Of a DNA stretch of 64,000 nucleotides, positions 1-64,000 are shown piece after piece. The translations under genes were made by a program, and so were the position numbers. The notes under the pieces were generated by a model, which saw only the letters and a program-made list of their open reading frames with translations, searched no databases and was not told the DNA's origin. This stretch comes from Spirochaetia bacterium (lineage in GTDB: Bacteria; Spirochaetota; Spirochaetia; CADAEX01). How positions within the stretch are numbered: position 1 is the first letter of the stretch; each line of letters opens with the position of its first letter. The stretch spans positions 62,001 to 126,000 of the forward strand of contig JAFSOR010000028.1 in NCBI GenBank assembly GCA_017446885.1, in the 5' to 3' direction.

Positions 1-557
1 AGATAACCGGTCTTGACAACCTGCGCTCAGTTCCAGGCGGTGTAGTTGTTGCCGCAAACCACCAGAGCACTCTGGAAACTCTGCTTTTCCCCACTATAAT
101 GGATAACCTTAAACCTGTCACTTTTGTAGTAAAGAAAAGCCTGGTCACTGGCTGGGCATTCGGTCCTATAATGAGGCTTTTTAACCCTATAGCCCTGGAT
201 CGCAAAGAGCCCAAGGTAGACCTTGAGAAGGTTATGAAGGAAGGCACTTCAGCATTGCAGGAAGGCAAATCTGTGGTGCTGTTCCCACAGGGGACACGGT
301 GCAAGGGTTTTGATCCTGCCACTTTCAATTCCCTGGCTGTAAAGCTTGCAAAACGGGCTGGTGTTCCAGTGGTCCCCTGTGCAGTCAAGACCGACTTCTG
401 GGAAAACGGCCGCCTGGTCAGCACTATCGGCGACATCTATCCTGACCGGACAATTCATATGGCATTCGGCCCAGCAATCACCATAGATGGAGCAGGCAAG
501 AAAGAGCAGAGACAGCTTCTGGAATATATTGATGAAACCTACCGAGGAATGGCGTAA
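1..557 (+). CDS. plsC: 1-acyl-glycerol-3-phosphate acyltransferase, 5' end cut
   Basis: This is the C-terminal part of a PlsC-family acyltransferase, which esterifies the sn-2 position of lysophosphatidic acid in membrane phospholipid synthesis. The reading frame is open from base 3 at the window edge, so the start lies outside. The visible frame carries the acyltransferase block I as NHQSTLET (a variant of NHxSxxD, here ending in Glu) and block III as FPQGTR, close to the usual FPEGTR. About 184 residues are visible, including the expected C-terminal part after FPQGTR. The next gene starts inside its last codons (overlap of about 26 bases), which suggests one transcript. The family call is firm. 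The exact acyl acceptor cannot be told from sequence. Confidence 0.85.
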   Translation, partial: ITGLDNLRSVPGGVVVAANHQSTLETLLFPTIMDNLKPVTFVVKKSLVTGWAFGPIMRLFNPIALDRKEPKVDLEKVMKEGTSALQEGKSVVLFPQGTRCKGFDPATFNSLAVKLAKRAGVPVVPCAVKTDFWENGRLVSTIGDIYPDRTIHMAFGPAITIDGAGKKEQRQLLEYIDETYRGMA

Positions 558-2409
558 GCTTCTATTCGACCTGAGCGACCAGGCTTTCTTTGACCTGGTC
601 CGAAACTATCTGGGGGATATCCATACCCCTTTCAACAAGCACAAACTGCTGGACAGCCTGGAGGCTTTTCTTCTTAACAAAGCCAACTTGGAGCAGATTA
701 TCTCCATGATTGACTCGTCCGATGCGGCGCTGCTTTCTGCTGTCGATTTTCTGGGGTGTGCCAGCATAGGCCAGCTCTATTCGCTATTCAGCGACGAAAA
801 GCCCTACTACAGCTTTTATACACATCTTATGAACCTTGAGGAACGGCTCCTTATATGCCCTGTCCGCTCAGAGAAAGGGGAGCAGACCGTTGTCATTTCC
901 CCTATATTCAAGGAAGAGCTTGAAAAGTGTGTCATAGATTTTGACCTGTTCCTGGGCTGCAGAAAAGCCCCTGCCAAGAAGAATACTGAATATTCATGGT
1001 ACGATATTCCGGTTATTTCAGCCTATATATCTGCTCTTCTGGCAAAAAAGGGCAAAGCTGCACCATCGGTTCCTGCCTGCAATCTGGCTAAAGATGCAGG
1101 CGAAATAATAAAAGATATTCTTTTAAAGCATTCCCTTTTTTATCAGGCAGGCCGCCATCTGGTTCCTGTCAATGAGAATCTAAAGAAGCTTTTCTCCATG
1201 GATAGTCGGGATGTCAGCAGGTTCTTCATACAGTCATACCTGGCTTCTAATCCGCTGGAAACCCTTGTTTACGATACCATGCGGACCGACCGTTCATATC
1301 CAGACAGGGCTTTTGCACGGCTGGTACGGTGCACTGCATATCTGGCAGGCCTTGATGCCGGAGATATTGAATCCTGTAAGGAGCATCTTCTTAAGTCAGC
1401 CCTTGCGGTGGAAGAGAGTACAGGTATAAGAAAGCTTACATCTATCCAGAGCACCGGAAATGGCAATATAGTGGTACAACCAGATTTTTCCCTCTATGTC
1501 CAAGGTACTCTTGACGCTATGGAGAGTCTGGCACTTGCTTTTTATTCCGAAATCAGGGACCTCGATGTCATAAGCCGCTGGGAAGTGAAGAGGGAAAGCT
1601 TTATGCGCGGAATCCGTTCTGGAATCAGCCCCAGCACCTTTATAGCCCTGCTTGAAGAAAAATCGGGCGCAGAACTTCCGCAGAACATTCTTTATTCCTT
1701 TAAAAGCTGGGAAGAGGAATGCCGGGGAATTGCAATATACCAGGGCTGTGTGATAAAGGCAGATGAACGCTTCTCCAACCTCTTGGACAACAACAGTATT
1801 TTTAAAAAATATGTGCAGGAAAAGCTGGGCGTAGGCATCTATCTTATCTCTGAGGATAATGCAGCCGATGCCATGAAGGTGGTGGAGGGCGTATCGGGTC
1901 AGAGCCTTGTTTTGCCTATGGAAAAAAAGAATATTGATGTACTGCCTGCAATTGAAAAAGAAAACAATTCCAGCCGGTTTAAAGAGTATGAAAATCCTGT
2001 TCCCAGGGCTAAAAAACGTGATATTTCTGAAAAGCTTTTAAAGAAAATAGAAGAGCTCGATATAACCGAAGAGCAGAAGGATATACTTTCTGACCGGGTG
2101 CGCCGCAGGCTTATTCTTTCGGAAAAACAGCTTGATTCTGGCAGTGTAAGGTATGAGCTTATGGAAGCCCGTGGGATAGATTATAACCGGAAAGTAAGGC
2201 TGTGCCAGCACGTTATGGAGCTTGGTGGTGCTTTTCTTGAGCTTACAGTGGGCTCCGAGGGGACTTTGCTTGTAAAACCGCTCCAGCTTAAAAAATCTGG
2301 AAATGACATGCTTTTGATAGGCGATGAGATACCAGATGGCTTTTCGGTACAGGTTCCTCTACGCAAGGTTCGCTATATACGCAAGGTTCGTACATCGCTT
2401 ATGGCTTGA
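532..2409 (+). CDS. helicase-associated (XPB N-terminal-like) domain protein
   Basis: A protein of about 625 residues if translation starts at the ATG at 532. An upstream in-frame ATG at 487 lies deeper inside plsC, and neither has a strong ribosome binding site, so the start is uncertain. I see no P-loop or DExx box, so it is not itself a helicase. The middle part, around residues 305-450, begins with IVVQPDFSLYV and resembles the helicase-associated domain found N-terminal to XPB/Ssl2 helicases (Pfam Helicase_C_3 type). Residues 490-530 are charged and probably helical or linker-like. The C-terminal section contains a WYL-like pattern, but I cannot assign it. The function is unknown; a DNA-binding or regulatory role is inference only. 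It overlaps plsC and is followed by two tRNA genes. Confidence 0.7.
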   Translation: MKPTEEWRKLLFDLSDQAFFDLVRNYLGDIHTPFNKHKLLDSLEAFLLNKANLEQIISMIDSSDAALLSAVDFLGCASIGQLYSLFSDEKPYYSFYTHLMNLEERLLICPVRSEKGEQTVVISPIFKEELEKCVIDFDLFLGCRKAPAKKNTEYSWYDIPVISAYISALLAKKGKAAPSVPACNLAKDAGEIIKDILLKHSLFYQAGRHLVPVNENLKKLFSMDSRDVSRFFIQSYLASNPLETLVYDTMRTDRSYPDRAFARLVRCTAYLAGLDAGDIESCKEHLLKSALAVEESTGIRKLTSIQSTGNGNIVVQPDFSLYVQGTLDAMESLALAFYSEIRDLDVISRWEVKRESFMRGIRSGISPSTFIALLEEKSGAELPQNILYSFKSWEEECRGIAIYQGCVIKADERFSNLLDNNSIFKKYVQEKLGVGIYLISEDNAADAMKVVEGVSGQSLVLPMEKKNIDVLPAIEKENNSSRFKEYENPVPRAKKRDISEKLLKKIEELDITEEQKDILSDRVRRRLILSEKQLDSGSVRYELMEARGIDYNRKVRLCQHVMELGGAFLELTVGSEGTLLVKPLQLKKSGNDMLLIGDEIPDGFSVQVPLRKVRYIRKVRTSLMA

Positions 2410-2469
2410 CACTCAACTTCATTTTTTTTAGTATTCCATATTGACTATTTCTTTAGAAAAAGTTATAAA

Positions 2470-2550
2470 GCGAGAGTGGTGAAACTGGCAGACACGCCAG
2501 ACTTAGGATCTGGTGCCTCAGGCATAAGGGTTCGAGTCCCTTCTCTCGCA
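2470..2550 (+). tRNA. tRNA-Leu (anticodon TAG)
   Basis: The sequence folds as a class II tRNA. A 7-bp acceptor stem GCGAGAG/CTCTCGC is followed by discriminator A. The anticodon loop is ACTTAGGAT with anticodon TAG. There is a long variable arm and a T-loop of TTCGAGT. The 3' CCA is not encoded. It lies 18 bases upstream of tRNA-Gly and is probably on the same transcript. Confidence 0.95.
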
Positions 2551-2568
2551 TAGAGAAGGATGCCGTAC

Positions 2569-2640
2569 GCGGGAGTAGCTCAGTGGTAGAGCGCCACCTT
2601 GCCAAGGTGGATGTCGCGGGTCCAACTCCCGTCTCCCGCT
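2569..2640 (+). tRNA. tRNA-Gly (anticodon GCC)
   Basis: A 72-nt cloverleaf with acceptor stem GCGGGAG/CTCCCGC, discriminator T and anticodon loop TTGCCAA (anticodon GCC). CCA is not encoded. The T-loop reads TCCAACT, so position 55 is C instead of the nearly universal U (pseudouridine), which is unusual. A strong terminator follows at once. Confidence 0.95.
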
Positions 2641-2644
2641 CTTT

Positions 2645-2674
2645 AAGCAGCTTGTAAAAGCTGCTTTTTTTTTT
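2645..2674 (+). terminator. intrinsic terminator of the tRNA-Leu/tRNA-Gly unit
   Basis: A hairpin of AAGCAGCTT and AAGCTGCTT type with a short loop is followed by a run of about nine T. It ends the tRNA pair and separates it from tig. Confidence 0.85.
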
Positions 2675-2719
2675 GCCTTTATCCCCAGAAACAAGTTCAT
2701 GGTGACGCCTAAGCTGTCA

Positions 2720-2737
2720 GTCTGACGAAGGTCAGAC
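2720..2737 (+). other. hairpin in the tig upstream region
   Basis: A perfect 7-bp stem GTCTGAC/GTCAGAC closes a GAAG loop. No T-tract follows, so it is not an intrinsic terminator. It lies about 75 bases before the tig start, and whether it is part of the tig leader is unknown. Confidence 0.4.
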
Positions 2738-2812
2738 CCTATATACAAAAAATAAAAAATTTTATATATTTAATATATTAACTACACAAATTCAATAAAA
2801 AAGAGGACTAAA

Positions 2813-4174
2813 GTGGTAGCAAGTAAAGAGATTAAATGCCTTGAGAAATCAAAAGTTGAACTTTCAATCAAGGTGGACAAAGAGTTTGTAAAGAAGGAAT
2901 ATGATGAACTTCTGGCTAAGTATTCCAAGACAGCACATATCAAGGGATTCAGACCTGGAAAGGTGCCTGCATCTGTACTGGAGCGCAAGTTCGGCGATTC
3001 GCTGGTGAACGAGGCTGGTTTCAATGTGATTGAGAAAAGTCTTCAGGAGGCGCTTGTGGATGTGGAGAAAAAGCCGCTCCCATATGTTACACCAGCCCTT
3101 AAGGACGAAGAGAACCTGAAGCTGGCTTTGGACAAGGATATCGAGTTCACAGTGGAATACGACACATTCCCAGATGTTGAGCTGGGCGAGTATAAAGGAA
3201 TCGAGATAGAGGTTCCAAATGTAGTCATCAAGGATTCCGATATCGACCGCGAGCTGGACAAGTACCGGGAGCAGAATGCAATTGTCACCGAGAAGAAGGG
3301 AGCTAACGGAAAGGTTGCCAAGGACAATGTCATCACCATCAACTATGTGGAAGTGGATGGCGAGGACAAGGAGATTACTGGAACCAAGCGGGACGATTTT
3401 ACTTTCACTGTAGGAACAGGCTACAACTACTACAAGCTGGATGATGATGTCATCGGCATGAAGAAGGAAGAAGAGAAGATTATCGAGAAGGAGTACGCTC
3501 CAGACTTTGAATACAAAGACCTGGCAGGCCGCAAGGTGCGGATCAAGGTTAAAGTGACCAGCATCAAGAAGAAGGAGCTGCCAGAGATCACCGACGAGCT
3601 TGCTCAGGATATCAACGAGAAGTACAAGACCAAAGAGGATCTTATCGAGGATGTCAAGAAGAGGCTTTACGGTGTAAGCGAAATGAAACTCCTGGATGAC
3701 AAGAAGCGCGCCATTATGGAGAAGATTATCGAGACCACAAAGGTAGACCCACCACAGTCAATGATTGACAACCAGATTAATACAATGTGGACTAACTTCA
3801 TCTACCGTTTCGGCGGCGACGAGAAGCAGGTTGAGAAGATGCTGGCTATGGAGGGCAAGACCAAGGACGACCTGGCAAAGGACTGGGAAGGCGAGGCACT
3901 CCGTGCTGTAAAGAGCCAGATAATCATTGCTCAGATAAGCAAGGCCGAAAAGATTGAAGCCTCCGACGATGATATCGAGGAAGAGATCAAGACCGAAGCC
4001 GGCAGAAGCGGCATGAAGGTGGAGGATTTCAAGGAATATGTCAAAGAGAACAATATGAACGAATATTTCAAGATTGGAATCATTGACAGAAAGACTTACG
4101 ACTTCCTTATTGCAAATGCAAAGATCAAGAAGGGTGCAGATATCAAGTATCTGGACTTCCTTCATAAGGCATGA
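2813..4174 (+). CDS. tig: trigger factor, ribosome-associated chaperone and PPIase
   Basis: A 453-residue protein of normal trigger factor length. The ribosome-docking signature GFRPGKVP is at residues 45-52. The central part (about 155-245) matches the FKBP-type prolyl isomerase domain, and the helical C-terminal chaperone domain follows. It binds nascent chains at the ribosome exit tunnel in the cytoplasm. The start is the GTG at 2813, preceded by AGAGGAC about 8 bases upstream; no ATG is better placed. It heads the tig-clpP-clpX group, a gene order conserved in many bacteria, and its stop overlaps the possible upstream start of clpP. Confidence 0.97.
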
Positions 4175-4185
4175 TTGAAAGGTAT

Positions 4186-4782
4186 ATGACAGAAAAAGAC
4201 AACACACTGGTTCCTGTCGTTGTAGAGCGGACAGGAAACGGCGAGCGCTCATACGATATTTACTCCAGGCTTTTAAAGGACCGCATAGTGTTCCTGGACG
4301 GGCAGATTGACGACCTTACCGCAGACCTTGTGGTGGCACAGCTTCTTTTGCTTGAATCGCAGGACCCTGAGCGGGACATAAGCCTGTACATAAATTCTCC
4401 CGGCGGCGTGGTTACTGCCGGGCTTGCAATCTACGACACCATAAAGTACATAAAGCCCGATGTTCAGACTATATGCATAGGACAGGCCGCCTCTATGGCT
4501 GCTGTAATCCTGGCAGGCGGGGCAAAGGGCAAACGCTTTGCACTCCCTTCCGGCCGCATCATGATGCATCAGCCTTGGGGCGGTGCCGAAGGGCAGGCCA
4601 AGGATATCAATATCCAGGCAAAGGAGATACTGCGCCTTAAGAAAATGCTCACCGAGTACATTGCCAAGGATACTGGCAAGAGTGTGGAAAGCGTGGCTGC
4701 CGACCTGGAGCGGGACAACTTTATGTCTGCATCCGATGCTAAAGAATATGGCATCATCGACAAGGTCATGAACAGGGAGTAA
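4186..4782 (+). CDS. clpP: ATP-dependent Clp protease proteolytic subunit
   Basis: The serine protease ring of the ClpXP and ClpAP machines, which degrades unfolded or tagged proteins passed on by an AAA+ partner. With the start at 4186 it has 198 residues. The catalytic triad is visible: Ser103 in GQAASMAA, His128 in MMHQP and Asp177 in the later LERDNF region. An alternative ATG at 4171 overlaps the tig stop and would add five residues. I prefer 4186 because GAAAGG precedes it, although that spacing is short, so the choice is not certain. clpX follows after one base, indicating tight translational coupling. Confidence 0.96.
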
Positions 4783-4783
4783 T

Positions 4784-6031
4784 ATGGCAAAGGATAAGCA
4801 CAACTACTGCAGCTTCTGCGGAATGTCCGAAGAACTTGTAGGTAACCTGATTCCCGGTGTGGCAGGCTTTATCTGCGAGAACTGTGTCGATATCTGCTCA
4901 GGCATATTCGAAGAGGCCCGCACCAAAAAGAAAGGCAAGAAGGAAAGCAGCTTCAATGCTCAGCTGGATGCTACCCCAGAGGAGCTTAAAGCATTCCTGG
5001 ACGACTATGTGATTGGTCAGGACCAGGCCAAGAAGGTGCTTTCTGTAGCTGTCTACAACCACTATAAGCGCATTTTCGAGAAAGATAAGGTAGAGGGGGG
5101 CGTGGAGCTGGACAAGTCCAACGTCCTTATGATAGGCCCGACTGGAACAGGCAAGACACTGCTGGCCAAAAGCCTGGCAAAGAAGCTTAATGTGCCGTTT
5201 GCAATCGCCGATGCCACAACCCTTACAGAGGCAGGCTATGTGGGCGAGGATGTGGAGAATATCCTTTTAAAGCTTATCCAGGCCGCAGGCGATGATGTCG
5301 CTGCCGCAGAAAAGGGTATAATCTACATAGACGAGATAGATAAGATTTCCAAGAAAGGGGAGAATATCTCCATAACCCGCGATGTCTCTGGCGAAGGTGT
5401 CCAGCAGGCTCTCCTCAAGATAATAGAGGGAACTCAGGCCTCGGTACCACCCCAGGGCGGCCGGAAGCACCCTAATCAGGAGCTTATAAAGATAAACACA
5501 GAGAACATCCTGTTCATCTGCGGCGGTGCGTTCGTGGGTCTGGACAGCATAATAGAGTCCAGGGTTGCACAGCATCCGCTGGGGTTTGGTGCCGATGTCC
5601 GCCAGAGCAGCGAGAAGAATCTGGAGGAACTCTATGCCCAGATCCAGCCTGACGACCTGGTAAAGTTTGGCCTTATTCCCGAGCTTATAGGGCGGCTTCC
5701 TATTACAGTGACTTTGAACAACCTTACAAAAGAAGATATAAAAAAGATTATCACCGAGCCAAAGAACGCTATTATCAGACAGTATATGGCTATGCTCAAG
5801 CTGGACGATGCAGATCTTGAGTTTACCGAAAGTGCCTTGGATGCAGTGGCAGAACAGGCTATAAAGCACAAGACCGGTGCCCGTGGAATAAGAGCTATTG
5901 TAGAAAGCTTCATGACCGATGTCATGTACAGGCTTCCTTCTATCAAGGGGCATAAGAAGGTGATTATAACAGAAGAAGTTGTCACCGGTTCTAAAGAGCC
6001 GGAAATAATCACAGAGCAGAAATCTGCTTGA
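4784..6031 (+). CDS. clpX: ATP-dependent Clp protease ATP-binding subunit ClpX
   Basis: A 415-residue AAA+ unfoldase that recognises substrates and feeds them into ClpP. The N-terminal C4 zinc-binding domain has Cys9, Cys12, Cys31 and Cys34. Walker A GPTGTGKT is at about residues 118-125, Walker B is YIDEIDKI, and the sensor/arginine finger region and C-terminal domain are intact. The ClpP-contacting loop region reads LIGRLP. The start is one base after the clpP stop, with the ribosome binding site (AGGGAG) inside the end of clpP. Together with tig and clpP it forms a protein-quality-control operon. Confidence 0.97.
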
Positions 6032-6044
6032 AGCGAGGTGGTGT

Positions 6045-6989
6045 ATGAATTTGCGCGGAAAATCCCTTATCTCACTTAAAGACTTCACACCGGAAGAAAT
6101 CCGATATTTCCTCGATGTTGCAAGAAAAGTAAAGGAAGAACACCATAAGGGAATACGCAAGCAGCGCTTTTTAGGCATGACTATTGCACTGCTCTTTGAG
6201 AAGCGCTCCACCCGCACCCGCTGTTCGTTCGAGACAGCATTCGGCGAGGAGGGAGGCCACCCGGTATTCCTTTCCAGCGCCGATATCCAGCTTGGTGTAA
6301 AAGAGACAGTTGAGGACACAGCCCATGTTCTGGGCCGCATGTTCGACTGCATAGAATTCCGTGGCTTTAAAACCCGCCATGTAGAGATATTGGCCGAGGT
6401 TTCCGGCATTCCTGTCATCAACGGACTTTCAGACGATTTCCACCCCACACAGGTACTGGCCGACCTTATGACCCTGGAAGAACATTTTGGCACCCTCAAG
6501 GGCAAGAAGCTTGCATTTGTGGGAGATGGCCGGAACAATATGGCAAATTCACTTATGATTGGCTGTGCCAAGATGGGGGTGGATGTCGCAATTGTGGCTC
6601 CAGATTCTCTGCACCCGGAAGGCAGCCTGGTAGCGCTGGCAGAAGGCTTTGCAAAAGAGGCTGGTTCTTCTGTGCTTATAACCTCCAGTGTTGATGACGG
6701 TGTTAAAGGTGCCGACGTAATTTATACCGATGTATGGGCATCCATGGGCGAAGAGGCAAAGCTGGCCGAGCGTATAAAACTGCTCAAACCTTACCAGGTG
6801 AATGCAGAGCTTATGGCCAGGACTGGTAGGAAGAGTGTCTTTATGCACTGCCTGCCTGCTGTGCGGAACAACGAGGTGACACCTGATGTAATTGACGGAC
6901 CGCAGTCTGTAGTATGGGACGAGGCCGAGAACCGTAAATGGACTATAAAATCTGTTATGCTTTGTCTGCTTGGAAAGGAGAATGATTAA
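6045..6989 (+). CDS. argF: ornithine carbamoyltransferase
   Basis: Transfers the carbamoyl group between carbamoyl phosphate and ornithine/citrulline. It is 314 residues, the usual length. The carbamoyl phosphate loop STRTR is at residues 55-59. The motif DDFHPTQ and the ornithine-binding HCLPA (Cys269) are present. Sequence alone does not separate the biosynthetic (ArgF) from the catabolic (ArcB) role. No arginine deiminase or carbamate kinase gene is adjacent, and no other arginine gene is in the window. A good ribosome binding site (GAGGTGG) precedes the start 13 bases after clpX. The lipoprotein gene begins inside its last codons. Confidence 0.93.
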   Translation: MNLRGKSLISLKDFTPEEIRYFLDVARKVKEEHHKGIRKQRFLGMTIALLFEKRSTRTRCSFETAFGEEGGHPVFLSSADIQLGVKETVEDTAHVLGRMFDCIEFRGFKTRHVEILAEVSGIPVINGLSDDFHPTQVLADLMTLEEHFGTLKGKKLAFVGDGRNNMANSLMIGCAKMGVDVAIVAPDSLHPEGSLVALAEGFAKEAGSSVLITSSVDDGVKGADVIYTDVWASMGEEAKLAERIKLLKPYQVNAELMARTGRKSVFMHCLPAVRNNEVTPDVIDGPQSVVWDEAENRKWTIKSVMLCLLGKEND

Positions 6990-8913
6990 GAGACTGTTTC
7001 TTTTTTTATTAGTTTCACTTCTCTTATTTTCATGCGATAACGGCAGTTCGGATCATAGTCAGACTGGCGACGCAGTAATAAGCTATGATGCCAATGGTGC
7101 TGATTACGGCTCTATTCCATCTTCCCATGGAACAGAGCTGGCGGTTCAGGGTAATATAGGAAACCTGGAGAAAAATGGTTATGTGTTTGATGGCTGGAAT
7201 TCTTCTTCCGATGGTTCGGGCTCAGACTATATTCCTGGTTCAACCTGTCCATTGAAAAGCACTAAACTCTATGCTAAGTGGGCTCTTATCTTTAACTATA
7301 ATGTCTCAAATTCAATGCGTTCCTCAGATAGCCAAAAAGCTTTATCGCTTGCCCCTTCTTCTGGCGCTTATCTGCACATAACAGGGCTTACCCAGAAAGG
7401 AAAACAGCTTTCAGACCTGGCTATAACCGATACAATCGATGGCTACAGCGTTACCAGTATCAAATCTGGGGCTTTCCGCGGCTGTTCCAATATGAAGAAG
7501 ATTACTATCGCCGGAAGCGTCAGAAGCATAGGCGACGGTGCTTTTGCCGGATGTGGCAGCTTGGAGACTCTGGTCCTTAAGGGAACAGAACCGCCAGAGA
7601 TGGGTTCCGGAGTATTGGAATTCTGTCCTGCAGCAATCTGCGTTCCACCCGAGGCCAAAGAGAGTTATTCCCAAAAGGCAGGATGGAGTTCGTATGCTTC
7701 GCAGCTTGTATCGTATTTTACAGTCACATTCAAGAGCGGCAATGCCACAATAGATGCATATCCACCCGAGAAACAGGTTATATATCCAGAAACGACAGTA
7801 GATTCCCTGCCAGCCGATCCTGTGCGTTCAGGCTATTCCTTTGGCGGCTGGTACACAGGGCAGAACGGCACCGGCACAATGTTCACAGCCAATACAGAGG
7901 TAAACTCAGATTTAACTGTATATGCAAAATGGATTTTGATATCCCAGGGTACGGGAACAAGGCTTAGTTTCTCTATAATAAGTTTTACAGATGCCAGGGT
8001 TCCAAGCCATCTGTACCATAATATCACCCCCGATTCAAGTGCATCATATTATTATAAGGCAGTTCCCCGGTGGACAGCTGATAAAAATGTGGTGGGAGCT
8101 ACTAAGGATTATGTCCAGCTTCCTTATAAATACAGCATTAAGACCCACACAATCGATATGGGATTATTTGCCCCCGGAGCTTGGGATTTTGATGTAAGGG
8201 TTGTCTCTTCCAAAGGGGTGGTCCTTTATGAGAAAAAGCTTAGCAATGTAGTGGTGGATTCTCAGCCAGACAATATTGAGTTTATACTTGAGAAACGTTA
8301 CGAAGGATCTGGTACTTTGCAGATCAACGCTATTGCTGACACTGTGGAAAGCACTGGAGGCATGGTCATTTATTATGCAGGTCCACAGACCGGTACTATT
8401 ACAATTCCAGAATCGGAATCTATGGCTGGAGCCGATGGGACATCTATATTCAGAAAAACACTTTCTCTTTCTCCTGGCTTCTATGTGGTCACCTTGACTT
8501 TGAATGATGGTGGAGAGAACAGAGCATACAGAAGCGGCTATATAGAGGTGTTTGGCAATGAGACATCTGTACTTGACGGTACCGTGTATCGAGACACCTG
8601 GATGGCCGAAGGCTATACCGATGTAGGAGTTTCTGGCGGATTCTTCTTTGCAGGAAAAAAGAAGCTGGGCATGGTAGTCTCCACCAATGGTAATATCCAT
8701 TCCCGCACATGGACTTTCAATGCCCGTCAGACCGAAGATTCAGAGGAAATTGGAATCTATGTCTGGTATGTCAATGGGGTAAAGCAGGATCCATCTGATT
8801 CAACCTTTGTGCTGCGGAACCTTAAGCCTGGCAACTATAAGGTCCACTGCTTTGCGGTGGACAGCTCAATCAGTTATTTAGTGGGGGCAGAAATCTCAAT
8901 TCCTGTCAGGTAG
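6982..8913 (+). CDS. surface lipoprotein with InlB-type and BspA-type repeats
   Basis: A 643-residue secreted protein. It starts at the ATG at 6982, just after GGAAAGGAG, overlapping the argF stop. A signal peptide runs into the lipobox LLFSC, so the mature protein is predicted to be lipid-anchored at Cys18. Two InlB B-repeat (Listeria-Bacteroides, Flg_new) modules are visible near residues 37-103 and 244-318, each ending in a 'GYxFxGW...LYAKW' pattern. Between them lies a short leucine-rich BspA-like segment (residues 155-200, AFRGCSNM and AFAGCGSL). The C-terminal 320 residues look like beta-rich Ig-type modules of unknown type. Such proteins are common on host-associated treponemes, and adhesion is an inference. 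Its end overlaps the convergent DUF4416 gene by 18 bases. Confidence 0.85.
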   Translation: MIKRLFLFLLVSLLLFSCDNGSSDHSQTGDAVISYDANGADYGSIPSSHGTELAVQGNIGNLEKNGYVFDGWNSSSDGSGSDYIPGSTCPLKSTKLYAKWALIFNYNVSNSMRSSDSQKALSLAPSSGAYLHITGLTQKGKQLSDLAITDTIDGYSVTSIKSGAFRGCSNMKKITIAGSVRSIGDGAFAGCGSLETLVLKGTEPPEMGSGVLEFCPAAICVPPEAKESYSQKAGWSSYASQLVSYFTVTFKSGNATIDAYPPEKQVIYPETTVDSLPADPVRSGYSFGGWYTGQNGTGTMFTANTEVNSDLTVYAKWILISQGTGTRLSFSIISFTDARVPSHLYHNITPDSSASYYYKAVPRWTADKNVVGATKDYVQLPYKYSIKTHTIDMGLFAPGAWDFDVRVVSSKGVVLYEKKLSNVVVDSQPDNIEFILEKRYEGSGTLQINAIADTVESTGGMVIYYAGPQTGTITIPESESMAGADGTSIFRKTLSLSPGFYVVTLTLNDGGENRAYRSGYIEVFGNETSVLDGTVYRDTWMAEGYTDVGVSGGFFFAGKKKLGMVVSTNGNIHSRTWTFNARQTEDSEEIGIYVWYVNGVKQDPSDSTFVLRNLKPGNYKVHCFAVDSSISYLVGAEISIPVR

Positions 8914-9456
8914 GAGCAAGGAGCTGTCAGGGCATGCTCTAAGCTTCTTCTTAAGCAGCGTTCTCATTTCCTTGAATATCTGGTGAAAGGCTTTTGTCCT
9001 GTAGTCGGCGTAGGTCCAGGGCAGCGTCTGGTACTCCCTGTTCACATACATCAGCGTAACCTCGCCATAAATCCCTTTCTGAAGCGGTATCCGGTGCACA
9101 TTGTTCTTGGTGGTGGCCAGTATAAGAGAGCTTAAGCTTAAAAGGCCCGGATCCAGGTTTATTTTCCTGTTGCCTCTTTCAGCAAACTTTTCTTCAAGAG
9201 TGTTGGTGCGTATTTTGATGTCTGGAAGTTGGTCGGGGTTTACCAGATTTACAAACGAATAGAAAAAACGTTTTATGCCGCTGCCCATCTCAGGCACATA
9301 GTAGTCGGTAAAGTTAAAGTCGAACTCTTGGCTCTCGTAATCTATAGGGCCGAATTCATCCACCAGGGTGTGACGCAGCACCTCTTTCGCCTCTGGTAGA
9401 GTAGAGAGTATCCCCATGATAAGCTTGGTTTTAGAAAATGGTTCAATTGCACCCAT
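8896..9456 (-). CDS. DUF4416 family protein
   Basis: A 186-residue cytoplasmic protein resembling the DUF4416 family, whose function is unknown. The family-like features are the N-terminal KLIMGIL, the Phe/Tyr-rich FNFTDYYVPEMG segment and the TLPWTYADY motif near the C-terminus. The start is the ATG at 9456. No ribosome binding site is visible upstream. Instead a promoter (TTGCAA, 17-bp spacer, TATTCT) ends only 6 bases before the ATG, which predicts a leaderless transcript. Its 3' end overlaps the end of the lipoprotein gene on the other strand. Confidence 0.8.
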   Translation of the reverse strand: MGAIEPFSKTKLIMGILSTLPEAKEVLRHTLVDEFGPIDYESQEFDFNFTDYYVPEMGSGIKRFFYSFVNLVNPDQLPDIKIRTNTLEEKFAERGNRKINLDPGLLSLSSLILATTKNNVHRIPLQKGIYGEVTLMYVNREYQTLPWTYADYRTKAFHQIFKEMRTLLKKKLRACPDSSLLLPDRN

Positions 9457-9462
9457 ATTTTA

Positions 9463-9514
9463 AGAATATTAATTAATTTCTTTTGTTGCAAGTCTACTCT
9501 TATATTGGTATAAT
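9463..9514. promoter_or_regulatory. divergent promoter pair sharing one palindromic -35 box
   Basis: The hexamer TTGCAA at 9486-9491 is its own reverse complement. Rightward, a 17-bp spacer leads to TATAAT at 9509-9514 for the signalling operon. Leftward, a 17-bp spacer leads to TATTCT (9468-9463 on the minus strand) for the DUF4416 gene. Both spacings are ideal for the housekeeping sigma factor, so the two promoters would compete for the same -35 contact. Confidence 0.6.
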
Positions 9515-9557
9515 ATAATAATAAAAGATGTCCGCATTACGGAATGGTGGAGGCTAT

Positions 9558-9959
9558 ATGACAGAAAAAACATTCCCTGCAGAGATAAATGAGCTTGCAC
9601 AGGTACTTGTGTTCCTCGAGGAAGAGCTTGATAAAGCAGGTACAGGTCCTAAGCTTATGGTTACCTTTGCGATTGCACTTGAGGAGCTTTTTGTCAATGT
9701 GGCTCACTATGGCTATCCTGATTCCAAGGGAAATGTCAAGATTGGCATAGACACATCAGGCGACAGCATTGTAGTTCAGCTTACCGACTCGGGCATTCCA
9801 TTTGACCCTACCGCCCTGCCTGATCCAGACATAACCGAATCGGCCGAGGAACGCAAGATAGGCGGTCTGGGCATCTATATGGTCAAAAAGAGCATGGACA
9901 GCATGAAATACGAATACCGCGACAGTCAGAATATCCTGACCATCTCCAAGAGGAAATAA
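9558..9959 (+). CDS. RsbW/SpoIIAB-like anti-sigma factor kinase (HATPase)
   Basis: A 133-residue GHKL-type ATPase of the serine/threonine anti-sigma regulatory family. The N-box is EELFVNVAHYG, the G1 box is LTDSGIPFDP, and the later glycine motif is IGGLGIYMVKKSMD. Proteins of this kind phosphorylate a STAS-domain antagonist and bind a sigma factor or another partner. I chose the ATG at 9558 because GGTGGAGG sits at ideal spacing; the ATG at 9528 has no ribosome binding site. It is the first gene of a four-gene operon that contains two STAS proteins, its likely targets. Confidence 0.85.
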   Translation: MTEKTFPAEINELAQVLVFLEEELDKAGTGPKLMVTFAIALEELFVNVAHYGYPDSKGNVKIGIDTSGDSIVVQLTDSGIPFDPTALPDPDITESAEERKIGGLGIYMVKKSMDSMKYEYRDSQNILTISKRK

Positions 9960-9965
9960 CACACC

Positions 9966-10523
9966 ATGGATATGCTGACCAAGGCAATTTTCTTTGCCAC
10001 CAAGGCTCATGAGGGACAGATGCGCAAGATGACCAACACACCCTACATCCTTCATCCTATCGAGGTGGCTTCTATAATTGCCACCATAACCGACGACCAG
10101 GATATTATGGCTGCCGGTGTGCTCCACGATGTCATAGAGGACTGCGGTGTGGATCCTGCGGTTATCAAGGAGCTTTTCGGCCCCCGCGTCTCGGCCCTGG
10201 TACAGAGCGATTCCGAGGACCGTCTTGACCCAAGGCCTGCCTCCGAGACCTGGATGGAGCGCAAGACCGACTCCCTCCTTATGCTCAAGCATACCAAGGA
10301 TATAGCGGTAAAGATAATGTGGATGGGGGATAAGCTTTCCAATATGCGCTCCTTATACCGTGCCAAAAGAAAAAGCGGCAAGGATATGTGGAAGGGGCTT
10401 AACCAGAAAGATCCTGCAAAGCAGGAGTGGTATTACAGGACAATTGCAGAGTGCCTGTCTGATCTTAAGGATACAGTTGCCTACCGGGAATATATGATAC
10501 TTATGGACGAAGTTTTCGGCTGA
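9966..10523 (+). CDS. HD-domain hydrolase, SpoT/MESH1-like
   Basis: A 185-residue single-domain HD phosphohydrolase like the hydrolase half of RelA/SpoT. The metal ligands are visible as an early His (HEGQ), His-Asp in LHDVIEDCG, and a late Asp in MWMGDKLSNM. No synthetase or TGS domain is present, so it would hydrolyse (p)ppGpp or a related nucleotide rather than make it. It lies 6 bases after the anti-sigma kinase gene and 10 bases before a STAS-kinase fusion. A role in linking nucleotide signals to the partner-switching module is inference. Confidence 0.8.
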   Translation: MDMLTKAIFFATKAHEGQMRKMTNTPYILHPIEVASIIATITDDQDIMAAGVLHDVIEDCGVDPAVIKELFGPRVSALVQSDSEDRLDPRPASETWMERKTDSLLMLKHTKDIAVKIMWMGDKLSNMRSLYRAKRKSGKDMWKGLNQKDPAKQEWYYRTIAECLSDLKDTVAYREYMILMDEVFG

Positions 10524-10533
10524 TGGAGGGGAT

Positions 10534-11715
10534 ATGAGTTTAATTACAACATGCGAAAAGGACAATATTTTTTATATACAGCTTCATAATCGCATTGATT
10601 CATCCAACGCCCCGGTGGTGGAAGAGGAAATCCTTGGTGCAATGAAAACTTGCACTGCCCCGACAGTGGTTTTGGATGCCGATGATCTGGAATATATCTC
10701 CAGCGCTGGACTACGCGTTATATTGCGGCTTCGCAAAGTCCGCTCCGAGCTTAAGATTATAAATGTATCTTCCGCTGTTTACGAGATTTTCGAGATGACA
10801 GGCTTTACCGAGATGATTCCAGTCTCCAAGGGCTACCGCAAGCTTTCTATAGAGGGGTGCGAAGTCATAGGGCAGGGGGCCAACGGCAAGGTCTACCGCC
10901 TGGATCAGGATACAATTGTCAAGGTTTACTACAAGGCCGATGCCCTGCCCGATATCCACCGGGAGCGGGAGCTTGCACGCAAGGCCTTTATACTGGGCAT
11001 TCCTACTGCAATTCCTTACGATGTGGCCAGAGTAGGGAATAGCTACGGTTCTGTGTTCGAGCTTTTGAACGCAAAGTCCTTCTCCCGGCTTATTGCCGAA
11101 AATCCGCAGGAGCTGGACAAGTATGTGGTGCTGTTTGTGGATCTTCTTAAAAAGATTCATTCAACTTTGGTTAATCCAGACGATATGCCGGACCAGAGGG
11201 CTGTAGTCATAGGCTGGGTAGAATTCCTTAAAGACTATCTGGACAGTGCTAAATGGGAAAAACTCCACAAACTGGTTACAGCTGTCCCTGTAAATCATCA
11301 CATGATTCATGGCGATTATCATACCAAGAACGTTATGGTGCAGAACGGCGAAGTTCTGCTTATAGATATGGATACCCTGGCACAGGGGGATCCTGTGTTC
11401 GAGTTCGCCTCAATCTTTAACGCATATGTGGGTTTCTACGACTTTGACCACGACAGATCTATGGATTTCCAGGGGTTGCCATACGAGACCACGGTTTCCA
11501 TATGGAAGAAGATGCTGCCACTCTACTTTGGCACTACCGATGAGGCCAAGCTTAAAGCGGTTGAGGACAAGGCAGCTGTCTTAGGTTATACCAGGCTTAT
11601 GCGGCGTCTTATCCGCAGGAACGGATTTGATACCGAAGAAGGCAGAAAAACTATTGAACATTATAAAAATCAGATAGAGACACGTCTTGATTTTATTGAT
11701 ACACTACAATTGTAA
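10534..11715 (+). CDS. STAS domain fused to a choline/aminoglycoside-type kinase
   Basis: A 393-residue two-domain protein. Residues 1-100 form a STAS anti-sigma-antagonist domain with the phosphosite motif ISSAGL (Ser57 aligns with Ser58 of SpoIIAA). Residues 105-393 form an APH-like kinase: nucleotide loop GQGANGKVY, Lys in VKVYY, catalytic loop HGDYHTKN and metal site LIDMDTLAQGD. The kinase part resembles the TIGR02172 family. The substrate is unknown; it could be a small molecule or a protein. It sits between the HD hydrolase and a second, free STAS protein. Ribosome binding site: GGAGGGGAT. Confidence 0.83.
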   Translation: MSLITTCEKDNIFYIQLHNRIDSSNAPVVEEEILGAMKTCTAPTVVLDADDLEYISSAGLRVILRLRKVRSELKIINVSSAVYEIFEMTGFTEMIPVSKGYRKLSIEGCEVIGQGANGKVYRLDQDTIVKVYYKADALPDIHRERELARKAFILGIPTAIPYDVARVGNSYGSVFELLNAKSFSRLIAENPQELDKYVVLFVDLLKKIHSTLVNPDDMPDQRAVVIGWVEFLKDYLDSAKWEKLHKLVTAVPVNHHMIHGDYHTKNVMVQNGEVLLIDMDTLAQGDPVFEFASIFNAYVGFYDFDHDRSMDFQGLPYETTVSIWKKMLPLYFGTTDEAKLKAVEDKAAVLGYTRLMRRLIRRNGFDTEEGRKTIEHYKNQIETRLDFIDTLQL

Positions 11716-11726
11716 GGGGATACAAA

Positions 11727-12023
11727 ATGGAAATTTCAAAGAAAAAAGAAGAAAGCAAGCTTACAGTAGGCCTTTCCGGCAGACTTGACACCCTGACAGC
11801 ACCTCAGCTTGAGGCTGTTATCCAGAACGATCTGGATGGAGTTACAGAACTTGTCTTTGACCTCAAGGACCTTGTCTATGTTTCTTCTGCTGGACTCAGA
11901 GTGTTCCTTATGGCACAGAAGACCATGAACAAGAAAGGCTCCATGGAGCTTTGCAATGTCTGCGACGACATCAAGGAAGTGTTTACAATCACCGGCTTTG
12001 CCGATATTTTCACTATAAAATAA
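11727..12023 (+). CDS. STAS-domain anti-sigma factor antagonist
   Basis: A 98-residue single STAS domain, typical of SpoIIAA/RsbV proteins. The phosphorylatable serine is Ser54 in the motif YVSSAGLRVF. Unphosphorylated, such proteins bind the anti-sigma kinase and free its target. It lies 11 bases after the STAS-kinase fusion with the ribosome binding site AAGGGGAT. It is presumably a direct substrate of the HATPase encoded at the head of this operon. No sigma factor gene and no PP2C phosphatase gene is nearby, so the output is unknown. Confidence 0.9.
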   Translation: MEISKKKEESKLTVGLSGRLDTLTAPQLEAVIQNDLDGVTELVFDLKDLVYVSSAGLRVFLMAQKTMNKKGSMELCNVCDDIKEVFTITGFADIFTIK

Positions 12024-12026
12024 ATA

Positions 12027-12113
12027 CGGAAGCGGAGGGATTCGAACCCTCGAGCCCACGAGGGGCTACCTGATTTCGAGTCAGGCCCGTTATGACCACT
12101 TCGATACGCTTCC
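12027..12113 (-). tRNA. tRNA-Ser (anticodon CGA)
   Basis: An 87-nt class II tRNA on the minus strand with acceptor stem GGAAGCG/CGCTTCC, discriminator G, anticodon loop CTCGAAA (anticodon CGA) and a long variable arm. CCA is not encoded. It begins only 7 bases after the guaA stop, so it may be co-transcribed with guaA. Confidence 0.95.
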
Positions 12114-12120
12114 TATAAAA

Positions 12121-13098
12121 TCATTCCCATTCGATGGTGGAGATTGGCTTTGGAGACAGGTCGTAAAGGACTCTGTTCACACCCTTCACCTCGGATAGGA
12201 TTCTTTCTGTAATACGGTGCAGCAGCGGATATGGAATCTCCTCTATGGTTGCAGCTGTTGCATCGGTGCTGTTGACAGCCCTTATAATCACAGGCCAGTC
12301 CCAGCTCCTCTTTCCATCTATAATACCAGTGGATTTTAAATCTGGCACTATAGTAAAGTATTGCCATACTTTTCCTGCAAGACCACCCTTTGCAAACTCC
12401 TCGCGTACAATTGCATCGGATTCCCGCACTGCCTCGAGCCTGTCACGGGTTATGGCACCTATGCAGCGCACTCCAAGGCCTGGCCCTGGGAACGGCTGGC
12501 GGTAAACCATGCCGTCTGGAAGACCAAGCGCCTTTCCTACGGCGCGTACCTCATCCTTATAGAGCATCTTTACAGGTTCCACCAGCTCAAAGTTAAGCTC
12601 TTTAGGCAGGCCGCCGACATTGTGGTGAGCCTTGACCCCTTTCTCGGACTCTGTTATGTCAGGGTAGATTGTTCCCTGAGCCAGGAACTTTATACCGTCC
12701 AGCTTCTTAGCCTCGTCGGCAAAGACATCGATAAACTCTTTGCCAATAATCTTGCGCTTCTGCTCTGGGTCGGAAACTCCGGCAAGCTTGGTAAGGAAAC
12801 GCTCTGTAGCATCTACATAAATCAGGTTTGCATCCATCTGGTTCTTGAAAACCTCGATAACCTGCTCGCTCTCGCCCTTGCGCAAAAGGCCATGGTTCAC
12901 ATGAACGCAATACAGCTGCTTGCCGATTGCCTTTATAAGCAGGGCTGCCACTACCGAGCTGTCAACTCCGCCCGACAGTGCCAGAAGGACTTTGCCGTTC
13001 CCAACCTGTGCCTGTATCTCTTTAACCGCTGTATCAATGTATTTCTCAGCTGTCCAGTCCTTTCCAAGACCACGCTGTTCTGTGGTTTCTCTTGCCAT
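12121..13098 (-). CDS. guaA: GMP synthase, ATP pyrophosphatase subunit (no glutaminase domain)
   Basis: Converts XMP to GMP with ATP and ammonia. At 325 residues it has only the synthetase half: the PP-loop SGGVDSS at residues 42-48 and the C-terminal dimerisation domain ending in STIEWE, with RQPFPGPGLGVR as a family signature. The usual N-terminal class I glutamine amidotransferase domain of about 200 residues is absent, and no GATase gene lies next to it. It therefore resembles the archaeal split GuaA-B subunit. It must use free ammonia or a GATase encoded elsewhere. The start at 13098 has a good site (AAGGGAGAA). tRNA-Ser follows directly downstream. Confidence 0.93.
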   Translation of the reverse strand: MARETTEQRGLGKDWTAEKYIDTAVKEIQAQVGNGKVLLALSGGVDSSVVAALLIKAIGKQLYCVHVNHGLLRKGESEQVIEVFKNQMDANLIYVDATERFLTKLAGVSDPEQKRKIIGKEFIDVFADEAKKLDGIKFLAQGTIYPDITESEKGVKAHHNVGGLPKELNFELVEPVKMLYKDEVRAVGKALGLPDGMVYRQPFPGPGLGVRCIGAITRDRLEAVRESDAIVREEFAKGGLAGKVWQYFTIVPDLKSTGIIDGKRSWDWPVIIRAVNSTDATAATIEEIPYPLLHRITERILSEVKGVNRVLYDLSPKPISTIEWE

Positions 13099-13195
13099 AA
13101 GTTCTCCCTTTTTTTATATTTTTGCATATTTTTCATTTTTTTTAAACTGGTTTTTATATAAAAGCTATGATATAATTTCAGAAAGGGGTAAAAGT

Positions 13196-13561
13196 ATGCA
13201 GGAATCTGGCGAGATGTATCTTGAGACAATTCTTGTCCTGAAAGAGAAGATGGATACTGTGCGGGCCATTGATGTTGCCGAGGAAATGGGCTATTCCAAG
13301 CCTTCTGTAAGCAGGGCTCTGTCTATCCTTAAAGAAGATAAATATATCACTGTGGACGAGAAAGGTGCTATATCGCTGACCTCAAAGGGAAGCCAGATTG
13401 CCAAGAAAATCTACGAGCGCCATGTGGTGCTTTCAGACCTGCTTATAACCTTGGGGGTCGACCGCAAGACTGCCCTGGAGGATGCATGCCGCATAGAGCA
13501 TGTGATAAGCGATAAATCCTTTGCTGCAATAAAAAAACGGATCAGCGCAAAAAAAGGCTGA
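13196..13561 (+). CDS. DtxR/MntR-family metal-dependent regulator, short form
   Basis: A 121-residue transcription factor. Residues 1-65 form a winged helix-turn-helix starting MQESGEMYLE, with the recognition region YSKPSVSRALSIL. Residues 65-121 match the metal-binding and dimerisation domain, with HVVLSDLLITLGV and CRIEHVIS. The SH3-like third domain is missing, as in MntR. It probably senses iron or manganese, but no target gene is in view. The start at 13196 is preceded by GAAAGGGG and by a TATAAT box at 13171-13176. It ends 7 bases before the convergent helicase gene. Confidence 0.85.
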   Translation: MQESGEMYLETILVLKEKMDTVRAIDVAEEMGYSKPSVSRALSILKEDKYITVDEKGAISLTSKGSQIAKKIYERHVVLSDLLITLGVDRKTALEDACRIEHVISDKSFAAIKKRISAKKG

Positions 13562-13568
13562 TACCTCT

Positions 13569-15533
13569 CTATTTCCACTTTGCCCTAAGCTTCTCAAACT
13601 GTTCCATAACTCTTTTTTCTGCCTCTTCGGGGCTCTCCTGTTTGCCCTCATCTCCCTTCTGGATAAGCTGGGCAGGAATCTCTTCTAAAAAGCGTGAAGG
13701 CAGGCAGATTACACTGTCCTGCAGATGGCGGCGCATTTTGCAGCTGGTTATGTAAAGCTTATCCATGGCACGGGTTACGGCTACATAGAAAAGCCTGCGC
13801 TCCTCCTCTATGTTGGCCGGGTCCTCTTCTATGGCCCGTTTGTGGGGTATTATTTCATCCTCGCATCCTGCCAGGAACACAATACGGAACTCAAGCCCCT
13901 TTGCAGCGTGAATAGTCATAAGGGCTACCTTGCCCCCTTCGCTGTCCTGGTCGTCGTCCCTGGTTATCAGGGTTATCTTGTTAAGGTAGGAGTAGATGCT
14001 TTCTTCCTCGTCGTTCTCCTTTTCCCACCTGTCCAGCAGGTTTATGAAAGTAAGGATGTTCTTGTATTTCCACTTGGCCTCTTTCTCGTTTTTCTGATAC
14101 TCCATGACCAGGTAATCCCAGTATCCAAGCTCCTCCACCAGTGCAGTAAGTGAAGCTGCCATATTTTCCCCGGACAGGAATCTTCCTTTGTAGGAATTTA
14201 TCAGGTTTACAAAGTCCTCATACTTTTCAAGCTTACCCATGGCGGCAAACACCGAGCACTTCTCTTTTTTCCCCAGCTCTGTTATCTGCTCCAGCGCCTT
14301 TTTCCCTATGCCCCGGCGCGGTGTATTTATTATGCGCAGCAGGCTTATGTCGTCGTCGGGGTTGGTTATTACCCTAAGGTATGCGATTATATCCTTTATC
14401 TCCTTGCGCTGGAAAAAACTCTGGCCTCCAGAGACAGCATAGGGGATTCCCTCCATAAGCAGGGCATCTTCGATAGATGCGGCCAGGCTGTTGGTGCGGA
14501 TAAGTATGCCGAAGTTTTCGTAGGAAAGGTCTTCCTGAACCCGCAGCAGAGTTATGGTTTCGGCAATGAACTGTGCCTCCTTTATCTCGTTGTCGGGGTA
14601 GCATAGTTCAATAGGATTGCCTTCGCCCGACTTGGACCAAAGGTTCTTTTTCTTGCGCTTGGTGTTGTGGGCTATTATGCTGTTTGCCGCATCCAGTATG
14701 GTTCCTGTGGACCTGTAGTTCTGCTCAAGCTTTATCTCTTTTACTTCTGGGAAATCTTTCTCAAACTGAACTATGTTCTCGTAGTTGGCTCCGCGCCATG
14801 AGTAGATGGACTGGTCGTCGTCGCCCACCACGCAGATATTGCGGCTTTCCTGTGCCAAAAGATATACGAGGTCGTACTGGATTTTAGAGGTGTCCTGAAA
14901 CTCGTCCACCATTATGTATCGGTAGCGTTTGCGGTACTTGTCCAGAACCTCGGGCTTTTCTTTGAAAAGCTTTATGGGCAGCACTATCAGATCGTCGAAA
15001 TCGACAGCATTATAGAGCTTAAGAAGCTCGTTATATTCATCATAAATAGGGCGGTACTGTCTGGTGTCGTCATCCCACTTTGATCTTCCGGTCTTGATAT
15101 CCGAAAAAAGGTTTGCCAGGTTGTATAAATTCAATTCGGCCGGGTCAATCTTAAGGGACCTTGCTGTCTCTTTTATAAGCGCCATCTTGTCGGTCTGGTC
15201 GTAAATGCTGAAGTTTTCTTTAAAGCCCAGATGACTTATGCTCTCGCGCAGCACCCTGACGCCAAAAGCGTGGAATGTGGATACAGTCAGCTTAGGCAGT
15301 TTACGCCCTACCAAATCCTTGACCCTGTCGGCCATTTCACGTGCTGCCTTGTTTGTGAATGTCAGGGCCAGGATTGCAGACTGGGGTATTCCCTTGTCCA
15401 GCATATTTGCTATGCGGTAGGTTATGGTTCTGGTCTTTCCGCTCCCGGCCCCTGCTATAACCAGGAAAGCCCCTTCGGTCTCCCGGGCGGTAAGGCACTG
15501 CTCGGGATTAAGCTTATGCTCTAAATCCACCAT
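13569..15533 (-). CDS. UvrD/Rep/PcrA-family 3'-5' DNA helicase
   Basis: A superfamily 1A helicase of 654 residues using the ATG at 15533. It has the Q-motif LNPEQ, Walker A AGAGSGKT (27-34), motif II DEFQDTS, motif III GDDDQSIYSWRGA, motif IV QNYRST, motif V TIHAAKGLEF and motif VI VAVTRA. Such enzymes unwind DNA in repair and replication restart. The usual C-terminal RNA-polymerase-binding (Tudor-like) extension of UvrD and PcrA is not evident, so a Rep-like role is also possible. An upstream in-frame ATG would extend it into the preceding gene. I chose 15533 because the family alignment starts there, although no clear ribosome binding site is seen. Confidence 0.92.
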   Translation of the reverse strand: MVDLEHKLNPEQCLTARETEGAFLVIAGAGSGKTRTITYRIANMLDKGIPQSAILALTFTNKAAREMADRVKDLVGRKLPKLTVSTFHAFGVRVLRESISHLGFKENFSIYDQTDKMALIKETARSLKIDPAELNLYNLANLFSDIKTGRSKWDDDTRQYRPIYDEYNELLKLYNAVDFDDLIVLPIKLFKEKPEVLDKYRKRYRYIMVDEFQDTSKIQYDLVYLLAQESRNICVVGDDDQSIYSWRGANYENIVQFEKDFPEVKEIKLEQNYRSTGTILDAANSIIAHNTKRKKKNLWSKSGEGNPIELCYPDNEIKEAQFIAETITLLRVQEDLSYENFGILIRTNSLAASIEDALLMEGIPYAVSGGQSFFQRKEIKDIIAYLRVITNPDDDISLLRIINTPRRGIGKKALEQITELGKKEKCSVFAAMGKLEKYEDFVNLINSYKGRFLSGENMAASLTALVEELGYWDYLVMEYQKNEKEAKWKYKNILTFINLLDRWEKENDEEESIYSYLNKITLITRDDDQDSEGGKVALMTIHAAKGLEFRIVFLAGCEDEIIPHKRAIEEDPANIEEERRLFYVAVTRAMDKLYITSCKMRRHLQDSVICLPSRFLEEIPAQLIQKGDEGKQESPEEAEKRVMEQFEKLRAKWK

Positions 15534-15537
15534 GATG

Positions 15538-16017
15538 TCACACTTGTTTTGTAAAGAATGCGAATGCCTCGATTCCGTAATATGCAATGACCGACACTAT
15601 TATGCCAGCAATAGCCACCCCTGCCAGTATGGCAGGAAATATCTGCCTTTTTTTCATGCCCAGCACCCAGGCTCCTAATGTCCCTGTTATTGCTCCTGTT
15701 ACAGGCAGCGGTACAGCGACAAAGACAGCAAGCCCCCATGTGCCGTATTTATCGATATTTGGCCCAACTTTTTTACGGGCTTTCTCTATAAATGAATCAA
15801 AAAATCTTCTATATAATTTAAAATTGCAGAATACCTTGTGGAAAGTATTAAGGAATATAAGCACCAGGACGCTGGCCATAAAGTTCATTACAACACAGAA
15901 AAAATAGGCCCAGATTACAGGCATTCCCTTGGCCAGTGCAAAAGGAATTGCTCCTCTGAGTTCGGAGATAGGTGCTATGGATAGAAGTCCTGTTATAAGA
16001 AGGTCAGAGAGTGTCAT
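15538..16017 (-). CDS. COG2426 small integral membrane protein
   Basis: A 159-residue membrane protein of the 'putative small multidrug export' family (PF06695). The signatures are SELRGAIPFALA near the N-terminus and VPLPVTGAITGTLGAWVLGM in the second half. There are about four hydrophobic segments with a basic loop between them. The transport function suggested by the family name is unproven. Its stop lies 4 bases before the helicase start, and the HAD gene stop is 4 bases upstream of its own start, so the three minus-strand genes probably form an operon. Confidence 0.85.
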   Translation of the reverse strand: MTLSDLLITGLLSIAPISELRGAIPFALAKGMPVIWAYFFCVVMNFMASVLVLIFLNTFHKVFCNFKLYRRFFDSFIEKARKKVGPNIDKYGTWGLAVFVAVPLPVTGAITGTLGAWVLGMKKRQIFPAILAGVAIAGIIVSVIAYYGIEAFAFFTKQV

Positions 16018-16021
16018 GCTT

Positions 16022-16828
16022 TCAGCTGTTCCTCTTTTTTAATATAAGCTGCACTGCTTCGTAGAAGCCTTCGCCCGACTCCTTTTCGGTTATATAGCGC
16101 GGTTTGTATGTTATCTGATCAAGGAAGTTCTTTATGTTGGCCACTGCTATGGAGTGGTGCAATGCCTTGAACATAGGCTCGTCGTTGGGGCTGTCGCCTG
16201 CAAAAATAATCTCTTCCTGCAGGTCTTCCAATGTCTTTCCTGTAAAGTCGTTTATGAATGTGTTGAAACAGGAGACTTTGTTGTAGTCGCCGTACCAGCA
16301 GTTTACATGTATGCTTGAAACTTTGGCTGTGGTCCCTTCCTCTGCCGCTATCTGGCATATCCTGTCAATCTTTTCCTGTGGCAGCCGGTCCACATCCTCG
16401 CAGAAATCTATGGCCAGGTCTGCAGTACGGAACTCCTGGTCCGACGCTATGCCGCAGCCAGGCACCTCCTTAAGGACACGTTCCCTCAGATGCTGGAGCC
16501 GTCTTCTGGATTCGGCCCGCTTTTCGTCCGAGTCCACATAGCGGCGTATGAACTTCCGGTTTGCCTCGTCATAAGAATAATAGAAGGCTCCGTTCTCGCC
16601 CACAACGCCGGCCACCGGCCACTGGCGGGCTATCATGTCGCACCATCCGGCAGGGCGCCCTGTGACAGGCACAAACTTTATGCCGTTATTCTTCAGTTCC
16701 CACATGGCGTCGAATGTTGTGGCAGGAATCTTGCCATGGGTTGTTATAGTATCATCAATATCTGCAAAGAAAATAGAAAGACGTTTGCAGAAATCAGTCT
16801 CAATATTTGCAATTTTTGTCGGTTCCAT
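16022..16828 (-). CDS. HAD-superfamily (type IIB) phosphatase
   Basis: A 268-residue hydrolase. Motif I is FFADIDDTIT (nucleophile Asp and acid/base Asp both present), motif II is VPVTGR and motif IV is FAGDSPNDEPMF. The C2B-type cap lies between motifs II and III. This places it with sugar-phosphate phosphatases such as mannosyl-3-phosphoglycerate or sucrose phosphatases and Cof-type enzymes. The substrate cannot be assigned. It is the first gene of a tightly spaced minus-strand set with the COG2426 and UvrD-like genes. A bidirectional hairpin separates it from the aminotransferase upstream. Confidence 0.85.
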   Translation of the reverse strand: MEPTKIANIETDFCKRLSIFFADIDDTITTHGKIPATTFDAMWELKNNGIKFVPVTGRPAGWCDMIARQWPVAGVVGENGAFYYSYDEANRKFIRRYVDSDEKRAESRRRLQHLRERVLKEVPGCGIASDQEFRTADLAIDFCEDVDRLPQEKIDRICQIAAEEGTTAKVSSIHVNCWYGDYNKVSCFNTFINDFTGKTLEDLQEEIIFAGDSPNDEPMFKALHHSIAVANIKNFLDQITYKPRYITEKESGEGFYEAVQLILKKRNS

Positions 16829-16854
16829 ATAATCTCCAGATATTTTTATAGCAT

Positions 16855-16885
16855 AAAAAAGGCAGACTTGTTAAGCCTGCCTTTT
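16855..16885 (-). terminator. terminator of the aminotransferase gene
   Basis: The inverted repeat GGCAG-A-CTT/AAG-C-CTGCC is flanked by A6 on one side and T4 on the other. On the minus strand it ends in TTTTTT, so it serves the aminotransferase and keeps its presumed strong transcription out of the HAD operon. Confidence 0.8.
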
Positions 16886-16911
16886 ATCGTTGACGGTAAG
16901 TCGTTAAAAAC

Positions 16912-18090
16912 TTATTTTCCGCACTTGCATCCAGGAGCCTTTACGATTGGAACCTTGCATCCGCAAGCCTTGAGTGCAGCCTTGAGCTCTTTCATAGCAG
17001 CCTTGACGTCTGCTGGTGTGTTAGCTCCCAGGTTGCAGAGTCTGAATGTAGGCAGGTTTCCGATCTTTCCAGGATAGATTGTGATTCCCTCTTTGAACAG
17101 GTAGTCATGAACCTTCTTGAAGTCGAACTTCTTGTCTTCTGGGTACTTGATTGCAATTACGAGACCTGTTGTGATCTTTGGATCCAGGAGTTCCTCGAGG
17201 CCCATCTTTGCAGCTTCTTCTCTGATGATCTTGGTGATGTCCATGAATCTCTTGTACTTAGCCTTCTCGCCCTCTGCGAAGTGCTCCTTGAGAGCCTGCT
17301 GCATTGAGTAGATGATCTGTACAGGAGGTGTGAAGTTCATCTCGCCGTGCTCCTTGAAGTAGCTGTACTGTCTCCAAAGGTTGCAGTAATAGCTTCTTGG
17401 CTTGTAGTCCTTTGTCTTCTCGATCTCAGAAACTTTTCCGATGAGGAATGAGCATCCTGTGAATGCGTTGATACCCTTCTGGCTGGATGCCATACAGAAG
17501 TCGATGTTGTCCTTGTATACGTCGATTGGGATGATTCCCAGTGTGGATGTGGTGTCGGAGATGAAGATCTTTCCGTACTTGTGAGCAATGGCACCAACCT
17601 CTCTGATTGGGTTGCAGAGACCTGTTCCTGTCTCCTGGTGAGCCATGTAAACAGCTGCTACGTCGTCTTTGTTTGCAGCAAGAGTCTTCTCTACTACATC
17701 AAGGTCCGGGAGTGTCAGGATGTCGAATGCGCAGTTTACAACAGGAATTCTGTAGTACTCAGCTGCCTGCATTGCTCTGTCGTTGTAGAAACCGTTGTTG
17801 ACAATCATGATCTTCTTTCCGTCAGGAATAAGAGATCCAACAGCAACGTCGATACAAATGGAGCCGGAACCAGCGAAGAGTGTTGCAACATATTCGCCTT
17901 TCTTTCCGTGTACGATCTTTACAAGGTCATCAGCAACTTTTCTTGTGATAGCTGCGAATGAGCCTTCTCTGTGGCAGATATCTTCCTGAAGCAGGGAAGC
18001 CTTAACTGTCTTTGTTGTTGTTGAAGGACCTGGGTTCAGAAGAATAGTCTTCTTGATTGTCTTTGAAATTTTCTGTTCCTTTAATTTCAT
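16912..18090 (-). CDS. class V aminotransferase, 2-aminoethylphosphonate-transaminase-like
   Basis: A PLP enzyme of 392 residues, similar to the PhnW/alanine-glyoxylate class. LLNPGPSTTTKTV opens the fold, the PLP Asp is in FISDTTS (Asp179), and the Schiff-base lysine is Lys205 in SSQKGI. Such enzymes move an amino group from a small amine (aminoethylphosphonate, or alanine and similar) to an oxo acid; the donor here is not known. The C-terminus ends in an unusual basic, cysteine-rich tail (ACGCK...GCKCGK). Codon use is strongly biased (AGA, CCA, ACA), unlike the flanking genes, suggesting high expression. It is divergent from the TRAP transporter. The start at 18090 has AAAGGAG 8 bases upstream; an ATG at 18117 is less likely. 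Confidence 0.82.
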   Translation of the reverse strand: MKLKEQKISKTIKKTILLNPGPSTTTKTVKASLLQEDICHREGSFAAITRKVADDLVKIVHGKKGEYVATLFAGSGSICIDVAVGSLIPDGKKIMIVNNGFYNDRAMQAAEYYRIPVVNCAFDILTLPDLDVVEKTLAANKDDVAAVYMAHQETGTGLCNPIREVGAIAHKYGKIFISDTTSTLGIIPIDVYKDNIDFCMASSQKGINAFTGCSFLIGKVSEIEKTKDYKPRSYYCNLWRQYSYFKEHGEMNFTPPVQIIYSMQQALKEHFAEGEKAKYKRFMDITKIIREEAAKMGLEELLDPKITTGLVIAIKYPEDKKFDFKKVHDYLFKEGITIYPGKIGNLPTFRLCNLGANTPADVKAAMKELKAALKACGCKVPIVKAPGCKCGK

Positions 18091-18145
18091 AATATTTCTC
18101 CTTTTATGAGTTTTCAAAATCCTAATATGGATAACTTTAGTATAT

Positions 18146-18173
18146 ATATTATCAATTTAAATAAAAGCGTCAA
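18146..18173 (-). promoter_or_regulatory. promoter of the aminotransferase gene
   Basis: On the minus strand TTGACG (18173-18168), a 16-bp spacer and TAATAT (18151-18146). The same spacer length and the same -10 sequence occur in the divergent promoter of the TRAP binding protein. This predicts a leader of about 50 nt before the start at 18090. Confidence 0.65.
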
Positions 18174-18479
18174 TCTGAAAAGGCTTATATTTATGAAAAA
18201 TTTTCATTTTTTTTAAATTTTTTATGAAATTTTGGCTTTATATAATAGTGTTTTTAGAGATATTAGATATGCAAAAAATGTTAAAAAATTATAAAAATGG
18301 GAAAATCAAATTTTGGGGAGGGAGCAGGATTCTTCTATTAATCCCTTTTAACAAATGACTTTTTAGGGGATTTTAGAACATGAATTGTTAAAAAATTGTA
18401 AAATCATAGATATTTTAGAGTTATTAGAGAAAATAAATAAAGTATTTTTGTTAATATTGTAAAAAAAGAAATTTTGTTC
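18174..18479. other. AT-rich intergenic region between divergent aminotransferase and TRAP genes
   Basis: About 300 bases with no gene. It contains a palindrome ATGAAAA-A-TTTTCAT at 18193-18207. A near-identical motif occurs twice: GTTAAAAAATTATAAAA at 18280-18296 and GTTAAAAAATTGTAAAA at 18387-18403. A weaker third copy starts at 18450 (GTTAATATTGTAAAA). The motifs TTTTAGAG(A/T)TATTAGA at about 18252 and 18413 are also repeated. This looks like a regulatory region with several binding sites, but no regulator can be named. Confidence 0.45.
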
Positions 18480-18507
18480 TTGACAATTTATTGAAGCATG
18501 ATAATAT
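18480..18507 (+). promoter_or_regulatory. promoter of the TAXI-TRAP operon
   Basis: A consensus -35 TTGACA at 18480-18485, a 16-bp spacer, and -10 TAATAT at 18502-18507. The start point is expected near 18514, at the edge of an 18-bp palindrome. Confidence 0.75.
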
Positions 18508-18514
18508 CAAAAAT

Positions 18515-18551
18515 ACAGAATTTAAATTCTGTCACCAAAGTTTGTTGGTGA
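18515..18551 (+). promoter_or_regulatory. perfect 18-bp palindrome and leader hairpin at the TRAP start point
   Basis: ACAGAATTTAAATTCTGT (18515-18532) is a perfect palindrome placed right at the predicted transcription start, which is a classic operator position. It is followed directly by a second inverted repeat, TCACCAA (18532-18538) and TTGGTGA (18545-18551), which would form a 7-bp hairpin in the mRNA leader. Either could control or stabilise the transcript. Confidence 0.55.
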
Positions 18552-18572
18552 ATTAAATTTTAGGAGAGAAAA

Positions 18573-19559
18573 ATGAAAAGAAGTATCGTACTCGCTCTTT
18601 GCTTGATTCTCTGCGCTTCCATGGCATTCGCTAACGGTACTGCTGAAGCTGGCGCTGCAGCAGGAAACAAGGCAATCATGGGAACATCAAGCTTAGGCGG
18701 ATCCTGGTATCCAACAGGATCAGCTATTGCAGGTCAGGTTATGACACACACTGACTCCATCATCACAGCACAGGCTACTGGCGGTGGAACAGAGAACCTG
18801 AGACTTATGATGCAGAACCAGATGCAGATTGGTCTTTTCGAGACCAACGTTACTTTCTATGCTTTCAACGGCGAGAAGCTGTTCGAAGGACAGAAGTATG
18901 ACAACCTGAGATTCTGTGCTAACCTTTACCCACTGGTATTCCAGGCACAGGTACAGAAGGCATCAAAGTTCACAACATTCAAAGAGTTCTGCGCAGCAAA
19001 AGCTAGCTTCTGCCCAGGATCCCCAGGATCTGGAGACGAAGTTGCATGGCAGGAGATCTTCGAAGGCGCATTCGACACCAACTATAAAGACATCGTATGG
19101 AAGCCACTTTCCCACAACGAAAGAGTTATGGCATACCAGGACAGACTTCTTGATGGTATCGGACACGAGACAGCAGTTCCAGCAGGTGCTATCCTTGAGT
19201 CATCCGCTCAGATCCCTGTAAGAATTCTTGCAATCGGCGGCGCTGAGAGAGACAAACTGATGGCTAAGTATGCATGGGTTGGAAAGTGGACAATTCCTGC
19301 AAACTCATACAATGGACAGGACGAGGCAGTTGAGACTGTAACAACAGGTACATGTCTTGGTGCAGATGCTGTAAACGCTCCAGAGAAAGTTGTATACGAC
19401 ATGGTATCAACAATCTACGGACCTGGCCTCAAGGCTATCCAGTCTGTACACTCATTCACACCTTACATCACTCTTGACATCGCTCTTGATGGAAGAGGAG
19501 CTATCCCACTGCACCCAGGTGCTGAGAAGTTCTACAAAGAGAAAGGTATGATCAAATAA
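18573..19559 (+). CDS. TAXI-family TRAP transporter substrate-binding protein
   Basis: A 328-residue periplasmic binding protein. The signal peptide ends at about AFA-NG (residue 20), and the mature start NGTAEAG is typical of spirochaete binding proteins. The TAXI core GTSSLGGSWYPTGSAIA is followed by ATGGGTENLRLM. TAXI-TRAP systems use a sodium gradient to import organic acids or amino acids; the ligand here is unknown. Codon use is highly biased (AGA, CCA, ACA), pointing to very high expression. It is followed by an intercistronic hairpin and the fused TRAP permease. The ribosome binding site is AGGAGAG, 7 bases before the ATG. Confidence 0.9.
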   Translation: MKRSIVLALCLILCASMAFANGTAEAGAAAGNKAIMGTSSLGGSWYPTGSAIAGQVMTHTDSIITAQATGGGTENLRLMMQNQMQIGLFETNVTFYAFNGEKLFEGQKYDNLRFCANLYPLVFQAQVQKASKFTTFKEFCAAKASFCPGSPGSGDEVAWQEIFEGAFDTNYKDIVWKPLSHNERVMAYQDRLLDGIGHETAVPAGAILESSAQIPVRILAIGGAERDKLMAKYAWVGKWTIPANSYNGQDEAVETVTTGTCLGADAVNAPEKVVYDMVSTIYGPGLKAIQSVHSFTPYITLDIALDGRGAIPLHPGAEKFYKEKGMIK

Positions 19560-19583
19560 GTTTTGAACTTATTGAACACAGGG

Positions 19584-19609
19584 AGTGCATCTGAGCAATC
19601 AGATGCACT
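19584..19609 (+). other. intercistronic hairpin between TRAP binding protein and permease
   Basis: A perfect 10-bp stem GTGCATCTGA/TCAGATGCAC closed by a GCAA tetraloop, with only a weak T-rich stretch after it. In transporter operons such a structure often lowers read-through and protects the upstream message, so that binding protein exceeds permease. Confidence 0.65.
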
Positions 19610-19671
19610 TCTTTATGTTATAACCCGTACAACTTGTTTCTACAAAAATAAGACTAACTAGGAGATTATGA

Positions 19672-21903
19672 ATGGGGGACAAAGATAACGAATATTTGAA
19701 GGACGTCGCTGATCAGCTTAAAGGCATGGACGAAGATGCCAGAAAAGAAGCTGCGGCTATGGCCAAAAAAGCAGAGGAGATGGATAAGCAATTATCCGGA
19801 TACCGCGATAACAAAAAATCTATCCTTGTACTGATTTCTGTTGTCGCTGTATGTTTCGCTCTGTTCCACTTCTATACAGGTGGATTTGGAATGTTTACCG
19901 CCATCAGACAGAGAGCCATTCACTTGGCATTCGCTCTCTGGATTTGTATGATGAGATATTCTTCCAACAAGAACGCAGGACCGAAAGTTGAGCCTTGGCT
20001 GCCACACTTCTTCCTGTGGATTATGGTAATGGGTACAATCAACATTCCGCTGGTTGATTACGCAATGAAGAACCGCGTGAACATGATGCCGATAATTGCA
20101 GCAGTAGGTGTTATCTGTATTATCGCCGCAGTAGTCAGCAGAATGATTACCCTTAAGATGAGAATGAAAGCTAATAAGGCTGTTGAGGACGGACCAATGT
20201 GGTACGACTGGATCTTCCTTATTTGTTCAACAATCGGATGTATCTATATTGCAATCAATACTGATAAGATTCTCCAGAGAGTTGGTATTGTATACACAAT
20301 CGACCAGATTATGGCTCTCTACCTTCTTATTGGTACTATCGAGGCAACAAGACGTTCTATCGGAAAAGTCCTGATGTGGATTGGTATCTTCATGCTCCTG
20401 TACTGCCGCTTCGGTTTCCTCTGCGGAGGAATCTGGAACCATCCAGGATTCACATTCAAGATGATCGCAAGACACTTCGTTCTTTCCGACGCAGCTCTGT
20501 GGGGAACTCCTATCGGAGTATCCGCATCTTACATCTCCCTGTTCCTGCTCCTTGGTGCAGCTCTTCATGCCACTGGTCTTGCAGAGCTTCTGCTTAAGGT
20601 TGCAAAGGGTCTTGTAGGACACTTCGTAGGTGGACCTGCAAAGATGGCCGTAGTTGCATCTTCTATGTTCGCTATGATTTCCGGATCTTCAACATCCAAC
20701 GTAGCAACAACTGGTGTTATCACCATTCCTCTGATGAAGAGAACTGGTATTCCAGCAGCCCTGGCCGGAGCTACTGAGGCTTCCGCTTCCATGGGTGGTC
20801 AGGTAACTCCTCCTGTAATGGGTGCAGTAGCATTCATCATGGCAGAGTTCCTTGGAATCTCCTACATCTCCATCATTACAGCAGCTGCAATCCCTGCTCT
20901 TCTCTATTATGTTTCTGTATTCACAATGATTCACTTCGAAGCACATAAGATCGGAGCTTGGGGACTTAAGAAGTCTGAGATCGACCCGACCTGGAAGCAC
21001 GATATTGTTACCAAGGGTTATCTGATTCTTCCTGTAGTTATGCTGGTTTACATGCTGGTTAAGGGTTATACTGCAATGGCTGCATGTTTCTATTCATTCA
21101 TCGTTGCTGTATGTCTGTCCTTCTTCAGAAAAGACACCAGACTCAACCTGAAAAAGTTCAAGGGTATCTTTGAGCAGGCTGGTATGACACTGTGTGTAGT
21201 AGCTGTTCCATCAGCTATCGCAGGATTCGTAGAAGGTACTGCAACTCTTACAGGTCTTACACCACACATCACAAAGGTTCTTACTGAGCTTTCACACAGT
21301 AACCTTTACCTGACACTGCTTATCACAATGCTTATGTGTCTGGTTCTTGGTATGGGTGTTCCTACAGTTGCAAACTACATCCTTATGACCATCATGACAG
21401 TTCCTACAATGATTTCTGTAGGAGTTATGCCACTGGCAGCACACCTGTTCTGCTTCTACTTCGGTATTATGTCAGAGCTTACACCTCCAGTTGCTATCAC
21501 ATCCTATACAGCAGCAGCTATCGCTGGCGCTCCATTCTGGCCAACAGCATTCAATGCGGTCCGCTTGGCAGCCGTTGCATACATCGTACCTTACATCTTT
21601 GTATTCAACACATCACTGCTGCTTGGTACCGAGCCATTTAAACTTAGTATTATCTGGGGTGTTATCACCGCAGCATTCGGTTCATGTACATTCGCTATCG
21701 GTATGGCAGGATTCATCCGCAGAAAGATGTTCCTTATCGAACGCTTCGCAATCTGTGCATTTGCAGTTCTCATGATCGTACCTACAGTAGTTACCGATAT
21801 CGTCGGTATCGCTGGTGTACTGTTCATCATTGCTATGCAGTGGATTTATAAGAAGAATCCTAAGAATTACATTCCACCGGTTAAGCCAGATTTTGCTGCT
21901 TGA
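19672..21903 (+). CDS. TRAP transporter fused 4TM/12TM permease
   Basis: A 743-residue inner-membrane protein combining the small (DctQ-like) and large (DctM-like) TRAP subunits, the usual form for TAXI systems. After an N-terminal charged, coiled-coil-like segment (residues 1-40) there are many membrane spans. Family motifs include the glycine-rich SGSSTSNVATTG (about 344-355) and ASMGGQVTPPVMG, and near the C-terminal half SELTPPVAI. It works with the binding protein just upstream as a cation-driven importer. The start at 19672 follows AGGAG by 7 bases; a nearby ATG at 19668 is out of frame and closes quickly. Codon bias matches the binding protein. Confidence 0.92.
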   Translation: MGDKDNEYLKDVADQLKGMDEDARKEAAAMAKKAEEMDKQLSGYRDNKKSILVLISVVAVCFALFHFYTGGFGMFTAIRQRAIHLAFALWICMMRYSSNKNAGPKVEPWLPHFFLWIMVMGTINIPLVDYAMKNRVNMMPIIAAVGVICIIAAVVSRMITLKMRMKANKAVEDGPMWYDWIFLICSTIGCIYIAINTDKILQRVGIVYTIDQIMALYLLIGTIEATRRSIGKVLMWIGIFMLLYCRFGFLCGGIWNHPGFTFKMIARHFVLSDAALWGTPIGVSASYISLFLLLGAALHATGLAELLLKVAKGLVGHFVGGPAKMAVVASSMFAMISGSSTSNVATTGVITIPLMKRTGIPAALAGATEASASMGGQVTPPVMGAVAFIMAEFLGISYISIITAAAIPALLYYVSVFTMIHFEAHKIGAWGLKKSEIDPTWKHDIVTKGYLILPVVMLVYMLVKGYTAMAACFYSFIVAVCLSFFRKDTRLNLKKFKGIFEQAGMTLCVVAVPSAIAGFVEGTATLTGLTPHITKVLTELSHSNLYLTLLITMLMCLVLGMGVPTVANYILMTIMTVPTMISVGVMPLAAHLFCFYFGIMSELTPPVAITSYTAAAIAGAPFWPTAFNAVRLAAVAYIVPYIFVFNTSLLLGTEPFKLSIIWGVITAAFGSCTFAIGMAGFIRRKMFLIERFAICAFAVLMIVPTVVTDIVGIAGVLFIIAMQWIYKKNPKNYIPPVKPDFAA

Positions 21904-21921
21904 TCTGTGTCAAGTTTTTCG

Positions 21922-21951
21922 AGGCCTCCCGCAAGGGAGGTCTTTTTTTTT
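21922..21951 (+). terminator. terminator of the TRAP operon
   Basis: A stem of AGGCCTCCC with GGGAGGTCT around a GCAA tetraloop, followed by nine T. It lies about 18 bases after the permease stop. Confidence 0.9.
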
Positions 21952-21994
21952 GTCTTATTATCTGTTATAATTCATATATTCAATTGGAGTTGAT

Positions 21995-24958
21995 ATGAGG
22001 ACAGAAGTTTATTACCGCGATAACGCCATTGACGGCAGATCCCGCAAGGTGCTGGCCGCCCTTAAGCAGAATATCGACAGCCGTATCAAGAATGTGGCTA
22101 TGGCCGATGTTTATCTGACCAAAGATATCCAGGGTCTTTCCCCTGATTTAGCAGCTTTCCTGTTTTCCGATTCTGTGGCCCAGCGCACCGCAGTCGATTC
22201 CCCGGTAGCTGATGGCAGCCTGCTTCCTTCTTGGAAGTATGTGGTAGAGGTGACATACCGCCCAGGAGTTACAAACCCTACAGCTATAACGGCCCGGAAG
22301 TCTATAGAGACAGCCCTTGGAAGAAAGCTTTCCCAGGAGGAGCGTATCCAGACTGCGGTGCAGTACCTTATCGAAAGCCCCGAGCTTTCCGAGACCCAGA
22401 TTGCAGCTATGCAGAAGTCGTTCTACAATCCGCTGGTGCAGCAGGCTGAGTTTATAAAGAGGGAAGAATGGAGTACAAAAAAGCTTCCAGACTTCTATCC
22501 ATACAAGGTGGTCTCAAGCGATGTTGCAGTTAAGGACTTTGACCTTGCCACAATGGATGACAAGGCCCTTGAAAAGCTTTCCGAAGAAAGGCTTCTGGCC
22601 CTTAATATAGACGAGATGAAATCGATTCAGAAATATTTTACAGCCCCGGATACTGTGCAGGCCCGAAAGAAGGCTGGCATGGGCAATGCCACCGATGTTG
22701 AGCTTGAGATGATTGGGCAGACATGGTCTGAGCACTGCAAGCACAAGATTTTCAGTGCAGATATCGATTACGAAGATGCAGAGGCAGGAACAAAAGAGCA
22801 TATTAAATCTCTTTATGCCTCGTACATAAAAAAGACAACAAAAGATCTTTGGGACAAGAAGCCATTCCTCCGCTCTGTGTTCAGCGACAACTCAGGCGTT
22901 GTGGAGTTTGATAAAGACACCTTGGTCTGCTTCAAGGTGGAGACACACAACTCACCGTCGGCATTGGATCCATATGGTGGAGCTATCACCGGTATTGTAG
23001 GTGTTAACCGCGACATAATCGGTACAGGAAAGGGAGCACGGCCGTTCTTTAACACCGACTTCCTGTGCTTTGGAAATCCCGATACACCGGATGAGGATAT
23101 TCCATCCGGCCTTCTTCATCCAAAGGCTGTAATGAGCGGCGTCCACCACGGAATTATCGACGGTGGTAACCAGTCTGGTATTCCTACTGTTGCAGGAGGC
23201 TTCTTGTTTGACGAATCGTACACTGGAAAGCCTCTGGTGTTCTGCGGCACCGGCGGTATAATGCCGGCTTCCATGGCAGGGGAGGGAACCTGGATCAAAC
23301 ATATAAACCCGGGCGACAAAGCTGTGATGATAGGTGGCCGCATAGGAAAGGACGGCATCCACGGTGCTACATTCTCTTCTCTGGTACTGGACGAGGCCTC
23401 CCCGGTTTCTGCAGTGCAGATAGGAGACCCTATTACACAGAAAAAGATGAGCGACTTCCTTATGGAGGCCAGAGACTTAGGCCTCTACCAAGGAATAACT
23501 GACAACGGCGCAGGCGGCCTATCATCCTCGCTGGGAGAGATGGCAGAGTATTCCAACGGTGTTGTCATAGATCTGGACAAATGTCCGCTTAAATATCAGG
23601 GGCTTGCCCCTTGGGAGATACTGGTCTCAGAGTCCCAGGAGAGGATGAGCCTGGCAGTTGAGGAGAAAAACCTTAAAGCCTTCTTGGATCTGGCTGCAAA
23701 GCGTGATGTTGAGGCCACTGTGGTGGGCGAGTTCAACGACTCAGGCTACATAAGCATATTGGGCGGTGGAAAGCTTGCAGGATACCTTTCCATGGAGTTC
23801 CTGCACAAAGGGCTCCCATCCATGCATCTTAAAGCTGTGTGGAAACGGCCAGTCGCACCAGAAGTCAAACTGGAGCAGGAAGATCCAAAGGAACTGCTTA
23901 TAAAAATCTTGGAAGACCCCAATGTGTCATCCCGTGAGACACTGGTGCGTCAGTACGACCACGAGGTAGGTGCTGTATCTGTAGTAAAGCCCTTTGTGGG
24001 CAAGAACTCCGATGCTCCATCCGACGGAGCTGTGCTTAAGCCTGTATACGGAAGCGACCGGGGAGTTACTGTAACCCACGGAATCTGCCCCAGGGTAGGC
24101 GACTGGGATACCTACAACATGGCACAGTGTGCTGTGGACGAGGCTTTCAGATCTCACATAGCATTGGGCGGCGACCCAGAAAGTGCATCGGTTCTTGACA
24201 ACTTCTGCTGGCCCGACCCTGTAAAGTCGGCAAAGACCCCGGACGGCGAATACAAGCTGGCACAGCTGGTGCGCACCTGCAAGGGTGTAAACCGCATATG
24301 TCTGGACTACGGACTCCCACTTATATCGGGCAAGGACTCCATGAAAAACGATGCCAGCATGAACGGCAAAAAAGTCTCTGTGCGTCCTACACTACTTATC
24401 TCCCTCATGGGCATGATTAATGATACTAAGAAGGCTATGACATCAGACTTCAAGGCAGCTGGCGACTGCATCTATATACTGGGCAATACAACAGGCAAGC
24501 TGGGCGGCTCCACCTACGAAAAGATAAAAGGATACAGCCTGGGTGCTTCTCCAAGCGTGGATACAAAAGGTGCATTCAAAATGTACTGCCAGCTTGCAAA
24601 TGCAATAGAGCAAGGTCTGGTTGCATCCTGCCACGATATGTCGGACGGCGGTCTTGCTGTTGCAGTATGCGAAAGCGCACTGGGCGGCATGTGCGGCTGC
24701 GATGTGGATCTTTCTGGCATTCCTGGAGATGCAGGCTTGGATGATATAAGAACATTATTCGCAGAGTCGCCATCCCGTTTTGTTGTGTCGGTTAGAAAGG
24801 AGAATGCCGACAGGTTCGAGCATCTTATGGCTGGTTCTCCGTTTAAGCTGGTCGGCCAGACAAACAGCTCCGATACAGTGGCATTCAAGAAGAATGGTAA
24901 TAATATCTTAACTGCTACTTGCGATGAGATCGTAAGTGCATGGAAGAGGGAAATATAA
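21995..24958 (+). CDS. purL: phosphoribosylformylglycinamidine synthase, large (PurL) subunit
   Basis: Catalyses the ATP- and glutamine-dependent conversion of FGAR to FGAM in purine synthesis. At 987 residues it is the long form, with a PurS-like N-terminal region (about 1-150), a linker, and two AIR-synthetase-type halves. Visible motifs are EMIGQTWSEHCKHK, VETHNSPSALDPYGGA and DNGAGGLSSS. The glutamine amidotransferase domain usually fused at the C-terminus of long PurL is absent and is supplied by the separate purQ, whose start overlaps the purL stop by one base. GGAGTTGAT precedes the ATG. Confidence 0.95.
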   Translation: MRTEVYYRDNAIDGRSRKVLAALKQNIDSRIKNVAMADVYLTKDIQGLSPDLAAFLFSDSVAQRTAVDSPVADGSLLPSWKYVVEVTYRPGVTNPTAITARKSIETALGRKLSQEERIQTAVQYLIESPELSETQIAAMQKSFYNPLVQQAEFIKREEWSTKKLPDFYPYKVVSSDVAVKDFDLATMDDKALEKLSEERLLALNIDEMKSIQKYFTAPDTVQARKKAGMGNATDVELEMIGQTWSEHCKHKIFSADIDYEDAEAGTKEHIKSLYASYIKKTTKDLWDKKPFLRSVFSDNSGVVEFDKDTLVCFKVETHNSPSALDPYGGAITGIVGVNRDIIGTGKGARPFFNTDFLCFGNPDTPDEDIPSGLLHPKAVMSGVHHGIIDGGNQSGIPTVAGGFLFDESYTGKPLVFCGTGGIMPASMAGEGTWIKHINPGDKAVMIGGRIGKDGIHGATFSSLVLDEASPVSAVQIGDPITQKKMSDFLMEARDLGLYQGITDNGAGGLSSSLGEMAEYSNGVVIDLDKCPLKYQGLAPWEILVSESQERMSLAVEEKNLKAFLDLAAKRDVEATVVGEFNDSGYISILGGGKLAGYLSMEFLHKGLPSMHLKAVWKRPVAPEVKLEQEDPKELLIKILEDPNVSSRETLVRQYDHEVGAVSVVKPFVGKNSDAPSDGAVLKPVYGSDRGVTVTHGICPRVGDWDTYNMAQCAVDEAFRSHIALGGDPESASVLDNFCWPDPVKSAKTPDGEYKLAQLVRTCKGVNRICLDYGLPLISGKDSMKNDASMNGKKVSVRPTLLISLMGMINDTKKAMTSDFKAAGDCIYILGNTTGKLGGSTYEKIKGYSLGASPSVDTKGAFKMYCQLANAIEQGLVASCHDMSDGGLAVAVCESALGGMCGCDVDLSGIPGDAGLDDIRTLFAESPSRFVVSVRKENADRFEHLMAGSPFKLVGQTNSSDTVAFKKNGNNILTATCDEIVSAWKREI

Positions 24959-25716
24959 TGGCAAAGGTTGCAATACTTACAGGATACGGCATAAACGCAG
25001 ACAACGAGCTTAAAGAGGCATTCCTTAGAGCCGGTGCCGAGCAGGCAGACAGAATACACATAAACGATATGATTGAGAAGCCTGAGATACTGGACAATTA
25101 CCAGATTCTGGGCTTTCCGGGGGGCTTCTCCTTTGGCGACCACCTTGGCAGCGGCCTGGTGATGGCACACCTTTTTAAGCAGAATCTTAAGGCTGCATTG
25201 GATAAGTTCATAGCACAGGGCAAGCTTATAATCGGTATATGCAACGGCTTCCAAGTGCTGGTCAAGATGGGAGTGCTCCCAAACTTTGACGGCAACTGGA
25301 CCCAGGAGGTTTCCCTTATCCACAACAACACAGGTGTCTTCGAGAACAGCTGGCTCAATGTCCGCTTTAATCCCGATTCTCCATGTGTATGGACCAAGGG
25401 GCTCAAGGATATGGATATTCCTATCCGCCACGGCGAAGGACGTTTCATCACCAAGGACAAGGCTGTGCTTGATAAAATAAAAGCACTTCATCTTGATACT
25501 GTAATCTATAACGACAGGAATCCTAACGGCTCTGAGTGCGACATAGCAGGAATAACAGACACCACAGGCCGCATTCTTGGTCTTATGCCACATCCAGAGG
25601 CTTTCCTGACACCAGAGAACCATCCACTCTGGAGAAGAGAAAAGATAACAGAAGCCGCAGGACTAAAACTCCTGAAAAACGGAGTAGACTATATTAACTC
25701 AAGGAAAATAAAATGA
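24958..25716 (+). CDS. purQ: phosphoribosylformylglycinamidine synthase, glutaminase (PurQ) subunit
   Basis: A 252-residue class I glutamine amidotransferase that feeds ammonia to PurL. The nucleophile elbow is GICNGFQVL (Cys95), the oxyanion region is GFPGGFSFGDHLGSG, and the His-Glu pair is in MPHPEAF near the C-terminus. The ATG at 24958 shares its A with the purL stop (TAATG), giving translational coupling. An upstream ATG six codons earlier lies inside purL and has a weaker site. The size fits the PurQ partner of long PurL enzymes. sstT follows with an ATGA overlap. Confidence 0.95.
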   Translation: MAKVAILTGYGINADNELKEAFLRAGAEQADRIHINDMIEKPEILDNYQILGFPGGFSFGDHLGSGLVMAHLFKQNLKAALDKFIAQGKLIIGICNGFQVLVKMGVLPNFDGNWTQEVSLIHNNTGVFENSWLNVRFNPDSPCVWTKGLKDMDIPIRHGEGRFITKDKAVLDKIKALHLDTVIYNDRNPNGSECDIAGITDTTGRILGLMPHPEAFLTPENHPLWRREKITEAAGLKLLKNGVDYINSRKIK

Positions 25717-26951
25717 AAAAAATCATTGAGAAATGGGTTGGTACCAGCCTTATCCTTCGAATCTTTGTAGGTCTGGTGCTGGGTGCAGTTTTGGGACTTC
25801 TGGTTCCTCAGGCAGAGGCAATAGCAATTCTGGGCAGCGTATTTGTAGGAGCTCTTAAATCGATAGCTCCTGTCCTGGTTTTCCTGCTGGTGGCAAGTGC
25901 TCTTTCCAGGGCTCATTCCCATATCGGCAAAAGGTTCAGTTCTGTAATTGCCCTGTATATGATGAGCACACTTATTGCTGCTGTAATATCAGTATTTGCC
26001 AGCTTTGTGTTCCCAGTGCGGATTACATTTACAACATTGGCTACTGCCGAACCTCCTCAGGGGCTGGCCGAAGTAATGCGGAACCTGGTGCTGAACATGG
26101 TTACAAACCCAGTCTCTTCTATTTCCAATGCAAACTATATCGGCGTTCTGTTCTGGGCTGTGGTGGCAGGTTTGTGTTTAAAAATGACAGCATCTGAAAA
26201 TACCCTGAATCTGATTTCTGAACTTTCAAACTGTGTCTCGCTTATAGTGCGGTGCATTATACAGTGTGCCCCATTCGGTATTCTGGGACTTGTATTCGCC
26301 TCTGTATCGGAGAGCGGTCTTGAGATTTTCACCGATTATGGCAAGCTCCTGATAGTGCTGGTTGGAAGCATGTTATTTGTTGCCCTGGTGGTGAATCCTG
26401 TCATAGTTGCCCTGTTCATCCGCAGAAATCCATATCCACTGGTATTCAAGTGTCTTAAGGAGAGTGGACTTACTGCGTTCTTTACCCGAAGTTCTGCAGC
26501 CAATATTCCTATAAATATGCAGCTGTGCGAGCGTCTGGGGCTGGAGAAGGACTTTTATTCAGTAAGCATCCCTCTGGGTGCCACTATCAACATGGATGGA
26601 GCTGCCGTGACAATCACAGTCATGACACTTGCTGTCTGCAATACTATGGGAATTGCTGTAGATATTCCTACCGCAATCCTCTTGAGTGTGCTGGCTACAT
26701 TGGGTGCCTGCGGTGCCTCTGGTGTGGCAGGCGGATCGCTCCTCCTTATTCCTCTGGCCTGCTCCCTCTTCGGCATCAACAACGATATTGCAATGCAGGC
26801 TGTAGCTGTAGGTTTTATCATCGGAGTAGTGCAGGATTCTGTAGAGACAGCCCTGAACTCAAGCGGCGATGTACTCTTTACTGCCACAGCTGAATACTAC
26901 GAGCGGAGAAAAACTGGCAAGGCCATGAATTATTTAGGCAAGGGAGAATGA
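25713..26951 (+). CDS. sstT: sodium:serine/threonine symporter SstT
   Basis: A 412-residue inner-membrane transporter of the dicarboxylate/amino acid:cation symporter family. Family motifs are the serine-rich hairpin AFFTRSSAANIPINM, the cation site GATINMDGAAVT, and the second hairpin with GACGASGVAGGS. The overall pattern matches SstT, which takes up serine and threonine with sodium. The start overlaps the purQ stop (ATGA), so it is part of the purine unit; serine supply for one-carbon units is a plausible link but is inference. It is the last housekeeping gene before the AT-rich restriction island. Confidence 0.93.
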   Translation: MKKIIEKWVGTSLILRIFVGLVLGAVLGLLVPQAEAIAILGSVFVGALKSIAPVLVFLLVASALSRAHSHIGKRFSSVIALYMMSTLIAAVISVFASFVFPVRITFTTLATAEPPQGLAEVMRNLVLNMVTNPVSSISNANYIGVLFWAVVAGLCLKMTASENTLNLISELSNCVSLIVRCIIQCAPFGILGLVFASVSESGLEIFTDYGKLLIVLVGSMLFVALVVNPVIVALFIRRNPYPLVFKCLKESGLTAFFTRSSAANIPINMQLCERLGLEKDFYSVSIPLGATINMDGAAVTITVMTLAVCNTMGIAVDIPTAILLSVLATLGACGASGVAGGSLLLIPLACSLFGINNDIAMQAVAVGFIIGVVQDSVETALNSSGDVLFTATAEYYERRKTGKAMNYLGKGE

Positions 26952-26973
26952 TCTGGGAAATTACGGAGGGAAA

Positions 26974-29550
26974 ATGGCAGTATCGCTTTCTTCAATATTA
27001 AAAGATTCAGAACTTTCTTTAAAGCAATTTACAGAAAAATATAAAGCTGAACTTGAAAAAAGCATAGAGTATAAAGATATTGGAGAAGGCGTAAAGCCGT
27101 ATGCAAAATGTATTCTCCGCGGAAAAGACATCTTCATGAAGCCCGAAGAAGTTGTCAGACAGCTTTTTGCACGGAAGCTCATAGAAGAGTATGGATATCC
27201 AAAAGATAATATAAGTTTTGAAAAGCCTGTAAAATCAGTAGGAAGAACAAAATCAGACACCGACTTTGCTGATATAGTTGTTTTCACAGACAGTTCAAAA
27301 GAAAAAGCATACATTATTTTTGAAATAAAACGTCCGGAAGAAAAGAATATAGAAGAACAGAAAAAACAGCTTGAAAGCTATTGCCTAGTGGAAGGAGCAA
27401 GTATTGGTGCCCTGATAAATGGAGATGACATAGAACAGTTTTATGTGAACAACATAGATAAAGAGACCAAGACCCATACGTTAAAAGACATACCTAAACT
27501 GCCAAAATATGGTGAAACGTTAGATGATATTTTAAATGCCCGTTTTACCTTCAAAAGCCTCATTTTAAATGACAGACTCCGCAATGAAACATTAAAGAAA
27601 ATCATAAAGGATCTGGAACAACGTTTTTCTGCTAACGACTCAAGCGATAAAAGTTTTGATGAAATATTAAAACTTATTTATTGCAAGTTGTTTGATGAAT
27701 TTAATCACAGCGATGATGCTGATTTTGTATCCCGAAATGTTAAACGGCGGCTTAAAAAAGATAATGGCATCACCTATTACGAGGCTTTGGAAGAAATAGC
27801 TGATGATGATTTCAGCCTTATGGAATTCAGGGCAAAACATTCCGAAGATGAAAAAGTTGTTTTTGACAGGATATCGGCCTTGTTTAAAAATGCCCAGAAT
27901 CATTGGAAAGGTGCCTTTGCCCCTAATACCGTTCTCAATATGCAACCAAGTACTGTCAAATCCTGTGTATTGGAATTTCAGAATGTTAAACTTTTCAATT
28001 CAAACCTTGAGGTTGTGGATGAAGCCTTTGAATATTTGGTGAATAAGAACCAGAAAGGGGAAATGGGACAATACTTTACCCCGCGGTATGTGATTGATAT
28101 GTGTGTCCGCATGCTGAATCCTAAAAAAGAAGAAACCATGATAGACACTGCAAGTGGTAGCTGCGGATTCCCTATGCATACAATACTTCACGTATGGGAC
28201 AAGTTTGATAACCTGACTGCAAAGCGCCAGCCGTGGGAGACAGACTATGTCCGAGATAAAGTATTTGCCATAGATTTCAGCGAAAAGGCTGTAAGAGTAG
28301 GTAAAATACTGAATATTATCACGGGAGATGGGCATTCCAATGTCCTGTACCTCGACACTCTTAATTATTCACGTTGGGAATCCCAGTTCAAAAATGACAC
28401 TGGCTGGTGGGCAAAATATAATGAGGGTTTTACACGGCTTGAAAACTTATGTGCTGATGGAAAAAAGTATTCGCATTTCAACTTTGATATCCTTATGGCA
28501 AATCCTCCTTTTGCAGGTGACCTTGACGATAAGAAAATACTTGGGCAGTACGAACTGTCTAAAAATTCAAAAGGACAGATTCAGAATAAGGTTGGACGCG
28601 ATATCCTTTTTATTGAACGTAACCTGAATTTCCTTAAGCCGGGTGGACGAATGGCAATAGTTCTGCCACAAGGTCGCTTTAATAATTCAAGCGATAAATA
28701 CATCAGGGATTATATTGCAGATAAAGCCAGGATTCTGGCTGTAGTAGGACTGCATGGAAATACATTCAAGCCGCATACTGGAACAAAAACCAGTGTTTTG
28801 TTCATCCAGAAATGGACAGATAAGGATGGCATAAATCCCAAGAAAGATGATTACAATATCTTTTTTGCTACCATGCAGGAACCCAGCAAAGATAATTCTG
28901 GAGATAAAATATATGTCACAGAACACTATTATGAGGTAAAAAAGTTTACCTATAAAACATCAGAAAAATATTATTTGGGTACTGAAGAACTTTCGAAGGA
29001 CGAATATGATGCAGCTGTTACAGATGACAAGAAGAAAAAGCAGTGCAAAATAAAAATTATACCTACTGTTCTTACAGCCTCAACTAATTACAGGGAATAT
29101 GAGTTTGATGAGAAATTTGGCACCAAGGATGCAGACAGTCAAAAGACATGGATCCAAAAAGCAGTGCAGTTTGTGCTTAAACCTGTCAAAAAGGATAAAA
29201 AGCAGGAAGAAAACCTGAAAAGCCATATTTCTGTTGATGAATATCTGGCACTCCAAGAAGAAACAAAACAAAAATATAAAGAAGTTCCTCAATTAGGGAC
29301 AAATGTCAATGACCCGATTGATAATGGAACTTATACTACTCTTTCGGCCTTGGCTAAGAAGTTCTATCTTCCTGAAACCGATGTGAGCGAGCGGACAGAG
29401 CGTGTAAAAGATACCCATGGACATATTTTTGTCAGACATGACCTTTTCAACCATGATCCGGATTTAAAGCCACAAGGTAGATACTGCAAAGACGGCATAG
29501 CCGAAGCCTTTGCTGAATTTGCAAAGAAAGAGGGCCTAAGTTTTTTCTGA
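26974..29550 (+). CDS. restriction nuclease-methylase fusion (type I/IIB-like RM subunit)
   Basis: An 858-residue protein. The N-terminus resembles the HsdR N-terminal nuclease domain: the PD-(D/E)xK-like motif has Asp100 in DFADIVV and Glu117-x-Lys119 in IIFEIKRPE. From about residue 345 an N6-adenine methylase of HsdM type follows: GQYFTPRYVIDMCVRML, motif I at 390-398 (DTASGSCGF) and motif IV NPPF at 510-513. No ATPase/translocase HsdR gene is in the window, so the layout is closest to BcgI-like type IIB systems, with a nuclease-methylase chain plus a separate specificity subunit. Lower GC suggests horizontal acquisition. The stop at 29548 directly follows a slippery heptamer. Confidence 0.85.
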   Translation: MAVSLSSILKDSELSLKQFTEKYKAELEKSIEYKDIGEGVKPYAKCILRGKDIFMKPEEVVRQLFARKLIEEYGYPKDNISFEKPVKSVGRTKSDTDFADIVVFTDSSKEKAYIIFEIKRPEEKNIEEQKKQLESYCLVEGASIGALINGDDIEQFYVNNIDKETKTHTLKDIPKLPKYGETLDDILNARFTFKSLILNDRLRNETLKKIIKDLEQRFSANDSSDKSFDEILKLIYCKLFDEFNHSDDADFVSRNVKRRLKKDNGITYYEALEEIADDDFSLMEFRAKHSEDEKVVFDRISALFKNAQNHWKGAFAPNTVLNMQPSTVKSCVLEFQNVKLFNSNLEVVDEAFEYLVNKNQKGEMGQYFTPRYVIDMCVRMLNPKKEETMIDTASGSCGFPMHTILHVWDKFDNLTAKRQPWETDYVRDKVFAIDFSEKAVRVGKILNIITGDGHSNVLYLDTLNYSRWESQFKNDTGWWAKYNEGFTRLENLCADGKKYSHFNFDILMANPPFAGDLDDKKILGQYELSKNSKGQIQNKVGRDILFIERNLNFLKPGGRMAIVLPQGRFNNSSDKYIRDYIADKARILAVVGLHGNTFKPHTGTKTSVLFIQKWTDKDGINPKKDDYNIFFATMQEPSKDNSGDKIYVTEHYYEVKKFTYKTSEKYYLGTEELSKDEYDAAVTDDKKKKQCKIKIIPTVLTASTNYREYEFDEKFGTKDADSQKTWIQKAVQFVLKPVKKDKKQEENLKSHISVDEYLALQEETKQKYKEVPQLGTNVNDPIDNGTYTTLSALAKKFYLPETDVSERTERVKDTHGHIFVRHDLFNHDPDLKPQGRYCKDGIAEAFAEFAKKEGLSFF

Positions 29551-29595
29551 ATTGCCCTTTTGACGAGGCAAAGTACAATGCTTTGTTAAAAGGGC
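29541..29595 (+). promoter_or_regulatory. candidate programmed -1 ribosomal frameshift signal
   Basis: The last sense codons of the methylase, AGT TTT TTC TGA, contain the heptamer T TTT TTC (29541-29547) in the correct frame. Six bases later an 8-bp stem GCCCTTTT/AAAAGGGC (29554-29561 with 29588-29595) encloses an inner stem GGCAAAG/CTTTGTT. A -1 slip would read straight into the specificity-subunit frame. Confidence 0.6.
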
Positions 29596-30941
29596 TGGAA
29601 GTGAATGAAGTTAGGTTTTCTGGGTTGAATGACGAGCATAGAATTGATGCTGAATGTTATAGAAAGTCTTTCTTGCAATTTGAAAAAGCTATTTGCGCAA
29701 AGAAATATACGACCGTTGGTGATGTTGCCCGCTTTTTGATAGGTCCTTTTGGCTCTGCATTTGATACTGCGAATTACATTGAAAATGGCAAATATCGCTA
29801 TGTGCGTGGTCAAGATGTAAAACCATTCGTCTTAAAAGATGATGATTGTCGATATGTTCCGGAAGCAGATTTTAATCGTCTGTCTAAATATGCTTTAAAA
29901 GAAAACGATGTACTCGTTTCTGTTGTTGGAACTTTGGGAAATGCTTGTATTGTTGAAAAAAAAGATTTACCTGCAATTTTCAGTTGTAAGAGCACTGTCA
30001 TTCGTGCCGAAAAAATAAATCCATTTGTATTGCTTGCTTATTTAAACTGTCGTTATGGACGAGAACTTTTGTTGCGGAAAGAACACGGAGTAATTCAAAA
30101 GGGCTTAAATCTTGATGACTTAAAAACTTTATTGATTCCAGTTTTTGATAATGACTTTCAGCAGAAAATCGCTTCTCTCGTAAAATCTGCACACGCAAAA
30201 CTTTCCGAATCAAAATCGCTCTACTCACAGGCAGAAGACACTTTGCTTTGTGAGCTTGGTTTGAAAGGCTGGCAGCCAAAGAACGAGGCGGTTTCAATAA
30301 AGACATTCTCGGATTTCGAGATGAGCGGTCGCTTGGATGCGGAGTATTACCAGAGCAAGTATGATGAACTTTTTGAGAAACTCGCGCATTACAACTGCAA
30401 ACACTTGGGTGATATTGTTTCCGTCAAAAAATCGGTAGAGCCGGGAAGCGATAGCTACAAAGAAAACGGGATCCCGTTTATCCGTGTTTCAGATGTTAAT
30501 AAATACGGTATTGCAGAAACAGACTTGCATTTGTCGGCTCAAGAATTCAATTTAAAAGACTTGCGACCTCATAAAGACACGATTCTTTTTTCAAAAGATG
30601 GAAGTATTGGTATTGCATATAAGTGCGAAAAAGACTTAGATGCAATCACTTCGGGAGCATTGCTTCATTTAAGCATTAAAGATACTGAAGTTTTACCTGA
30701 TTATTTGACGATGGTACTAAATTCTATTGTTGTTCAGTTACAAGCCGAGAGAGATTCAAACGGTGCAATCATTCAACATTGGAAACCTGATGACATAAAG
30801 CGCGTCATAATTCCTATTCTTCCGCACGAAACACAGAATCAAATTGCGGACTGCATACAGCGGTCGTTTGCATTGCGCTCAGAAAGTAAGCGGATTTTGG
30901 ACGAGGCAAAGGCAAACGTAGAAGGTGAGATTGAAAAGTAA
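29583..30941 (+). CDS. hsdS: type I/IIB restriction-modification specificity subunit (HsdS-like)
   Basis: This protein supplies DNA target recognition for the upstream nuclease-methylase. About 450 residues with the two-fold HsdS plan: a first target-recognition domain (about 35-190) and conserved helix, then a second (about 250-430) and helix. Repeated signatures include the 'LDAEYY'-type starts (RIDAECYRKS, RLDAEYYQSK). The start is unclear. The frame is open from 29517 and has no ATG before residues that read as normal protein. TTG at 29583 and GTG at 29601 (after AAGGG) are the candidates. The frame could also be entered by -1 frameshift at 29541-29547, giving an RM-S fusion. I list the TTG. 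AT-rich, like its partner. Confidence 0.8.
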   Translation: MLKGLEVNEVRFSGLNDEHRIDAECYRKSFLQFEKAICAKKYTTVGDVARFLIGPFGSAFDTANYIENGKYRYVRGQDVKPFVLKDDDCRYVPEADFNRLSKYALKENDVLVSVVGTLGNACIVEKKDLPAIFSCKSTVIRAEKINPFVLLAYLNCRYGRELLLRKEHGVIQKGLNLDDLKTLLIPVFDNDFQQKIASLVKSAHAKLSESKSLYSQAEDTLLCELGLKGWQPKNEAVSIKTFSDFEMSGRLDAEYYQSKYDELFEKLAHYNCKHLGDIVSVKKSVEPGSDSYKENGIPFIRVSDVNKYGIAETDLHLSAQEFNLKDLRPHKDTILFSKDGSIGIAYKCEKDLDAITSGALLHLSIKDTEVLPDYLTMVLNSIVVQLQAERDSNGAIIQHWKPDDIKRVIIPILPHETQNQIADCIQRSFALRSESKRILDEAKANVEGEIEK

Positions 30942-30961
30942 GTAAAAAATATACAATAATA

Positions 30962-30990
30962 TTGTTTTTATAATCTTTTTGTAGTATATT
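30962..30990 (+). promoter_or_regulatory. promoter of the toxin-antitoxin pair
   Basis: TTGTTT at 30962-30967, a 17-bp spacer and TATATT at 30985-30990, about 31 bases before the antitoxin start. AT-rich surroundings make this a moderate call. Confidence 0.45.
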
Positions 30991-31021
30991 TGTGAGTAGA
31001 AAGATTAAATAGGAGGTTTTT

Positions 31022-31297
31022 ATGGCTACAGCAGTACTACAAACAAGAGTTGATACAAAGATAAAGCAGGAAGCAGAAGGTCTTTTTGAATCCTTAGGTC
31101 TGGATATGACAACAGCAATCAGATTGTTTTTGCGCCAGGCAGTAAATCAACAGCGTATTCCTTTCGATATAGTTCCTCCCCAGTATAATTTTACACCAGA
31201 GACTCTTTCTGCTATTGAAGAAGCTCGAAGAATTAGTAAAGACTCATCAGTAAAAGCCTATTCAAGCGCAAAAGAACTTCTTGAGGATTGCGAATAA
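31022..31297 (+). CDS. dinJ: RelB/DinJ-family antitoxin
   Basis: A 91-residue antitoxin. Residues 1-45 form the ribbon-helix-helix DNA-binding domain: the strand TAVLQTRVDTKIKQEAE, then LGLDMTTAIRLFLRQAV, a DinJ hallmark. The C-terminal half, rich in charged residues, would wrap around and block the toxin. Antitoxin-toxin complexes of this type repress their own promoter. AGGAGG precedes the ATG with ideal spacing. Its stop overlaps the toxin start by one base. It stands just after the restriction genes, an arrangement typical of genomic islands. Confidence 0.92.
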   Translation: MATAVLQTRVDTKIKQEAEGLFESLGLDMTTAIRLFLRQAVNQQRIPFDIVPPQYNFTPETLSAIEEARRISKDSSVKAYSSAKELLEDCE

Positions 31298-31596
31298 TGG
31301 AATGTATCTTAAAGAAAACTTCGCAATTCAAGACCAGTTTTAAGCTTGCAAAAAAACGGGGGTTGGATATTTCTCTGCTTGAAAAAGTTGTTGATAAGCT
31401 GATGAAAGATGAAAATCTTGAAGAAAAATATCATAATCATCAGCTTGTCGGTAATTTTAAAGATGTTTGGGAGTGTCATATTCAACCTGACTGGTTGCTT
31501 TTGTATTTGAAAGAGTATGACGACAAGATAAAAAAGAATGTTCTTGTATTGACTTTGGTTAATACAGGAACGCATAGCGATATTTTTAAGAAATAA
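31297..31596 (+). CDS. yafQ: YafQ-family mRNA interferase toxin
   Basis: A 99-residue RelE-superfamily endoribonuclease that cleaves mRNA on the ribosome. Residues matching the YafQ active site are visible: His48, His61, Asp65, His93 and Phe97 (motifs HNHQL, HIQPDW and THSDIF), so the toxin appears intact. The ATG at 31297 shares its A with the antitoxin stop (TAATG). Three more upstream codons are possible but lack support. The 3' end overlaps the convergent CinA-type gene by 11 bases. Confidence 0.92.
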   Translation: MECILKKTSQFKTSFKLAKKRGLDISLLEKVVDKLMKDENLEEKYHNHQLVGNFKDVWECHIQPDWLLLYLKEYDDKIKKNVLVLTLVNTGTHSDIFKK

Positions 31597-32083
31597 TTTT
31601 ATTAAGCTTTCTCCCTACTTGATTAGCTACATATAATTTATAGTCAAATCTGCTTTTCTGCTGTGGAACCTGGATGAAAAATTCCGAAACTTTCCCACGG
31701 TAATCAATTGCAAAGTAGACCTCTCCGGGCACCGAGTCGCCGTTGGCCGGGTCTGTGTTCCCCATGCTTCCTGTGACACCGATGCCGATGTCGGCACCAA
31801 AGGCTTTGCGGCATGCGGCAGCCATAGCCACTGCTGTCTCTATAGAGTAGACACCAAACTTTTCGATTATCCCAGATGGTACCCCGGCCTGTATCTTGGC
31901 CTGGTTTGAGTAGGTGATATACGCCCCCCTGAAGATGGCAGAACTTCCTTCTGTATCTGTAATCAGGGAGGCGATAAGACCACTGGTGCAGCTTTCCATG
32001 GTGGTGATAGAAAGACCCTTTTCTATAAGAGCCTTAGTCAGAGCGTTGAACTGTTCATGTACCAGCTGCAACCGGGTTCTCAT
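31586..32083 (-). CDS. pncC: CinA C-terminal-type nicotinamide-nucleotide amidohydrolase
   Basis: A 165-residue single-domain protein corresponding to the CinA C-terminal domain. Its signature is TMESCTSGLIASLITDTEGSSAIFRGAYITYSNQAK, split here by eye into the ESCTSG loop and the GSSAIFRGA strand; GVTGSMG and VPGEVYFA follow. Family members deamidate NMN to NaMN in pyridine nucleotide salvage. The N-terminal molybdopterin-binding-like domain of full-length CinA is absent. The start lies 2 bases after the GGGtGRT gene stop, without a clear ribosome binding site, so translation is probably coupled to that gene. Confidence 0.87.
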   Translation of the reverse strand: MRTRLQLVHEQFNALTKALIEKGLSITTMESCTSGLIASLITDTEGSSAIFRGAYITYSNQAKIQAGVPSGIIEKFGVYSIETAVAMAAACRKAFGADIGIGVTGSMGNTDPANGDSVPGEVYFAIDYRGKVSEFFIQVPQQKSRFDYKLYVANQVGRKLNKIIS

Positions 32084-32085
32084 GT

Positions 32086-33087
32086 TTACTTGTTTATAGC
32101 CTCTGCAACTGCAACTGCAACTGCAACAGAAGAGCCAACCATTGGGTTGTTTCCCATGCCGATAAGACCCATCATCTCAACGTGTGCAGGTACAGAGCTT
32201 GAGCCTGCAAACTGTGCATCGGAATGCATTCTTCCCATGGTGTCAGTCATTCCGTAGGATGCAGGACCTGCTGCCATGTTATCCGGGTGCAGTGTCCGTC
32301 CTGTGCCGCCGCCCGATGCAACAGAGAAGTATTTCTTGCCCTGTTCTACGCACTCTTTTTTGTAGGTGCCTGCAACAGGATGCTGGAAACGGGTAGGGTT
32401 GGTGGAGTTTCCGGTGATGGAGATATCCACACCCTCTTTGTGCATTATAGCGACACCTTCCCGGACATCATCGGCACCATAGCATTTTACTGCAGAGCGC
32501 TCGCCATCCGAGTAAGGAATCTCTTTTACTACTTCCAGCTTTCCTGTGTAGTAGTCGAACTTGGTCTGCACATAGGTAAATCCATTGATACGGCTTATGA
32601 TCTGTGCAGCATCCTTTCCAAGACCGTTCAGGATTACACGGAGCGGTGTCTTCCGTGCCCGGTTTGCGCTCTTTGCGATACCGATAGCTCCCTCGGCTGC
32701 TGCAAAGGATTCGTGGCCTGCCAGGAATGCAAAGCACTTGGTCTCGTCCGACAGGAGCATGGCTGCCAGGTTCCCGTGTCCCAGTCCTACCTTGCGGTCG
32801 TCTGCTACAGAGCCCGGAATACAGAAGGACTGCAAGCCTTCGCCCAAAGACTTGGCTACATCGTATGCAGTCTTGTCCCCTTTCTTAATTGCAATGGCGG
32901 CACCAACAGTGTAGGCCCACTTTGCATTCTCGAAACAGATAGGCTGGATTCCCTCCACAATCTTGTAGACATCCACACCTTTTTCTTCGCAGATTTTTTT
33001 GCAATCTTCTATAGATTTGATTCCGTATTTACCGATAGCCTTGAGGATCTGAGCCTCCCGGCGTTCATAGCTTTCAAACAGTGCCAT
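32086..33087 (-). CDS. GGGtGRT family protein
   Basis: A 333-residue protein of the GGGtGRT family, named for its motif, seen here as SGGGTGRTLHPDN (about residues 280-292). The family's biochemical role is not established. It tends to occur beside a NifU-like protein, as here, where the NifU-like gene lies 4 bases upstream. No membrane segments or signal peptide are evident. The C-terminus ends in an Ala-Val repeat encoded by four copies of a six-base unit. The start at 33087 follows GAAGGAGTGAG. An iron-sulfur-related role is an inference from the neighbour. Confidence 0.85.
   Translation of the reverse strand: MALFESYERREAQILKAIGKYGIKSIEDCKKICEEKGVDVYKIVEGIQPICFENAKWAYTVGAAIAIKKGDKTAYDVAKSLGEGLQSFCIPGSVADDRKVGLGHGNLAAMLLSDETKCFAFLAGHESFAAAEGAIGIAKSANRARKTPLRVILNGLGKDAAQIISRINGFTYVQTKFDYYTGKLEVVKEIPYSDGERSAVKCYGADDVREGVAIMHKEGVDISITGNSTNPTRFQHPVAGTYKKECVEQGKKYFSVASGGGTGRTLHPDNMAAGPASYGMTDTMGRMHSDAQFAGSSSVPAHVEMMGLIGMGNNPMVGSSVAVAVAVAEAINK
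32104..32127 (-). repeat. hexanucleotide tandem repeat TGCAAC x4 inside the GGGtGRT gene
   Basis: Four exact copies of TGCAAC on the plus strand encode alternating Val and Ala at the protein's C-terminus. Length changes would add or remove two residues without a frameshift. Confidence 0.8.
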
Positions 33088-33091
33088 CTTC

Positions 33092-33793
33092 TCACTCCTT
33101 CCGTGGGTCTATCAGTTTCACAGCTCCCTGCTCGGGAGTGGTCCGTCCATATTGTCCGCGCGCTTTGTCCATAGCTGTCTTTGGGTCGTCGCCTTTCTTG
33201 ATAAAGTCCATCATCTTACCAAAGTTGATGAACTTGTAACCTATGATAGCGCCATCCTTGTCCACAGCCACTTTCTCCACATAGCCTTCTGCCATCTCCA
33301 GGTACCGTGGGCCGGTCTTAAGGGTTGCAAACATGGTTCCAACCTGGCTCCGGAGTCCTTTGCCCAGGTCTTCAAGCGATGCACCTACAACAAGGCCGCC
33401 CTCGGAGAATGCAGACTGCGACCGTCCATACACAATCTGGAGGAAAAGCTCACGCATTGCAGTATTGATTGCATCGCACACCAGGTCGGTGTTCAGGGCC
33501 TCCAGCAGTGTCTTGCCGATAAGGATCTCGCTGGCCATTGCGGCGGAGTGGGTCATGCCGGAGCATCCGATAGTCTCCACCAGCGCCTCTTGGATAATTC
33601 CCTCCTTCACATTGAGGGTAAGCTTGCAGGCTCCCTGCTGAGGGGCACACCAGCCTATGCCGTGTGTGAATCCTGAAATATCTTTTATCTCTTTTGCCTG
33701 GACCCATTTTCCTTCCTCGGGAATCGGGGCAGGACCATGATAGGCAGCCTTTGCCAATGGACACATGTGTTCCACTTCTGCCGAATAAACCAT
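33092..33793 (-). CDS. NifU/IscU-like iron-sulfur scaffold protein
   Basis: A 233-residue protein with the NifU N-terminal (IscU-like) fold extended at both ends. Conserved-type positions include Cys49 in WCAPQQGACKLTL, Cys75 in TIGCSGMTHSAAM and Cys105 in TDLVCDAINTAM, which could bind a cluster. The canonical IscU pattern is altered, so it is a divergent scaffold. It begins the operon with the GGGtGRT and CinA-type genes. The start at 33793 has AGGAGA upstream. Its role may be assembly of iron-sulfur clusters for anaerobic enzymes, or a special function with GGGtGRT; neither is proven. Confidence 0.78.
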   Translation of the reverse strand: MVYSAEVEHMCPLAKAAYHGPAPIPEEGKWVQAKEIKDISGFTHGIGWCAPQQGACKLTLNVKEGIIQEALVETIGCSGMTHSAAMASEILIGKTLLEALNTDLVCDAINTAMRELFLQIVYGRSQSAFSEGGLVVGASLEDLGKGLRSQVGTMFATLKTGPRYLEMAEGYVEKVAVDKDGAIIGYKFINFGKMMDFIKKGDDPKTAMDKARGQYGRTTPEQGAVKLIDPRKE

Positions 33794-33922
33794 AGTTTGT
33801 CTCCTATAAAGCGTTTTTATTATTATACGCTAAATATAGTAAACAATCAATTCTTAGTTGTGAGAGATGAATAATGTCAAAGCAAAAGAAAAAAGTTTAT
33901 GAGTCAAATGGCTTCAAAAACA

Positions 33923-33950
33923 GAAAGGAGAGCATTTAGGCTCTCCTTTC
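33923..33950 (-). terminator. terminator downstream of the secreted unknown gene
   Basis: A perfect 11-bp stem GAAAGGAGAGC/GCTCTCCTTTC with loop ATTTAG. On the minus strand it is followed by CTGTTTTTG. It ends the gene at 33984-34463. The remainder of 33794-33983 holds nothing else I can recognise. Confidence 0.7.
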
Positions 33951-33983
33951 TATTCATGATATTGAAAATTAACTCTAATCTTT

Positions 33984-34463
33984 TTATCTTCCTTCATTTA
34001 TTTCTTCATTTGGGACAGTTTTTTCTTGCCCAAATGGATGCCCTTCAACAGTTATAATTTCAAAGGCTTCTTTGGCAGTTAGTTGTTTTATTTTCCAATT
34101 TTTAAGAAATTCAAGAACTAAAGTTTCTTTACCGTCAATTTGAACCATTGAAGCATCAATATACATCATTTTATTGCCCTCATCTGAAATAAATATAGTA
34201 TTAAGAAATCTTTTCAAAGGTTCTGGTGAAGTGAATGGCTCATATTCTGTTGCAAGCTTTTCTTTTTCCTTTCTTTCTTCATCTAATTTTTTAAAACTAT
34301 TATAATTGCCTGTGCTATAGGCTCCTTTGTAGGCATTTAGTGCAGTGGCATTAGCTAATTCTCTTTCAAATTCTTTATTATCATCATCGTGTTTCCAATG
34401 CCATTTTTCTGCAAAAGCAGATACAGAAACAAGACAAAGAATAATTAAAAAAAAATTTCGCAT
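33984..34463 (-). CDS. secreted protein of unknown function
   Basis: A 159-residue protein I do not recognise. Residues 1-18 form a clear signal peptide ending in VSAFA. The mature part begins EKWHWKHDDDNKEFE and is strongly charged, with a likely helix around ELANATALNAYKGAY and a lysine/glutamate-rich segment near residues 60-70. No cysteine follows the signal, so it is predicted to be periplasmic rather than a lipoprotein. The base composition is AT-rich compared with flanking operons, as in the next gene, suggesting accessory DNA. It is divergent from the zinc-ribbon protein gene, with about 190 bases between them. Confidence 0.65.
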   Translation of the reverse strand: MRNFFLIILCLVSVSAFAEKWHWKHDDDNKEFERELANATALNAYKGAYSTGNYNSFKKLDEERKEKEKLATEYEPFTSPEPLKRFLNTIFISDEGNKMMYIDASMVQIDGKETLVLEFLKNWKIKQLTAKEAFEIITVEGHPFGQEKTVPNEEINEGR

Positions 34464-34588
34464 AACTAACTTCCTTTAAGTTTTATATTAAATGTTCTAT
34501 ACAAAAGTTTTTTAAAATATTTAGGTAATTCTATTAGATGTTTAACCAGCTGTCAATCTTGAATTTATTATCACTTAGTATCTTTTTG

Positions 34589-34616
34589 TTGTTTTATATA
34601 GTTAATATGATATAAT
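34589..34616 (+). promoter_or_regulatory. promoter of the zinc-ribbon membrane protein gene
   Basis: TTGTTT at 34589-34594, a 16-bp spacer and a consensus TATAAT at 34611-34616, about 40 bases before the ATG. The rest of 34464-34655 is AT-rich and shows no other feature. Confidence 0.5.
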
Positions 34617-34655
34617 AATCCGAAAGGATAATCCCATAATATTTTGGAGAGCAAT

Positions 34656-35516
34656 ATGGCTTTAATTAACTGTTCGGAATGTGGAAAACAAATATCTGAT
34701 AAGGCTTACACCTGCCCTCATTGTGGAGCACCACTAGACCAATCTAGTAAGACTGCAAAACCTAAAAAGAGAAAAAAGAAATGGTTAATTATTCTAATAG
34801 TTCTCGTCATATTTGCATTAATCGGTAAAATGTCAGAAAGCGGTTCTACTGGAAATAATGAAGCTACTTCAGAGCAGAAAACAGAAAAAACAACTGAGCA
34901 AAAAAATATAACAAAAAAAACAGAAACAACGAAAGTAGAAACCCCAATCTGGCAGAAGTTTGATTTAACTGAAGAACAATGGACATCCTTTAAATCTATA
35001 TTTGACAAAGTTGGTTTTACTGAGATAACAAAGGTTGAAAAAGAAGATACTTTGAATAATGGTGTTGTGTCTTATTATGTGGAAATGAAAGGTATAGAAC
35101 CTAATAAAGTTATTTCGCCAGGAAGGACAACTGGAAATATTATTTATGTATATATTACTCCCGAAAAGAAATTAAATGAAATATCAGTTAATTTCTATCC
35201 TGTATATGAAAAAGGAAAAGTTTTACAAAACATAAGAGCTTACACAGAAATATCAGTTTCTGAACAAGTTGATTATATGTATATGGCAAAGGATGCGGTT
35301 AAACAATTATTAAAGGCTCCTTCTACCGCAAAGTTCTGTAAGGATTATGAATATAAATTTAGTAAAGAAAAGGGAATAGTTGCAACTTATGGCTTTGTTG
35401 ATTCCCAAAATTCTTTTGGAGCAAAGATAAGAAGTAATTTTGTTTTGAAATATGATTGCGTAGCAAAAAAGGCAATATCTATTGAAATTGATGGACAAGT
35501 TTTTACATTCAAGTAA
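34656..35516 (+). CDS. membrane protein with N-terminal zinc ribbon, unknown function
   Basis: A 286-residue protein. A zinc-ribbon starts at residue 6 with CSECGKQ...YTCPHCGAP (two CxxC pairs). A basic stretch (KPKKRKKK) is followed by one transmembrane helix (about 43-58). Then comes a low-complexity Thr/Glu/Lys linker (65-95) and a C-terminal domain of about 190 residues predicted outside the cytoplasm. The C-terminal part is beta-rich and I cannot assign it. The layout (ribbon inside, anchor, sensor-like outer domain) is common in proteins of unknown function. The start at 34656 follows GGAGAG. A bidirectional terminator follows. Confidence 0.7.
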   Translation: MALINCSECGKQISDKAYTCPHCGAPLDQSSKTAKPKKRKKKWLIILIVLVIFALIGKMSESGSTGNNEATSEQKTEKTTEQKNITKKTETTKVETPIWQKFDLTEEQWTSFKSIFDKVGFTEITKVEKEDTLNNGVVSYYVEMKGIEPNKVISPGRTTGNIIYVYITPEKKLNEISVNFYPVYEKGKVLQNIRAYTEISVSEQVDYMYMAKDAVKQLLKAPSTAKFCKDYEYKFSKEKGIVATYGFVDSQNSFGAKIRSNFVLKYDCVAKKAISIEIDGQVFTFK

Positions 35517-35537
35517 TTAATGTATTAAAGCAGACAT

Positions 35538-35564
35538 AAAAGCCCCATAAAAAGTGGGGCTTTT
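35538..35564. terminator. bidirectional terminator between convergent genes
   Basis: AAAAGCCCCA and TGGGGCTTTT form a 10-bp stem with A/T tracts on both sides, suited to ending both the zinc-ribbon gene (plus) and the DUF362 gene (minus). Confidence 0.8.
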
Positions 35565-35591
35565 ACTGCTTACTTTATCATTCAATATTTT

Positions 35592-36701
35592 TTAGAACAC
35601 TTTTTTCTTTAAGGTTATTGCATTATGATTGCATATCTCGTGGCAGCAGTAGCAGCGTATGCATTTTTTGTAATCGGCCTGCACTTTGTTTCCTGCTATG
35701 GAGAGGGCTTTTGCTGGGCAGATGCGGACACATTCGCCGCACAGCTTGCACTTTTTAGGGTTGAAGATAGGACGTTTTACTGTCAGGTTTTTGACCAGGC
35801 GGAAAGCCCATTCAGGCATATAGTCTCGGAACATGGAGGCATCGTGCAGATGCCAGATCAGGCGGTAGTCGTTTATAAGAAGCTCTTCTGCTTTCTCCAA
35901 AGGATAGATGACTTCCTCGCCAGGCTTTAGCCAGTGTCCGCACTCAAGGGCTTGGGAGAGGATTGGAAGTGTCTCGGCCTTATAGCCCATAATGCGGGCT
36001 GCGGCAAGGTCAAGCGCCAGCACGTTGTCTGAAGCCAAAAGCAGCCCCACATTGCGCGGACTGCCGCTTCCCGGGCCCGGCCCTTCCATGCCCACTATAG
36101 CATCCATTATTGCATAGCTTGGCTTTGCTGCAAGGTTTAAGTCCACAATCATCTGTGCAAAGTTATCCCGGTCCGGGAAGCGCAGGTGCAGGGCCGACTT
36201 GGAAAGCCCCGGCACCAGGCCGAACAGGTTCTTTATGGCACCAGTGTAGTACATAAGGGAATGGGTCTTCATCTTGGCCATGGAGATTACAATATCCACA
36301 TCGTTCAGGATTGAGGCCAGCTGGAAGCTTTTGACCAGTTTGCCCTCTGGGGACGGGATTGCTGCTGTATGGGTAAAGTCCTGCCATATGGCGCCGCATT
36401 CGTCTGCGACCTGTTTTAAACCTGCCTTGCTGGCTGCAGCCTCCTGGTTCTGGAAGGCAGGGCTGTCGCCCACAAATATTGTGTTGCCGTTCTTTTGCAG
36501 ATACCTGATTACAGCCTTTAGCACGGCAGGGTGGGTGGTGACAGCCTTGGACGGCTGTGCGGCGTAAAGGATATTGGGTTTGAGCAGTATCTTCTTATCT
36601 TTGACCTGGTCCAGATGGATGCTGTCTAAAAGCTTGTTCATTATTTGAACAACTTTCTCTTCTTCGTAGTCTGGACACTTGAGAATTGCAACGCTAGCCA
36701 T
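35592..36701 (-). CDS. DUF362 domain protein with C-terminal ferredoxin domain
   Basis: A 369-residue protein from the ATG at 36701. Residues 1-280 are the DUF362 domain (KILLKPNIL, THPAVLKAVI, FVGDSPA, MAKMKTHSL). Residues 310-365 carry two [4Fe-4S] motifs, CKLCGECVRICP and CIRCYCCHEICN. The domain pair is widespread in anaerobes; the function is unknown but probably involves electron transfer. The second motif's CxxCxxC spacing (CIRCYCC) still gives four usable cysteines. The start overlaps the stop of the upstream methylase gene by 8 bases (ATGGCTAG), so translation is coupled. An in-frame ATG at 36740 lies within that gene and is less likely. Confidence 0.85.
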   Translation of the reverse strand: MASVAILKCPDYEEEKVVQIMNKLLDSIHLDQVKDKKILLKPNILYAAQPSKAVTTHPAVLKAVIRYLQKNGNTIFVGDSPAFQNQEAAASKAGLKQVADECGAIWQDFTHTAAIPSPEGKLVKSFQLASILNDVDIVISMAKMKTHSLMYYTGAIKNLFGLVPGLSKSALHLRFPDRDNFAQMIVDLNLAAKPSYAIMDAIVGMEGPGPGSGSPRNVGLLLASDNVLALDLAAARIMGYKAETLPILSQALECGHWLKPGEEVIYPLEKAEELLINDYRLIWHLHDASMFRDYMPEWAFRLVKNLTVKRPIFNPKKCKLCGECVRICPAKALSIAGNKVQADYKKCIRCYCCHEICNHNAITLKKKVF

Positions 36702-37461
36702 GCCGTTTCTCCAGACAGCAGTAATAGATAGGCCCTGCACCTGTGGTATCGGGCAGAATCTGGATACCGTACTTGGTCTTCTCGCCGATTTCAGGCTCCA
36801 TGTCTACAATGTCAAACATATCTTTGCGCTTTTTAAAAAGCTTTTCCACCACGCCGTCGTTTTCCAGTGGCGATATCGAACAGGTAGAATAGACAACCCT
36901 GCCCCCTGCCTTGGCTGCATCCAGGGCTGCTGCAAGCATTGCAAACTGCCTTATGGCAAGCTGCCTGGTCCTGGCAGGTGTCCACTGTGCCAGGTAGTAT
37001 GGCGACGACAGCACATGCCGCTCAGAAGAGCAGGGGGCATCCAGCAGCACCCTGTCGTACATATCTTTCTGATACAACCCCCAGGTGGCGGCGTCGAAGC
37101 CGGTTATATGCACTGTAGATGCAATAGAGGCAGGCAGGTGTTCCGCCACCACAGCCTTAAGCCGCCCCCTGCGGTCGGCCGACTTGTCGTTGGCAACCAG
37201 GGTGCCGGCCTCGCCTTTGGCCAGGGCCAGTATAAGAGTCTTGCCACCTGGGGCGGCGCACAGGTCAAGCACTGTATCGCCGCTCTGCACACCTAGCGCC
37301 TTGGCGGGGTAGATGGATGCCCTGTCAAGAAAATATGGCTTTAAAAGGCCTTCCGACAGTGTGCAGTAGTCGCTTTCGCCTGCAAAGGATGATTTAAGGG
37401 CATCCCATCTTTCCTGCCAGATATTGCGGTAGTATGTATCAAAATCCTCGGTATGTTTCAC
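36694..37461 (-). CDS. RsmB/NOP2-family RNA (cytosine-5) methyltransferase
   Basis: A 255-residue SAM-dependent methylase of the NOL1/NOP2/Sun family. The SAM-binding motif is LDLCAAPGGKT. The first catalytic cysteine lies in LLDAPCSSE and the second in VYSTCSISPLEN, so both active-site cysteines are present. It lacks the N-terminal NusB-like domain of RsmB and is closer in size to RsmF cores or NSUN-type enzymes. The target is probably rRNA. The start codon is a GTG at 37461, placed inside a four-copy 10-bp repeat of GTGAAAC units, with no ribosome binding site. The lon-type gene lies 33 bases upstream. Confidence 0.87.
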   Translation of the reverse strand: MKHTEDFDTYYRNIWQERWDALKSSFAGESDYCTLSEGLLKPYFLDRASIYPAKALGVQSGDTVLDLCAAPGGKTLILALAKGEAGTLVANDKSADRRGRLKAVVAEHLPASIASTVHITGFDAATWGLYQKDMYDRVLLDAPCSSERHVLSSPYYLAQWTPARTRQLAIRQFAMLAAALDAAKAGGRVVYSTCSISPLENDGVVEKLFKKRKDMFDIVDMEPEIGEKTKYGIQILPDTTGAGPIYYCCLEKRHG

Positions 37462-37491
37462 GGTGTTTCACAAAGTTTCACAGCGTTTCAC
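37455..37491. repeat. four GTTTCAC units at exact 10-bp period
   Basis: GTTTCAC at 37455, 37465, 37475 and 37485, separated by GGT, AAA and AGC. On the minus strand each unit reads GTGAAAC, and the last of them supplies the GTG start codon of the methylase gene. It fills the gap between that gene and lon. Confidence 0.8.
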
Positions 37492-37494
37492 GCC

Positions 37495-39834
37495 TTATTT
37501 ATTCCCCTTTACCTTGGAGCTGAGCTCCTTGAACCTCTTCTTTGCCAATGCATTGAAAGAATCGCTGTCCATGCCGGTGAACAGTTTGTTTCCCTCATCA
37601 ATTGTGGAGATAGGGTAGATATGGAACTTCTTTGCCGCAACTGCATCAATTATCTCCTGGCTAAGCAGGATACTGTCTATGTTGTCCTTGGGCACGACAA
37701 CTCCCTGCTTCCCGGTAAGGCCCCTCTCTTTGCACAGCTTGTAGAAGCCTGTGATTTTATTGCTTACACCACCTATAGCCTGGATGTCGCCATGCTGGTT
37801 CATGGAGCCGGTCACTGCCAGATCCTGGCGCAAAGGTACTCCGGTTACAGCAGAAAGAATTGCATAGAGCTCTGCCGCAGAGGCTGAGTCGCCATCCACT
37901 CCGAACATCTGCTCAAAACATATGCTGGCCCGGAACGACATATGGTAGTTGTCCTCGTAGCGGCCACGGAGGAAGCCTTCGGTTATAAGCACAGCCTTGT
38001 CAAGAATCTCGCCCGAAAGGTCGGCCTCGTGCTCGATGCTTATTATCCCTTCATCGCCTGCGGAGCATACAGCAGTAATAAGCGACGGCTGCCCGAATTC
38101 ATAGGCATCCCGGGTTATGGTCAGGCCGTTTATGGCACCAATCCGCTTGCCATCGGTCTTGATTTTCAAGATTCCCTTTCCCAGATCTTCAAAAATATGA
38201 TCCTCGTACATGCTCACAAGATAGCGTTTTTCATCTTCGGCTTTCTTAAGGGCCTGTACCGAAATCTCTTTAAGGCCCATCTCCTTTGCCCAGTAGTTGG
38301 CTTCGCAGATAAGGTCGGTGATTTTAGAGAAACGTACAGATAGCTTTTTCCGGTCTTCGGTAAGCCTTCTGGCATACATAAGCACATATCCTATTCCCTC
38401 GTCGGTTATAGGCTTATACTTCATCTTTCTGACAAGCTCGACCACAAAAGCGACAAACTGCCTTGTGTTCTCCTCGTTGTAATTCATATGGCTTTCGAAC
38501 ACGGCAAGGACATTGAAATATTTGCCGAAATCCACATCGGAACTGGACAGCTTGAGGAATGTGTCAAAATCGCCTATAAGAATTACCTTGAGATCAATCT
38601 TTACAGGCTGAGGTTTTATTGATGCACCTATACTGCTGTATGGGCCGGGAAGCGGCTGTATCTGAAGCTCTCCATTTTTGAGTGTCCGCTTAAGATAATC
38701 CCAGGATTCGTCCAGGGTAAGGTCGTCTGCACTTATTACTAAAAAGCCGCCCGATGCCTTGAGAAGGGAACCCCCTTTTACAAACAGATAGCTGCTCTTG
38801 GTCTCGCCGCCCTGGGGCTCGGGTCTGTATTCTATGGAGCCGAAAAGGTTGGTGTAGGACGGGTGTGTCTCGTATATCACAGGGCAGTTAAGGGTCTTGG
38901 AGTTGTCCACCAGGACATTGACATCGTAACGGGACAGGCCGCATTCAATTTTTATTCTTTCAGAATCATCGGGATTCTCGGTGAAAAAGATATCAAGGTG
39001 CTCAAGTATATCCTTCTTAAGGTCGTCCAGATAATCGTTTACCTCTTTATCCTTGAATTCCTGCCGTATTTTCTCAAGGCATGATTCAATGAACGGAGCG
39101 GCATGCTTTTTCTTAAGTTCGTCAATCTTCTCGTCCAGGGCTGCTGCATTTATCTGAATTTTTCTAAGCACGTCGTCGAACTTATCCATATGGCGGTAGT
39201 ATCTGGTGCGCCAGCTTTCGTATTCCTTCTTGGTTATCTTCTTCTGGTTCATCATATCCCGAAGCTCATCCAGCGATACCGGATTGCCTTCGAATACAGG
39301 GTAGAGCTCTGGTCCCTGCTCAGGATCGTCCTTGGGTCTTACAAGCTCAAAATGATCCTTGTTCAGCCTGGCCTCGAAATCGTCTCTAAGCTTGTTGTCC
39401 TCGGTCTCGTGGAAGTTGAAAATCTCGGTCTTCTCGCTTTTGAACACCTTGTTCTCGGTCTGGATGCGGAGCTTCTTCCTTGCAAGTGTTATGAAACTCT
39501 TTACCGCTTCCTTGAACTCTATTCCTTTTCCCTTTGGAAAGTAGATGATGTTAGGAGAGTCAGGATCTGAGAAATTGCACACACATGCCACATCTTTAAG
39601 AGGCCGTCTGTTCTTATATTTAGTAAGGACTTTCCGTACAGTGGAACGCTTTCCTGTTCCAGAAGCTCCTATGACAAAAATGTTGTATCCTTTTGCATTG
39701 ATTCCTATGCCGAACTGCAGTGCCTTGAGTGCACGCGGCTGACCTATCACCTTAGATTCTAATTTTGTTTTTCTGTATTCCTGAATTTTCTCAATTGGGA
39801 CAGAATAGTCCAGATCTTTTGCTTTTAATTCCAT
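37495..39834 (-). CDS. Lon-family ATP-dependent protease (COG1067/AAA_32 type)
   Basis: A 779-residue soluble protease with an N-terminal P-loop GASGTGKR (56-63). A long coiled-coil insertion follows, rich in Lys/Glu (about 125-300). The ATPase core continues with LLKASGGFLVISADDL, and the C-terminal Lon protease domain has the catalytic Ser650 (GDSAS) and Lys693 (SNKITG), 43 residues apart as in E. coli Lon. It lacks the Lon N-terminal substrate domain and is distinct from classical LonA. Lysine or arginine follow the P-loop Gly instead of Thr/Ser directly, a known looseness of this family. The promoter is TTGACA, 17 bp, TGTAAT, ending 6 bases before the ATG, predicting a leaderless mRNA. 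Confidence 0.88.
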   Translation of the reverse strand: MELKAKDLDYSVPIEKIQEYRKTKLESKVIGQPRALKALQFGIGINAKGYNIFVIGASGTGKRSTVRKVLTKYKNRRPLKDVACVCNFSDPDSPNIIYFPKGKGIEFKEAVKSFITLARKKLRIQTENKVFKSEKTEIFNFHETEDNKLRDDFEARLNKDHFELVRPKDDPEQGPELYPVFEGNPVSLDELRDMMNQKKITKKEYESWRTRYYRHMDKFDDVLRKIQINAAALDEKIDELKKKHAAPFIESCLEKIRQEFKDKEVNDYLDDLKKDILEHLDIFFTENPDDSERIKIECGLSRYDVNVLVDNSKTLNCPVIYETHPSYTNLFGSIEYRPEPQGGETKSSYLFVKGGSLLKASGGFLVISADDLTLDESWDYLKRTLKNGELQIQPLPGPYSSIGASIKPQPVKIDLKVILIGDFDTFLKLSSSDVDFGKYFNVLAVFESHMNYNEENTRQFVAFVVELVRKMKYKPITDEGIGYVLMYARRLTEDRKKLSVRFSKITDLICEANYWAKEMGLKEISVQALKKAEDEKRYLVSMYEDHIFEDLGKGILKIKTDGKRIGAINGLTITRDAYEFGQPSLITAVCSAGDEGIISIEHEADLSGEILDKAVLITEGFLRGRYEDNYHMSFRASICFEQMFGVDGDSASAAELYAILSAVTGVPLRQDLAVTGSMNQHGDIQAIGGVSNKITGFYKLCKERGLTGKQGVVVPKDNIDSILLSQEIIDAVAAKKFHIYPISTIDEGNKLFTGMDSDSFNALAKKRFKELSSKVKGNK

Positions 39835-39840
39835 AGGATA

Positions 39841-39891
39841 ATTACATAGGAATGAATGTTTGTTGTCAAGAATAAATTAATAATATATAAT
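39841..39891. promoter_or_regulatory. divergent promoters with overlapping -35 boxes (lon-like / nif3-like)
   Basis: Rightward: TTGTCA 39863-39868, 17 bp, TATAAT 39886-39891. Leftward: TTGACA (39869-39864 on minus), 17 bp, TGTAAT (39846-39841). The -35 boxes overlap by five bases. Each -10 box ends six bases before the start codon of its gene. Confidence 0.7.
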
Positions 39892-39897
39892 AAAAAT

Positions 39898-40656
39898 ATG
39901 ACAATTAATGAGCTTGATTCCTATTTCAGGAGCTTTCTTTCTATTGATGAACTGACTGGCACCGATGCCTCGCTAAATGGTGTGCAGGTGGAGAATAGCG
40001 CCGATATAAATTGCATTGCATTTGCAGTGGATGCCTGCATGGAGTCTTTCAGGAGGGCAAAGGAAGCTGGAGCCCAGATGGTGTTTGTCCATCATGGCCT
40101 TTTCTGGGGGCATGAGAAGAGCATTACCGGCACCCACTACCAGCGGCTTAAGTTCCTCCTTGAGAACAACATAGCTCTTTATGCAGCTCATCTGCCGCTT
40201 GATATACATCCTCTTATTGGAAACAATGTTGCTTTGGCACGGAAAGCAGGGCTTACCGATTTAAAGCCTTTTGGCGAGTACCATGGAATAAAGGTGGGGG
40301 TCAAGGGCAGGTTCCAGAACCCTGTGACAGCAGCTCAGGTGCTTGAGTGCCTGGGCTACGACAGAGCCGAGCTTTTAGCCTGCCTTGACTTTGGCAAGGA
40401 TAAGAATATTACCGGTGCTGTCATAACAGGGGGCGGCGAGAGCGACGTGGATGCTGCCATAGATGAGGATGTGGACCTGTATATAACAGGCGATGCATCG
40501 CACACTGTCTACCACACCTGCCTGGAGAACAGGATAAATATGATTTCTGCAGGGCATTACCGCACCGAGGTGTACGGGGTACAGAATGTGGCAGATAAAG
40601 TTTCCGAGGATCTGGGGCTTAAGACTGTTTTCATCGATATCCCCACAGGGCTGTGA
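39898..40656 (+). CDS. Nif3-like dinuclear metal-centre protein (GTP cyclohydrolase I type 2 family)
   Basis: A 252-residue member of the Nif3/YbgI family, which forms toroidal hexamers with a di-metal site. Metal-binding motifs visible are VHHGLFWG (His-His), AAHLPLDIHP and, near the C-terminus, AGHYRTEVYGV. The biochemical role is not settled. I chose the ATG at 39898 because family similarity starts at MTINELD. The consensus -10 box ends only six bases upstream and there is no ribosome binding site, indicating a leaderless start; the upstream start at 39856 would precede the promoter's -10. lspA follows directly. Confidence 0.87.
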   Translation: MTINELDSYFRSFLSIDELTGTDASLNGVQVENSADINCIAFAVDACMESFRRAKEAGAQMVFVHHGLFWGHEKSITGTHYQRLKFLLENNIALYAAHLPLDIHPLIGNNVALARKAGLTDLKPFGEYHGIKVGVKGRFQNPVTAAQVLECLGYDRAELLACLDFGKDKNITGAVITGGGESDVDAAIDEDVDLYITGDASHTVYHTCLENRINMISAGHYRTEVYGVQNVADKVSEDLGLKTVFIDIPTGL

Positions 40657-40658
40657 CA

Positions 40659-41162
40659 ATGGAAAATAGCGACAGACGGTTGCCGTTTATCCTGACACTG
40701 GCAGTAGTACTCTTGGACCAGCTGACTAAGTGGCTTATAACTGTGTTTATTCCTATACATGGAATTGGAGCCAGCTTTATGGGAGGTTTCTTCCGCATAA
40801 TCCATGCCCGCAACACTGCCATAGCTTTCAGCATTGGAACAGATATGCCGCAGGCGCTTAAAATAATTTTGTTCTCGGCAGTTCCTCTTATAGTCTTAGG
40901 CGTTATTGCGTTTTATCTGCTGAAGACCGATTCCCTTACCAAGCTTCAGCGCTGGGCAGCCTGCGGAATTCTGGGCGGCGGTGCAGGAAACCTGGTGGAC
41001 CGCATCTTCCGGCCGCTGGGTGTTGTCGATTTTCTGGATGTGAAATTCTACGGTCTTTTCGGCCTTGACCGCTGGCCAACCTTCAATGTGGCCGATGCCG
41101 CCATTGTGGTTTGCGGTTTTCTGCTGGTGATTTCTTTTTTCAATTCTAAAAAAATATCGTAA
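40659..41162 (+). CDS. lspA: lipoprotein signal peptidase II
   Basis: A 167-residue inner-membrane aspartyl protease that removes signal peptides from prolipoproteins, such as the repeat lipoprotein encoded at 6982. There are four membrane spans. The catalytic aspartates are Asp124 in GVVDFLDV and Asp146 in FNVADAAIV, with the conserved NLVDRI (111-116) and RNTAIAFS. The start could also be a GTG at 40653, overlapping the previous stop. The ATG at 40659 has a better-spaced GGG element. It is probably co-transcribed with the nif3-like gene. Confidence 0.95.
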   Translation: MENSDRRLPFILTLAVVLLDQLTKWLITVFIPIHGIGASFMGGFFRIIHARNTAIAFSIGTDMPQALKIILFSAVPLIVLGVIAFYLLKTDSLTKLQRWAACGILGGGAGNLVDRIFRPLGVVDFLDVKFYGLFGLDRWPTFNVADAAIVVCGFLLVISFFNSKKIS

Positions 41163-41243
41163 AAATTTGTAAAAAGTTGATTTTTCTGTTGACACAATAG
41201 CCCTTTTTGTGCAAATGTTCTGCAAATACTAACGGAGGGAATT

Positions 41244-41591
41244 ATGACAGAAAAATTCGAAGCTGAGATGAGGAAATCACTTTTGACCTTAAAGCAGGAA
41301 CTTATGGACAATATTAATTCGCAGAACAATTCCTTCCATTCCCTCGTCTCCAGCGCAGATCCCAAGGATGATGTGGATATTGCTTCCGATGTCATTGACC
41401 GCGAGATGCTTGAGAGCATGAGCAGCCAGGACCTGAATAAGCTTAGGAGCATAGATGCGGCTTTATCCCGGCTGAACGCAAAACGGTTTGGAATCTGCAT
41501 GAAATGCGGAAAGAAAATTTCTGAGGCACGGCTCAGGGCCTTGCCTTATGCTGTGCTCTGCATAGAGTGCCAGAACAACGACGAAAGATAA
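41244..41591 (+). CDS. DksA/TraR-family C4 zinc-finger protein
   Basis: A 115-residue protein with an N-terminal coiled coil and a C-terminal zinc finger of four cysteines (CMKCGKKI and CIECQNND). The acidic tip region reads DPKDDVDIASDV, like the DksA finger tip that enters the RNA polymerase secondary channel. It may modulate transcription together with ppGpp. The gene has a good ribosome binding site (ACGGAGGG) and an upstream TTGACA at 41189-41194 without a clear -10 box. A direct repeat TGCAAAT is present between them. It ends just before a 12-bp palindrome. Confidence 0.85.
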   Translation: MTEKFEAEMRKSLLTLKQELMDNINSQNNSFHSLVSSADPKDDVDIASDVIDREMLESMSSQDLNKLRSIDAALSRLNAKRFGICMKCGKKISEARLRALPYAVLCIECQNNDER

Positions 41592-41594
41592 CTG

Positions 41595-41623
41595 TGTCAC
41601 CCTGAACTTGTTTCAGGGTGACA
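41595..41623. terminator. perfect 12-bp inverted repeat between convergent genes
   Basis: TGTCACCCTGAA and TTCAGGGTGACA form a perfect stem around CTTGT. There is no T-tract on either side, so termination would be inefficient. The core CCTGAACTTGTTTCAGG resembles intergenic palindromes that recur in many bacterial genomes, so it may be a REP-like repeat. Confidence 0.55.
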
Positions 41624-41625
41624 GC

Positions 41626-42756
41626 TTAAGCTTTCGGGGTTTCTGTATTCTTTTTTGCAAAGTTGACAGCCAGGGTCCTGCCCCGGTAAACCTTTGAGGT
41701 AAGGCTGTCCAAAACCTTCTGCACATTAGGTTCTGCCACATCAACAAACGAATAGTTGTCATGCACTCTTATCTGTCCGATTTCGGAGCTGTCAATCTCG
41801 GCGCTTGCAGTTATAAAGCGGATTAGAGCCTGTGGGTTCAAACCCCGTGTGCGTCCTATGTTGAAGAACAGAGTCTTGTAATCTTTATCTGCCCTGTTCT
41901 GGCTTGGAGCGTGTGCAGGTTTTGTATTTGTGACAAAAAGCTTGAAAAGGTATGCGCTGAAATATCCCCGCATGGTGAAAGGAACATTTCTCTTGACCAG
42001 CTTCTTGAACTGGTTCATCTCTTCGGCAGCCTCTTCTTCTTTGATATTTTTGACCATCTTCTTTATAATTTCTGCGTATTTACTTTCCTGGTCTGCACTG
42101 AATTCCATTTTTTCCTCCTGTCGTTCTGCTGTGCTGCTCTTGATTCCCCTGTCGCTGTAAATAATCTGGGGATCAATGTCTACCAGAAGGTGGTGAAAAA
42201 TAGGTATCATTTCTCTGTCTTTAGTGAAGACCCAGTAACGGGTCAGCACGGAAAACGCTGAATGGATGTACTCGATATCGTTCGAGAAGCCGTTGTACTG
42301 TTCATCTCCGCAGTCAATGATACAGGTCAAAATAGAGCTCAGGTCAAAACTGCCCAGCCTTATATGATCTATAATCTTGCCTGGTGTAGAGATCAGGATG
42401 TCCGGTTTTTTCTCAAGGACAGCAAGCTCTCCTTTTGTATTATTCTCCTCAAGGAAGGCTACCACCGAAACTTTTTCGGCTCCTTCCCGGCAGAACAGAT
42501 TATACTGTTCTGATACTTTCTTTACGTCTTCCACAGATGGAACAATAACTATAATTTTTAGTCCGGGGTCGGTATCATCCAGGTTGATGATGGAGGGGAT
42601 GATGTAACTTACAGTCTTTCCTGCATTAATTCCAGTTTCTGCAATTATACTTTCGCCATCCAAGGCCAAAGGTATAATCGACTTCTGGAGAAACGTAAGA
42701 TCGCTAAAGCCCCCATTGTGTAGTACCTGGAGAATCCTCTGCTCCCTGTTAACCAT
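41626..42756 (-). CDS. degenerate DEAD-box protein with DbpA-type RNA-binding domain
   Basis: A 376-residue protein with the first RecA-like half of a DEAD-box RNA helicase: Q-motif-like FSDLTFLQKSIIP, an altered P-loop TGINAGKT (41-48), the Ib-type motif STPGKI, and motif II as DCGD (148-151) instead of DEAD. The SAT motif reads FTK. The second RecA domain is missing; about 90 residues of charged linker lead to a C-terminal DbpA/CsdA RNA-binding domain (about 293-372, starting TLFFNIGRTRGLNP). It probably binds rRNA but is unlikely to be an active helicase. The ribosome binding site is AAGGACA before the ATG at 42756. Confidence 0.82.
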   Translation of the reverse strand: MVNREQRILQVLHNGGFSDLTFLQKSIIPLALDGESIIAETGINAGKTVSYIIPSIINLDDTDPGLKIIVIVPSVEDVKKVSEQYNLFCREGAEKVSVVAFLEENNTKGELAVLEKKPDILISTPGKIIDHIRLGSFDLSSILTCIIDCGDEQYNGFSNDIEYIHSAFSVLTRYWVFTKDREMIPIFHHLLVDIDPQIIYSDRGIKSSTAERQEEKMEFSADQESKYAEIIKKMVKNIKEEEAAEEMNQFKKLVKRNVPFTMRGYFSAYLFKLFVTNTKPAHAPSQNRADKDYKTLFFNIGRTRGLNPQALIRFITASAEIDSSEIGQIRVHDNYSFVDVAEPNVQKVLDSLTSKVYRGRTLAVNFAKKNTETPKA

Positions 42757-42863
42757 TGTGTCCTTCTGTAATATTTCTATTTATAAGATAAAATGAGAAA
42801 AGGGAAATGTCAATATTCTAATGGGGCTTGTCATATAGGAAATAAAGTGTTATTCTGTTTTTG

Positions 42864-43021
42864 TCTTCGGGGCAGGGAGAATTTCCCTACCGGCTGTGAG
42901 CGTTTTATGCGTAAGCCAGCGAGCCTTTCTTGGGGCATGATACGGTGCGATTCCGTAGCCGACAGTATAGTCTGGAAGAGAGAAGATTTTCCGCTATTTA
43001 CCCCGGGACAGGGGTTTTTTT
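42864..43021 (+). promoter_or_regulatory. FMN riboswitch (RFN element) with expression platform
   Basis: The conserved RFN features are present in order: TCTTCGGGGCAGGG (42864-42877), TTCCCTACCGGC, the GTAAGCCAGCGAGCC block, the P5/P6 region around GGTGCGATTCCGTAGCCGACAG, written here by parts, and the closing GGAAGAGAG. Bases 43000-43021 form the platform: ACCCC/GGGGT hairpin plus T7, directly before the ribD ATG. FMN binding would shut off the rib operon. Confidence 0.93.
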
Positions 43022-44146
43022 ATGCCTGAACAGCAGTTTATGAGACATGCCATTGCACTGGCGCTTAAAGGAGAGGGGAAAACCCGCCCAAATCCTTTGG
43101 TTGGTGCTGTGATTGTAAAAGATGGCAGAATCATAGGAGAAGGGTACCACACAAAGTATGGCAGCCTGCACGCAGAGCGCGAGGCTTTGGCCGACTGCCG
43201 GCGCAGGGGAGAAAGCCCCCTGGGTGCCGATATGTATGTTACTCTTGAGCCCTGCTGCCACACCGGCAAGCAGCCCCCCTGCACCGAGGCCCTTGCAGAA
43301 TCTGGTATAGGCTGTGTCTTTGTGGGGTCCGAGGACCCGAATCCACTGGTTGCAGGAAAGGGGATTAAGTTCCTTAGGCAGCATGGTATCCAGGTACAGA
43401 CCGGTTTTTTAAAGGCAGAGTGCGATGCTTTAAACCCCATATTTTTTCATTACATTGCTGCTGGCAAACCATATGTGGCCTTGAAATATGCCATGACTGC
43501 CGACGGCCGTATAGCAACTGTAACCGGAGCTTCCAAGTGGATAACAGGCGAGGCTGCCCGGAACCATGTTCACAAGCTTAGAAACCGTTATGCATCTATT
43601 CTGGTAGGAATAAATACAGTGCTGCGTGATGACCCGCTTTTAAACTGCCGTATTCCCGGTGGTGTAAACCCGCTCCGTATAGTGCTGGACTCAGCTTTGC
43701 GCATTCCGCCCTCGAGCCATCTGGTGCAGAGTGCAAAGGAGATTCCGCTTATGGTGGTGTGCTCTGATTCCAAGATTAATGGAGCAGCAGACAAGAAGAA
43801 GGCGCTTGAGGCAGCAGGGGCCGAGGTGCTTCCATTGGACAGCCCCGATGGCAGACCGGATTTTAAGGCACTGGTTGCAGAGCTGGGAAAACGCAGCATA
43901 GACAGCCTTCTTATAGAGGGGGGCAGCCAGGTGCACTACAGCGCTCTTAAGGCAGGTGTTGTCAGCCATATCTACAGCTATGTGGCACCAAAGATTTTTG
44001 GCGGAACATCTGCCCCCGGCCCAGTTGGCGGCTACGGTGCCGATGCAGTATCCGATGCATTTGTGCTGCACCTGGCAGGGATACAGCAGCTTGGAGATGA
44101 TATCCTGATTGAATACGAGGTTGAGGATGTTTACAGGAATAATTGA
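43022..44146 (+). CDS. ribD: bifunctional pyrimidine deaminase/reductase
   Basis: A 374-residue enzyme carrying out steps two and three of riboflavin synthesis. The N-terminal deaminase has the zinc site HAEREA and PCCHTGKQPPC. The C-terminal NADPH-dependent reductase begins at about residue 147 (PYVALKYAMTADG) and includes LLIEGGSQVH. The start at 43022 comes straight after the T-tract of the riboswitch terminator; its likely ribosome binding site AGGGG is the 3' arm of that hairpin. The gene overlaps ribE by 20 bases. Confidence 0.96.
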   Translation: MPEQQFMRHAIALALKGEGKTRPNPLVGAVIVKDGRIIGEGYHTKYGSLHAEREALADCRRRGESPLGADMYVTLEPCCHTGKQPPCTEALAESGIGCVFVGSEDPNPLVAGKGIKFLRQHGIQVQTGFLKAECDALNPIFFHYIAAGKPYVALKYAMTADGRIATVTGASKWITGEAARNHVHKLRNRYASILVGINTVLRDDPLLNCRIPGGVNPLRIVLDSALRIPPSSHLVQSAKEIPLMVVCSDSKINGAADKKKALEAAGAEVLPLDSPDGRPDFKALVAELGKRSIDSLLIEGGSQVHYSALKAGVVSHIYSYVAPKIFGGTSAPGPVGGYGADAVSDAFVLHLAGIQQLGDDILIEYEVEDVYRNN

Positions 44147-44777
44147 GGAGACAGGAACAGTACGCAGCGTTTCCCTTTTAGGGGATTCAGGCACAATCCA
44201 GATAGGTGCAGACCTGATTCTTGGTGGAACACGGCCTGGCGACAGTATTGCAGTAAACGGCGTGTGCCTTACTGTAACTTCTATATTTGATAAAAGTTTT
44301 ACAGCCGATGTTATGGCCGAAACCCTGCGCCGGAGCAACCTGGGGCAGCTTAGGACAGGCGACCAGGTGAACCTTGAGCGGGCAATGAGCGCCGAAGGCA
44401 GGTTCGGAGGGCATATAGTAAGCGGCCACATAGACGGCACCGGCACCATATCTTTTATGGAGAAAGAGGGGAATGCCACCTGGGTATATATCCGCACCTC
44501 TGCCGGAATACTGGCGCTGATTGTGGAGAAAGGCTCCATTGCCATAGACGGCATAAGCCTGACCGTGGCAAAAGTTGGCTTAGAAGATTTCGCCGTATCA
44601 ATCATACCGCACACCAGTTCCCATACCACCCTTTTGAAAAAGAAAGCCGGTGATGTTGTGAACCTGGAAAACGATATTGTAGGAAAATATGTGCAGCGCC
44701 TTCTGGGTCTGCCCCAGAGCGAGCCTATGCACAAAAGCAGGATAACAGAGGAGTTTTTAAGGGAAAATGGATTTTAA
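44127..44777 (+). CDS. ribE: riboflavin synthase, alpha chain
   Basis: A 216-residue enzyme that dismutates two lumazine molecules into riboflavin. It has the duplicated lumazine-binding fold: the first barrel starts [10 protein letters not shown], and both halves carry the family motifs NGVCLTV and DGISLTV, and [12 protein letters not shown]. The start at 44127 follows GAGG inside the end of ribD. An in-frame ATG at 44109 would add six residues not found in the family. It overlaps ribBA by 11 bases, so the operon is translationally coupled. Confidence 0.96.
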
Positions 44778-45972
44778 GTACAACACGATAGAAGAGGCCC
44801 TTGATGAGCTTCGTAACGGAAGGATAATCCTGGTGACCGACGACCCGGACCGGGAGAACGAAGGAGACATGATATGTGCGGCAGAGTTTGCCACCCAGGC
44901 CAATGTCAACTTTATGGCAACATATGCAAAGGGGCTTTTATGCACCCCTATGAGTGCAGCCCTGGCTACCAAGCTGGGACTGCCGCCGATGGTGTCGGAG
45001 AACACCGACAACCACGAGACAGCATTCACAGTCTCTATAGACCATAAAAGCACCACTACCGGAATCTCGGCGGCAGAGCGCTCCATAACAGCACTCCAGT
45101 GCGTGAACGACGCTTCCACACCTTTGGATTTCCGCAGGCCTGGACACATGTTCCCCCTTACTGCAAGGCGGGGCGGTGTACTGGTGCGCAACGGCCACAC
45201 CGAGGCCACAGTTGACCTGTGCCGTCTGGCAGGGCTTAAGGAGTGCGGCCTGTGCTGCGAAGTTATGGACGACGACGGCACCATGATGCGCACCCCAAAG
45301 CTGTGGAAGCTGGCCGAGAAATATAGCCTCAAGTTCATAACAATCAAGGAGCTGCAGGACTACTGCCGCATTCACGAGAAGCATGTCATACGCGAGGCCA
45401 AGGCAAAGCTGCCTACAGATTACGGAGATTTCGATATCTACGGCTATGTCAACGACATAACAGGCGAGAACCACATTGCACTTTTAAAGGGCGACATTGG
45501 CGACGGCGAGAATGTGCTGTGCCGTGTCCATTCCGAGTGCATGACAGGCGATGTGTTCGGTTCCAAACGGTGCGACTGTGGGCAGCAGCTCCATAAGGCT
45601 ATGGAGCTTATACAGCAGGAAGGACGCGGCGTTTTGCTCTACATGCGGCAGGAGGGCCGGGGAATAGGGCTTATCAACAAGCTCAAGACCTATGTCCTCC
45701 AGGAGCAGGGGTGCGACACTGTAGAGGCCAACATAAAGCTGGGTTTCCAGCCTGACCTGCGGGAGTATTGGATCGGGGCCCAGATACTCAGGGATCTTGG
45801 AATAAAATCACTCCGTCTTATGACCAACAACCCTAACAAGGTATATGGTCTTGACGGTTTTGGTCTGCGGGTTGCCCAGCGGGTTCCCATAGAGGTGGAA
45901 CCCCAGCAGTACGACCGCTTCTATCTGCAGACCAAGAAAGATAAGATGGGACATATTTTTACAAAATTCTAA
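44767..45972 (+). CDS. ribBA: bifunctional DHBP synthase / GTP cyclohydrolase II
   Basis: A 401-residue fusion supplying both precursors of riboflavin. Residues 1-200 are 3,4-dihydroxy-2-butanone-4-phosphate synthase ([19 protein letters not shown]). Residues 210-401 are GTP cyclohydrolase II, with the zinc cysteines in [20 protein letters not shown] and the arginine finger region RQEGRGIGL. Both active sites look complete. AAGGG precedes the ATG within the end of ribE. ribH follows after 21 bases. Confidence 0.96.
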
Positions 45973-45993
45973 ACTATACAAGCGAGGTATAAG

Positions 45994-46458
45994 ATGAAAC
46001 TGTTTGAAGGAAAACTGGTTGCTCCGGAGGGAATGAAGGTTGCTATAGTAGCTTCCCGTTTCAACGAGATTATTGTGAAGAAGCTTCTGGATGGAGCTGT
46101 GGACGGTCTGGTGCGCCATGGTGTAAAGGATGACAACATCACCGCAGTATGGGTTCCAGGTGCATTCGAAATCCCCGTTATCGCCGACAGGCTTGCATCG
46201 AGCGGCAAGTACGACGCAGTTATAGCAGTAGGTGCAGTTATCCGCGGCGCAACAAGCCACTACGACTATGTGTGCAACGAGGTATCCAAGGGTGTGGCTC
46301 AGGTAGGGCTTAAGAACGGCATCCCTGTGCTGTTTGGAATAATTACCACCGAGAATATCGAGCAGGCTATCGAGCGGGCTGGCTCCAAGGCTGGAAACAA
46401 GGGCTATGACTGTGCTCTTTCCGCTGTGGAGATGGTCAATCTGATGAAAAAGCTCTGA
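45994..46458 (+). CDS. ribH: 6,7-dimethyl-8-ribityllumazine synthase
   Basis: A 154-residue enzyme that joins the two riboflavin precursors to lumazine and commonly assembles into a 60-subunit shell. Signatures: VASRFNEII (substrate site), VPGAFEIP, the catalytic-region [14 protein letters not shown], and [12 protein letters not shown] ribosome binding site (GCGAGGT) precedes the ATG. It is the last gene of the FMN-controlled operon. Confidence 0.97.
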
Positions 46459-46460
46459 AT

Positions 46461-46489
46461 AAAAAAAGGGGTGCTTGAAAAAGCACCCC
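46461..46489 (-). terminator. terminator of tRNA-Asp
   Basis: A 9-bp stem GGGGTGCTT/AAGCACCCC with a tetraloop, followed on the minus strand by seven T. On the plus strand it has no T-tract, so it mainly serves the tRNA while also lying at the ribH 3' end. Confidence 0.85.
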
Positions 46490-46491
46490 GT

Positions 46492-46566
46492 CGGGAGCGA
46501 AGGGGCTTGAACCCTCGATCTCCGGCTTGACAGGCCGGCGCGATAAACCAGCTTCGCCACGCCCCC
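46492..46566 (-). tRNA. tRNA-Asp (anticodon GTC)
   Basis: A 75-nt cloverleaf on the minus strand with acceptor stem GGGGGCG/CGCTCCC (one G-T pair), anticodon loop CTGTCAA and T-loop TTCAAGC. The discriminator is G; CCA is not encoded. It is convergent with ribH. Confidence 0.93.
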
Positions 46567-46649
46567 TACTGACAAACAAGAATATATCAATTATTCATTC
46601 GTAGTGTCAATAAGGGTTTGAATATTTTTTATATGGCAATGTGCTGGAA

Positions 46650-46678
46650 TTGACACGCACTATCCCACATGGTAAAAT
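46650..46678 (+). promoter_or_regulatory. promoter of the membrane-anchored foldase gene
   Basis: TTGACA at 46650-46655, a 17-bp spacer and TAAAAT at 46673-46678. The -10 box ends 8 bases before the ATG at 46687, leaving almost no leader. Confidence 0.7.
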
Positions 46679-46686
46679 AAAGCATT

Positions 46687-48195
46687 ATGGCAGAAAAAGA
46701 AAAACAACTTGAGAAAATGACAGCAGAACGGGAAAAGAAGAACAGCCAGCATCCTTGGCTCTACCTTTTTTCTGTTATTCTTCTTATAGTAATTGCAGTG
46801 ACATTTGTCGGAGCTCCTGTTGTAGGCGACGCAGTCCGCGGCACAACCAGCTCCATCTCTTTCGGAAAGTATGGGAAAGAGGATATTGAGTTCTCCCAGA
46901 ACGGATATTTTGCTCAGCAGAGAGAAATCCTGGGACAGCAGATCAACCCCAATGGCGACAGCCAGAGCTGGAAATGGGATCTGTACCGTGTATGGCGCGG
47001 TGCTTTTGAGCGCACAGTTGTTCATGTAGGAATCCTGTCCGAGGTTAAGTCGAACAAGACCTATATATCCCAGGAACAGTTGAACAAGCTTATCATCGAG
47101 CACGGCCCGTACCAGAGCAACGGCGAGTTTGATGTTGAGTTGTATCAGAACACCCCTTCTTATAAAAGAGAAGAGTTCCGCAAGGACTTTAAGGAGAACC
47201 TGCTTAAAGAGTATTACCTTTCCGATTATCTCTATGGACAGAAAACTGCCGATGCCGAGAAAGAGTATACCTACGGCCTTATGAAGAATCAGCGCAGCTT
47301 CCATCTGGTGTTCTTCCCTATGGACAGAATCCCCGATGAAGAGCTTACAGCATATGCACAGCAGAACTTGAAGAACTTCAAGCGTATAGGCCTTAGCAAG
47401 ATAACACTTTCAAGCGAGAGCGATGCCAAGAAAGTGCTTAAAATGGTTCAGGATGACCCTGAATCCTTTGCCGAGACAGCAAAGGCTCAGTCTACCGATG
47501 TATTCGCAGAGGGCGGCGGTGTTATGGGAACATCTTACAGCTACGAGCTTAAATCTGAATTCAGCGATGCCGACCTTGATAAGATTCTTGCCCTGGCCCA
47601 GGGTGCTGTTTCCGACATAATCAAGTCTGGAAACGACTATGTAATATACCGCTGTACCGCAGCTGCAACCGATCCTGACCTGACATCTGCCGACACAATC
47701 CGTGCCATAAAGAACTATGTGAACCGCTATGAGCGTGGCTTTGTAGAGGATAAGGCTGTGACTGTTGCCGACACATTCATAAAGAATGCACAGGCCGAAG
47801 GGATTTATTCTGCAGCATCCAAGGCTGGTGTTTCTGTATATACAACCGAGCCGTTCTGCGTCAACTACGGCGCAATCAACTACTTCAGCCAGGTAAGGGT
47901 GGAGCAGGGCGAACTGGATCTTTCCGGTGCCATGTACAGCAAGGATTTCTTTATCCAGGCATTCTCCATCAAAGGTGTGGAGTATTCCAAGCCTATAATC
48001 CTGAACAACGGCGTTGCAGTGCTTCAGCTTGCCGAAGAATCCACAAGGGATGACATTGATGAGGCAGTGAAGCTGTATGGAACCCAGATTGACGGGCAGA
48101 TTGCCGAGGGCGATATTATCAACTACTTCCTGACATCTGACAAACTTAAGGATAACTTCCACCAGACGTTCAGCAAGTATTTTACTTTTGATTAA
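46687..48195 (+). CDS. membrane-anchored SurA/PpiD-like foldase
   Basis: A 502-residue periplasmic protein with an uncleaved N-terminal anchor: a charged head (1-24), then one transmembrane helix (25-45). The middle resembles SurA N-terminal chaperone helices. Around residues 215-325 lies a parvulin-like segment (RSFHLVFFPMDRIP; SFAETAKAQSTDVFAEGGGVMG). The motif 'FAEGGGVMG' corresponds to the parvulin loop. The C-terminal part is helical and domain-swapped as in PpiD. It likely assists outer-membrane protein folding. No ribosome binding site is seen before the ATG, and the promoter geometry predicts a leaderless mRNA. The terminator is immediately downstream. Confidence 0.8.
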   Translation: MAEKEKQLEKMTAEREKKNSQHPWLYLFSVILLIVIAVTFVGAPVVGDAVRGTTSSISFGKYGKEDIEFSQNGYFAQQREILGQQINPNGDSQSWKWDLYRVWRGAFERTVVHVGILSEVKSNKTYISQEQLNKLIIEHGPYQSNGEFDVELYQNTPSYKREEFRKDFKENLLKEYYLSDYLYGQKTADAEKEYTYGLMKNQRSFHLVFFPMDRIPDEELTAYAQQNLKNFKRIGLSKITLSSESDAKKVLKMVQDDPESFAETAKAQSTDVFAEGGGVMGTSYSYELKSEFSDADLDKILALAQGAVSDIIKSGNDYVIYRCTAAATDPDLTSADTIRAIKNYVNRYERGFVEDKAVTVADTFIKNAQAEGIYSAASKAGVSVYTTEPFCVNYGAINYFSQVRVEQGELDLSGAMYSKDFFIQAFSIKGVEYSKPIILNNGVAVLQLAEESTRDDIDEAVKLYGTQIDGQIAEGDIINYFLTSDKLKDNFHQTFSKYFTFD

Positions 48196-48200
48196 AAATA

Positions 48201-48226
48201 AGCCCGCTGAAAAGCGGGTTTTTTTT
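48201..48226 (+). terminator. terminator of the foldase gene
   Basis: AGCCCGCT/AGCGGGTT stem with a GAAA tetraloop, followed by eight T. Confidence 0.93.
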
Positions 48227-48240
48227 AGCTTTTTTCAATA

Positions 48241-48537
48241 TTACAGACTTTTACAGATATCTATCATCTTGCGGAAGGAGGACTCTTCCTTTTTCATTTC
48301 GCGGCTTCCACGGGTTATCTTGCACAGGCTCAATCCCAGGGTCTCGGCTATCTTGCGTTGGGTCATACCCTGATCCAAAAGCCGCACCAGGGCCCAGCGG
48401 GCAGCAACTGCATTATATTCCTGAGGTGTCAGAAGAGCCTTTAGAAAATCTCTAAGAAGTTCTCTGTCATTTACTGTTGCCAGGGTTTTTGCCAGTTCAG
48501 CCATGGACTGTTCAAGGATTATTTCTTTGTCTTCCAT
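48241..48537 (-). CDS. TrpR/YerC-family regulator
   Basis: A 98-residue helical protein of the Trp repressor superfamily (YerC/YecD group). The helix-turn-helix reads LLDQGMTQRKIAETLGLSLCKITRGS, cited here as the GMTQRKIAETLG turn, close to TrpR. LTPQEYNAVAARWALVRLL is the family dimer region. Whether it senses tryptophan is unknown. No trp gene is nearby. The start at 48537 is supported by a TATAAT box ending six bases upstream, inside the end of nrnA, which predicts its own leaderless transcript. A start at 48600 would add residues outside the family. Confidence 0.85.
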   Translation of the reverse strand: MEDKEIILEQSMAELAKTLATVNDRELLRDFLKALLTPQEYNAVAARWALVRLLDQGMTQRKIAETLGLSLCKITRGSREMKKEESSFRKMIDICKSL

Positions 48538-48543
48538 AAACTT

Positions 48544-48573
48544 ATTATACCAGAATTTTTGAAAAATGCTCAA
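48544..48573 (-). promoter_or_regulatory. internal promoter for the TrpR-like gene
   Basis: On the minus strand TTGAGC (48573-48568), an 18-bp spacer and a consensus TATAAT (48549-48544), all inside the 3' end and stop region of nrnA. The start codon is six bases beyond the -10 box. Confidence 0.5.
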
Positions 48574-49501
48574 CCAGGAGCTCGACCACTGCTTTGGCAC
48601 TTGAGTTCATGATCTTGCAGCCGGCCGCCTTCTTATGACCGCCGCCACCCAACATTGCTGCTGCTGCTCCCAGGTCGATATTGTCGCACCGGGTTCGGAG
48701 TCCTACAGAGACTTTGTCTTTAGAATCCTCTTTGACCGATGCCACCACCTGCACCCCTTCGGTTGCCAGAAGGAGCATGTACACAGTATCTATATCCCTG
48801 CATTCCCGGGGAGTTGTCCTGTAATCATCAAGAGTTTCCCAGGTTATCATAAGCCTGCCGTCCAGATATCGGGTGGCCCGCCCCAGGGATTGTGATATAA
48901 GCTTTAGGGTGTCGGCTTTTTTGTTGCCGTTTACATCGTAGTAAATTCTGTTGGTTGAAGCGCCAAGGTCTGAAAGTTTTGCAGCTGTCCTAAAGGCTTT
49001 TGCCCCAGTTTCTGTAAGATGAATGAAAAATCCTGTGTCGGTGCACAGCCCCAGCATAAGAAGTTCGGCCACTTCCTTCGAGGGCTTTTCTCCCATAGCT
49101 TCTATCAAATCCAGAATAGGCATGGTGCATGATGATGCCTGTGGGACAACATGGCGGAAGTCGCCGAATTCGGTGCCCGATGAATGGTGGTCTATCACAA
49201 TGACAGGGAACCGGTCTAGGCCTTCATCCTCGAATCCGGTCCTGTCGGGAGTGGAGCAGTCCACAATAATTACAACACCATCTTTGTCGCAGGGGGCAAA
49301 GGTTTCTGAAAACTGACTCCTAAAGCGCTGGATCTCCAGACGCTCGAACTTTCCTTTGGAATAGACAAAAGCCTTTTTCCCCAGCTGCTTTAGAAACAGG
49401 GCCAGGCCCAGCTGGCTGCCCACACAGTCGCCATCTGGGTCGGTATGACCAAAGATGTAGAAAGTGCTGTGTTTTTTTATCTCCTGGATAATTTTTTCCA
49501 T
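48545..49501 (-). CDS. nrnA: NrnA-like DHH/DHHA1 phosphoesterase (nano-RNase / pAp phosphatase)
   Basis: A 318-residue enzyme that degrades very short RNAs and pAp. The DHH domain has the metal motifs GHTDPDGDCVGS (DxD), VIVDCSTPDR, and VIDHHSSGTEF. The C-terminal DHHA1 domain includes the glycine-rich GGGGHKKAAGCKI. All metal ligands look intact. It lies 16 bases after gltA on the same strand, with a weak ribosome binding site. The TrpR-like gene follows after 7 bases. Confidence 0.92.
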   Translation of the reverse strand: MEKIIQEIKKHSTFYIFGHTDPDGDCVGSQLGLALFLKQLGKKAFVYSKGKFERLEIQRFRSQFSETFAPCDKDGVVIIVDCSTPDRTGFEDEGLDRFPVIVIDHHSSGTEFGDFRHVVPQASSCTMPILDLIEAMGEKPSKEVAELLMLGLCTDTGFFIHLTETGAKAFRTAAKLSDLGASTNRIYYDVNGNKKADTLKLISQSLGRATRYLDGRLMITWETLDDYRTTPRECRDIDTVYMLLLATEGVQVVASVKEDSKDKVSVGLRTRCDNIDLGAAAAMLGGGGHKKAAGCKIMNSSAKAVVELLVEHFSKILV

Positions 49502-49517
49502 AATATATAATTGCTTC

Positions 49518-50858
49518 TTACCGCTCTTCTATCGGGATATAAGGCTTTTTAGGTGCCACAACACGGTATGCAGGTCTTATAAGCTTGCCTCCGCTTACCA
49601 GTTCCTCTATGCGGTGGGCAGACCAGCCGGCCACCCGTGCCATTGCAAAGAGCGGTGTGTACAGAGCTGTCGGTATGTTCAGCATCTTGTATACAAAGCC
49701 CGAGTAGAAGTCCACGTTAACGCTGCTGCTTCTGACATTCTTTCCTTCAGCCTGCATTGCCTCGGGGATAAGGCGCTCCACAGTATTGTAAAGGTTGAAC
49801 TCGTCATCATAGCCCTTGGCGGCGGCAAGTTCGGCAGCCTTTGCCTTAAGTAGCACGGCCCTTGGGTCGGAAAGGGTGTATATCGCATGGCCGAAACCGT
49901 AGACTATTCCAGTCCGGTCAAAAGCTTCCTTTCTAAGTATTTTGCGCAGGTAGTCAATAAGCTGTCCCTCGTCTTTCCAGTTCGGGACATTTTCCATTAT
50001 ATCTTCCATCATCCGCTTAACTTTCTTGTTGGCACCGCCATGGAGAGGGCCTTTCATGGAGCAGAGGGCTGCCGCTATTGCGGCGTAGGTGTCGGTCTGA
50101 GCCGATGTGACCACATGGTTTGTGAATGTGGAGTTGTTACCGCCGCCGTGTTCTGCATGCAGGATAAGGGCGATATCCAGGACCGATGCCTCAAGCTCGG
50201 TGTACTTGGTGTCGGGTCTGATCATGCGCAGGAAGTTGGCAGCTGTCCCGATCTTGGGTGCCGGAGCGTGCAGGAACAGGCTTTTGCCGTCGTGGTAGTG
50301 GGCCTTTGCCTGGTAGCCGTAGGCAATCATGGTTGGAAACCGTGCTATAAGCTCTATGCACTGCCTGAGCACATTGTCTATAGAGACATCGTCGGCATTG
50401 GAGTCGTAGGAATAAGATACCAGCACGCTCCGGGCCAGTTTGTTCATAACATCGCGGCTGGGTGCCTTGAGTATCATGTCCTCGGCAAAGCCGGCTGGCA
50501 GCTGACGGCAGCTGTCAAGTACAGTGTTGAACTCTGCAAGCTCGTCTGATGTTGGAAGCTTTCCAAAAAGAAGGAAGAAAGCTGTCTCTTCAAAGCCATG
50601 CCGGTTTTCCTTTATGGCATTGGAGACCAGGTCGTTTATAAGGACACCCCGGTAGGTGAGCCTTCCTTCGTCCGGCACCAGGGTACCTTCATCAAATATA
50701 TATCCATGGGCATCACCTATCTGCGAAAGCCCCACCACCACTCCAGAGCCGTCTTCGTTCCTGAGGCCGCGCTTGGTGTTGTACTTCAAATAAAGTGCGG
50801 GATCTATGGAATTGTTGCGGATTGTTGTTTCTGTCATCTTGCTGATAAATGCTTCCAT
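49518..50858 (-). CDS. gltA: citrate synthase
   Basis: A 446-residue type II-like citrate synthase that condenses oxaloacetate with acetyl-CoA. All three catalytic positions are visible: His in GPLHGGANKKV, His in YGFGHAIYTLSDPRA and Asp in NVDFYSGFVY. This is the canonical enzyme of the window and a useful contrast to the two degenerate homologs encoded 260 bases away on the other strand. The start at 50858 has an excellent site (AGGAGGAAG). The genome probably uses it for glutamate synthesis or a partial TCA pathway, which is inference. Confidence 0.95.
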   Translation of the reverse strand: MEAFISKMTETTIRNNSIDPALYLKYNTKRGLRNEDGSGVVVGLSQIGDAHGYIFDEGTLVPDEGRLTYRGVLINDLVSNAIKENRHGFEETAFFLLFGKLPTSDELAEFNTVLDSCRQLPAGFAEDMILKAPSRDVMNKLARSVLVSYSYDSNADDVSIDNVLRQCIELIARFPTMIAYGYQAKAHYHDGKSLFLHAPAPKIGTAANFLRMIRPDTKYTELEASVLDIALILHAEHGGGNNSTFTNHVVTSAQTDTYAAIAAALCSMKGPLHGGANKKVKRMMEDIMENVPNWKDEGQLIDYLRKILRKEAFDRTGIVYGFGHAIYTLSDPRAVLLKAKAAELAAAKGYDDEFNLYNTVERLIPEAMQAEGKNVRSSSVNVDFYSGFVYKMLNIPTALYTPLFAMARVAGWSAHRIEELVSGGKLIRPAYRVVAPKKPYIPIEER

Positions 50859-51014
50859 GGCTTCCTCCTGTTGCTATTTAAAGGTACATTATATGTGAAA
50901 AAATTCTTATAATCAAGCATTATTGTGAATTGAATATGAATAATTATATTTTAGTAATAACCGCCAGTTATCAAAATTATGAAATAAAATATCAAAGATA
51001 CAAATTGCCTGCCC

Positions 51015-51110
51015 TTGAACAAAATCAGTTAATTGAGTAAACTTTAGCCAAATAATAAAAATTTTACCGGAAACGTTGAGACGCAAGGTGAATTTAATAA
51101 TTTTAGGAGG
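51015..51110 (+). promoter_or_regulatory. promoter and structured leader of the citrate-synthase-like operon
   Basis: TTGAAC at 51015-51020, a 17-bp spacer and TAAACT at 51038-51043 predict a leader of about 70 nt. The leader may fold (TTTACC with GGTGAA, inner CGT/ACG). Its end, GGTGAATT...ATTTTAGGAG (51087-51109), closely resembles the leader end of the TRAP binding-protein gene (18547-18566). The remaining bases 50859-51014 are AT-rich with no other clear feature. Confidence 0.5.
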
Positions 51111-51118
51111 AGTAAAGT

Positions 51119-52015
51119 ATGGATCGTAAACCCTTGATCCAGAGAAAGACTGGTATTTCTTACAAGACAGAAGAAAAAACAGTTCTTCGCGGTTTTGATG
51201 TACGCGAGCTCGCTAACGCTGGCTACACATTTATCGATGGACTGTACATTCTTTTCCAGGGCAGAATTCCTGCAGAGAATGAAAGAGCAATGCTCGACTA
51301 CGAAGTTGCAGAATTCCTTGAGCACTCAATGTCACCTTCAGCAGCAGCTGCAATCGGCGTTATGAACGGACACCCAATGCTCCCAGCAGCAGTTGGTGCT
51401 TCTATCGCAACATTCGGTGGAGCTCACGGACCAGGAGCTCAGCACGGCTACATGATGAAAAAATACCTCGACAGAGCAGTTCTTGAGCACAAGACAGTTG
51501 AACAGGTTGCTGTAGAGTGTGTTGATGAGTACATGGATGCAGGTAGAGCAGTTATGGGAATGGGACAGCCACAGCACCTTGACGGCGACCCAAGAGCAGA
51601 ACCGACACACCTGAAGCAGGAAGAGATCGGAGTTGTAGGTGTTTACCTGAAATTCCAGAGAGCTCTTGAGAAACACTTCTATGCAAGAAGATTTGCTGAA
51701 GGAAGATCCTATGTAGCAGTTAACATGATCGGTGCTGGTAACACAGCTCTCTCCGACATGGGATTCTCTCCAAACGCAGCTTGGACAATCGGATGCGTAA
51801 CCAGAGGTTACAGCTGCTCCTGCCACGCCCTCTTCACACTGAAGAAAGGTAGAGCTTGGGGTGCATCCAGAAACGAACCAATGGTACAGATGCTTGACCT
51901 CTCCATGATCAAGTACATCGGACCAGAAGACAGAGAAGTTCCTCTTCAGTCAGAAAGAGAAGCTTATGCTATGAACGAACTTAAGACAGGAGAATTTAAA
52001 AAATGGGTGATCTGA
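51119..52015 (+). CDS. degenerate citrate synthase/citryl-CoA lyase-like protein A
   Basis: A 298-residue protein with the citrate synthase small-type fold, most like citryl-CoA lyases. By hand alignment, the first catalytic His is kept (His103 in GGAHGPGAQHG), the second is Gln150 (GMGQPQHLDGDPRA against GFGHP...DPRA), and the catalytic Asp is replaced by Ile204 (NMIGAG against NVDGA). Normal citrate synthase or lyase chemistry is therefore doubtful. Codon choice is extremely biased, suggesting an abundant protein. The gene overlaps its paralogue by 13 bases, so the two products are probably made together and may form a heteromer. AGGAGG lies ahead of the ATG. Confidence 0.75.
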   Translation: MDRKPLIQRKTGISYKTEEKTVLRGFDVRELANAGYTFIDGLYILFQGRIPAENERAMLDYEVAEFLEHSMSPSAAAAIGVMNGHPMLPAAVGASIATFGGAHGPGAQHGYMMKKYLDRAVLEHKTVEQVAVECVDEYMDAGRAVMGMGQPQHLDGDPRAEPTHLKQEEIGVVGVYLKFQRALEKHFYARRFAEGRSYVAVNMIGAGNTALSDMGFSPNAAWTIGCVTRGYSCSCHALFTLKKGRAWGASRNEPMVQMLDLSMIKYIGPEDREVPLQSEREAYAMNELKTGEFKKWVI

Positions 52016-53121
52016 AAGACGTTGCTGTAAACAGAATGACCGGAAAGGTATGCGATGAGAGAATCGCTCAGATGAAGCATGCAAAGAGAAGAGTTATTGG
52101 TAACCTCGGAAATCCAAACCTTCTTTTTGACTATACAAACAGAGAGATTGGTTGTCTCCCAGACGACAACAGAGCTCACTTCAAGTGGGTTTCTGAAGTT
52201 GCATACAAGAACATCCACAGAATCGTAACCAGAGGTTATGATACAACAGAGCTGGTAGAAGCTGGCTATGGTGTTTGCGATGTTCTGTTCATCGACTTCC
52301 AGGCTAGAATCCCTCTGGTAGAGGAGAGAAAAGTTCTCGATTATATCCTTCTCGTAGGACTTGAGGACGGACTTTCCAACCCAGCACTGGTTGCAAGACT
52401 GGTAGCTAGAGGAAAATCATACCTTACACAGGCTGCAGGTGCTTCTGTATTTGCATTCGGTGAGGCTTATGGTGCATTCAAGAACTTCGGTTACATGCTT
52501 GAGAAATACTACAACATGATTGCTGAGAAGGGAATCTCTGCTGCAGATGCAGCTGCTCTTTGTGTAGAAGAGTGCTATCACGAGGATCACTTCGGAATCG
52601 ATGAGAAGTATGTAAAAGACCCAACTCCAAGAGATCTTTTGGCATATGCAGAGAAGACAATTGCCGGCAAGAAAGAGCTTAAGTATATCCCATTCCTGAA
52701 AGAAGTTGTTAAGGCTGCTCAGGCAAAGATCGGATATGTAGAGGCTGACTTCATGGCTGCTGCTACAGCTGCAATGATGGACCTTGACTTCACTCCAGAT
52801 GCTGCATGGTGTATCATGGGTGTTACAAGAGCATTCTCAGCTGGCGCACACGTTTGCGAAGAGATTGAGAGAGAGTGCGAGAGAGACGGTTTCGATACAT
52901 ATGGCAAGACACTTACTCCAAAAGAGTGGTATGACGGCCCAACTGACAGACCAGTTCCATCCCTCGCTGAGAGAGGTGAGTTCAAGGGCGGTCAGGCTCA
53001 GACACCAGAAGAATGGAAGAAGATGTGGGACAGAAAGGCTAAAGAGCTCTCCGGTTCCGGATTTGCTATTGACTTCGTTCTTGACGACGCTAGAAAAGTT
53101 GTTCACGGAAAGAAGAAATGA
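52003..53121 (+). CDS. degenerate citrate synthase/citryl-CoA lyase-like protein B
   Basis: A 372-residue paralogue of the preceding protein with about 65 extra N-terminal and 85 extra C-terminal residues. The shared core starts at about residue 75 (VTRGYDTTELVEAGYG). By hand alignment the first catalytic His is Tyr156 (GEAYGAF), the DPRA motif is DPTPRD, and the Asp position is Met251 (ADFMAA), so none of the three catalytic residues is retained in place. The C-terminal extension is charged and rich in Trp/Lys. The start lies inside the end of gene A with AGGAG upstream. Codon bias matches A. A structural or CoA-binding partner role is possible but unproven. Confidence 0.72.
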   Translation: MGDLKDVAVNRMTGKVCDERIAQMKHAKRRVIGNLGNPNLLFDYTNREIGCLPDDNRAHFKWVSEVAYKNIHRIVTRGYDTTELVEAGYGVCDVLFIDFQARIPLVEERKVLDYILLVGLEDGLSNPALVARLVARGKSYLTQAAGASVFAFGEAYGAFKNFGYMLEKYYNMIAEKGISAADAAALCVEECYHEDHFGIDEKYVKDPTPRDLLAYAEKTIAGKKELKYIPFLKEVVKAAQAKIGYVEADFMAAATAAMMDLDFTPDAAWCIMGVTRAFSAGAHVCEEIERECERDGFDTYGKTLTPKEWYDGPTDRPVPSLAERGEFKGGQAQTPEEWKKMWDRKAKELSGSGFAIDFVLDDARKVVHGKKK

Positions 53122-53152
53122 TGATGCAGGCCTCTCGGCTTGACTGATTTTA

Positions 53153-53197
53153 ACCCCTGTCTTTACGGCAGGGGTCTATTCACGTAGGGAGACTACG
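53153..53197 (+). other. two tandem hairpins between the citrate-synthase-like and aldehyde dehydrogenase genes
   Basis: ACCCCTGTC/GGCAGGGGT with loop TTTAC (53153-53175), then CGTAG/CTACG with loop GGAGA (53183-53197). Neither has a T-tract. They may protect or process the message while allowing read-through into the dehydrogenase gene. Confidence 0.55.
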
Positions 53198-53223
53198 GAA
53201 AAATCTTTATAAGGAGAAAAAAA

Positions 53224-54663
53224 ATGGCTGTTGAAGAAAACATTGCTGAAATGTATGAACGCGGTAGAAAAGCTTTCGAGTGGATCGAGTTCAAGACACA
53301 GGAAGAAGTAGATGAACTTGTTGCTATCGTTGGATGGCAGTATCTCCAGAAGCAGGTTGCTGAAGAAGGCGCTAAGCTGGCTTATGAAGGCTCCGGAATG
53401 GGCGTTTACGCTGACAAGTACGGAAAAGCTGGTAAGGTTAGAGGTATCCTGTGGGATATGAAGGGTGCTAAGACTTGTGGCATCATCAAAGAGGATCCTA
53501 TCAGAGGAATCACAACATATGCAAAGCCAATGGGCGTTGTTGCTAACGTATGTCCATGTACAAACCCATGTATCACAGCTGCATTCATCGGTCTTACACT
53601 TCTTAAGACAAGAAACGCTATGATCTGCTCACCACACCCAAGAACAAAGCTTGCTACAGTAAACGCAGTTAACTGGGGAAGAAAAGCTCTTAAGGCTGCT
53701 GGTGCTCCAGAGGACCTGTTCCAGGTAATCGCAGAGCCTTCCAACGAGAAGACAGTAGAGCTTATGCAGAAGTGCGACTTCGCAGTTGCAACTGGTGGAA
53801 AGGCACTTATCAAGGTTGTACACCTTGCAGGTACACCATCTGTTACAGTAGGTGCTGGTAACGTAAGAGCAATCGTAGACCCATCTGCAGACCTGGCTCA
53901 TGCAGCACAGTGCATCGCAGCTTCCAAGTGCTACGACAACGCAACATCATGTTCTTCCGAGAACGCAGTTTCCATCCACGTAAGCATTTACGACAAGATG
54001 ATGGAAGAGCTCAAGAAAGTAGGCGGATACCTGCTGGACGATGCAAGCAGAGAGAAACTCAGAGCTGCTATGTGGCCTGATGGACATACTCTTAACAGAG
54101 ACATCGTTGCAAAACCAGTTCAGACAATCGCTAAGATTGCTGGAATCTCTGTACCAGAAGGAACAAAGTTCATCATGGTTAAGGGACAGAAGATTGGTCC
54201 AGAAGATATGTTCTCAAACGAAAAGCTTTCTCTTATCCTCACAGTATGGACATGGGAAGATTTCGAGACAGAAATCCACGATCTCAAGAAGAACCTGTAC
54301 TTCTCCGGTGTTGGTCACAGCTGCGCACTTCATTCAACAAAGCCAGAGCAGTGGTACAGACTTGCTGAGTTCATTCCTACAGGCCGTGTAAACATCAATA
54401 TGCCTAACACAGTTGTTAACTCCGGTAGCTGGTTCGCTGGCCAGGAATTCACAACAACAATCGGCTGCGGAACATGGACAGGAAACAGCCACTCTGACAA
54501 CATCAACTTCAGACACTTCATCAACACAACAAGACTTGCTGTTCCAAGAGCATGGTATGTTGCAACAGACGACGAAGTATTCGGAAAGTATCTTGCAAAG
54601 GCTAAGAAACTTATCGGCGACGACAGAGTTGATATGCCACACAAGCCAGCTTACCTTGACTGA
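53224..54663 (+). CDS. CoA-acylating aldehyde dehydrogenase
   Basis: A 479-residue NAD(P)-dependent enzyme of the EutE/AdhE-N/SauS group, which converts an aldehyde plus CoA to an acyl-CoA. The catalytic Cys243 is in NATSCSSEN, the early motif KPMGVVANVCPCTNP and the SPHPRTK segment are typical, and the nucleotide region reads ATGGKALIK. A fused alcohol dehydrogenase domain is absent. The aldehyde is unknown; acetaldehyde, succinate semialdehyde and sulfoacetaldehyde enzymes all occur in this family. Codon bias is as strong as in the two preceding genes. AAGGAG precedes the ATG and a strong terminator follows, so it closes the three-gene unit. Confidence 0.88.
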   Translation: MAVEENIAEMYERGRKAFEWIEFKTQEEVDELVAIVGWQYLQKQVAEEGAKLAYEGSGMGVYADKYGKAGKVRGILWDMKGAKTCGIIKEDPIRGITTYAKPMGVVANVCPCTNPCITAAFIGLTLLKTRNAMICSPHPRTKLATVNAVNWGRKALKAAGAPEDLFQVIAEPSNEKTVELMQKCDFAVATGGKALIKVVHLAGTPSVTVGAGNVRAIVDPSADLAHAAQCIAASKCYDNATSCSSENAVSIHVSIYDKMMEELKKVGGYLLDDASREKLRAAMWPDGHTLNRDIVAKPVQTIAKIAGISVPEGTKFIMVKGQKIGPEDMFSNEKLSLILTVWTWEDFETEIHDLKKNLYFSGVGHSCALHSTKPEQWYRLAEFIPTGRVNINMPNTVVNSGSWFAGQEFTTTIGCGTWTGNSHSDNINFRHFINTTRLAVPRAWYVATDDEVFGKYLAKAKKLIGDDRVDMPHKPAYLD

Positions 54664-54680
54664 TTTGTCTAAGCTTATAG

Positions 54681-54706
54681 GGCTCCCGACCGGGAGCCTT
54701 TTTTTT
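54681..54706 (+). terminator. terminator of the aldehyde dehydrogenase unit
   Basis: GGCTCCC/GGGAGCC stem with loop GACC, followed by eight T. It separates the abundant operon from the HAD gene, whose ribosome binding site starts right after the T-tract. Confidence 0.93.
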
Positions 54707-54717
54707 AAGGAGGGAAT

Positions 54718-55419
54718 ATGATTAAAGCATTGGTTTTTGATTTTGTGCAGACACTTGGCGATGCAGCAAGCGGATATAAGGATGGCGAGAAAAATGCCCA
54801 GAACAAGCTTATCGAGGCACTGGGGATAACCGACACCGAAACCTTTATGACCCATTTCCGCGAGATAAGGAAAAAACATTTCCTGGCTGCCGACTTTGAC
54901 CGCAAGAACCAGTGGCGCGAGCTTCAGGCCATATATGGAAAAGAGCTTGGCGAATCTTTCCTTAGCAAGCTTGCAGACGAGTACTGGCAGTTTGTAATAG
55001 ATGCCATGAAACTTTTCCCCGAGGCAGAGGAAGTAATCATAGACCTTAAGAAAAAATACAAGCTGGGCCTTATCTGCAACTCACAGCGGGACGGCTCCAC
55101 CAGAGCCCTGCAGAGCCCCGAGTTCGAGCGCGCCTGCAAGTACTTTGACAGCTATATCCTTTCCGGCACCGACGGAATCCCTGCAAAACCAGATCCTGCG
55201 CCATTCAAGATGATGCTTGATAATCTGGGTGTGACAGCCGACGAGGTTATCTACATAGGCGACGACTATAGGGTGGACATAGAAGGTGCCCATGGCGCTG
55301 GAATCAAGTGCATATGGCTTAAGCACTATTCTGTAAAGCGCAACTGGCCCGAGAACACTCTGGGAGTGCCCGAGATTACCGACCTTAAGCAGCTGGCAGG
55401 GCACGAGCTTTTAAAGTAA
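54718..55419 (+). CDS. HAD-superfamily protein with altered motif I
   Basis: A 233-residue HAD subfamily IA protein (YjjG/PhnX-like cap). The nucleophile Asp8 is present, but motif I reads FDFVQTL: the second Asp, the general acid/base, is Val10. Motif II (CNSQRDG), the lysine of motif III (PAKPDPAPF) and motif IV (YIGDDYRVD) are normal. Loss of the second Asp usually lowers phosphatase activity, so a different chemistry or a regulatory role is possible. The start at 54718 has AAGGAGGG upstream and directly follows the terminator T-tract. Confidence 0.82.
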   Translation: MIKALVFDFVQTLGDAASGYKDGEKNAQNKLIEALGITDTETFMTHFREIRKKHFLAADFDRKNQWRELQAIYGKELGESFLSKLADEYWQFVIDAMKLFPEAEEVIIDLKKKYKLGLICNSQRDGSTRALQSPEFERACKYFDSYILSGTDGIPAKPDPAPFKMMLDNLGVTADEVIYIGDDYRVDIEGAHGAGIKCIWLKHYSVKRNWPENTLGVPEITDLKQLAGHELLK

Positions 55420-55453
55420 TCTAAAAATAACAAAATATAACATTCAATTCCTC

Positions 55454-55482
55454 TTGACTATAAAATAGAGTAAATATATCAT
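55454..55482 (+). promoter_or_regulatory. promoter of the LysR-type gene
   Basis: TTGACT at 55454-55459, a 17-bp spacer and TATCAT at 55477-55482. The ATG is at 55494, leaving a leader of only about five bases and no ribosome binding site. Confidence 0.6.
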
Positions 55483-55493
55483 AAATAATAGTT

Positions 55494-56399
55494 ATGAATT
55501 TATATCACTTAAAAACTTTTTATTTTACAGCCAAGTACAAGAGCCTTACCAAGGCGGCTGAGTTCCTTTGCATTACCCAGCCGGCTGTAACCAAGCAGAT
55601 CAAGCAGCTGCAGAGCCACTACAACCTCAAGTTCCTCGATATCATTGGCAAAAAAGTGATTCTGACCGATGCAGGGCTTAACCTCTACACCATTGCAGAG
55701 CGGATTTTTGACATGGAGTCCCAGGCCGAAGAGGCAATAAAGGATTTCCAGGAGTACAACAAGGGCAAGATAAGCATTCTGGCTTCCGAAAGCTTCGGAT
55801 CTTACCACATTCCTTACATCATACGCGATTTCAAGCAGACACGCCCCGAGATAAGTATCTCTATCCAGACAGCCACAAACAAGGATATCATCGAGAGCAT
55901 ATCAGAACTTAAAGAGGATATCGGATTTATCTCTGCCCCGGTGCAGAACCCCAAGATTTCTGTGCACGAGATACTGGAAGATGAGATTGTGCTGGTGGCA
56001 AGCCCGAATTGCAGGTTCACAAGCACAAAAGAGCTTAACCTTATGGACCTTGAGGGAAAAGAGATAATTATGCACGAGCAGGGTTCTGTAATCCGCAAGG
56101 TTGTAGATGCCTTCCTTAAGAAGAACAAGATAAATATGTGCATGAAGTACGAGATTTCCAACAGCGAGGCAATAAAGAAGCTGGTAGAGAACAACATGGG
56201 AATGGCATTCCTGACCAAGAGCATTGTCCACAAGGAGCTTAAAAGCGGTGAGCTTATAGCTATCCCTGTTCCGGATAAGAACTTCAGGCGCAAATACTAC
56301 ATGATTTACCACAGCGAGAAATATTTCTCCAAACCGCTTAAAGATTTCCGCGACCTTATAATGAGGTGGGCCGACATATACCCTACTGTTTCAGGCTGA
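55494..56399 (+). CDS. LysR-family transcriptional regulator
   Basis: A 301-residue regulator. The N-terminal winged helix-turn-helix (1-62) has KSLTKAAEFLCITQPAVTKQIKQL, recognised by its TKAAEFLCITQPAVTKQ core. The effector domain (about 90-295) has the periplasmic-binding fold, with KISILASESFGSYHIP and NNMGMAFL. The co-inducer is unknown. It lies after the HAD gene and one base before the inositol-phosphatase gene, with which it probably shares a transcript. It could regulate the aldehyde dehydrogenase unit upstream, but this is only a positional guess. Confidence 0.9.
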   Translation: MNLYHLKTFYFTAKYKSLTKAAEFLCITQPAVTKQIKQLQSHYNLKFLDIIGKKVILTDAGLNLYTIAERIFDMESQAEEAIKDFQEYNKGKISILASESFGSYHIPYIIRDFKQTRPEISISIQTATNKDIIESISELKEDIGFISAPVQNPKISVHEILEDEIVLVASPNCRFTSTKELNLMDLEGKEIIMHEQGSVIRKVVDAFLKKNKINMCMKYEISNSEAIKKLVENNMGMAFLTKSIVHKELKSGELIAIPVPDKNFRRKYYMIYHSEKYFSKPLKDFRDLIMRWADIYPTVSG

Positions 56400-56400
56400 C

Positions 56401-57177
56401 ATGGAACTTTTTCCCATAGTAGAACATATAAAGAATGCCGGTTCATTTGCACTCGATGCCCAGGGCAGCGCAGTACGCTCGTTCAAGTCGGACGGCTCGG
56501 TTGTGACAGCTGTGGATTTAGCCATAAATAATGCGATTACAAACACTATTCAGGAATACTATCCAGGAGTCAATATAATTGCAGAAGAAGCCTCTTCCAG
56601 CATCTATAACCCGGAGTGCGAATATACCTTTGCCCTGGACCCGCTGGATGGCACCGACACCTACAGCATGGGCATGCCTGGCTGGAGCATTGCGCTGGGG
56701 CTTCTGCGCAACTTGGAGCCTGTAGGCGGCATTCTCTATGCACCGAGCTGGGGAATAGGCCCTGGGAGCCTTCTGGTTGCCGAGGAAGATGGCCGCGTTA
56801 CACTTAACGGAAGAGCTTTAAAGCTGGAAAAAAATACTGCATATCCGCTTCAGGTCATGGCTCCATCCACAGCTCACCGCTACTTCGATTTCTCAGGCTT
56901 TCCGGGCAAGGTGCGAAACTCAGGTTCCTCAATAATAAGCATGGCAGCCATCATCCTGCATTCGCAGATAAGCGGTGCCCTTATAAACAACAGCTTTATA
57001 TGGGATATTGCCGCATCCCACGCTATAATAAGAAAGCTTGGTTTTGACCTTGAATATATGAATGGAAAAAAGATAGAATACAAAGAACTTGTGGACCGGA
57101 GCGCCTTGAGGGATTATGCTGTGTGTGGCACTCCTGAGGCAGTAAAGGCAATCCGCGATCATTTTATTTATAGATAA
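56401..57177 (+). CDS. inositol monophosphatase-family phosphatase
   Basis: A 258-residue metal-dependent phosphatase of the IMPase/CysQ/FBPase superfamily. Metal-binding motifs are visible: AEEAS, DPLDGTDTYSMGMPGW (read as DPLDGT with the usual following segment) and WDIAASHAI. The substrate could be inositol phosphate, pAp or a sugar bisphosphate; sequence alone does not decide. The ATG is the second base after the LysR stop with no separate ribosome binding site, so translation is likely coupled. Confidence 0.87.
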   Translation: MELFPIVEHIKNAGSFALDAQGSAVRSFKSDGSVVTAVDLAINNAITNTIQEYYPGVNIIAEEASSSIYNPECEYTFALDPLDGTDTYSMGMPGWSIALGLLRNLEPVGGILYAPSWGIGPGSLLVAEEDGRVTLNGRALKLEKNTAYPLQVMAPSTAHRYFDFSGFPGKVRNSGSSIISMAAIILHSQISGALINNSFIWDIAASHAIIRKLGFDLEYMNGKKIEYKELVDRSALRDYAVCGTPEAVKAIRDHFIYR

Positions 57178-57199
57178 CATCAGCATTACGAGGACAATT

Positions 57200-57679
57200 A
57201 TGGAAGATAAGTGTTGTTGCAATGGGAATCTGACAGAAGCAAAAGAGGTTGTCGCAGAAATTGGCGGGACCAAGGACAGGATTATTCCGCTTTTGCAGGA
57301 AATTCAGAGGAGGCGTGGATACCTGGCCGAGGATCTTGTGAATGCAGTGGCTGAGGTTACAGGAATAAAACCGGCAGAATTCTTCAGTGTTGGAACCTTC
57401 TACTCTCAGTTCCGGTTTACCCCCCTTGGAAAAAATATAGTCAAGATGTGCAAAGGAACAGCCTGCTTCGTGGCTGGTGCCGATCCTCTTATAGAGGCGG
57501 CAGAAAGCTACCTGGGCATAAAGAGCGGCCAGACCACACCTGATGGCCTGTTCACCTTGGAGATAGTCTCATGTCTGGGCTGCTGTTCTCTTGCCCCTGT
57601 AGTAATGATAAACGGCAAAGTCTATGGAAAGATGACCAGAACCCGACTTACACAGCTTTTGGAGGAGTACCGCAAATGA
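57200..57679 (+). CDS. nuoE: NuoE/HydC-like [2Fe-2S] subunit of a flavin-based electron-bifurcating complex
   Basis: A 159-residue thioredoxin-like iron-sulfur protein. The [2Fe-2S] ligands are Cys84 and Cys89 (MCKGTACF) and Cys125 and Cys129 (SCLGCCS). An N-terminal CCC triplet (residues 5-7) is unusual. It would pass electrons between the flavin subunit and other clusters. Its stop overlaps the next start (ATGA). No membrane Nuo subunits and no hydrogenase catalytic subunit are present, so this is a soluble complex. GAGGACA precedes the ATG. Confidence 0.9.
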   Translation: MEDKCCCNGNLTEAKEVVAEIGGTKDRIIPLLQEIQRRRGYLAEDLVNAVAEVTGIKPAEFFSVGTFYSQFRFTPLGKNIVKMCKGTACFVAGADPLIEAAESYLGIKSGQTTPDGLFTLEIVSCLGCCSLAPVVMINGKVYGKMTRTRLTQLLEEYRK

Positions 57680-59421
57680 ATACAGACATTATAGTTGGAC
57701 TTGGTTCCTGCGGAATTGCATCCGGGGCTCAGGAAGTTTATGACTATTTCGAGAAAAACCTTGATACCAGCATTGCCCTTAAGAAGACATCATGTATAGG
57801 AATCTGTTTCCAGGAGCCTATAGTAGAGGTTGTGGCCGGCGGTGTAAAGACAGTGTTCGGCAAAGTAGATGTTGCATTTGCAGAAAAGATTCTTGATGGA
57901 GTTAAAAGCGGTAAATTGCCAGAAGCAAACCGCATTTTCGAGGACGAAGGAACCAACAGTTTTGTCGGGCCTCAGGTTAAGATTGCACTTAAGAACTGCG
58001 GCAAGATAGACCCCGAGAACATAGAAGACTACATTGCAACCGGCGGTTATGAGGGGATAAGAAAAGCGCTGACCATGACAGGCGACCAGGTTATAGACCT
58101 GCTTAAAGAATCGGGCCTAAAGGGGCGCGGCGGGGCAGGTTTTCTTACCGGTCAGAAGTGGGCATTCCTTAAAGGGGCCAAAGGAGACAAGAAATACCTT
58201 GTCTGCAATGCCGACGAAGGCGACCCCGGCGCATTCATGGACCGGGCAATTCTGGAGGGCGACCCCCACAGCGTTGTCGAAGGCATGCTTATAGGTGCCT
58301 GGGCAACAGGTGCCGACGAAGGCTACATCTACTGCCGCGCCGAGTATCCGCTTGCCCTTAAGCGTCTTAAGATTGCTATTGCTGAAGCCGAGAAACGGAA
58401 CCTTTTGGGAAAAAACATCCTGGGTTCGGGCAAGAACTTTGTCCTCCATGTAAAGGAGGGAGCCGGTGCCTTTGTATGCGGCGAGGAGACAGCCCTTATA
58501 GCCTCCATCGAGGGCAAGCGGGGCATGCCCCACCTGCGTCCGCCGTTCCCTGCAGAATCGGGGGTAAATTCTAAACCTACAAACATAAATAACGTAGAGA
58601 CCTATGCAAATGTGCCCCGCATTCTGGTGTCGGGTGCAGCATCGTTCAACAAATATTCATATGGCCAGAGCTTTGGAACCAAGGTTTTTGCCCTGGCAGG
58701 AAAAGTTAAGAGGGTAGGTCTGGTAGAGGTTCCAATGGGCCTTACAATCCGCGAGATTGTGGAGAAAATCGGCGGCGGCTCCTCCACCGGGCTTCCGCTG
58801 AAAGCTGTGCAGATGGGCGGCCCGGCAGGTGGCTGTATACCAGAAAGCCTTTTCGACACACCTATCGACTATGCATCTATCGGAGCCACCGGCGCCATAA
58901 TGGGTTCGGGCGGTATGATAGTCATGGACTCATCTTCCTGCATGGTGGATGTGGCCAAATACTTCTTGCAGTTCACACAGGCCGAGTCCTGCGGTAAATG
59001 CACATTCTGCCGCATAGGGACCAAGCGTATGATGGAAATCTTGGAACGGATAACCCAGGGACAGGGAACTATGGAAGACCTGGCACTCCTTGAGGAACTG
59101 GCCGATGTTGTCGGCAAATCATCGCTCTGCGGTCTGGGGCAGCTTGCACCAAACCCGGTCAAGACCACACTCCGCTATTTCAAGGACGAATACATTGCCC
59201 ACATAAAGGATAAAAAATGTCCTGCAGGTGTCTGCAAGAGCCTTATCACTATCGATATAGAAAAGGATAAGTGCAAAGGCTGCACTGCATGTTCCAAGGC
59301 GTGTCCGGTGCAGGCTATCACTGGCTCTGTAAAGAAGCCGCATGTCATCGACCCGGCAAAGTGCGTCCGGTGCAAGATGTGTATTGAGAAGTGTAAATTC
59401 GGGGCTATAAGGGTTATATGA
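57676..59421 (+). CDS. nuoF: NuoF/HydB-like NADH-binding flavoprotein subunit
   Basis: A 581-residue protein with four parts: a thioredoxin-like [2Fe-2S] domain (1-90), the FMN/NAD core (about 130-400: GLKGRGGAGFLTGQKW and NADEGDPGAFMDR), a [4Fe-4S] site (SCGKCTFCR), and a C-terminal ferredoxin-like part with two CxxCxxCxxxCP-type motifs. This build matches HydB of bifurcating hydrogenases and StnB-type subunits. It oxidises or reduces NAD(H). The ATG at 57676 overlaps the nuoE stop. A longer reading upstream is possible but lies inside nuoE and is not supported by family length. Confidence 0.92.
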   Translation: MNTDIIVGLGSCGIASGAQEVYDYFEKNLDTSIALKKTSCIGICFQEPIVEVVAGGVKTVFGKVDVAFAEKILDGVKSGKLPEANRIFEDEGTNSFVGPQVKIALKNCGKIDPENIEDYIATGGYEGIRKALTMTGDQVIDLLKESGLKGRGGAGFLTGQKWAFLKGAKGDKKYLVCNADEGDPGAFMDRAILEGDPHSVVEGMLIGAWATGADEGYIYCRAEYPLALKRLKIAIAEAEKRNLLGKNILGSGKNFVLHVKEGAGAFVCGEETALIASIEGKRGMPHLRPPFPAESGVNSKPTNINNVETYANVPRILVSGAASFNKYSYGQSFGTKVFALAGKVKRVGLVEVPMGLTIREIVEKIGGGSSTGLPLKAVQMGGPAGGCIPESLFDTPIDYASIGATGAIMGSGGMIVMDSSSCMVDVAKYFLQFTQAESCGKCTFCRIGTKRMMEILERITQGQGTMEDLALLEELADVVGKSSLCGLGQLAPNPVKTTLRYFKDEYIAHIKDKKCPAGVCKSLITIDIEKDKCKGCTACSKACPVQAITGSVKKPHVIDPAKCVRCKMCIEKCKFGAIRVI

Positions 59422-59422
59422 T

Positions 59423-61471
59423 ATGAACAATGTAAATCTTAAAATAAACGGAATAGATGTTACAGTTCCTGAGGGAACCACAATACTTGATGCAGCCCGC
59501 AGGCTGGGCTTCGATATCCCGACCCTGTGCAATGCCCAGGGACTCCAGCCTTTTACCAGCTGCTTTGTATGTGCAGTAAAAGTGGAAGGAGGCAAAGGAA
59601 ACTTTGTCCCATCCTGTGCCACCAAGGTGCGGGAAGGTATGGTTGTAACCGTTGAAGGAGGCGAGGTAGACAAGGCCCGCAAGATGTGCATAAACCTTCT
59701 GGTTTCAGACCACTGCGGCGACTGTATGCCACCCTGCCAGTCAGAATGCCCTGCAAATATCCCTATAAAGGATTTCATGGCTCTGGTTGCAGAAGGCAGG
59801 GAACTTGAGGCTGCCGACAAGATAAGGGAAAAGACACCATTTGCAGGGTGCCTTGGCCGTATATGCCCACGCCCGTGCGAAAGCCAGTGCCGCAGGACCA
59901 GGGTAGAGGAACCCATGTCTATCTGCTACATGAAGCGTTATATCGCAGATACCGAGAAAAAAGAAAAGGGTGGACCACACTTCCCATCACCAGCCCCAGA
60001 TACAGGCAAGAAGGTGGCAATAATCGGTGCAGGCCCTGCCGGTATGGCAGCCGCCTACTACCTGGCACTTGCAGGGCATAAGGTGACAGTATTTGAATCC
60101 CACGCAAAGTCGGGCGGTATGCTCCGCTACGGTATTCCATACTACCGGCTGCCCGACTCTGTTCTAATGGATGAGTTCGGTGCCATCGAGAAGCTGGGAG
60201 TTGAAGTAAAGTACAACACCGCCATAGGTAAAGATATAAAGGCAAAGGAGCTTGAGAAAGACTTCGACGCCCTCTTAATCGCAACCGGTGCCCAAGGCTC
60301 ATCATCCATGCGCATAGAAGGGGAGAAAAACCCAGGTATATACGCAGGTATCGAAGTTTTAGGCAAGGTTGCCGAAGGGGAAAAAGTTGACCTGGGAACC
60401 AAGACCTTTATAGTGGGCGGCGGCAATACAGCCATAGACGCAGCCCGCACCGCAGTGCGGCTGGGCTCCAAGGCCATCATCCTGTACCGCAGGACGCGGA
60501 GCGAGATGCCGGCCAGCGATTTCGAGATAGACGAGGCCCTGGCCGAGGGTGTGGAAATCCAGTACCTGACTGCTCCGCTTGCTGCGGAAAAGACAGATGA
60601 TTGCCTTGCTCTCAAGTGCATAAGAATGCAGCTTGGAGAGCCGGACGCCTCGGGGCGTCGGAGCCCAGTGCCGGTAGAAGGCTCTGAGTTTACCGAAAAG
60701 TGTACTTCCATAATCGCTGCCATAGGCCAGCGTGTGATATCCGACTACCTTGCAGACCTGGGTATAGAGCTTACCAAGAAAGGGACAGTTGCAGCCGATG
60801 CCAGAACCCTTATGACAAGCCGACCTGGCATATTTGCAGCAGGCGACTGCCAGACCGGTGCAGACATTGCAGTACGGGCCGCCGCCGCTGGACGCAAGGC
60901 CGCATATTCCATAAACCAGTACTTGTCTGGTGAAGAAGTTACAGGCGAACCTGTCCTTTTCAACTCCTCTATGGGGCCTTTGAATGAAGTTCCAGAAGAG
61001 CTTTTTGAAGGAAAGGAGAAGGCTGAGCGCATAACCATGCCAGTAATAGATATGGACAAACGCAGGACCAGCTTCCAGGAGATAGAGACCGGCTTTACAC
61101 CGGAGAAGGCAAGGAAAGAGGCAATGCGGTGCCTTAAGTGCGGCTGCGAGAAAGAGAAGGACTGCAAGCTCCGTGAATATGCAACCCGTTACGGCGCCGA
61201 TGCAAACCTGTTCAAGGGCGAGCGCCGGGGCTATGACCGTGACGATTCCCATGACGATATCCGCATAGAGACAGGCAAGTGCATAAGCTGCGGTTCGTGC
61301 GTAAGGGCCTGTGCCGAGATAAAAGGGCTTACCATCCTGTCTTTCGACGGACGTGGTTTCAAGACCAGGATGCATGCTCCATTCGGGCACTCGCTGGTGG
61401 ATACAAAGTGCGATGGCTGCGGCGAATGCGTAAGGGTGTGTCCGACCGGCGCAATCATGGGCAAAAAGTGA
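59423..61471 (+). CDS. ferredoxin-GltD fusion subunit, Sporomusa-type Nfn (StnC)-like
   Basis: A 682-residue protein. Residues 1-80 form a [2Fe-2S] ferredoxin (Cys36, Cys47, Cys50, Cys65). Residues 95-190 form the GltD-type iron-sulfur helical region. Residues 195-520 form the FAD/NADPH core (IIGAGPAGMAAAYYL; VGGGNTAIDAARTA; CQTGADIAVRAAAAGR). The C-terminus adds two [4Fe-4S] motifs (CISCGSCVRAC and CDGCGECVRVCP). With the NuoEF-like subunits this composition fits the Sporomusa-type electron-bifurcating transhydrogenase, which couples NADPH oxidation to NAD and ferredoxin reduction or the reverse. A formate- or other oxidoreductase-linked role cannot be excluded. Confidence 0.82.
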   Translation: MNNVNLKINGIDVTVPEGTTILDAARRLGFDIPTLCNAQGLQPFTSCFVCAVKVEGGKGNFVPSCATKVREGMVVTVEGGEVDKARKMCINLLVSDHCGDCMPPCQSECPANIPIKDFMALVAEGRELEAADKIREKTPFAGCLGRICPRPCESQCRRTRVEEPMSICYMKRYIADTEKKEKGGPHFPSPAPDTGKKVAIIGAGPAGMAAAYYLALAGHKVTVFESHAKSGGMLRYGIPYYRLPDSVLMDEFGAIEKLGVEVKYNTAIGKDIKAKELEKDFDALLIATGAQGSSSMRIEGEKNPGIYAGIEVLGKVAEGEKVDLGTKTFIVGGGNTAIDAARTAVRLGSKAIILYRRTRSEMPASDFEIDEALAEGVEIQYLTAPLAAEKTDDCLALKCIRMQLGEPDASGRRSPVPVEGSEFTEKCTSIIAAIGQRVISDYLADLGIELTKKGTVAADARTLMTSRPGIFAAGDCQTGADIAVRAAAAGRKAAYSINQYLSGEEVTGEPVLFNSSMGPLNEVPEELFEGKEKAERITMPVIDMDKRRTSFQEIETGFTPEKARKEAMRCLKCGCEKEKDCKLREYATRYGADANLFKGERRGYDRDDSHDDIRIETGKCISCGSCVRACAEIKGLTILSFDGRGFKTRMHAPFGHSLVDTKCDGCGECVRVCPTGAIMGKK

Positions 61472-61489
61472 TAATATTCTGGAAAGGTA

Positions 61490-61518
61490 TTGTCAAAAAC
61501 AGATAAACTTGATAATCT
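61490..61518 (+). promoter_or_regulatory. promoter of rpmB
   Basis: TTGTCA at 61490-61495 with GATAAT at 61511-61516 (15-bp spacer) or TAATCT at 61513-61518 (17-bp spacer), about 20 bases before the rpmB start. Confidence 0.45.
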
Positions 61519-61537
61519 TTCAAGACGAGGTGAAGAA

Positions 61538-61726
61538 ATGGCTAGAAGATGTGATTTATGTGGAAAAGGTGTAATGACCGGAAACAATGTAAGCCACGCA
61601 CAGAATAAAACAAAGAGAGTATGGAAACCAAATCTTCTTAAGATGAGAACAATTATTGATGGAAAAATTATGACAGTAAAGATTTGTACATCATGCCTTA
61701 AGAGGGGATTCCTTACAAAGGCCTGA
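61538..61726 (+). CDS. rpmB: 50S ribosomal protein L28
   Basis: A 62-residue ribosomal protein, the normal short L28 length. It starts [11 protein letters not shown] and has the zinc-ribbon-type cysteines (CDLC and CTSC). The start at 61538 has a good ribosome binding site (GAGGTG). An upstream reading frame from 61490 would add 16 residues that no L28 has. It stands alone between its own promoter and terminator. Confidence 0.97.
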
Positions 61727-61746
61727 GTTTTATTATTTTTTCTGAA

Positions 61747-61775
61747 GGGGTTACCTCGTGTAACCCTTTTTTTTT
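61747..61775 (+). terminator. terminator of rpmB
   Basis: GGGTTAC/GTAACCC stem with loop CTCGT, followed by nine T. It separates rpmB from hflK. Confidence 0.92.
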
Positions 61776-61788
61776 CTAGGAGTAAAAA

Positions 61789-62769
61789 ATGAGCGACAGA
61801 CAACCTCCTTTCACTTACAGAGCTCCCCAGTTCAAGATGCCAAGCCGCAAGACCATCACCACCATAATTTTAGGTGTCCTTATTGTGGGAATGCTGTCAA
61901 CCGGCATCTATCAGGTGGATCAGCGGGAAGAGGCAGTAATACTTCTGCTTGGAAAGTTCAACCGCATAACCGGCCCAGGACTTCATATGAAACTGCCATT
62001 CGGAATAGAGCGGAACTACAACGTGCCTACACAGGTGATACAGAATATGTCATTCGGTTTCAGGACCAACGAATATGGAGGAACCCAGACCAACGACTAT
62101 CCAGACGAATCGGTAATGCTTACAGGCGACCTGAACATAGTGGATGTTGAGTGGATTATCCAGTACCGCATAACCGACCCCAGGGCATGGCTTTTCAACG
62201 TGCTGGAGAAAGAGAAGACTATACGCGATATATCCCAGTCCACACTTAACATGCTGGTGGGCGACCGCACTATCATGGATGTAATAGGCGAGGAGCGGAA
62301 CAACATAGAGATGCAGGGTCAGGAGCTTATGAACAGCGTCCTTGGCAGCTACAACCTGGGCATAAACGTCATTGCTGTAAAACTGCGCAACATAGTTCCT
62401 CCGCGGGGCGAGGTCCAGGATGCCTTTGAAGATGTCACCAAGGCCCAGCAGGATATGAACCGCTTTATAAACGAAGGAAAAGAGGCCTACAATAACGAGA
62501 TTCCTAAAGCCCGCGGCCAAGCCGACCAGATTGTGCAGGAGGCTATGGGTTACTCCAAGGAGCGGGTCAACCAGGCTCAGGGAGATGCTGCCCGTTTCAA
62601 TTCTGTATACGAGGAGTATGCCAAGAGCAAGGATATAACCAAGACCCGCCTTTACATAGAGATGATAGAATCGGTGCTCAAGAATGGCAATGCCGGAGAC
62701 CTGGTGGATAAGAACCTTGAGAACTTCCTGCCCCTTAAGAACATTCAGGGCAAAGGGGGTGCACAATGA
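61789..62769 (+). CDS. hflK: HflK, SPFH/prohibitin-family membrane protein
   Basis: A 326-residue inner-membrane protein with one transmembrane helix (about 25-45) and a large SPFH domain outside the cytoplasm. Typical HflK motifs: QVDQREEAVILLLGKFNRITGPGLH, summarised as EEAVILLLGKF...GPGLH, and YRITDPRAWLF. A helical C-terminal part follows. In the HflKC complex it encloses FtsH and limits its protease activity. The start follows a strong site (AGGAG) after the rpmB terminator. It overlaps hflC by 4 bases. Confidence 0.95.
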   Translation: MSDRQPPFTYRAPQFKMPSRKTITTIILGVLIVGMLSTGIYQVDQREEAVILLLGKFNRITGPGLHMKLPFGIERNYNVPTQVIQNMSFGFRTNEYGGTQTNDYPDESVMLTGDLNIVDVEWIIQYRITDPRAWLFNVLEKEKTIRDISQSTLNMLVGDRTIMDVIGEERNNIEMQGQELMNSVLGSYNLGINVIAVKLRNIVPPRGEVQDAFEDVTKAQQDMNRFINEGKEAYNNEIPKARGQADQIVQEAMGYSKERVNQAQGDAARFNSVYEEYAKSKDITKTRLYIEMIESVLKNGNAGDLVDKNLENFLPLKNIQGKGGAQ

Positions 62770-63809
62770 CAGCAAAGAACAATCCTAACAGCTTCAAGAT
62801 TACTCTGGGGGCACTGATTGTGCTGGTATTCCTTTTTGTTGCCGCAGGCCCTATGTATATCCTTTCCGAGGGCGAGCAGGCCATAGTTGCCAGGTTCGGC
62901 CGTATCATAAAGACAGAATACAACGCAGGGCTCAAGTTCAAAGTTCCTATTGTGGACAAGGTGACCAAGTATCCTAAGAAGATAATGGCATGGGACGGCG
63001 AATCGCAGCGTATCCCGACCCGGGAAAAACTGTTTGTATGGGTTGATGCAACCGCACGGTGGAAGATTGTGGACCCTGCCAAGTTCTATGCTTCGGTAAC
63101 CACCATAACAGCAGCACAGGGGCGCCTTAACGAGATTATCGAGTCGTCGCTCCGCACCATAATATCGCAGAACTTTTTGCGGGAAGTTGTCCGTAACTCC
63201 AATGTGATAAACGAGATTAAGCGGGAATCGGAACTTATGGTGGAAGGAGAGAGCATAGAGGATAGCATAGAGGAAGGGCTTGAGAACGGAGCCAAGAAGC
63301 AGGTGCTTAAGGATCCTTCGGGGCAGACCCAGACTATTGTAATCTACGATTCCATCGAGGTTGGACGTAACGCCCTGTCCGAGGAGATGCTGGTTGCAGC
63401 AAGCCGCCTGACCCCTGAGTTCGGAGTTGAGCTTATCGATATTATACTGCGGCAGATCAAGTATTCCGACGACCTTACAGAAAGCGTCTACAAGCGGATG
63501 ATCAAGGACAGAAACCAGATAGCACAGGCTTACAGATCCTATGGAGAAGGAAAGAAGCTTGAATGGCTGGGCCGCCTTACAAACGAGCGGATGTCCATAA
63601 TCTCCGAGGCCAACAAGAAGGCCAACGAGATAAAGGGACAGGCCGATGCCGAGGCTACTGCCATCTACGCCGATGCCTATTCCAAGGACGAGGAGTTCTT
63701 CGAGTTCTGGCGCCTTATGGAAAGCTACAAGGAGACAGTGCCTGCCTTTAACAAGATACTTTCCACAGGCATAGAGTACTTCAAGTATCTGGGCGATAAG
63801 AAACCGTAA
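62766..63809 (+). CDS. hflC: HflC, SPFH/prohibitin-family membrane protein
   Basis: A 347-residue partner of HflK with one N-terminal membrane helix (about 14-33) and the SPFH domain (EGEQAIVARFGRIIKTE; ATARWKIVDPAKFY). An insertion of about 30 residues (SMEDSIEEG region, near 155-190) between the SPFH strands is longer than in E. coli HflC. The C-terminal helices carry Ala/Glu-rich sequence. ATGA overlap with hflK ensures coupled synthesis. ftsH itself is not in the window. Confidence 0.95.
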   Translation: MTAKNNPNSFKITLGALIVLVFLFVAAGPMYILSEGEQAIVARFGRIIKTEYNAGLKFKVPIVDKVTKYPKKIMAWDGESQRIPTREKLFVWVDATARWKIVDPAKFYASVTTITAAQGRLNEIIESSLRTIISQNFLREVVRNSNVINEIKRESELMVEGESIEDSIEEGLENGAKKQVLKDPSGQTQTIVIYDSIEVGRNALSEEMLVAASRLTPEFGVELIDIILRQIKYSDDLTESVYKRMIKDRNQIAQAYRSYGEGKKLEWLGRLTNERMSIISEANKKANEIKGQADAEATAIYADAYSKDEEFFEFWRLMESYKETVPAFNKILSTGIEYFKYLGDKKP

Positions 63810-63818
63810 GGAGAGGCC

Positions 63819-64000
63819 ATGTCTTTGCCAAAAGTAGTTCTTAAGAAAGGGCGCGATATGCCGCTCAGGGGCGGACACCCATGGGTTTTCTCCGGTGCTA
63901 TAGAGCGCGATGTGGACCGGAGCCTGAACCTGAGGGCAGGCTCACTTGTCGATGTATTTGCTTTTGACGGCACCCTGCTGGGCACCGGCACATATCATGG
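63819..64000 (+). CDS. RlmI-like class I rRNA methyltransferase, 3' end cut
   Basis: The first 60 codons of a gene that runs off the right edge. The visible part is a PUA-like domain with the motif RGGHPWVFSGAI, typical of RlmI-type (cytosine-5) rRNA methylases. GGAGAGG precedes the ATG, 9 bases after the hflC stop. The SAM-binding domain lies outside the window, so the substrate cannot be confirmed. Confidence 0.78.
   Translation, partial: MSLPKVVLKKGRDMPLRGGHPWVFSGAIERDVDRSLNLRAGSLVDVFAFDGTLLGTGTYH

Follow-up and report, generated by a model that had tools for sequence, protein, structure and literature searches.

A candidate CoA-dependent route for 2-aminoethylphosphonate use in a gut spirochaete, with a citrate-synthase-like protein pair

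2-Aminoethylphosphonate (AEP) occurs naturally and contains a carbon-phosphorus (C-P) bond that is hard to break. The closest described systems are the hydrolytic AEP pathways PhnWX and PhnWAY (reviewed in PMC10574752), and the known routes of this kind end in PhnX or in PhnY-PhnA. A stretch of 64,000 nucleotides (the window) carries genes by which a gut spirochaete appears to consume AEP with an undescribed enzyme set. Six of these genes, together with a LysR-type regulator and perhaps a HAD-family hydrolase, may constitute a catabolic AEP route that passes through phosphonoacetyl-CoA and ends with C-P cleavage by two citrate-synthase-like proteins, A and B. We regard the chances that this reading is correct as about even. 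The literature covered, which includes few subscription papers, mentions phosphonoacetyl-CoA in a single paper, on biosynthesis, and contains no CoA route in phosphonate breakdown.

All genes lie where a preliminary description of the window had placed them, and they match the expected families. The first is a class V aminotransferase of the PhnW/AepZ type on the reverse strand (16912 to 18090), with an ATG start at 18090 inside a longer reading frame that begins with TTG at 18117. Its score against the PhnW-AepZ model TIGR03301 (374.9 bits) exceeds the cut-off of 360.8. The best solved relatives are 6pd1, the aminotransferase domain of PntC, and the PhnW structure 1m32; the PLP lysine, K205, is invariant in 26 sequences and aligns with the corresponding lysine of both. 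As a member of this family, the enzyme would act as an AEP:pyruvate transaminase and convert AEP to phosphonoacetaldehyde. Two forward-strand transport genes are located nearby, a TAXI-family TRAP solute-binding protein (18573 to 19559; TIGR02122, 188.2 bits, above its cut-off of 84.35) and a fused TRAP permease (19672 to 21903; TIGR02123, 575.4 bits, above its cut-off of 320.65). The TAXI gene adjoins phnW within the genus where contigs allow, its homologues (45-46% identity) adjoin PbfA in three sister-genus genomes, and a homologue of the permease (53-55%) adjoins phnW in the sister genus. Conserved gene order next to PhnW and PbfA, seen in a single family, is the one tie of the TAXI-TRAP genes to the route, and it suggests that they import AEP with the TAXI protein as the candidate receptor.

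The citrate-synthase-like pair is encoded on the forward strand by genes that overlap by 13 bases, A at 51119 to 52015 and B at 52003 to 53121. Protein A resembles the subunits of citrate synthase and citryl-CoA lyase (PF00285, 40.7 bits, cut-off 27), and B is about 32% identical to it. Both fall below the cut-off of 212 for the citryl-CoA lyase models of PRK06224 (111.7 for A and 65.6 for B). Citryl-CoA lyase 6hxp is the best Foldseek match of both predicted structures (E = 5e-9 for A and 2.5e-6 for B), which are models of moderate confidence. These AlphaFold models back the predicted fold and are too uncertain near the active site to inform the mechanism. Among 65 sequences of A, H69 and H103 are invariant, and all 65 have a glutamine, Q150, where the signature histidine is expected, a position that we take to be that of His320 in citrate synthase (CS) and His975 in ACLY; B has serine or aspartate there. 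The column of the catalytic aspartate (CS Asp375) is ambiguous by two positions in the A alignment, with V/I204 in the 6hxp register or N202 in the CS register, and the aspartate is gone in either. We dropped an earlier reading of Asp375 replaced by Asn (N202), which rested on aligning A to citrate synthase with MAFFT, because alignment to the closer citryl-CoA lyase gives V/I204. In B the register is also ambiguous (L/M251 or D249), and there are no equivalents of the catalytic histidines. By alignment, A retains the histidine that in citrate synthase stabilizes the acetyl-CoA enolate and lacks both the aspartate base that forms this enolate by deprotonation and the histidine that activates the keto-acid carbonyl.

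Immediately downstream lies a SauS/EutE-like acylating aldehyde dehydrogenase gene on the same strand (53224 to 54663). Its product matches the SauS model NF047625 with 452.1 bits, below the 600-bit cut-off, and also matches EutE/AdhE-type models; the window dehydrogenase scores just 25.7 against the PhnY model TIGR03250, which has a cut-off of 635.65. The nucleophile Cys243 (motif SCSS) and the residues around it are invariant in 50 sequences. By analogy with the conversion of sulfoacetaldehyde to sulfoacetyl-CoA, its substrate may be phosphonoacetaldehyde, which with NAD and CoA would yield phosphonoacetyl-CoA. The A-B heteromer would then cleave the C-P bond of this putative intermediate and release acetyl-CoA and phosphate. 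Protein A is the candidate catalytic subunit, and B, which has none of the histidines, would complete its site. Just 3' of the dehydrogenase gene is a hairpin with a T run that resembles an intrinsic terminator by consensus (54679 to 54700, forward strand; a 9-pair stem with 6 GC pairs and a T tail). It is followed on the forward strand by the HAD-family hydrolase (54718 to 55419) and the LysR-type protein (55494 to 56399). The latter scores 169.3 bits against phn_lysR (TIGR03339), under the cut-off of 341.1, and about 8 further A-B loci have homologues of it (38-45%) nearby; it is a possible regulator of the route.

Comparative genomics ties these genes together. About 61 loci, spread over several phyla, have A and B side by side, usually with the SauS-like gene next; in about 51 loci this gene lies 3' of B, or of a PhnW gene that itself follows B. 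Orthologues of the window aminotransferase (45-54% identical) lie directly 3' of B in 18 loci. The aminotransferase gene is distant from A-B in the window, and other genomes have A, B, PhnW and SauS side by side in one cluster. In two loci (L085 and L086) alanine dehydrogenase adjoins PhnW, as is expected for a pyruvate-dependent transamination. PhnW scores over its cut-off in 39 of 50 A-B genomes versus 30 of 290 sampled phylum genomes that lack A-B (Fisher p about 1e-22); gaps in metagenome-assembled genomes could account for some of the 11 that lack it. One genome (G009) has PhnW and PbfA without A-B, which may also be a gap. PbfA occurs in 9 of the 11 family genomes; a search of the window's own genome did not recover it. 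The surroundings of A-B are rich in phosphonate genes, namely PbfA, HpnZ-like and phn_DUF6-like proteins and PhnT2/PhnC/PhnD-like transporters. A scan of 136 neighbors counts 15 matches to phn_DUF6, 10 to HpnZ and 3 each to PbfA, PhnT2 and PhnC, and the first 25 families of the tally include none for sulfonate degradation. Together these families point strongly to a phosphonate context. The preliminary description had proposed a chain of import, transamination, oxidation to acyl-CoA and a step by A and B. The clusters and the co-occurrence of PhnW with A-B support this chain, and the condition that the description had named as refuting, a lack of co-occurrence, did not hold. Of the two small amines that it had offered as substrates, the neighborhoods favor AEP and not taurine.

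The same description had linked the genes by codon bias, with AGA, CCA and ACA used almost throughout. This wording holds for AGA, which makes up 86% of Arg codons in the six pooled genes (n = 95) and 21% in sampled reading frames in or near the window, and holds in part for CCA (60% of Pro codons, n = 108, versus 28%) and ACA (70% of Thr codons, n = 155, versus 41%). It fails for the TRAP permease (AGA 13/20, CCA 13/32, ACA 26/48). The contrast drawn with purL is borne out (AGA 6/34). We computed codon adaptation gene by gene with a leave-one-out procedure on 508 reading frames, drawn from stretches of this genome that total about 570 kb; these stretches do not include the main ribosomal operon and hence provide no classical CAI reference set. 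The SauS-like gene ranks 1, B 2, TAXI 4, PhnW 5 and A 7, and the permease ranks 22. Five of the six genes thus show a genuine bias, and in the permease it is weaker. It spans A, B and the dehydrogenase and ends at the terminator-like hairpin preceding the HAD gene; neither HAD (AGA 1/9) nor LysR (0/9), the genes adjoining SauS on this side, has its bias. Judged by inspection of their sequences, other top-ranked frames resemble hydrogenase/NADH-dehydrogenase-type subunits, a membrane pyrophosphatase, DnaK, a porin and the ribosomal proteins L9, S6 and L20. We therefore reject codon bias as a pathway marker: it is the usual signal of high expression, and the link between the genes comes from comparative genomics instead. 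High codon adaptation does suggest that the organism draws much of its carbon and energy from AEP.

Several other readings share parts of this scheme. AEP might be converted to phosphonoacetyl-CoA as above and the C-P bond cleaved by the HAD protein, with an aspartyl nucleophile attacking phosphorus and the thioester enolate leaving, while A-B act otherwise on the acyl-CoA in a Claisen-type condensation, a thioester hydrolysis or a salvage step. HAD genes adjoin SauS in 29 of the 44 loci that have SauS, three arginines are invariant, and 32 of 35 sequences have G, V or C in place of the second motif-I aspartate; this aspartate is missing in PhnX also. We nevertheless judge this version unlikely. 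About 9 loci lack HAD beside SauS although their sequence extends further, the HAD alignment has no invariant lysine in the cap like that of PhnX, the window copy sits behind the terminator-like hairpin and, unlike A and B, is not codon-adapted, and the universal conservation of A-B would be left unexplained. The HAD protein was also considered as PhnX itself and rejected, as the window copy is not among the TIGR01422 matches and for want of this invariant lysine. A PhnWX-like order of events, in which a phosphonatase forms acetaldehyde and phosphate, the dehydrogenase makes acetyl-CoA and A-B act downstream on it, would suit an enzyme that matches the acetaldehyde-using EutE/AdhE types, and PhnX-like HAD proteins under the cut-off, which might cleave phosphonoacetaldehyde, occur in 13 of the 50 A-B genomes. 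PhnX over the TIGR01422 cut-off occurs in none of these 50 and none of the 11 family genomes, however, SauS is the closest specific family of the dehydrogenase and has a substrate isosteric with phosphonoacetaldehyde, and A lacks the residues for deprotonating acetyl-CoA, which makes this order improbable. Phosphonoacetate hydrolase PhnA (TIGR02335) is likewise found in none of the 11 family genomes, and the C-P lyase protein PhnJ (PF06007) is absent from the window's genome in a search that recovers the E. coli control. That makers of phosphonoacetaldehyde such as PbfA are present and its known consumers are missing counts for the A-B route, as do the residue pattern of A and B and the codon bias that they share with the dehydrogenase.

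A sulfonate route would lead from taurine by way of sulfoacetaldehyde to sulfoacetyl-CoA, with C-S cleavage by A-B. The best match of the dehydrogenase is SauS, many carriers are relatives of sulfate reducers, and one locus (L059) has a sulfatase-family neighbor. Against this stand an aminotransferase from the AEP-specific PhnW-AepZ family, the phosphonate tally of neighbors with its lack of sulfonate families among the first 25, and PbfA and PhnD/PhnC/PhnT2-type genes within the clusters; we consider the sulfonate substrate more improbable still. We give the least credence, very little indeed, to the possibility that A-B, the dehydrogenase and the aminotransferase make AEP. It draws on 6pd1, a two-domain nucleotidyltransferase/aminotransferase to which the window aminotransferase is closer than to any other solved structure; 6pd1 is the biosynthetic PntC of a treponeme. 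It conflicts with the uptake systems, PbfA and alanine dehydrogenase in the clusters, and on thermodynamic grounds acetyl-CoA and phosphate are unlikely to combine into a C-P bond.

Within the preferred catabolic reading, A-B may represent a new kind of C-P cleaving enzyme, a heteromer with the citrate synthase fold that hydrolyzes phosphonoacetyl-CoA via a thioester enolate to acetyl-CoA and phosphate. The resulting oxygen-independent, CoA-dependent route would give anaerobes carbon, nitrogen, phosphorus and energy from AEP. We hold this specific proposal tentatively, at a little short of even chances. If it is true, it would add a C-P cleavage chemistry built on the citrate synthase fold, assign a function to two protein families now without one, and explain AEP use by anaerobes without PhnX or PhnY-PhnA. 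Candidate carriers include spirochaetes of the rumen and the termite gut, along with many uncultured members of the Desulfobacterota, Planctomycetota and Verrucomicrobiota.

The proposed route resembles PhnWX and PhnWAY in its PhnW-type transamination of AEP to phosphonoacetaldehyde, in a C-P bond activated by a carbonyl and in a side entry through PbfA. It departs from them in the apparent use of a CoA-acylating dehydrogenase on the aldehyde and in a C-P step proposed for two citrate-synthase-like proteins. The dehydrogenase belongs to the same enzyme family as SauS and likely performs the same chemistry on an isosteric aldehyde, although its score is lower (452 bits against the cut-off of 600) and its gene context is that of phosphonates. 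In their structure models A and B share the fold of citryl-CoA lyase and citrate synthase, and A keeps the enolate-stabilizing histidine; unlike those enzymes, they would be two dissimilar subunits from overlapping genes, with the signature histidine of A changed to glutamine, its catalytic aspartate lost and the catalytic histidines lacking in B. PntC is the closest solved homologue of the aminotransferase, but it is biosynthetic and fused to a nucleotidyltransferase, whereas the window enzyme stands alone in what is probably a catabolic context.

The preliminary description had linked a TRAP importer, an aminotransferase, two citrate-synthase-like proteins and an acylating dehydrogenase by codon bias, and its gene positions are correct when checked on the window. 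Profile matches assign these genes to a PhnW-AepZ aminotransferase (PhnW; 16912-18090, minus strand), a TAXI receptor (18573-19559, plus), a fused TRAP permease (19672-21903, plus), citrate-synthase-like proteins A (51119-52015, plus) and B (52003-53121, plus), and a SauS/EutE-like acylating dehydrogenase (53224-54663, plus). The bias is real: pooled use of AGA, CCA and ACA in the six genes is 86%, 60% and 70%, against 21%, 28% and 41% in sampled open reading frames of the same genome. Leave-one-out codon adaptation across 508 reading frames ranks the dehydrogenase 1, B 2, the TAXI receptor 4, PhnW 5, A 7 and the permease 22. Comparable bias also occurs in apparent hydrogenase subunits, membrane pyrophosphatase, ribosomal proteins and DnaK, and it is therefore a signal of high expression. 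It ends at a terminator-like hairpin directly 3' of the dehydrogenase gene, with AGA at 1/9 in the HAD gene (54718-55419, plus) and 0/9 in the LysR gene (55494-56399, plus). A canonical-type citrate synthase (49518-50858) lacks the bias (AGA 4/25); in the family loci that were read (L031-L039), it is encoded beside A but on the other strand.

A is present in 10/11 genomes of the window's family; in a sample of 296 genomes from the phylum, only two clear cases lie outside the family. When 84,980 species genomes were scanned, 69 loci emerged, which by record titles span Spirochaetota, Desulfobacterota, Planctomycetota, Verrucomicrobiota, Gemmatimonadota, Proteobacteria and Chloroflexota. A adjoins B in about 61 of the 69, and the dehydrogenase then follows in about 51. 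In 18 loci (L042, L046, L049, L057, L058, L060, L063, L066, L071, L073, L075, L076, L077, L081, L084, L089, L090 and L093) a PhnW 45-54% identical lies directly after B; the dehydrogenase comes next in 13, and the contig ends there in the remaining five. Genes that are apart in the window are thus a single cluster elsewhere. Very different bacteria share the cluster, with A proteins 65-75% identical (L042:1276-4333, L065:4313-8118), which suggests horizontal transfer. At L097:5932-8468, a lone divergent A-like protein (30%) with no B nearby directly precedes a SauS-like dehydrogenase (55%), HpnZ-like and MFS genes.

PhnW exceeds its cut-off in 39/50 A-B genomes and in 34/296 phylum genomes, where the matches are mostly long PntC-type fusions as judged by reading-frame length. 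With A-B carriers left out of the phylum sample, the association has a Fisher p of about 1e-22, or about 1e-32 for stand-alone PhnW forms only; these values are indicative only, because the taxonomy of the two samples differs.

The neighborhoods point to phosphonates. Among 136 neighboring proteins, the commonest families are phn_DUF6-like (15) and HpnZ-like (10), although matches of both inspected in detail score under their cut-offs; PbfA, PhnT2 and PhnC have three matches each, and no sulfonate-degradation family is within the top 25. L061 encodes a true PbfA (700 bits, cut-off 525) and a true PhnW (495 bits, cut-off 296), L085 has a PhnD-like receptor, and alanine dehydrogenase lies beside PhnW in L085 and L086. 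True PbfA occurs in 9/11 family genomes, and in three sister-genus genomes it adjoins a TAXI receptor that shares about 45% identity with the window's. Three Planctomycetota loci (L056:6400-9191, L061:7154-9958, L096:15169-17945) carry, near the A-B genes, MtmB-like methyltransferase pairs (PF05369, 292-293 bits) with uninterrupted reading frames, in L056 and L061 between a PbfA-like gene and A; these might be N-methyl-2-aminoethylphosphonate demethylases.

PhnW and PbfA both produce phosphonoacetaldehyde. In a profile search run with no positive-control genome, PhnX exceeded its cut-off in 0/11 family and 0/50 A-B genomes, and PhnX-like proteins of 97-125 bits were found in 13 genomes; PhnA is absent from all 11 family genomes, and PhnJ was not found in the window's genome. 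This gap in phosphonoacetaldehyde use is the step that A-B would fill. The family nearest to the window dehydrogenase is SauS, which acts on sulfoacetaldehyde, the sulfonate isostere of phosphonoacetaldehyde.

Citryl-CoA lyase 6hxp is the best match of the AlphaFold models of both A and B, which are of moderate confidence. H69, H103, R159, R229 and R272 of A are invariant in 65 sequences. In the numbering of the model enzymes, H69 is equivalent to oxaloacetate-binding His238 and H103 to enolate-stabilizing His274, whereas signature His320 is replaced by Q150 in 65/65 sequences and the place of catalytic Asp375 is taken by V/I204 (citryl-CoA lyase register) or N202 (citrate synthase register). 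At the three His positions B carries D122, Y/F156 and, for the most part, S/D200. A may have lost acetyl-CoA deprotonation and keto-acid activation and could still hold the acetyl-CoA enolate, which fits an enolate that arises by departure of another group. We propose that this group is phosphonate, which would make A-B a C-P cleaving enzyme. The change of thiolases into decarboxylating condensing enzymes is a parallel. The HAD protein, which lacks the second motif-I Asp, could instead be the C-P hydrolase, but it is absent beside the dehydrogenase in about nine loci with continuing sequence, and in the window it lies behind the terminator and lacks codon adaptation.

The window's own genome has a second phnW paralogue (L130:6709-13009, contig C12), 92-93% identical and of equal codon bias. 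Its neighbors are genes for an ornithine-cyclodeaminase-family protein, a TRAP permease (63%), a weakly Asp/Glu-racemase-like protein, a TAXI receptor (39%) and LysR, and this cluster possibly serves a second amine or phosphonate. TAXI receptors are numerous in the family, at 4-9 matches per genome (contigs of L130, L138, L139, L140 and G000), several beside differing catabolic genes; one in L138 has a saccharopine-dehydrogenase-like gene and a gene for a SauS-like dehydrogenase (35%) in its vicinity.

Within the window's genus, the named relatives derive from the sheep rumen, the omasum and reticulum of yak, buffalo reticulum and horse feces, and the sister-genus bins presumably from termite guts, to go by their names. 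2-Aminoethylphosphonate was isolated in 1959 from rumen protozoa, as cited in PMC10590968, and has been used as a rumen protozoal marker, though it is also present in bacteria and feed (PMC4659874). In the literature searched, of incomplete coverage, no description of phosphonoacetyl-CoA in breakdown was found. If A-B cuts the C-P bond, it would be a new kind of enzyme. The reviewed hydrolytic routes for 2-aminoethylphosphonate are PhnWX and PhnWAY (PMC10574752), and the proposed A-B pathway would be a variant that proceeds through phosphonoacetyl-CoA, formed by the dehydrogenase and split by A-B into acetyl-CoA and phosphate.

Follow-up and report, generated by a model that had tools for sequence, protein, structure and literature searches.

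The nuclease-methyltransferase (RM) gene and the specificity (S) frame in this DNA meet at what is very probably a programmed −1 ribosomal frameshift site, from which both RM and an RM-S fusion would be made on one mRNA. As judged by comparison of homologous sequences, the junction device is real, conserved and under selection at the RNA level, its heptamer and hairpin being kept in members of at least eight bacterial phyla. Within the window, by which we mean the whole 64,000-nt stretch that was analysed, the locus consists of the following features.

26974..29550, + strand: RM gene (858 aa; zero-frame product), with an HSDR_N-type PD-(D/E)xK nuclease domain and an N6-adenine methyltransferase
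29517..30941, + strand: S (specificity) frame with two target-recognition domains, −1 relative to RM (Methylase_S, two stretches in Pfam)
29541..29547, + strand: slippery heptamer T_TTT_TTC, read from the sequence
29548..29550, + strand: RM zero-frame stop TGA, directly abutting the heptamer
29548..29553, + strand: 6-nt spacer TGAATT from heptamer to hairpin core, read from the sequence, its offset kept in homologues
29554..29595, + strand: 17-bp hairpin, candidate stimulator (fold, z-score, synonymous-recoding test and covariation)
29554-29570, 29571-29578 and 29579-29595, + strand: 5′ arm, loop (8 nt) and 3′ arm of the hairpin
29541..29600, + strand: linker FFLNCPFDEAKYNALLKGLE, read in the −1 frame only, found in frameshifted and most fused members

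The RM/S junction in the window

The RM protein contains an HSDR_N_2 domain (residues 57-174) and an N6_Mtase domain (346-655) according to Pfam, and its NPPF, D100 and E117-x-K119 motifs are invariant among 34 homologues. Both by sequence and by fold, its nearest solved relative is RM.BsaXI. In the zero frame the gene ends as ...AAG AAA GAG GGC CTA AGT TTT TTC TGA, and the first-pass annotation of this DNA was correct in placing the heptamer against the stop and a 6-nt spacer after it. Its description of the S frame also stands, namely a frame −1 relative to RM that is open from 29517 and has no ATG near its start. This frame runs until a stop codon at 30939-30941 and contains both Methylase_S stretches.

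Beyond the spacer, two nested stems had been described. A hairpin is indeed present there, but its arms (GCCCTTTTGACGAGGCA and TGCTTTGTTAAAAGGGC) pair as one continuous stem (14 Watson-Crick and 3 G-U pairs), whose inner register differs slightly from the one described. When the RNA is folded from 29548, the hairpin has an energy of −26.2 kcal/mol (z −6.9), and none of 200 shuffles is equally stable. Rfam has no family for this element; the sole Rfam match, to mir-130, is a chance one (E 0.54, far under the gathering cut-off).

In the mechanism that we propose, the mRNA entrance would be occupied by the hairpin, 6 nt downstream, at the moment when the ribosome sits on T_TTT_TTC. A fraction of ribosomes almost certainly slips back one base at this point, to TTT TTT, and would continue in the S frame, which would thus be translated as the C-terminal part of an RM-S fusion of ~1,320 aa with the slip-spanning peptide ...EGLSFFLNCPFDEAK..., while the remaining ribosomes would terminate at TGA and release RM. 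The ratio of RM to RM-S would be set by the heptamer, the spacer and the hairpin. Both the frameshifting and its efficiency are predicted here from the layout of the junction and its conservation.

Conservation of the heptamer, spacer and hairpin

Homologues were collected with an alignment-query scan, from which the best 80 of 511 genome relatives were taken together with 12 loci from a viral collection, and more were added from whole-genome searches; being the best 80 of 511 matches, the sample is biased toward the nearest relatives. The heptamer served to recognise two-frame members; spacer, stem and linker played no part in choosing them. With duplicates removed, 91 junctions were tested: 75 non-redundant two-frame junctions, of which 60 have T_TTT_TTC or T_TTT_TTT (kind T) and 15 have G_GGA_AAG, once G_GGA_AAA (kind G), and 16 in-frame RM-S fusions (kind F). 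The heptamer is found in none of 26 further, more distant junctions (kind W). S lies in the −1 frame in all 75 two-frame junctions, and the same junction as in the window recurs in several relatives, including L006 (60% identity).

Kinds T and G are found in Spirochaetota, Bacillota, Bacteroidota, Planctomycetota, Pseudomonadota and Verrucomicrobiota, as well as on plasmid and viral contigs, and kind F additionally in Synergistota and on a cyanobacterial plasmid. No RM match at E ≤ 1e-100 was found in the six other genomes of the window's genus or in four of a sister genus. Among Synergistia (the class of G405), 14 of 101 genomes carry RM homologues at E ≤ 1e-200, mostly fused; in the samples other than Synergistia, 1-4% of genomes carry them at this threshold. 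One RM homologue, L009 (G313:C64), has a TAG and a TAA inside and is probably a decaying gene; its junction signal is intact.

The two heptamer classes, T_TTT_TTY and G_GGA_AAG/A, are unrelated and occupy the same position, with the same 6-nt spacer and the same hairpin. Elsewhere in the same genes, heptamers of these classes occur in frame at 0.0003 per codon. The zero-frame stop follows the heptamer immediately in 43 of the 75 two-frame junctions and one codon later in 29, and an 8-bp stem core is anchored 6 nt after the heptamer in every one, its first six positions being paired in 74-75 of 75. Spacings of 5-9 nt make up the range most commonly studied, and G_GGA_AAG is highly shift-prone in E. 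coli (PMC5009743). This conservation of heptamer class, fixed spacer and covarying hairpin across phyla bears out the first-pass proposal that a programmed −1 frameshift joins RM and S. The same annotation had suggested aligning homologous loci to see whether heptamer and stem persist where codons vary; over the 75 junctions, the stem is kept and the heptamer belongs to one of two classes.

Selection on the hairpin as RNA was assessed by holding the S-frame amino acids fixed and redrawing codons from each gene's usage, with 500 recodings per junction. In all 91 junctions the stem outscores at least 95% of its recoded versions, and in 77 of them it outscores 99%, with a mean score of 29.9 compared to 13.6 after recoding (largest null mean 14.8). 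Core pair 5, which matches the third base of a Pro codon to the third base of the codon preceding Gly, is paired in all 75 two-frame junctions, as T-A (40), C-G (13), A-T (13), G-C (5), T-G (3) or G-T (1). Watson-Crick combinations account for 71 of these, where permutation gives 28.6 and, over 5000 permutations, never more than 43, and the state of the pair changes at least 20 times on a methyltransferase-domain tree of 112 rows. Across the 60 ungapped junctions, covariation is 0.273 versus 0.180 when shuffled, a value reached in 0 of 500 shuffles, and the signal is destroyed when the pairing partner is slid. Double-sided changes are seen at 10 of the 17 pairs, and the first 11 pairs are intact in 60 of 60. 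The inner pairs, 12-17, are not kept in every member, and the second stem of the first-pass annotation is therefore not a conserved element in its own right but an extension that only some members have.

The codons that form the stem can be followed alongside the peptide. The Gly codon is GGG in 60 of 62 cases and the Ser codon is AGC in 50 of 50. The stem is kept despite peptide changes to LLGQLE (L025), LLGKLE (L026), NGHE (L024, L131), EGRE (L031, L063) and EGPE (L047), and it is retained in L144, where the linker is partly lost. By its pattern of substitution, the linker is also conserved as protein in the −1 frame from the slip point, across species; in the linker codons 5′ of a recurrent TTG, variation falls mainly at third positions of that frame. 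The linker is absent from S proteins with a separate start.

Fused and distant relatives, and alternative explanations

All 16 fusions retain the heptamer, and a strong hairpin starts ~6 nt downstream of it. After the slip, their −1 frame meets a stop at 2 codons in six fusions (TTT TTT TGA), at 3 codons in six and at 7-8 codons in four. Because this frame so soon reaches a stop, a slip would yield the short RM, a dnaX-like mirror image of the two-frame arrangement, and such fusions again agree with the frameshift claimed in the first-pass annotation. The Synergistota fusions have their −1 stop at 3-8 codons rather than 2, making the reversed arrangement less strict. In three fusions (L028, L036 and L134), a different perfect hairpin replaces the usual stem at the same offset, which in L028 and L036 has 15 bp and a 3-nt loop. 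T- and F-type junctions adjoin in the tree, as with L140 among the Synergistota fusions, and a single-T difference, T7GA in fusions versus T8GA in two-frame members, relates the two arrangements. We infer that the fusions keeping the device are the best separator of two-product frameshifting from a mere route to making S.

The 26 kind W relatives provide a control group. Their mean stem score (11.2) is that of the null (11.3), and their mean fold energy is −6.5 kcal/mol, compared to −24.7 for kind T and −23.9 for kind G. Their S proteins begin MQYSIV...RIDAE... close 3′ of the RM stop and lack the SPF..KY..LL.GLE linker. Where the S start can be read, it is in nearly every case an ATG of the gene's own, and heptamer, hairpin and linker are all missing from these distant relatives. 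For the first-pass annotation, frameshifting would be refuted by homologues whose junction is unrelated and whose specificity gene has a clear ATG. Homologues of this type are confined to a more distant, mostly separate region of the tree, apart from a few scattered members that seem to have lost the device (L022/L023, L073 and L095), of which L023, L073 and L095 are placed inside the frameshift group. L022 and L023, both from Streptococcus, are close to the frameshift group but have lost heptamer and hairpin, and a TTG that overlaps the end of RM could serve as their S start.

The only serious rival to frameshifting is re-initiation, and the two may occur together, as they can coexist (PMC3711429). 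In this explanation, ribosomes would stop at the RM stop and restart S at TTG (29583) or GTG (29601) through translational coupling, with the hairpin only modulating re-initiation. Coupling of this type operates at the EcoKI hsdM-hsdS overlap (PMC3510504). A TTG overlaps the RM stop in 18 of 75 homologues, most homologues carry a TTG in the linker or the hairpin 3′ arm, and RefSeq starts the Klebsiella and E. coli S at a TTG within this arm (L018 7866, on a Klebsiella plasmid, and L148 6034, in E. coli copies), although this start is probably a wrong, forced annotation. Against coupling, no start codon is conserved: ATG, GTG and TTG are all absent from codons 2-16 in 12 of 75 junctions, ATG or GTG is present in only 5, and matches to the Shine-Dalgarno consensus extend to 5 nt at most and mostly to no more than 3. 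Coupling would also leave unexplained why two slippery heptamers stand at a fixed 6-nt distance, why the linker is conserved at the protein level 5′ of the TTG and why in-frame fusions retain the device. We thus consider it an improbable account of the junction.

Two further explanations place the change of frame in the DNA or the transcript, and we hold both to be very improbable. The first-pass annotation had raised phase variation of the T6 run, by which S would be switched on and off, and transcriptional slippage at the same run would give mixed mRNAs. A run of T6-T8 is indeed present at the frame junction of most members, and the single-T differences between fusions and two-frame members are in keeping with this idea. 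However, the 15 homologues with G_GGA_AAG/A have no T run, and since G_GGA_AAG cannot be a poly-T slippage site, neither process explains the family. Moreover, the run in the window is only T6, versus n > 8 cited for transcriptional slippage at T runs (PMC3711429), S is in −1 at every two-frame junction, four copies, one from Klebsiella and three from E. coli, are 99.9-100% identical, and the covarying hairpin would lack an explanation. Alternatively, an assembly error or a recent indel could have split one fused gene into a pseudogene. Fused homologues are known (L017, L028, L036, L068, L088 and others), but the homologues as a whole refute this explanation: 75 junctions spread over many phyla share the arrangement and show compensatory changes in the RNA. 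In the window, neither RM nor S is otherwise damaged. Programmed −1 frameshifting is the explanation that we carry forward.

Predicted products and comparison to known systems

RM and RM-S would together build an (RM)2S-like enzyme with the architecture of BsaXI and BcgI (Type IIB), in which S is tethered to one RM, an assembly that we consider reasonably likely. In the structure predicted for L088, which is a natural fusion, RM is followed by a complete S that forms two globular regions with a long helix after each. Since the nearest fold, BsaXI, is (RM)2S and the L088 model includes a complete S, one RM and one RM-S would make a tethered (RM)2S. By sequence, the locus has the characters of Type IIB, namely nuclease and N6A-methyltransferase in one chain, an S with two TRDs and no HsdR translocase gene beside RM/S in the 24-34 kb region of the window, and Type IIB cleavage by the RM/RM-S enzyme would be expected.

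The first-pass annotation had proposed that cells make both RM and RM-S and thereby shift between a BcgI-like and an MmeI-like enzyme. We retain the two chains, and favour their simultaneous production over shifting, since the fused relatives have retained the device and its effect there would be to produce the short chain. It is likely that the frameshift in this widespread RM family serves as a stoichiometry device, with a near-fixed ratio of RM to RM-S assembling as (RM)(RM-S), the tethered (RM)2S, and that the two-product output is kept through polarity flips and heptamer replacement. The simplest reading is that the output of RM and RM-S is what selection keeps; polarity could flip and the heptamer be replaced because only this output matters.

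The natural comparators are accordingly BsaXI, BcgI and an artificial EcoKI M-S fusion, rather than MmeI. BsaXI is an (RM)2S Type IIB enzyme (PMC11997821) and BcgI is A2B (PMC4027205). Both share with the present system a nuclease-N6A methyltransferase chain and an S chain with two TRDs, but their S is a separate chain (PMC11997821, PMC4027205), whereas here part of the RM would be covalently linked to it via the frameshift-encoded linker. The single-chain Type IIB enzymes TstI and AloI join RM and S in a single polypeptide, as the predicted RM-S product would. TstI, however, is a homotetramer with its domains at 1:1:1 (PMC4027205), whereas the present system is expected to give RM as well as RM-S. 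For DNA cleavage in vitro, the artificial EcoKI M-S fusion ("Type IMS") depends on free M supplied separately, and its authors were obliged to postulate that cells obtain free M from some source (PMC3510504). The RM junction device would be a source of this type, supplying both chains from one mRNA. The EcoKI fusion differs in having been engineered by removing a frame change, with no programmed frameshift, and EcoKI itself is a Type I system with a separate HsdR motor. The MADS profiles MAD2 and MAD5 also give significant matches to the RM and S proteins, at 268 and 170 bits, respectively; these are far under the curated NCBIfam cut-offs of 720 and 400 bits, and we rejected membership in MADS.

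As a frameshift site, the junction most resembles that of E. coli dnaX (tau/gamma), where an in-frame heptamer and a downstream hairpin lead to long and short forms of a protein (PMC5009743). The −1 frameshift of dnaX makes gamma in E. coli, and the roles of the zero-frame and shifted products are reversed in other bacteria (PMC5009743); a role swap between species is thus common to dnaX and the RM/RM-S family. The two differ in heptamer (A_AAA_AAG in dnaX versus T_TTT_TTY and G_GGA_AAG here), in an upstream Shine-Dalgarno stimulator, which is not demonstrated for the RM junction, and in the shifted frame, which at the RM junction adds a whole two-domain specificity subunit.

To our knowledge, few cellular bacterial genes have conserved programmed −1 frameshifting (dnaX, cso2 and some others). 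In a search that covered the open literature, no restriction-modification system was described as using programmed frameshifting, and the main text of the 2013 GeneTack survey (Antonov et al.) names no restriction cluster. If the frameshift is real, the annotation of RM/S systems of this type as two genes is wrong and its S start false, the result of cloning such an enzyme depends on a recoding signal, and an RNA hairpin sets the RM to RM-S ratio, a quantity relevant to self-restriction and specificity. Naturally occurring variation, with two heptamers and two polarities, would also be a ready series for measuring the effects of heptamer, spacer and stem on efficiency.

Outside the junction, RM in the window carries an insertion of ~160 aa preceding its conserved C-terminus (residues ~650-810; window 28930-29410). 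It is common to the long-RM relatives L020-L027 and is predicted to be strand-rich, with repeated strand-helix units. The S frames of L054, L055 and L078 are 709-731 codons long, ~240 codons above the usual length. The upstream neighbours of RM in the window are PurL/PurQ-like proteins (identified from translations alone) and a dicarboxylate symporter, and genes for a RelB-like antitoxin and a YafQ-like toxin lie directly 3′ of the S frame (31022-31596, + strand).
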